This document shows positions 1 to 13,195 of a stretch of 13,195 nt of DNA, in pieces. Positions within the stretch are counted from its first letter, which is position 1, and each line of letters starts with the position of its first letter. Below the pieces are notes generated by a model. The model had not been told where the DNA came from. It searched no databases and was given only the letters and a program-made list of their open reading frames with translations. Made by a program: the position numbers and the translations under genes. This DNA is from JALSIF01 sp026981635 [NCBI: bacterium] (GTDB lineage: Bacteria; 4484-113; JALSIF01): contig JALSIF010000235.1 of NCBI GenBank assembly GCA_026981635.1, positions 1 through 13,195 on the forward strand, written 5' to 3'.

Positions 1-2
1 TC

Positions 3-269
3 CTGGCGGCGGCGGTATTTCTGCGGGCGGTGATCATGCTTAGGAACGGTCAGCGGCTGCTGGACTGGCCGGGGATTCTGCTTTCTGACCTTCCCCACCC
101 AGCAGGAGAAGGGGGGAGAGAGGCACTGGTTCCCGCTCTGGTGGAGGGTAGCGGCACCCTCTCCCTCATCTATCCCCTGCCTGAGCGGAACTTCTGGGCT
201 GAGGACCACCGGGTGGAGGGGGTGGTGCTGTTCAGGGAACAGAGCAGCCCTCTCTACATTGAGCTTTAG
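3..269 (+). CDS. C-terminal part of an unidentified protein (truncated by window edge)
   Basis: The frame is open from the window edge to a TAG at 267-269, so this is most likely the 3' end of a longer gene. A GTG at 30 could start a 79-residue ORF, but it has no convincing ribosome binding site and the reading frame continues upstream of it. The first visible residues are hydrophobic (an LAAAVFLRAV run), followed by a mixed segment that includes YPLPERNFW and ends in SPLYIEL. I recognise no family. It may be the last gene of an upstream unit or the first gene of the exopolysaccharide locus. A 132-base gap with a putative promoter separates it from the next gene, which argues for a separate unit. 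Confidence 0.5.
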   Translation: MAAAVFLRAVIMLRNGQRLLDWPGILLSDLPHPAGEGGREALVPALVEGSGTLSLIYPLPERNFWAEDHRVEGVVLFREQSSPLYIEL

Positions 270-318
270 GACTAAACCCCCTCTTTCCGGGGTAGAGTTA
301 TGTCCACAGCGAAAAGAA

Positions 319-345
319 GGTTCTTCGGCTCTGACTTTGTAGAAT
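319..345 (+). promoter_or_regulatory. Putative promoter/operator of the exopolysaccharide operon
   Basis: The sequence contains GGTTCTTCGG (319-328) and, eight bases later, TTGTAGAAT (337-345). TAGAAT at 340-345 is one mismatch from a sigma-70 type -10 hexamer and lies 56 bases upstream of the GTG at 402. No good TTGACA-like -35 is present at the usual distance. The same two blocks with the same spacing recur at 6254-6280 upstream of the M42 peptidase gene. TTCT and AGAA form short inverted arms, so a regulator-binding site is as likely as a plain promoter. The rest of the 270-401 gap shows nothing else convincing. Confidence 0.4.
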
Positions 346-401
346 TGAGTCAGCCTGAAGTCTGCCTGGAGGCGTAAAAAGCCGAGCTGGGGAGAGAGAA
401 A

Positions 402-1553
402 GTGATGGGACTTCCGACCTACGAGGACGAAAAGGCGGTTGAGCTGATTGACGCCCGGGTAATTGAGCTGCTTAAGAAGATGCTTGAGGGGGAGGTCGGG
501 CGCCTTGACCCCTACTTTGATCCCAACGCCAAGTATGGCTATTCTTACCCGGACGCCAACGTCGTCCTCAAGCGCCTGCACGGCGAGGAGGTGGAGGTGC
601 TGGAGCTTCTTCATAAGCTTGGCTATCTGGTGGGCACCTTCCACGACAAGGTCTATCTCTGTCCCTTCTGCCAGAGTCACCATCTCCACCTGAGGCTCTC
701 CTGTCCCGAGTGCAACTCCACCGACATCCGTCAGGCCTCCATGCTCCACCACTTCAGCTGTGGGCACGTGGACCTGGAGGAGCGTTTCCTGCAGCGGGGA
801 AGGCTCATCTGCCCCAAGTGCTCGCAGGTGCTCAGGCACATCGGGGTGGACTACGAGCGCCCCAGCCGGGTCTGGCACTGCAACCAGTGTGGCTACATCT
901 TCCAGCACCCGGTGGAGAGCTTCCACTGCCACCGCTGCGGGCGTCAGTCCAGTAAGGAGCAGGTGGTGGAGAAGCGGATAATGAGTTTTACCGTCAGCCC
1001 CGAGGCGGCGGTGGCCATAGAGGATGGCAAGCTCTATGACTTCAAGTACTACCAGGTGGTGAGCGACGGGCTCACCCAGCTGGTCAACATGAGCTATTTC
1101 CGCGAGCAGGGGCTCAAGGAGGTGGCCCGCTCGGTCCGCTATGGAAACCAGGTTACCTTCGTGCTTATCCGCATCGTCAACTTCCCCGAGCTGGTCTCCG
1201 CCTACGGCCAGACGGAGGCGGAGCGGCTGTTTCGGGACTTTGCCCAGATCACCAACAACACCCTAAGAAGCTGCGACCTGGTGGCCCGCTATGACGATGT
1301 GAGCCTGATCATCCAGCTTCCCGAGACCGGGCCGGACAGCGCCATCTTTGCCATTAACCGGATCAGCTACAACCTGACCCGCTCGGACATCTGGCTGGAG
1401 TTCACCGACCCGCGGCCGGTTATCAAGGTGAGCATGGTGAGCATTCCAGAGGACGCCAAGGACTATGACGAGCTACTTAAGCTTCTGGAGGAACGCATTG
1501 AGACCAGTGGGCTAGTGGTGGGGATGACCGAACAGTCTGGTGCAGGCAGGTGA
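402..1553 (+). CDS. Zinc-ribbon (TackOD1-like) protein with degenerate GGDEF domain, putative c-di-GMP receptor
   Basis: This is a 383-residue cytoplasmic protein with no signal peptide or membrane segment. Residues 1-80 have no motif I recognise. Residues 87-179 are rich in metal-ligand pairs: CPFC 87-90, CPEC 101-104, C120-G-H122, CPKC 137-140, C160/C163 and C176/C179. The run from C120 to C179, with IGVDY at 147-151, resembles the TackOD1 domain (recalled family, not searched). Residues about 245-370 look like a GGDEF fold. The signature is lost: after ARY, DDVSL (298-302) replaces GGDEF, so cyclase activity is unlikely. The I-site RSCD (289-292) is kept at the canonical five-residue spacing, as in PelD-type receptors. 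GGGGAG at 389-394 precedes the GTG start; ATG at 405 is an alternative. The next gene overlaps by four bases, implying coupled translation. The inferred role is regulation of the adjacent synthase. Confidence 0.72.
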   Translation: MMGLPTYEDEKAVELIDARVIELLKKMLEGEVGRLDPYFDPNAKYGYSYPDANVVLKRLHGEEVEVLELLHKLGYLVGTFHDKVYLCPFCQSHHLHLRLSCPECNSTDIRQASMLHHFSCGHVDLEERFLQRGRLICPKCSQVLRHIGVDYERPSRVWHCNQCGYIFQHPVESFHCHRCGRQSSKEQVVEKRIMSFTVSPEAAVAIEDGKLYDFKYYQVVSDGLTQLVNMSYFREQGLKEVARSVRYGNQVTFVLIRIVNFPELVSAYGQTEAERLFRDFAQITNNTLRSCDLVARYDDVSLIIQLPETGPDSAIFAINRISYNLTRSDIWLEFTDPRPVIKVSMVSIPEDAKDYDELLKLLEERIETSGLVVGMTEQSGAGR

Positions 1554-2869
1554 TTGATCTATTTATAGATTTTGTCAAGTCAGTAGTTGACTTTCTGGTC
1601 CTGGGGGTGGAGCAGTTTTACGCCCTGGACTGGCAAACCCTGCTGGTCCTATTTTGGTTCACCTTTATCTTTGACCTGCCACGCTATCTCATCCCCGACC
1701 TACTGGCCTGGATGTGGGACATACTCTGGGGGGTGGAGAATCGGCTGAGACCGCCCAGGGAGAGAGACCCGGTTCTGGAGCGGAAACCACTAGTGTCGGT
1801 GATTGTGCCGGCGCTGAATGCAGAAGCTACCATCGCCTCCACCATAGAGACCATTCTGGAAACGGACTGGCCCAACAAGGAGGTCATCGTGGTGGACGAT
1901 GGATCGGACGACCGTACCTTCGCCATCGCAAGCGACTATGCCCGCCGAGACCGGAGGGTGAAGGTGTTTCGCAAGAAGTACCGCGGGGGTAAGGCCAGCG
2001 CCCTGAACCTTGGCTTTCAGGCCTCCCGCGGCGAGTTCATCATCGCGGTGGACAGCGACACTTCCTTTGAGCGCGAATCCATAACCAACCTGATTCGCCG
2101 CTTTGAGGATCCCCGAGTGGGGGCGGTAAGCGGAAATCTTAGGGTCAAAAACCAGGACAAATCCCTCTGCACCCGTCTGCAGGCCTGCGAGTATTTACAG
2201 ACGATTTCCATCGCACGAATTGTTCTTTCCTCCTTAAATCTGCTGATGGTGGTATGCGGTGCTTTTGGGGCCTTTCGGCGGGATGTTCTAGTGCAGACTG
2301 GGGGCTGGGACCCGGGGATCGGCGATGACTCAAACATGACGGTAAAGGCGAGGAAGCTCCGTCCACGGGTGGCCTTTGCCCCCGATGCGCGGGCCTATAC
2401 CTCGGTGCCGGAGACCTGGACCAAGCTCTGGGTGCAGCGCAAGCGGTGGGACAAAAACTTCGTCAGAAACCGCCTCAAGAAGCACGCCAACATCCTTAAC
2501 CCAACCCGCTTCCATCCCTCTAATCTTGGATCGGTATCCATTGAGTTTTTTTATCGGGTTCTCTTGCTCGTAGCCTTCTACGCCTACTTGGTCTATCTAT
2601 TCCTGTTCTTCCCCCACATGCTTCCCCTAGTGGTCGTAGCCACTTTTGTCATCTATGGACTAGCTAACTATGTGAGCCTGTTTGCGGCGGTGATGGTGAG
2701 CAAGCAGTACGACCAGCTTGAGCTGGTGCTTTATGCGCCCCTCATGCTCTACTACCGTCTCTTCCTCAGGGCGGTGAGAACGGTGGCCTACATTGAGGAG
2801 TTCCTGCGGCTAAACTACCGCGATCCCTTCTATCCCACCGAGGTCTGGGAGAACATCCCCCAGTGGTAG
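1550..2869 (+). CDS. Processive family-2 glycosyltransferase, membrane exopolysaccharide synthase
   Basis: The predicted protein has 439 residues and the D,D,D,QxxRW layout of processive GT2 enzymes (cellulose, PNAG, hyaluronan and chitin-oligosaccharide synthases). One N-terminal hydrophobic segment (about 28-50) precedes the catalytic domain. DDGSD (116-120) and DSD (168-170) should bind the UDP-sugar and metal; GDD (258-260) carries the catalytic base; QRKRW (296-300) holds the acceptor. Residues 331-410 contain two to three membrane helices that would form the export channel with the first. The stretch GDDSNMT to QRKRWDKNF is closer in pattern to hyaluronan synthase/NodC (GDDRxLT, QxxRWxKS) than to BcsA (TED), suggesting an amino-sugar polymer; this is inference. 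No PilZ domain is present, so any c-di-GMP control must come from a partner, plausibly the preceding gene, whose stop overlaps this GTG start. The polymer identity is unknown. Confidence 0.88.
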   Translation: MIDLFIDFVKSVVDFLVLGVEQFYALDWQTLLVLFWFTFIFDLPRYLIPDLLAWMWDILWGVENRLRPPRERDPVLERKPLVSVIVPALNAEATIASTIETILETDWPNKEVIVVDDGSDDRTFAIASDYARRDRRVKVFRKKYRGGKASALNLGFQASRGEFIIAVDSDTSFERESITNLIRRFEDPRVGAVSGNLRVKNQDKSLCTRLQACEYLQTISIARIVLSSLNLLMVVCGAFGAFRRDVLVQTGGWDPGIGDDSNMTVKARKLRPRVAFAPDARAYTSVPETWTKLWVQRKRWDKNFVRNRLKKHANILNPTRFHPSNLGSVSIEFFYRVLLLVAFYAYLVYLFLFFPHMLPLVVVATFVIYGLANYVSLFAAVMVSKQYDQLELVLYAPLMLYYRLFLRAVRTVAYIEEFLRLNYRDPFYPTEVWENIPQW

Positions 2870-3783
2870 TGTGGGGTAGTCCGCCCAGGATGATCCCGCG
2901 GATAAGCCGGCAGTGGGCAACAGCAATCCTGGTGCTCTTTTTCTGGGGGAGCCTTTCCTCTCCTTCCCTCGCCCAACCGGAAGAGGTGGAGGTGGCCGCC
3001 TGGGCCTGGCTAAGCTCAAGGAACGGGGAGAGGAGCCGAGCGCTCAAAGAGGATGACCTTAGGGTGGCAAGTGTGCTCGGGGTGAGGAGAGTGTGGCTTT
3101 CGGTGGGGGCAGGCTTTGCCGGCCAGGAATCACCTGATCCCCGCTTTGGGCGCCTCTTTCGTCGCGCCCTGGAGATCTTTCCCCGGGTGGGGATGCTGAT
3201 GGGGGAGGCGGGCTGGATCGGCCGGCCCCAGCTGGGGCGGGAGAGGGTGAGGCGGGCGGTGGTCTGGTTCTGGGCGAACTTTCCCAGCCACCGCCTGGAA
3301 ATAAACCTTGATGTTGAGCCCCAGCAGCTTGGGGAGTGGCAGCAGGAGAGGGGTAGGGAGGAGCTGGTGGGGGGGATGGTGGAGGCGGTCTGCGGGGTGG
3401 CCAGGGAGCTCAAGCTGCTTGAGCCCGATGCCACCCTCATCGTCTCCCTAAACCTATCCCTGATGGAGCGCTACCGGCCCGGCCTGGGAGAAGAGCTTGC
3501 CCACTGCGGGGTGGACGGGATCGCTCTGATGGACTACCGGCGGGAGCTGGGGGAGATGCTTAAGGTGGTGGATAAGGCTGACTGTGCTAAGTTTTTACCC
3601 TACTGGTTGGGGGTAAACTTGAGGCCAGAGGCTCCAGCCAGGTTTGGGGGGAGAGTAGGGAAGCGGGCGCTGGTTGAGCTCTCCGCTTTGCTGGCGAAGG
3701 GGGCCGGCAGCTGCTTTCGGGGGGTTGCTATCCACAGCCTAAACTATCTTTCCCCCGAGCAGGGGGAGAGGGGCGGCAAGTAG
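2863..3783 (+). CDS. Secreted TIM-barrel protein, glycoside-hydrolase-like (GH18-like motifs)
   Basis: I do not recognise a named family. An N-terminal signal peptide is clear (ISRQ, a hydrophobic core, then SLA-QP with cleavage near residue 37). The mature part shows eight candidate beta strands in order: VEVAAWAW, RVWLSVG, VGMLMG, LEINLDVEP, TLIVSLN, DGIALMDYR, FLPYWLGV and GVAIHSLNYL, as expected of a (beta/alpha)8 barrel. At strand 4 the GH18 pattern DxxDxDxE becomes L145, N148, D150, E152, keeping the last Asp and the catalytic Glu. MDYR (223-226) resembles the GH18 strand-6 MxYD motif. Four cysteines (177, 215, 241, 284) could form two disulfides, fitting the periplasm. Lying between synthase and export genes, it may trim or edit the polymer. 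The start is uncertain: GTG 2863 overlaps the synthase gene, while ATG 2890 gives the cleanest signal peptide. It could be an inactive binding protein. Confidence 0.65.
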   Translation: MVVWGSPPRMIPRISRQWATAILVLFFWGSLSSPSLAQPEEVEVAAWAWLSSRNGERSRALKEDDLRVASVLGVRRVWLSVGAGFAGQESPDPRFGRLFRRALEIFPRVGMLMGEAGWIGRPQLGRERVRRAVVWFWANFPSHRLEINLDVEPQQLGEWQQERGREELVGGMVEAVCGVARELKLLEPDATLIVSLNLSLMERYRPGLGEELAHCGVDGIALMDYRRELGEMLKVVDKADCAKFLPYWLGVNLRPEAPARFGGRVGKRALVELSALLAKGAGSCFRGVAIHSLNYLSPEQGERGGK

Positions 3784-3803
3784 GGAGGAGGAAAAGTTAG
3801 CCG

Positions 3804-5177
3804 ATGATGGGTAATCTGCCGTGGGCGGCACCCGCGATGCGTATCGCACTTGGCCTGGTGGTGGCTGGGCTGATCGTCTCTGGCGGGGGGAGGGCCTGGG
3901 CAGACAGCCCAGTCAAGGTCACCCTTCCCGAGCTGATTGAGCTTGCCATGGGCAGCTCATCCCGCATAAAGACCGACTACTACAACCAGCTGGTCTCCTA
4001 CTACGATCAGCTTGATCCGCGTTTCTCGCCGGAGCTGGATCTTTTGATCACCCAGAGCTTCCGCTCCCGTGCCCGGCGGCTTGATGTGGTCAACTCACCA
4101 CCCGGTTTTCCCAACCAGTTCATCATCGGGCGCAAGTCAAACCTTTCGGTGGCCTTTGAGGCGGAGGTTCCACTAGCCCTCTCGGGGATTGAGCGGCTCA
4201 GTAAGCGGGCGGCCCGCTGGGAGTATGCCCAGGTCCATTTCCTCTATCTTCGCAACCGGGAAGAGGTGGCGGCTGAGGTCACCGATCTCTTCTGGCGGGT
4301 GGTAATCGCCAAGCACCGGGACGGCCTCTATGCCGAGCTGATTGATCTTTATGAGCAGACCCTGAACAGATACCGGCAGCGCTACGAGGGGGGGGAGGAG
4401 TTTGGCTACAAGGTGAGGGAGGCAGAATTTTTGCTGGCTGAGGCCCGCCACCAGCGGAGGGTAAACCAGCTTGAGATGGAGCGGGATGTCTTTGCCCTGA
4501 GCCAGCTTACCGGGACTAGCCTGAGGGCGGAGTGGTTTCCCTATGAGCTTCCCCCCCTGCCGGAGAGGGTTGAGGAGGTGGACTTCTCCACCCTTAAGCG
4601 ACGGGTGCTTGAGAAACTATCCCGCATCGCCCCCCGGCTGGAGGAGGAGCTTACCAGCGAGGAGCTGGGTGGGGGCCTGCGCCTCTCCTGGCTCACCCCT
4701 TCCCTCACCCTGACTGGCCGGCTGCAGAACCGGGGAGACTTTGCCCGCCAGGAAAAGGGGAAGGTGATCGGGCAAATAAACCTCACCGTCCACTTCAACC
4801 TGAGGGAAAAGCGGGACAAGAGTGCCGATCGGCAGCGGGCCCGCATCAAGCAGCGGCAGGCCAACCTGATCCGCAACCGACAGCTTTTGATAGGTGACCT
4901 GGCCGATGCCTGGGTGCAGCTTGCTGAGGACATGGACTGGCTAAGGCGGGTCTATCGGGCCCAGAAGGCCTGGCTGGAGGAGGAGCTCCGGGTGGCCCGG
5001 CTCCGCTACGAGGGTGGACTGGGCACCTTTGAGAACTACAAACTGAAACAGGAGCAGCTCATCGCCCTGGAGCTTGAGCGGCTGGACCGGATCAGCCGCG
5101 TGCAGGTGAGCAGGGTGGGGCTGGAGTACTGGCTGGAGATGCAGTTCTCCAGCGGGGAGGTGAAGGAAAGTGGTTGA
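3804..5177 (+). CDS. TolC-like outer-membrane efflux protein
   Basis: This 457-residue protein fits the outer-membrane factor family, whose trimers form an outer-membrane barrel and a periplasmic alpha-helical tunnel. A signal peptide ends at AWA-D (cleavage after residue 33). ATG 3837 (residue 12) may be the true start, since it begins directly at the signal sequence; ATG 3804 has a strong GGAGGAGG at 3784-3791 but with long spacing. The internal duplication of the family is visible: long helices containing RYEGG recur at 193-197 and 401-405, each followed by a helix rich in Glu, Ala and Leu. The segments at 70-125 and 295-335 are rich in alternating residues and probably form the barrel strands. 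It is followed, with an eight-base overlap, by an HlyD-type adaptor. With no ABC transporter or RND pump nearby, the partner is inferred to be the GT2 synthase, making this the exit channel for the polymer. Confidence 0.85.
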   Translation: MMGNLPWAAPAMRIALGLVVAGLIVSGGGRAWADSPVKVTLPELIELAMGSSSRIKTDYYNQLVSYYDQLDPRFSPELDLLITQSFRSRARRLDVVNSPPGFPNQFIIGRKSNLSVAFEAEVPLALSGIERLSKRAARWEYAQVHFLYLRNREEVAAEVTDLFWRVVIAKHRDGLYAELIDLYEQTLNRYRQRYEGGEEFGYKVREAEFLLAEARHQRRVNQLEMERDVFALSQLTGTSLRAEWFPYELPPLPERVEEVDFSTLKRRVLEKLSRIAPRLEEELTSEELGGGLRLSWLTPSLTLTGRLQNRGDFARQEKGKVIGQINLTVHFNLREKRDKSADRQRARIKQRQANLIRNRQLLIGDLADAWVQLAEDMDWLRRVYRAQKAWLEEELRVARLRYEGGLGTFENYKLKQEQLIALELERLDRISRVQVSRVGLEYWLEMQFSSGEVKESG

Positions 5178-6243
5178 GCGCTATCCACGGCCCAGGCCGA
5201 GCCTCTGGGAGAGGCTCTGGCGAGTGGCGCAGCTTATCTTCCTGCTGGCCATGCTTGCCCTCATCGTCACCCTATTAATTAGCGGATTTGTCATCCGCGA
5301 CTTTGAGAAGAAGGCCTTTGAGACGGTGGAGCCCCGCTACTACTACGGCCTGCTGGAGCAGATTGACTATGAGATCACTGCACCGGTCTCGGGCACCGTT
5401 GAGGAGGTTGGAGTGGAGGAGGGGGAGAAAGTGCTAGCCGGCATGGAGCTAATCCGGCTGGTCCCCCCACGCCGGGAGGAGACGGTGCGGCGGGGCGGGG
5501 GGGCCGGCGGCGCTGGAGGCGGGGCGGCCGCTCCCCCCAAGACCGGGCCTGGCGGCTCCAGCGCAGGAGGAGGGAGCAGATCCCTTGCCGGGCGCTACTC
5601 GGTGGAGGAGCTCAGGGAGCTTATTGTTGACACCAAGCTGAAGCTCAGGGAGGAGGAGCTTCAGGCGGAGCGCTACCGCCAGCGGGTGGAGGAGCAGAAG
5701 CGGAAGCTGGATAAACTCACCCGCCTGCTCAAGGAGGGGGCCGCCACCCAGGCAGAGGTAGAAAAGGCGCGCCAGGCGCTGGAGGAAGCTGAGTTTGACC
5801 TAAGACTTTCCGAGCTTCGCATCGCCCGGCGGGAGGTGGAGCTGGAGCGCTATGAGCGGCTGCTGAGGATAAAGCTGGGTCTATCCAGTCGGGCGGGCAG
5901 ACAGCTGCCCGATGGAAGTTACGCCATTTTCTCCCCCGTCCCCGGGCGGGTGGTCTCGGTGGAGGTGCAGCCAGGGGAGTATGTGATCCGGGGAAAGAGG
6001 CTGATTGAGCTGGTACGCTCCGACCTTTACCGCCTCTCCTTCCCGGTGAGCCAACGGATGGCCCTGTTTATCAACCCTGCCTCCAGCGTCAAGGTTGAGG
6101 TGGTCAAGGGCGAGAAGGTGGTAAGGAGCCTAACCCTGAAGATAGATCGCATGGACCGAAGCTGGATCAGCTTTCTGGTGGAGGCGGAACAAGTTGAGCC
6201 TGAGCCGGGGCTGGTCTTTCGCATGGACCTCGCCCAGTTTTAG
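5170..6243 (+). CDS. HlyD-family periplasmic adaptor (membrane fusion protein)
   Basis: This 357-residue protein anchors in the inner membrane by one helix (about 21-42) and extends into the periplasm to link an inner-membrane machine to TolC. The first lipoyl half is at 66-100 (ITAPVSGTVEEV, then GEKVLAGMEL). A Gly/Ala/Pro-rich linker (about 107-138) follows, then a long charged coiled-coil hairpin (143-238), the second lipoyl half (259-291, FSPVPGRVVSVEVQPGEYV) and a beta-barrel region to the end. The low-complexity linker between lipoyl half and hairpin is unusual. No PilZ domain is present, unlike Alg44. The GTG start overlaps the tolC-like gene by eight bases, with GGAGG at 5156-5160 upstream. 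Gene order suggests it connects the GT2 synthase to the TolC-like channel, an arrangement with a precedent, as I recall, in cyanobacterial cellulose secretion. Confidence 0.85.
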   Translation: MVERYPRPRPSLWERLWRVAQLIFLLAMLALIVTLLISGFVIRDFEKKAFETVEPRYYYGLLEQIDYEITAPVSGTVEEVGVEEGEKVLAGMELIRLVPPRREETVRRGGGAGGAGGGAAAPPKTGPGGSSAGGGSRSLAGRYSVEELRELIVDTKLKLREEELQAERYRQRVEEQKRKLDKLTRLLKEGAATQAEVEKARQALEEAEFDLRLSELRIARREVELERYERLLRIKLGLSSRAGRQLPDGSYAIFSPVPGRVVSVEVQPGEYVIRGKRLIELVRSDLYRLSFPVSQRMALFINPASSVKVEVVKGEKVVRSLTLKIDRMDRSWISFLVEAEQVEPEPGLVFRMDLAQF

Positions 6244-6253
6244 TCCCGGGGTG

Positions 6254-6280
6254 GGTTCTACGGACTCCGGCTTGTAGAAT
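6254..6280 (+). promoter_or_regulatory. Putative promoter/operator of the M42 peptidase gene, same motif as 319-345
   Basis: GGTTCTACGG (6254-6263) and TTGTAGAAT (6272-6280) are separated by eight unrelated bases, exactly as at 319-345; 18 of 27 positions agree, all within the two blocks. Here the arms TTCTAC (6256-6261) and GTAGAA (6274-6279) form a perfect six-base inverted repeat. TAGAAT (6275-6280) can serve as a -10 box; no clear -35 is seen. Just downstream, GCCCT-CTTTC-AGGGC (6283-6297) could fold as a small hairpin in the leader. Confidence 0.4.
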
Positions 6281-6310
6281 CAGCCCTCTTTCAGGGCAAA
6301 CCCAAACGCG

Positions 6311-6320
6311 AAGAGGTGAT
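6311..6320 (+). promoter_or_regulatory. Ribosome binding site that decides the M42 peptidase start
   Basis: AAGAGGTGAT is a near-complete match to the complement of the 16S rRNA 3' end (AAGGAGGTGAT lacking one G). It overlaps the in-frame GTG at 6316, so that codon cannot be its start. The GTG at 6325 lies eight bases after GAGG and gives the N-terminus MELLREL, the usual beginning of M42 peptidases. This supports 6325 as the start. Confidence 0.6.
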
Positions 6321-6324
6321 CAAG

Positions 6325-7344
6325 GTGGAGTTGCTTCGGGAGCTAAGTGAGCTGCACGGTGTGCCCGGTCGGGAGGAGGAGGTAAGGGAGTTTATCCGCT
6401 CCAAGGTGGAGGGCCTGGTGGATGAGATTGAGGTGGACCCGCTGGGCAACCTCATCTGCCGCAAGCACCCATCGGGAGGAAGCGATGAGCGGGTGATGGT
6501 GGCTTGCCACATGGATGAGATCGGCTTCTATGTGCGGGCGATTGACAAGCGGGGGTTTCTTCGCCTCCATCCGGTGGGTGGGTTTGACCCCAGAAACCTT
6601 TTTGCCCGCCGGGTGGTGGTAAAGACCAGGAGTGGCAAGCTGGTGGGGACGCTAAACCCCCAGGTCCCGCCGGTTCACCTCTCCACCGAGGGCGAGCGGC
6701 GCAAGGTCCCCCAGCTCAAAGACTTTTACGTTGACCTGGGCATGAGCGCCGAGCAGGTGAGGGCGCTGGTGCAGGTGGGCGACCCGGTCACCCTGGCGCA
6801 GAGCTTTGCCCAAGTGGGGGAGCTCTGGTCGGGCAAGGCGATGGACAACCGGGCCGCTTGCTGGGTGGGCATCCGTCTGCTGGAGTCCCTTGAAGGGCTC
6901 ACCCGGGAGCTGGCGGTGGTCTTTACCACCCAAGAGGAGGTGGGCCTGAGGGGGGCGATGACCTCGGCCTTTCGGGTGGGGCCGGACATCGCCATTGCGG
7001 TGGATGTGACCCTGGCCTACGATACCCCGGGGGTGGACGAGGACGACCGCATCGCCTCCCTGGGCAAGGGGGTGTGCATCAAGATCGCCGACAGTGCCTC
7101 CATCTCCGACCGGGAGCTGGTTGACCACTTCATCCAGCTTGCCGAGCGAAACGAGATTGACTATCAGGTTGAGGTGCTGCCCCGCGGAGGGACGGATGCG
7201 GGGGCCATGCAGCGCATCCGGGGAGGTGCCAAGACCATCACCCTCTCCATCCCCACCCGCTACATCCACACGGTAGTGGAGTGCATCCACCCGGATGACC
7301 TGCGCGGCTGCCTGGCCCTGCTTAAAGCCTATTTGGAGAGTTAG
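6325..7344 (+). CDS. M42 family metallo-aminopeptidase (TET/FrvX-like)
   Basis: The 339-residue product has the length and motifs of the M42 (tetrahedral aminopeptidase, YsdC/FrvX) family. These are cytoplasmic, usually dodecameric enzymes with two metal ions that remove N-terminal residues from peptides. Counting from GTG 6325, expected metal ligands and catalytic residues are present: H62 with D64 (ACHMDEIG), D174 (KAMDNRA), E204-E205 (TTQEEVGLRGA), D227 (AVDVTLAYD) and H315 (RYIHTVVE). The segment between 62 and 174 would hold the family's inserted oligomerisation domain. Substrate preference cannot be read from the sequence. M42 proteins are sometimes mislabelled endoglucanases (CelM); nothing here supports that, despite the glycan locus next door. 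It has its own upstream motif and leader, and ends at a strong terminator, so it is probably monocistronic. Confidence 0.9.
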   Translation: MELLRELSELHGVPGREEEVREFIRSKVEGLVDEIEVDPLGNLICRKHPSGGSDERVMVACHMDEIGFYVRAIDKRGFLRLHPVGGFDPRNLFARRVVVKTRSGKLVGTLNPQVPPVHLSTEGERRKVPQLKDFYVDLGMSAEQVRALVQVGDPVTLAQSFAQVGELWSGKAMDNRAACWVGIRLLESLEGLTRELAVVFTTQEEVGLRGAMTSAFRVGPDIAIAVDVTLAYDTPGVDEDDRIASLGKGVCIKIADSASISDRELVDHFIQLAERNEIDYQVEVLPRGGTDAGAMQRIRGGAKTITLSIPTRYIHTVVECIHPDDLRGCLALLKAYLES

Positions 7345-7372
7345 ACGGCTTCAATCACTTCAAAAATGGGAA

Positions 7373-7409
7373 GGGGGCCTGCCTAAATCAGCAGGCCCCC
7401 GCTTATTTT
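7373..7409. terminator. Bidirectional intrinsic terminator between convergent genes
   Basis: GGGGGCCTGC (7373-7382) and GCAGGCCCCC (7391-7400) form a perfect ten-base-pair stem with the eight-base loop CTAAATCA. On the + strand it is followed by GCTTATTTT, ending the M42 peptidase transcript. On the - strand the flank reads TTCCCATTTTT, so it can also end the leftward lipoprotein transcript. It lies 28 bases after one stop codon and 27 bases beyond the other. Confidence 0.88.
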
Positions 7410-7436
7410 CTACTAAGGATCGGGCTGGGTTTGGGA

Positions 7437-8882
7437 TCAGCTGGGCGGGCCGGTCTCCGTCTGGAACCAGAGCTCGTTGGAGATGCTTACGAAGCCCTGG
7501 GGGTTGCACTGATCGTCAAAGGAGAAGTTGGCCGGGTCGCCCTGGTAGGCAACCACCTTGAAGGAGGCGATGGAGGGGTCGGAGACGCCGTTCAGTTGGC
7601 CCGGGGTGGTGTCGTCAAAGCCGTTTCCGGTGCCCAGCTTGAAGAAGGTGGGACAGAGGTCAAAGTTGACCTCGCTGGTCACCTCGGTGCCCGGCTGCTT
7701 GTCGGAGGTGGTCCAGACGGAGAACTGGAAGGGGAAGTCGGAACCGTCGGCGGCAAAGACGTAGGCGTTGTCAAAGCTGCCCGCGGTCTCGGGGCTGCCC
7801 GGGTCCTGGGGGGAGAGGCTGGGGGATTCCAGGAAGAGGAAGAGGCTTACCGGAGCACCCAGAAGGTCCAGCACCGGACTGGCATGGCTGGGGTCGGGAG
7901 TGCCCGCTGCCATGGGTACAACCTGAATGTAGCGGTTGGCCGGGTCAAGGGCACCCATGGGAGGTGGGAAGGAGTAGGCGGCAAAACCCAGCGCATCGGC
8001 AAAGGAGTCAACCGGCAGGCTGAGGGTGTCGGTGGTGGTGGAGCTGTTTAGTGCAGGAATGGAAAAGCTGTCTACCACCGTGGTAGGTGGATCAGTGTCT
8101 CCCTGAAGGATCTGGTAGGCGTCCACAAACTGGCCGAAGTTGCTCACTACGATGGTGGCGTCATTGAAGCCGATGTCGCCACTGTTGTCGTAGTCCACAG
8201 GCGGGGGAGCCTGACCGGCTCCCAGACCGGCGGGCAGGCCGAAGTTGGAGACCAGCAGGGTCATGTCGTTGAAGCCCACGTCGTGGCTCTGGTCTCCGTC
8301 GCCCTTGAGCCGCTCAGAGAACTTCACCCTCCCTGCGCCGCTGTCAAAGACCAGGCCGTCAAACTCGCCACTATACTCCACGTTGGGAGCACCCAAGGCG
8401 CTGAAGCTCTTTACAGCACGGCGGGGCTCAAAGCGGATCCGCACCTCCACCCCGGCAGGCAGAGGATCCAGCCGGGGGCGAGCGATGCCCACCGCCGCCA
8501 CCCCGGGGACCGGTTCGGTGGCCAGCACCACCATACCCTCGGTACCACTGAGGTCAAAGACCGGCTCCATCTCGGGCACCGGCTGCTTGACTACCGCGTA
8601 GAGGTGGGTAGTGGGCTGGCGGGTGCGAAGGAGAACTTCTCCTCCCTCTTCACTTAGCTCAATCTCTGGAGGAAGACTGGAGAGGGGGTTGCCCTCCAGG
8701 TCAAAGGCCACCACCTCAAGTCCCTCTGGGGGGGCAAAAAGGATGTCCTGCAGGGTAAGACCCGAGGGGGTGGCTCCACCATTCTCACCGACCTTTCCCT
8801 CCCGGGCCGATCCGCCACAGGAGGAGACCAACAGGGCGAAACCGAAAAGAATCGCCCCCACCAAGAAAGCTCTCGTTCTCAT
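7437..8882 (-). CDS. Lipoprotein with two dockerin/EF-hand-like repeats
   Basis: This 481-residue protein begins with a lipoprotein signal: a hydrophobic stretch then LVSSC-G, with C22 as the predicted lipidated cysteine, so the mature protein should be membrane-anchored outside the cytoplasm. Residues about 40-190 look like beta-rich extracellular domain sequence with no motif I can name. Residues 195-250 hold two tandem dockerin-type repeats: DGDQSHDVGFND followed by VSNFG, and DYDNSGDIGFND followed by VSNFG. Each has Asp/Asn/Ser at calcium-loop spacing. The C-terminal half (about 255-481) is rich in Ser, Thr, Pro, Asp and aromatic residues, with two cysteines (C410 and C449) that could pair. 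Function is unknown; calcium-stabilised adhesion or a surface structural role is possible. It follows the 2-oxoacid dehydrogenase genes on the same strand but is unrelated in theme. Confidence 0.75.
   Translation of the reverse strand: MRTRAFLVGAILFGFALLVSSCGGSAREGKVGENGGATPSGLTLQDILFAPPEGLEVVAFDLEGNPLSSLPPEIELSEEGGEVLLRTRQPTTHLYAVVKQPVPEMEPVFDLSGTEGMVVLATEPVPGVAAVGIARPRLDPLPAGVEVRIRFEPRRAVKSFSALGAPNVEYSGEFDGLVFDSGAGRVKFSERLKGDGDQSHDVGFNDMTLLVSNFGLPAGLGAGQAPPPVDYDNSGDIGFNDATIVVSNFGQFVDAYQILQGDTDPPTTVVDSFSIPALNSSTTTDTLSLPVDSFADALGFAAYSFPPPMGALDPANRYIQVVPMAAGTPDPSHASPVLDLLGAPVSLFLFLESPSLSPQDPGSPETAGSFDNAYVFAADGSDFPFQFSVWTTSDKQPGTEVTSEVNFDLCPTFFKLGTGNGFDDTTPGQLNGVSDPSIASFKVVAYQGDPANFSFDDQCNPQGFVSISNELWFQTETGPPS
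8133..8300 (-). repeat. Coding region of the tandem dockerin-like calcium-binding repeats
   Basis: This segment encodes residues 195-250 of the lipoprotein. The two copies share the consensus D-x-D-x-S-x-D-x-GFND-x-T-x-x-VSNFG (the second with N-S-G in the loop). They are separated by a Pro/Gly/Ala-rich spacer containing AGQAPPP. In dockerin type I and related EF-hand-like repeats, the Asp at positions 1, 3, 5, 7/8 and 12 bind calcium. Here D195, D197, S199, D201 and D206, and D230, D232, S234, D236 and D241 fall in that pattern. The pair sits inside the protein, not at its C-terminus. Confidence 0.65.
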
Positions 8883-8929
8883 GGTCCCTACCTACCTTCC
8901 CTTGGTCTATTTCCGATTGTAGAGGGCCT

Positions 8930-8953
8930 ATTATACCCACGATGGGATTTATA
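8930..8953 (-). promoter_or_regulatory. Candidate weak promoter for the lipoprotein gene
   Basis: On the - strand, a perfect TATAAT (complement of 8930-8935) sits about 47 bases upstream of the lipoprotein start, and a second TATAAA (complement of 8948-8953) lies just before it. No TTGACA-like -35 is apparent at 16-18 bases from either. No terminator is seen between the dihydrolipoyl dehydrogenase stop and this gene, so read-through from the upstream operon is also possible. Confidence 0.35.
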
Positions 8954-8954
8954 C

Positions 8955-10367
8955 CTATCTGTTTATTGCGTGGATCATCTTGCCATCCACCCCCAGGGCG
9001 GCCTCGTGGACCGCTTCGCCCAGGGTGGGGTGGATGCGCACTGCCGCCTGGAAGTCCTCACAGGAGGCGCCAAACAGCAGGGCCATGGTGGCCTCGTTGA
9101 TCAGGTCGGAGGCGTGGGGGCCGATGATGTGGACCCCCAGAAGCTCGTCGGTCTTGGCGTCGCCGATCACCTTTACGAAGCCGTCTGCCTCGCCCAGGGA
9201 GAGGGCGCGGCCGTTGGCGCCGAAGGAGAACTTGCCGGTCTTTATCTCATGGCCCTTCTCCTTGGCCTCCTCCTCGGTCATTCCCACGTAGGCGATCTCG
9301 GGGAAGGTGAAGACGGCGGCAGGGACGGTGAAGTCAAAGTGGGCCCAGTTGCCGGCAAGCTTCTCGGCTAGCTGATATCCCTCGTGGCTGGCCTTGTGGG
9401 CCAGCATGGCCCCGCCGATCACATCACCGATGGCGTAGATGTGGGGCTGGGAGGTGGTGAGGTGTTCGTCCACCACCACAAAACCCTTCTCGTCCACCTT
9501 GACCCCGGCCCGGTCTAGGGCCAGGTCCTCGGTGTTTGGCACCCGGCCCACCGCCACCAGCACCTTGTCAAAGCTTTCGCTGCCGGCAAAGCCGCCCTCG
9601 GCGGCCGGCTCCATGGTCACTTTGACACCTTTGCTGGTGGTCTTTACCTGGGTAACCTTGGTGTTGGTGCGGATCTCAATCCCTTGGCGCTTGAAGAGCT
9701 TGGCCGCCTCCTTGCGGATGTCCTGGTCAAGGGTGGCAAGGATCTCAGGGAGGAACTCCACCACCACCACCTCGGCGCCCAGGGCGTTATAGACCGAGCC
9801 CAGCTCCATGCCGATGTAGCCGCCTCCGATCACCAGCAGGCGCTGAGGAAAGTCGGTGGGGTCGATCCCCTCGTCGCTGGAGATCACCCGCTTGCCGTCA
9901 ATACCTAATCCGGGCAGGGTGCGGTAGGTGGAGCCGGTGGCAACGACGAACTTCTCCGCAGTGATCCGCTGGCTCTTCCCCTCCGGGGTGGTTATCTCCA
10001 GGGTGTGGGGGTCAACAAAGCTTGCCGCGCCAAAGATGAGGTCGGCCCCGTTCTTCTCCAGGAGAAGCTTCACCCCGCCGGTGAGGCGCTTTACGATGTT
10101 TAGCTTGTGCTGGTTTAGCTTCTTAAGGTCAACCTTGACCTCTCCCACCACGATCCCCTGCTCGGGGGCCACCTCCTTTATGTGGTGGTAGAGGTGGCTT
10201 GCGTCAAGCAGCACCTTGGAGGGGATGCAGCCCACATTGAGGCAGGTTCCGCCCCAGTACTGCTTTTCCACCACGGCGCACTTTAGGCCCAGCTGGGCGA
10301 GGCGGATGCCGCAGACATATCCTCCGGGACCGGCGCCAATCACCACCACCTGATAGTCAAATGCCAT
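8955..10367 (-). CDS. lpdA: Dihydrolipoyl dehydrogenase (E3 of 2-oxoacid dehydrogenase complex)
   Basis: This 470-residue flavoprotein reoxidises the dihydrolipoyl groups of E2 and passes electrons through FAD and a redox disulfide to NAD+. The FAD-binding motif GAGPGGY is at 11-17, the active disulfide C42/C47 in GGTCLNVGCIPSK, the NAD-binding GGGYIGMELG at 181-190, a second FAD motif in IYAIGDVIGG, and the C-terminal catalytic His-Glu pair H446/E451 in HPTLGE. The last motif comes from the partner subunit of the homodimer. Length and motif order are typical. GAGGTGA lies a few bases upstream of the ATG. It is the last of four consecutive complex genes, 65 bases after the E2 stop, and is presumably co-transcribed with them. 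A dedicated E3 in the operon suggests stoichiometric supply to this complex, though E3 is often shared by several complexes. Confidence 0.95.
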   Translation of the reverse strand: MAFDYQVVVIGAGPGGYVCGIRLAQLGLKCAVVEKQYWGGTCLNVGCIPSKVLLDASHLYHHIKEVAPEQGIVVGEVKVDLKKLNQHKLNIVKRLTGGVKLLLEKNGADLIFGAASFVDPHTLEITTPEGKSQRITAEKFVVATGSTYRTLPGLGIDGKRVISSDEGIDPTDFPQRLLVIGGGYIGMELGSVYNALGAEVVVVEFLPEILATLDQDIRKEAAKLFKRQGIEIRTNTKVTQVKTTSKGVKVTMEPAAEGGFAGSESFDKVLVAVGRVPNTEDLALDRAGVKVDEKGFVVVDEHLTTSQPHIYAIGDVIGGAMLAHKASHEGYQLAEKLAGNWAHFDFTVPAAVFTFPEIAYVGMTEEEAKEKGHEIKTGKFSFGANGRALSLGEADGFVKVIGDAKTDELLGVHIIGPHASDLINEATMALLFGASCEDFQAAVRIHPTLGEAVHEAALGVDGKMIHAINR

Positions 10368-10432
10368 CGGAGTTCACCTCGGTCAGATCAAGAATTCCCA
10401 CTTCCTCCGACCCTCGGTAGCCCGGTGGGCGG

Positions 10433-11914
10433 CTAGATCTGAAGCAGCATCCACTCGGGGTTCTCCAGCTGCTCCACGATGTAGGCGTTGAACTCCACCG
10501 CATAGACCCCATCAATCAGGCGGTGGTCAAAGGCCACCGTGAGGTAGACCATGTCGCGCACCACGATCTGGCCGCTCTCGTCCACCACCGGGCGCTTCTT
10601 GATGTTGTGGACGCCGAGTATTCCCACCTCGGGGTAGTTGATGACCGGGCAGCTGATCAGGGTGCCGAAGCCGCCGGCGTTGGTGATGGTGAAGGTGCCC
10701 CCTTGCAGGTCGTCCAGGGTGAGCTCGCGGTTTCTGGCCCGTTCGGCAAGCTCGGCCACCTCCTGGCTTAGCTCCACGATGGACTTGCGGTCGGCGTCCT
10801 TGATGTTGGGCACCACCAGGCCGTCGTCGGTGTTTACCGCGATGCCGATGTTGTAGTACTTCTTAAGAATTGCCTCGGAGTGGTCGTCGGTGATGGAGGC
10901 GTTGAAGTAGGGGAACTTCTTGAGGGCGGCCACCACCGCCTTGATGAAGAAGGCCATGTAGGTGAGCTTGACCCCGTAGCGGGCCTGGAACTCCTCCTTG
11001 TACTTCTCCCTAAGTGCCACCAGCTTGGTGAGGTCGGCCTCCTGGATGTCGTAGGTGTGGGCGGCGGTGTTCTTGGACTGCTGCATGCGGTCGGCGATGG
11101 TCTTTCTGATGCGGGGGAGCTTCACCCGCTCCTCAGGGCCATACTCGCCGGTGACCAGCACGCCCAGCCGCTCGGGCACCACCTGCTCCTTGGCGGGGGC
11201 GGCGGGAGCGGCGGCGGGGGTGGGGGCGCCCACCTGATACTTCTCAACCTCGCCCGCCTCAATGATGCGCTCAATGTCCACCTTACGAATGCGGCCGCCC
11301 CGGCCGGTCCCCTGGATCTTGGCCGGGTCCAGGTTGTACTGCTCAATCAGCCGGCGCACCGCGGGGCTTAGGAAGGTGGCCTTGGCCCCGTCGCCCGCAG
11401 CGGGGGCGGCCGGAGGCGGCGGAGGCGGTGGGGCCTCCTCCTTCTTCTCCTCCTCGGCAAACTTGGAGAAGTCCACCTCAATTACCTCGCCGACGGTGGT
11501 TGCGGCATACCCTCCCAGGTCCTCGTCCACCTCGCGGGGGATGCCGCCGGCGGGGGCCTCCTGCTTGGCCTCCTGATCGCCGGCGCCCGCCTCCATGTAG
11601 GAGGTGTCAATGGGAGCCGAGCTCGCCTCCGCCCCCATCTCGCCGGGCTTGATGGAGCCAGGCTCGTACTCCTCGCCCTCGCGGGCTATCACCCCGATGA
11701 TCTGCTTTACGTTGACCACCTCGCCTTCCTTGGCGAACTTCTCCACCAACACTCCTGAGGCGGGCGAGGGGACCTCCATCTCAATTTTGTCGGTCTCAAT
11801 GGTGACGATGGGCTCGTCCATCTCCACCTTGTCGCCCACCTCTTTGAACCACTTGCCGATCTCGCCCTCAACTACCGACTCGCCAAGTTCGGGCACGATG
11901 ACCTTTACAGGCAT
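10433..11914 (-). CDS. Dihydrolipoamide acyltransferase (E2 of 2-oxoacid dehydrogenase complex)
   Basis: This 493-residue core subunit transfers the acyl group from lipoamide to CoA. The single lipoyl domain spans 1-77 with the lipoylated lysine K43 in ETDKIEMEV. A long linker (78-180) follows, first acidic and Gly-rich, then a run of seven prolines and Ala/Pro. The peripheral-subunit-binding domain is at 181-220 (LSPAVRRLIEQ and GTGRGGRI), followed by another Ala/Pro linker (228-242). The catalytic domain runs from about 262 to the end with H464 and D468 in DHRLIDG. Trimers of this domain assemble the 24- or 60-mer core. The substrate is unresolved among pyruvate, branched-chain 2-oxoacid and 2-oxoglutarate types; the E1-alpha/E1-beta layout makes 2-oxoglutarate less likely. 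AAGGAG lies nine bases before the ATG. The longer linker explains a length above the family's common range of about 400-440. Confidence 0.92.
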   Translation of the reverse strand: MPVKVIVPELGESVVEGEIGKWFKEVGDKVEMDEPIVTIETDKIEMEVPSPASGVLVEKFAKEGEVVNVKQIIGVIAREGEEYEPGSIKPGEMGAEASSAPIDTSYMEAGAGDQEAKQEAPAGGIPREVDEDLGGYAATTVGEVIEVDFSKFAEEEKKEEAPPPPPPPAAPAAGDGAKATFLSPAVRRLIEQYNLDPAKIQGTGRGGRIRKVDIERIIEAGEVEKYQVGAPTPAAAPAAPAKEQVVPERLGVLVTGEYGPEERVKLPRIRKTIADRMQQSKNTAAHTYDIQEADLTKLVALREKYKEEFQARYGVKLTYMAFFIKAVVAALKKFPYFNASITDDHSEAILKKYYNIGIAVNTDDGLVVPNIKDADRKSIVELSQEVAELAERARNRELTLDDLQGGTFTITNAGGFGTLISCPVINYPEVGILGVHNIKKRPVVDESGQIVVRDMVYLTVAFDHRLIDGVYAVEFNAYIVEQLENPEWMLLQI

Positions 11915-11992
11915 GGCTCCTCACTCCTTATTTTTCAAGTCCTCGCCCCACCGCTCCGCCGGCGGGGGGCCGTGAGCTGGCCGGTTCCTGAA

Positions 11993-12979
11993 TCAATACT
12001 CAAAGAGCTGCTTGGCCTCCTGGTAGATCCGCTCCACGCTGGGCAGGTAGAGCTGTTCCATCTTGGGGTGGAAGGGGACCGGGGTGTCGGGGGCGGCCAC
12101 CCTCACCACCGGGCCGTCCAGGTAGTCCCAGCACTCCTCCACGATGGCGGAGGCGATCTCGCCGCCGATGCCGCCGTACTTGGGCGCCTCGTGGACTACC
12201 ATAGCCTTGCCGGTCTTCTTTACCGACTCCACGATGGTCTCCATGTCCAGGGGCAGCAGGGTGCGAAGGTCCACCACCTCAACGTCGATCCCCTCCTCCC
12301 TTAGCTTCATTGCCGCCTGCATGGAGCGGTGGAACATGAGCCCAAAGGAGAAGATGGAGAGGTGCCTTCCGGGCTTCTTCACGTCGGCCTTGCCGATGGG
12401 GACCACGAAGTCATCGTCGGGCACCGGCTCCTTGATGGTCCGGTAGAGCTTCTTGTGCTCAAAGTAGAGGACAGGGTTATTGTCGCGGATGGCCGCCTTG
12501 AGCAGGCCCTTGGCGTCGTAGGGGGTGGAGGGGACCACCACCTTGAGGCCGGCCACGTGGCAGTACCAGGCCTCGTTGGACTGGGAGTGGTACATGCCGC
12601 CTCCCACGTCGCCGCCGTAGGGGCAGCGGATGGTGATGGGGACCGGCCAGGTGCCGCCGGTGCGGTAGTAGATCTTGGCCGCCTGCTGGCAGATCTGGTC
12701 GTGGGCCCCGCCGATGAAGTCGGCAAACTGGATCTCGGCGATGGGCCGCATCCCCATCAGCGCCGCCCCGGTGGCGATGCCCACGATGGCGCTCTCCGAG
12801 ATGGGGGTGTCCAGGCAGCGGTAGAAGCCGAACTCGTCCATCAGGCCCTTGGTGGCCTTGAAGACGCCGCCGTAGAGCCCCACGTCCTCGCCCAGCACGA
12901 AGACGTTCTCGTCGCGCTGCATCTCCTCGCGCTGGGCCTCAATGATGGCGTCGATGTAGGTGATCTTTCTCATCCCCAT
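11993..12979 (-). CDS. 2-oxoacid dehydrogenase E1 component, beta subunit
   Basis: This 328-residue subunit pairs with E1-alpha to form the thiamine-diphosphate-dependent alpha2beta2 decarboxylase. The beta subunit supplies E62 of DTPISES, expected to activate the cofactor. GEDVG (30-34), YHSQSNEAW (130-138, with H131) and the C-terminal transketolase-type domain (DLRTLLPLD, VVHEAPKYGG) are visible. The run PSTPYDAKGLLKAAIRD and the FEHKKLYR motif are like branched-chain 2-oxoacid and pyruvate/acetoin E1-beta proteins; I lean slightly to branched-chain but would not assign it. The length is normal. AAGGAG (complement of 12990-12995) stands ten bases before ATG 12979; ATG 12973 is a possible alternative. 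It follows the E1-alpha gene by 63 bases and precedes E2 by 78 bases with no clear terminator in between, consistent with one operon. Confidence 0.93.
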   Translation of the reverse strand: MGMRKITYIDAIIEAQREEMQRDENVFVLGEDVGLYGGVFKATKGLMDEFGFYRCLDTPISESAIVGIATGAALMGMRPIAEIQFADFIGGAHDQICQQAAKIYYRTGGTWPVPITIRCPYGGDVGGGMYHSQSNEAWYCHVAGLKVVVPSTPYDAKGLLKAAIRDNNPVLYFEHKKLYRTIKEPVPDDDFVVPIGKADVKKPGRHLSIFSFGLMFHRSMQAAMKLREEGIDVEVVDLRTLLPLDMETIVESVKKTGKAMVVHEAPKYGGIGGEIASAIVEECWDYLDGPVVRVAAPDTPVPFHPKMEQLYLPSVERIYQEAKQLFEY

Positions 12980-13042
12980 GGCCTTTTTGCTCCTTATCCC
13001 TTCGGTGTCTAGTCCGCCTTGTCCTCGCTTGGGTTTTTTCCC

Positions 13043-13195
13043 CTAGTCGGCGTAGACCGACTGCTTGAGGTACTCCTCCGGGTCGGCGTCGGGCTGGGAG
13101 AGGGCCCACTCCGCCGCCTTGAGCACGTCCTTTTTGATCTTTTCGGTGAGCTCCTCAATCTCCTTCTGGCTCATGATCTTCTGCTTAACCAAGTA
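13043..13195 (-). CDS. 2-oxoacid dehydrogenase E1 component, alpha subunit (C-terminal 50 residues only)
   Basis: Reading leftward from the window edge, the frame encodes 50 residues and ends in TAG (complement of 13043-13045). It includes SQKEIEELTEKIKKDV, KAAEWALSQPDADPEEYL and the terminal VYAD. A helix of the form EEI..L...IK..V..A..WA followed by P-x-P-x-P-E-E and a Val-Tyr-Ala end is the usual C-terminus of E1-alpha. The position directly upstream of E1-beta confirms it. The N-terminal thiamine-diphosphate-binding part (GDG...N motif) lies outside the window, so catalytic residues cannot be checked. The operon promoter must also be to the right of the window. Confidence 0.85.
   Translation of the reverse strand, partial: YLVKQKIMSQKEIEELTEKIKKDVLKAAEWALSQPDADPEEYLKQSVYAD

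Follow-up and report, generated by a model that had tools for sequence, protein, structure and literature searches.

A conserved TackOD1, GT2 synthase, HlyD and TolC-type gene module with a glycosidase-like barrel: a candidate exopolysaccharide system

The stretch of DNA analyzed here (13,195 nt, referred to throughout as the window) carries five open reading frames in one direction on the + strand, at positions 402–6243, and it raises the question of whether a regulator, a synthase, a glycosidase-like protein, a channel and an adaptor together constitute an undescribed exopolysaccharide system, as a first-pass annotation had proposed. The first gene (402–1553, + strand) encodes a regulator in which Pfam detects a TackOD1 zinc ribbon at residues 20–198 (PF18551, E = 9.5e-53; 179 bits against a cut-off of 32) and a degenerate GGDEF domain at residues 221–365 (PF00990, 2.1e-17). 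It is followed on the same strand by a GT2 membrane synthase (1550–2869; Pfam GT2, 4.5e-37) with DDG, DxD and QRKRW (QxxRW) motifs, by ORF3 (2863–3783), a presumably exported (β/α)8 glycosidase-like protein designated GH18/PgaB-like from an AlphaFold model and a family profile, by a TolC-type outer-membrane channel (OEP) with a hydrophobic leader (3804–5177; Pfam OEP, 2e-15, in two stretches), and by a periplasmic adaptor of the HlyD type that has a single membrane helix at its N-terminus (5170–6243; HlyD_3, 1.9e-13). Coordinates and Pfam matches thus bear out five co-directional genes. With the listed starts, neighboring genes overlap by 4, 7 and 8 nt at three of the four junctions, as first described, and stand 20 nt apart at the remaining one. 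Two of these starts are uncertain: as read from the sequence, ATG 405 is as good a regulator start as GTG 402 and the likely one, and ORF3 may begin at GTG 2863 or at ATG 2890, the latter abolishing the GT2/ORF3 overlap. Misbinning of the contig is not suspected, given an E2 gene on the same contig with 57% identity to the E2 gene of a class-mate and a GC content of 0.606 in the module and 0.629 in the remainder. A repeat scan of the window gave nothing usable.

The five-gene module is real. The best 80 of 322 relatives were kept by likeness to the query, and these 80 named loci, 11 unnamed loci and the window make 92 loci, 91 of them distinct (L031 and L043 duplicate one record). Among the best 80, GT2 is linked to the regulator in 75, HlyD in 74, the TIM barrel in 67 and a fused OEP–TIM protein in 60. 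When only those of the 80 with full flanks are considered (over 5.5 kb to either side of the regulator; 48 loci qualify), TackOD1, GT2, HlyD and the TIM barrel are found together in 46 and the fused protein in 43, and the conserved linkage on which the first-pass annotation had staked its proposal is kept. Profiles whose rows omit the window, although gathered with seeds that included it, recover its TIM (4.5e-11), OEP (5.8e-8) and HlyD (1.1e-26) proteins with a search space limited to five proteins; because these window-free profiles find all three parts and the families stand together in 46 of 48 loci, the grouping in the window is above chance.

The module ranges over about ten phyla and over plasmids of Aeromonas and Methylocystis. 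In a search of 385 genomes not selected for the system, TackOD1 exceeded the cut-off in 12, and GT2 adjoins it in 9 of the 12, the window counted; among nine other genomes of the window's class, none carried TackOD1. A second sample, from the phylum of G071, yielded one of 24 genomes, too few for a rate. The fused protein of Aeromonas has matches in two plasmid records, both from A. caviae, while the GT2 and TolC genes of Aeromonas, used as DNA queries against E. coli genomes, returned no match. Reduced forms also occur: in the Caldisericaceae loci HlyD is short and neither TIM nor OEP lies nearby, the Phyllobacterium and Palleronia stretches lack a TIM or OEP match, and at five loci (L033, L035, L036, L053 and L084) TackOD1 stands without the module.

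In terms of synthesis, the window's GT2 combines the D, DxD and QxxRW motifs of a processive-type enzyme in one membrane glycosyltransferase, as the alignment reveals and as the first-pass annotation had stated; QxxRW is present in 85 of 85 TackOD1-linked GT2s (loci from the best 80 of 322 relatives, the unnamed loci and the window). The best NCBIfam match is PgaC_IcaA, the top family in all seven system GT2s scanned, with a score of 180.7 bits for the window. This score lies under the cut-off of 422.3, and in the tree the 85 GT2s fall on one side of a branch with support of 91, apart from PgaC, NodC, BgsA and BcsA, so a PgaC equivalog was rejected. Excluded from the tree were L031, the incomplete GT2s at L093 and L114, loci lacking GT2, and two of the synthases with which comparison had been suggested, XcsA and hyaluronan synthase; the separation applies to the four families named above. 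A CelA/BcsA-type synthase with PilZ was likewise rejected, since the window scores 39.7 bits against CelA (cut-off 699.1) and none of its five proteins matches PilZ (Pfam, E 0.1), a result that bears out the absence of PilZ noted earlier.

The export half consists of an HlyD/TolC conduit, recognized by Pfam in the window as described above, with hydrophobic segments at residues 5–29 of the OEP and 14–46 of HlyD (hydropathy scan). The two genes are linked and thus provide a dedicated outer-membrane path in the same operon, and Pfam places an OEP where a PgaA-type porin would stand, in agreement with the first-pass annotation. HlyD and OEP are also efflux families, other HlyD and OEP genes lie elsewhere in the window's genome, and the export half could accordingly be read as standard tripartite efflux or type I secretion machinery whose pump is encoded elsewhere, GT2 and the regulator being mere neighbors. 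A survey for genes closely related to six pump proteins of E. coli (AcrB, EmrB, MacB and YbhF/R/S) found a pump-like gene anywhere in the stretch at 13 of 92 loci and adjacent to the module, on the same strand, at 3 of 92: an ABC ATPase at L071 and an RND gene at two closely related symbiont loci, L080 and L086. Inside the module there was none (0/92), and as far as near relatives of these six proteins go, the absence of a linked ABC, RND or MFS pump, or of any consistent pairing with one, stands as first described. Against the efflux reading, moreover, HlyD accompanies the regulator in 74 of the best 80 of 322 relatives, and in 60 of these 80 the channel is fused to the glycosidase-like barrel; we therefore consider that reading very unlikely, and identity as a tripartite efflux pump was rejected. 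The same fusion shows the barrel to be more than a loose accessory, the window representing the split form, with an OEP weakly related to the fused OEPs by profile comparison.

The fused protein, for which 52 hand-picked sequences were aligned, is modeled with a barrel C-terminal to a TolC fold. In the VIA list this barrel has GH18-type proteins and PgaB as structural neighbors (Z 17.4–19.3), and tryptophan synthase alpha chains are among the Foldseek rows for the fused model. ORF3 itself is predicted to form an eight-stranded TIM barrel (AlphaFold, pLDDT 82.8, pTM 0.81), so the barrel in the proposed "secreted TIM barrel" stands at model level; the leader that would direct its secretion was read by eye and is unflagged in a hydropathy scan at 1.5. 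In an alignment of 41 domains (40 of 72 plus the window), D150, E152, M223 and Y225 (window numbering) are invariant; the first two form a DxE on strand 4 and the last two an MxY on strand 6, and both motifs align with chitotriosidase. The GH18 signature consists of a catalytic DxE and an MxY on these same two strands of a TIM barrel. PF00704 (GH18) matches 15 of the 41 members at E ≤ 1, the strongest at 1e-7, with the window's own barrel not among them, and a Pfam search with ORF3 gave no match. Among the families listed, fold comparison of the window's barrel puts Cwp19 (Z 18.7) first together with numerous GH1 enzymes and gives GH18 no special place, and the top PDB hit of the TIM profile by sequence is an entry deposited as a putative GH97 protein. 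Against PgaB the profile gave 0.017 with filters off, outside the catalytic part and no convincing match; sequence homology to PgaB or BcsZ was sought and none was found. A protein search of 60 genomes with the window's TIM returned itself alone, and the family came to light only via fusions and profiles. Together, model and motifs are consistent with a GH18/PgaB-like barrel and a putative hydrolase activity.

GH18 and PgaB families cut N-acetylhexosamine polymers, and c-di-GMP control is usual in the PNAG system. The module resembles PgaABCD of E. coli in having PgaC as its closest curated GT2 family and PgaB among the structural neighbors of the fused barrel. It differs in its outer-membrane part, which is the annotated export porin PgaA in the PNAG system and TolC plus HlyD here, and in a GT2 outside the PgaC branch and a TIM profile without a convincing PgaB sequence match; in the absence of a PgaA-type porin and of a PgaB homologue by sequence, membership in the Pga system was rejected. 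Pel export parts differ from the HlyD/TolC set. PelD, as described, is also a degenerate GGDEF protein read through RxxD, yet it is membrane-bound with GAF, and the synthase PelF is a soluble GT4.

A second reading has the product as a β-glucan, cellulose or mixed-linkage, made by a BgsBA- or XcsAB-like system, and not as an amino-sugar polymer. Two precedents speak for it. The cyanobacterial XcsA–XcsB–TolC cellulose model, named by the first-pass annotation as the closest precedent, shares a GT2, an HlyD-like adaptor, a TolC-like channel and a hydrolase with the module; according to a review it is a model without experimental validation, its genes are scattered in T. vulcanus, and it is described with PilZ in its synthase and without TackOD1 or a channel–hydrolase fusion. 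That precedent holds, but it is joined by rhizobial BgsBA (Sinorhizobium/Rhizobium), in which a GT2 for mixed-linkage glucan is paired with an HlyD-like protein in one c-di-GMP-activated operon (PMC9495663); TolC is unmentioned in the main text of that paper, as far as searched, and, unlike the module's arrangement, BgsA itself is reported to bind c-di-GMP through its C-terminus (PMC5567048). The presumed BgsA is of CelA type (408.7 bits) and branches with BcsA, so a BgsA-type synthase was rejected, whereas the seven scanned system GT2s match PgaC best and the system GT2s branch away from both BgsA and BcsA. With a barrel of GH18/PgaB-like character in addition, a β-glucan product appears improbable. 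No description of the five-part combination was found in the open PMC literature, subscription papers and preprints lying outside the scope of that search.

The regulator had been put forward as a c-di-GMP receptor with a degenerate GGDEF domain. Degeneracy is general, with the full GG(D/E)(E/D)F motif in none of 81 regulators (best 80 of 322 relatives plus the window, as for all regulator counts below), and the active site of the window's GGDEF is lost, as judged from its residues. The receptor role is plausible for the window, whose regulator retains R289, D292 and R320 at what we take to be the spacing of the PleD I-site, but it is not universal: RxxD occurs in 50 of 81 regulators and the three-residue I-site in 33 of 81, that is, in 33 of 38 non-Bacteroidota regulators versus 0 of 43 from Bacteroidota (43 of 80, counted by hand from record titles). 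The constant element is TackOD1, with its CxxC cysteines conserved in 78–81 of 81 regulators; the window's copy has 11 cysteines at residues 87–179 in the expected pattern. An alignment of nine TackOD1 members proved too diverse for scanning. The Palleronia regulator is a REC–TackOD1 protein without a GGDEF match, no GGDEF match is found in L050 (Roseivirga) or L125–L127, and archaeal TackOD1, known since 2018 as an output domain whose function is obscure, is described in response regulators and in thaumarchaeal type IV pilus loci. The archaeal domain shares eleven cysteines with the window's, as CxxC pairs plus HxxC, and differs in being reported, in the accounts at hand, without a glycosyltransferase association. 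These observations speak for a regulator that does not sense c-di-GMP: TackOD1 would be a scaffold or synthase partner dependent on zinc, and the degenerate GGDEF domain a relic or a binder of another ligand. We regard this as a serious possibility, somewhat short of an even chance. The I-site retained in the window and in most non-Bacteroidota regulators argues for sensing, as do two further GGDEF proteins with intact GGEEF, likely cyclases, encoded in the same genome; the window's degenerate GGDEF thus probably reports c-di-GMP through its I-site.

We consider it likely that the module is a synthase-dependent exopolysaccharide system, with GT2–HlyD–TolC export, a GH18/PgaB-like barrel and TackOD1 control; conserved linkage and the lack of pump pairing support the original proposal on this point. 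In this system, the inner-membrane GT2 would polymerize a sugar nucleotide, probably an N-acetylhexosamine, and its own membrane helices would extrude the chain. The HlyD adaptor would bridge to a TolC-type trimer, leading the chain across the outer membrane, and with such a bridge no ABC, RND or MFS pump would be needed. The barrel, usually at the channel C-terminus and expected to be periplasmic (separate in the window), may trim or release the chain, and the TackOD1 protein, encoded beside GT2, may switch the synthase by direct control. We lean slightly toward a separate class of exopolysaccharide machine, with TackOD1 as a dedicated GT2 switch and a TolC that carries a chitinase/PgaB-like chain editor at the channel mouth.

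In well-studied systems of the synthase-dependent kind, the polymer leaves through porins or other dedicated exporters. If the proposed route is true, the architecture of drug efflux would have been reused for long polysaccharides, a growing polymer passing via a TolC-type channel, and the TolC–glycosidase fusion couples the exit to an enzyme that cuts. The matter can be tested now, since carriers are in culture (Crocinitomix catalasitica, Roseivirga spongicola, Prolixibacter, Chromatocurvus halotolerans and Methylocystis iwaonis). TackOD1 gains a concrete partner, and the module, if it works as proposed, would give this archaeal orphan domain a function.

The operon at 402–6243, on a single 13,195-base contig from a 1.75-Mb draft genome (completeness 85%), comprises five co-directional genes whose products, according to gene calls and Pfam, are a TackOD1/GGDEF regulator (402–1553), a GT2 synthase (1550–2869), a protein without a Pfam match (2863–3783), a TolC-type outer-membrane channel (OEP, 3804–5177) and an HlyD protein (5170–6243), as the first-pass annotation had described. 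Its further statements, that three of the four junctions overlap and that PilZ is absent, also stand, the former with the listed starts, two of which are uncertain, and the latter as no Pfam match in any of the five proteins. The third protein had been called a secreted TIM barrel; its model contains an eight-stranded barrel (pLDDT 82.8), and secretion is suggested by a leader that was recognised by eye only and received no flag in a hydropathy scan. Flanking the operon at approximately 341–360 and 6270–6290 are two short stretches, alike by eye, that contain TTGTAGAAT and CAGCC and may reflect chance or shared regulation. On the minus strand, 7437–8882 encodes a secreted-lipoprotein-like protein without a Pfam match, in which DQSHDVGFNDMTLLVSNFG and DYDNSGDIGFNDATIVVSNFG resemble dockerin-type calcium repeats by eye, and 8955–12979 encodes, consecutively, dihydrolipoyl dehydrogenase, E2 and E1-beta of a 2-oxoacid dehydrogenase.

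The module is real, widespread and linked. A search with PF18551, the TackOD1 family, across 385 genomes unselected for this system gave matches above cut-off in 12, and a GT2 homologue adjoins TackOD1 in nine of these (the window and eight of the 11 others). Five of these loci (L026, L027, L028, L030 and L032) carry an OEP-then-TIM protein near TackOD1/GT2; in L027, the fused channel gene (4456–6758, minus strand) is split into two frames (133 and 613 aa), and in its relative L028 it is one frame. The window's third protein is weakly related to the fused barrels in pairwise searches (best phmmer 0.0004 to 0.0009, nine-protein set), and a profile of 72 barrels built without it recovers it at 4.5e-11 when five proteins are searched; the window thus encodes as two proteins what is usually one fused protein. 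Scanning with five TackOD1 proteins yielded 322 related places, and among the best 80 of 322, chosen by likeness to the queries, GT2 is found in 75 loci, HlyD in 74, TIM in 67, OEP in 62 and the fused OEP-TIM in 60. Where more than 5.5 kb is available on both sides of the regulator (n = 48), 46 loci have GT2, HlyD and TIM together (of the other two, L053 has nothing of the module and L096 lacks GT2) and 43 have the fused form, so linkage is conserved in relatives of the module first proposed from the window alone.

Two arrangements predominate: OEP/TIM-HlyD-regulator-GT2 (47 loci) and regulator-GT2-OEP/TIM-HlyD (9 loci), the latter being that of the window. In Methylocystis iwaonis, the five parts are likewise separate and run regulator, GT2, HlyD-like, TIM, TolC; the HlyD-like protein has a profile match of 1.7e-26 and a weak Pfam match. 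A planctomycete locus (L062) bears both a separate TIM barrel (2860–3729; GH18, 1.2e-4) and a fused one (8287–10398). The fused channel of Roseivirga spongicola (L050, 4253–6517) has an N-terminal LysM domain, suggesting a peptidoglycan anchor. Members of one neighbouring protein family lie outside the module in 19 loci, mostly of Bacteroidota (L049, L050, L055 and others), and some of them resemble response regulators by their first residues.

D150, E152, M223 and Y225 (window numbering) do not vary among 41 TIM domains; in the window model they lie at the ends of strand 4 (D150/E152) and strand 6 (M223/Y225). Human chitotriosidase is matched by the TIM profile at 0.0021, DxE and MaY being aligned; a stronger match (9.5e-17) is 10yv, a Cellulomonas protein whose deposition names it a putative GH97. 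GH18 Pfam matches at E ≤ 1 were obtained for 15 of the 41 members (best 1e-7) and not for the window member; no convincing sequence match to PgaB was found. Taken by itself, the window model gives an ambiguous fold comparison, with Cwp19 (Z 18.7) first and GH1 enzymes next. With the model of the fused Crocinitomix catalasitica protein (pLDDT 86.2), Foldseek ranks TolC highest; the leading barrel hit is PgaB (2.1e-6), and after it come chitinases interspersed with tryptophan synthase chains. The 50-row VIA list for this model holds two TolC-like channels, four PgaB/BpsB proteins and 44 rows that, in part by title, we take to be GH18 chitinases, chitinase-like proteins or SleL.

The window GT2 has the DDG, DxD and QxxRW motifs, the last present in 85/85 GT2s. 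Among curated families it comes closest to PgaC_IcaA, scoring 180.7 bits, far under the cut-off of 422.3, and six other GT2s of the system score similarly (136–175 bits); profile matches in the PDB include chondroitin, hyaluronan and cellulose synthases. In a quick-search tree of 98 rows, with several long branches, the 85 TackOD1-linked GT2s are split from all other rows by a branch whose SH-aLRT, 91, does not reach the mark of 95 set by the tool. Those other rows are PgaC and BcsA of E. coli, NodC of S. meliloti (750.8 bits), nine further GT2s and a presumed BgsA, an unannotated record taken for BgsA because it lies where expected, beside an HlyD gene. GH18 chitinases and PgaB-type enzymes act on N-acetylhexosamine polymers, and the GH18/PgaB-like relatives of the barrel, together with the PgaC-like GT2, point to such a polymer as the product.

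The TackOD1 domain, which has 11 cysteines, received its name in 2018 as an output domain of archaea whose function was obscure, and some bacteria have it too (PMC5847659); in the window's copy, the cysteines are at 87, 90, 101, 104, 120, 137, 140, 160, 163, 176 and 179. The GGDEF domain is degenerate, as first read: the full motif is kept in none of 81 regulators (80 named loci and the window). RxxD occurs in 50/81, and RxxD with a second arginine in 33/81; by record title, these are 33 of the 38 outside Bacteroidota, the window included, and none of the 43 from Bacteroidota. PelD offers a precedent for a degenerate GGDEF read via RxxD (PMC8461298). The window's genome encodes two more GGDEF proteins, with intact GGEEF, and one PilZ match above cut-off, away from the operon. 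The GT2 start lies within 20 nt of the regulator stop in 66 of 75 loci, and this tight spacing suggests that TackOD1 may control GT2 directly. On a Palleronia plasmid (L126, 3274–4971), an archaeal-like REC-TackOD1 regulator adjoins GT2 and HlyD and would represent a two-component input in place of GGDEF.

Judged from record titles and the labels in the tree, GT2, HlyD and TIM are carried by members of, among others, Bacteroidota, Balneolota, Pseudomonadota, Thermodesulfobacteriota, Myxococcota, Aquificota, Calditrichota, KSB1, Planctomycetota and Omnitrophota. The distribution is patchy: TackOD1 was found in 0/9 other genomes of the window's class and in 1/24 genomes of another phylum. An Aeromonas caviae plasmid bears a fused system; plasmids of Phyllobacterium and Palleronia carry the regulator, GT2 and HlyD, with no TIM or OEP match within the 11 kb examined. 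Two Caldisericaceae loci (L043, L044) combine TackOD1-GT2 with a short HlyD-like protein (~220 aa) and lack OEP and TIM in the vicinity; this may be a reduced version suited to a different envelope. TackOD1 also has other contexts, since L033, L035, L036, L053 and L084 have no nearby GT2; that of L084 adjoins an ABC/HlyD exporter on the opposite strand.

The absence of an ABC, RND or MFS pump was borne out among near relatives of E. coli AcrB, EmrB, MacB and YbhF/R/S: comparison of these six proteins with chosen ORFs within the stretches of 92 loci (80 named, 11 unnamed and the window) revealed none inside the module. Matches occur anywhere in the stretch in 13/92 loci and adjacent on the same strand in three: L071 has an ABC ATPase there, and L080 and L086, a pair of close relatives from symbionts, have an RND gene. 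Rhizobial BgsBA, which is c-di-GMP-activated, pairs a GT2 with an HlyD-like protein (PMC5567048, PMC9495663); by the family score of the presumed BgsA, that GT2 is CelA-type. In the cyanobacterial XcsAB-TolC model, the synthase contains PilZ and the genes are scattered in T. vulcanus; according to a 2025 review, the model lacks experimental validation (PMC12430437). By the features tested, the present system belongs to neither and, by analogy, may work like either. Searches of the open-access literature gave no apparent description of the combination. Of the distinct system class first suggested, the real, widespread and linked module stands; it is filed as a variant of synthase-dependent systems and may yet prove to be a class of its own. 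It is most likely an exopolysaccharide system in which the polymer would pass from GT2 through HlyD to TolC, with a GH18/PgaB-like enzyme bound to the channel and the TackOD1 protein exerting control.
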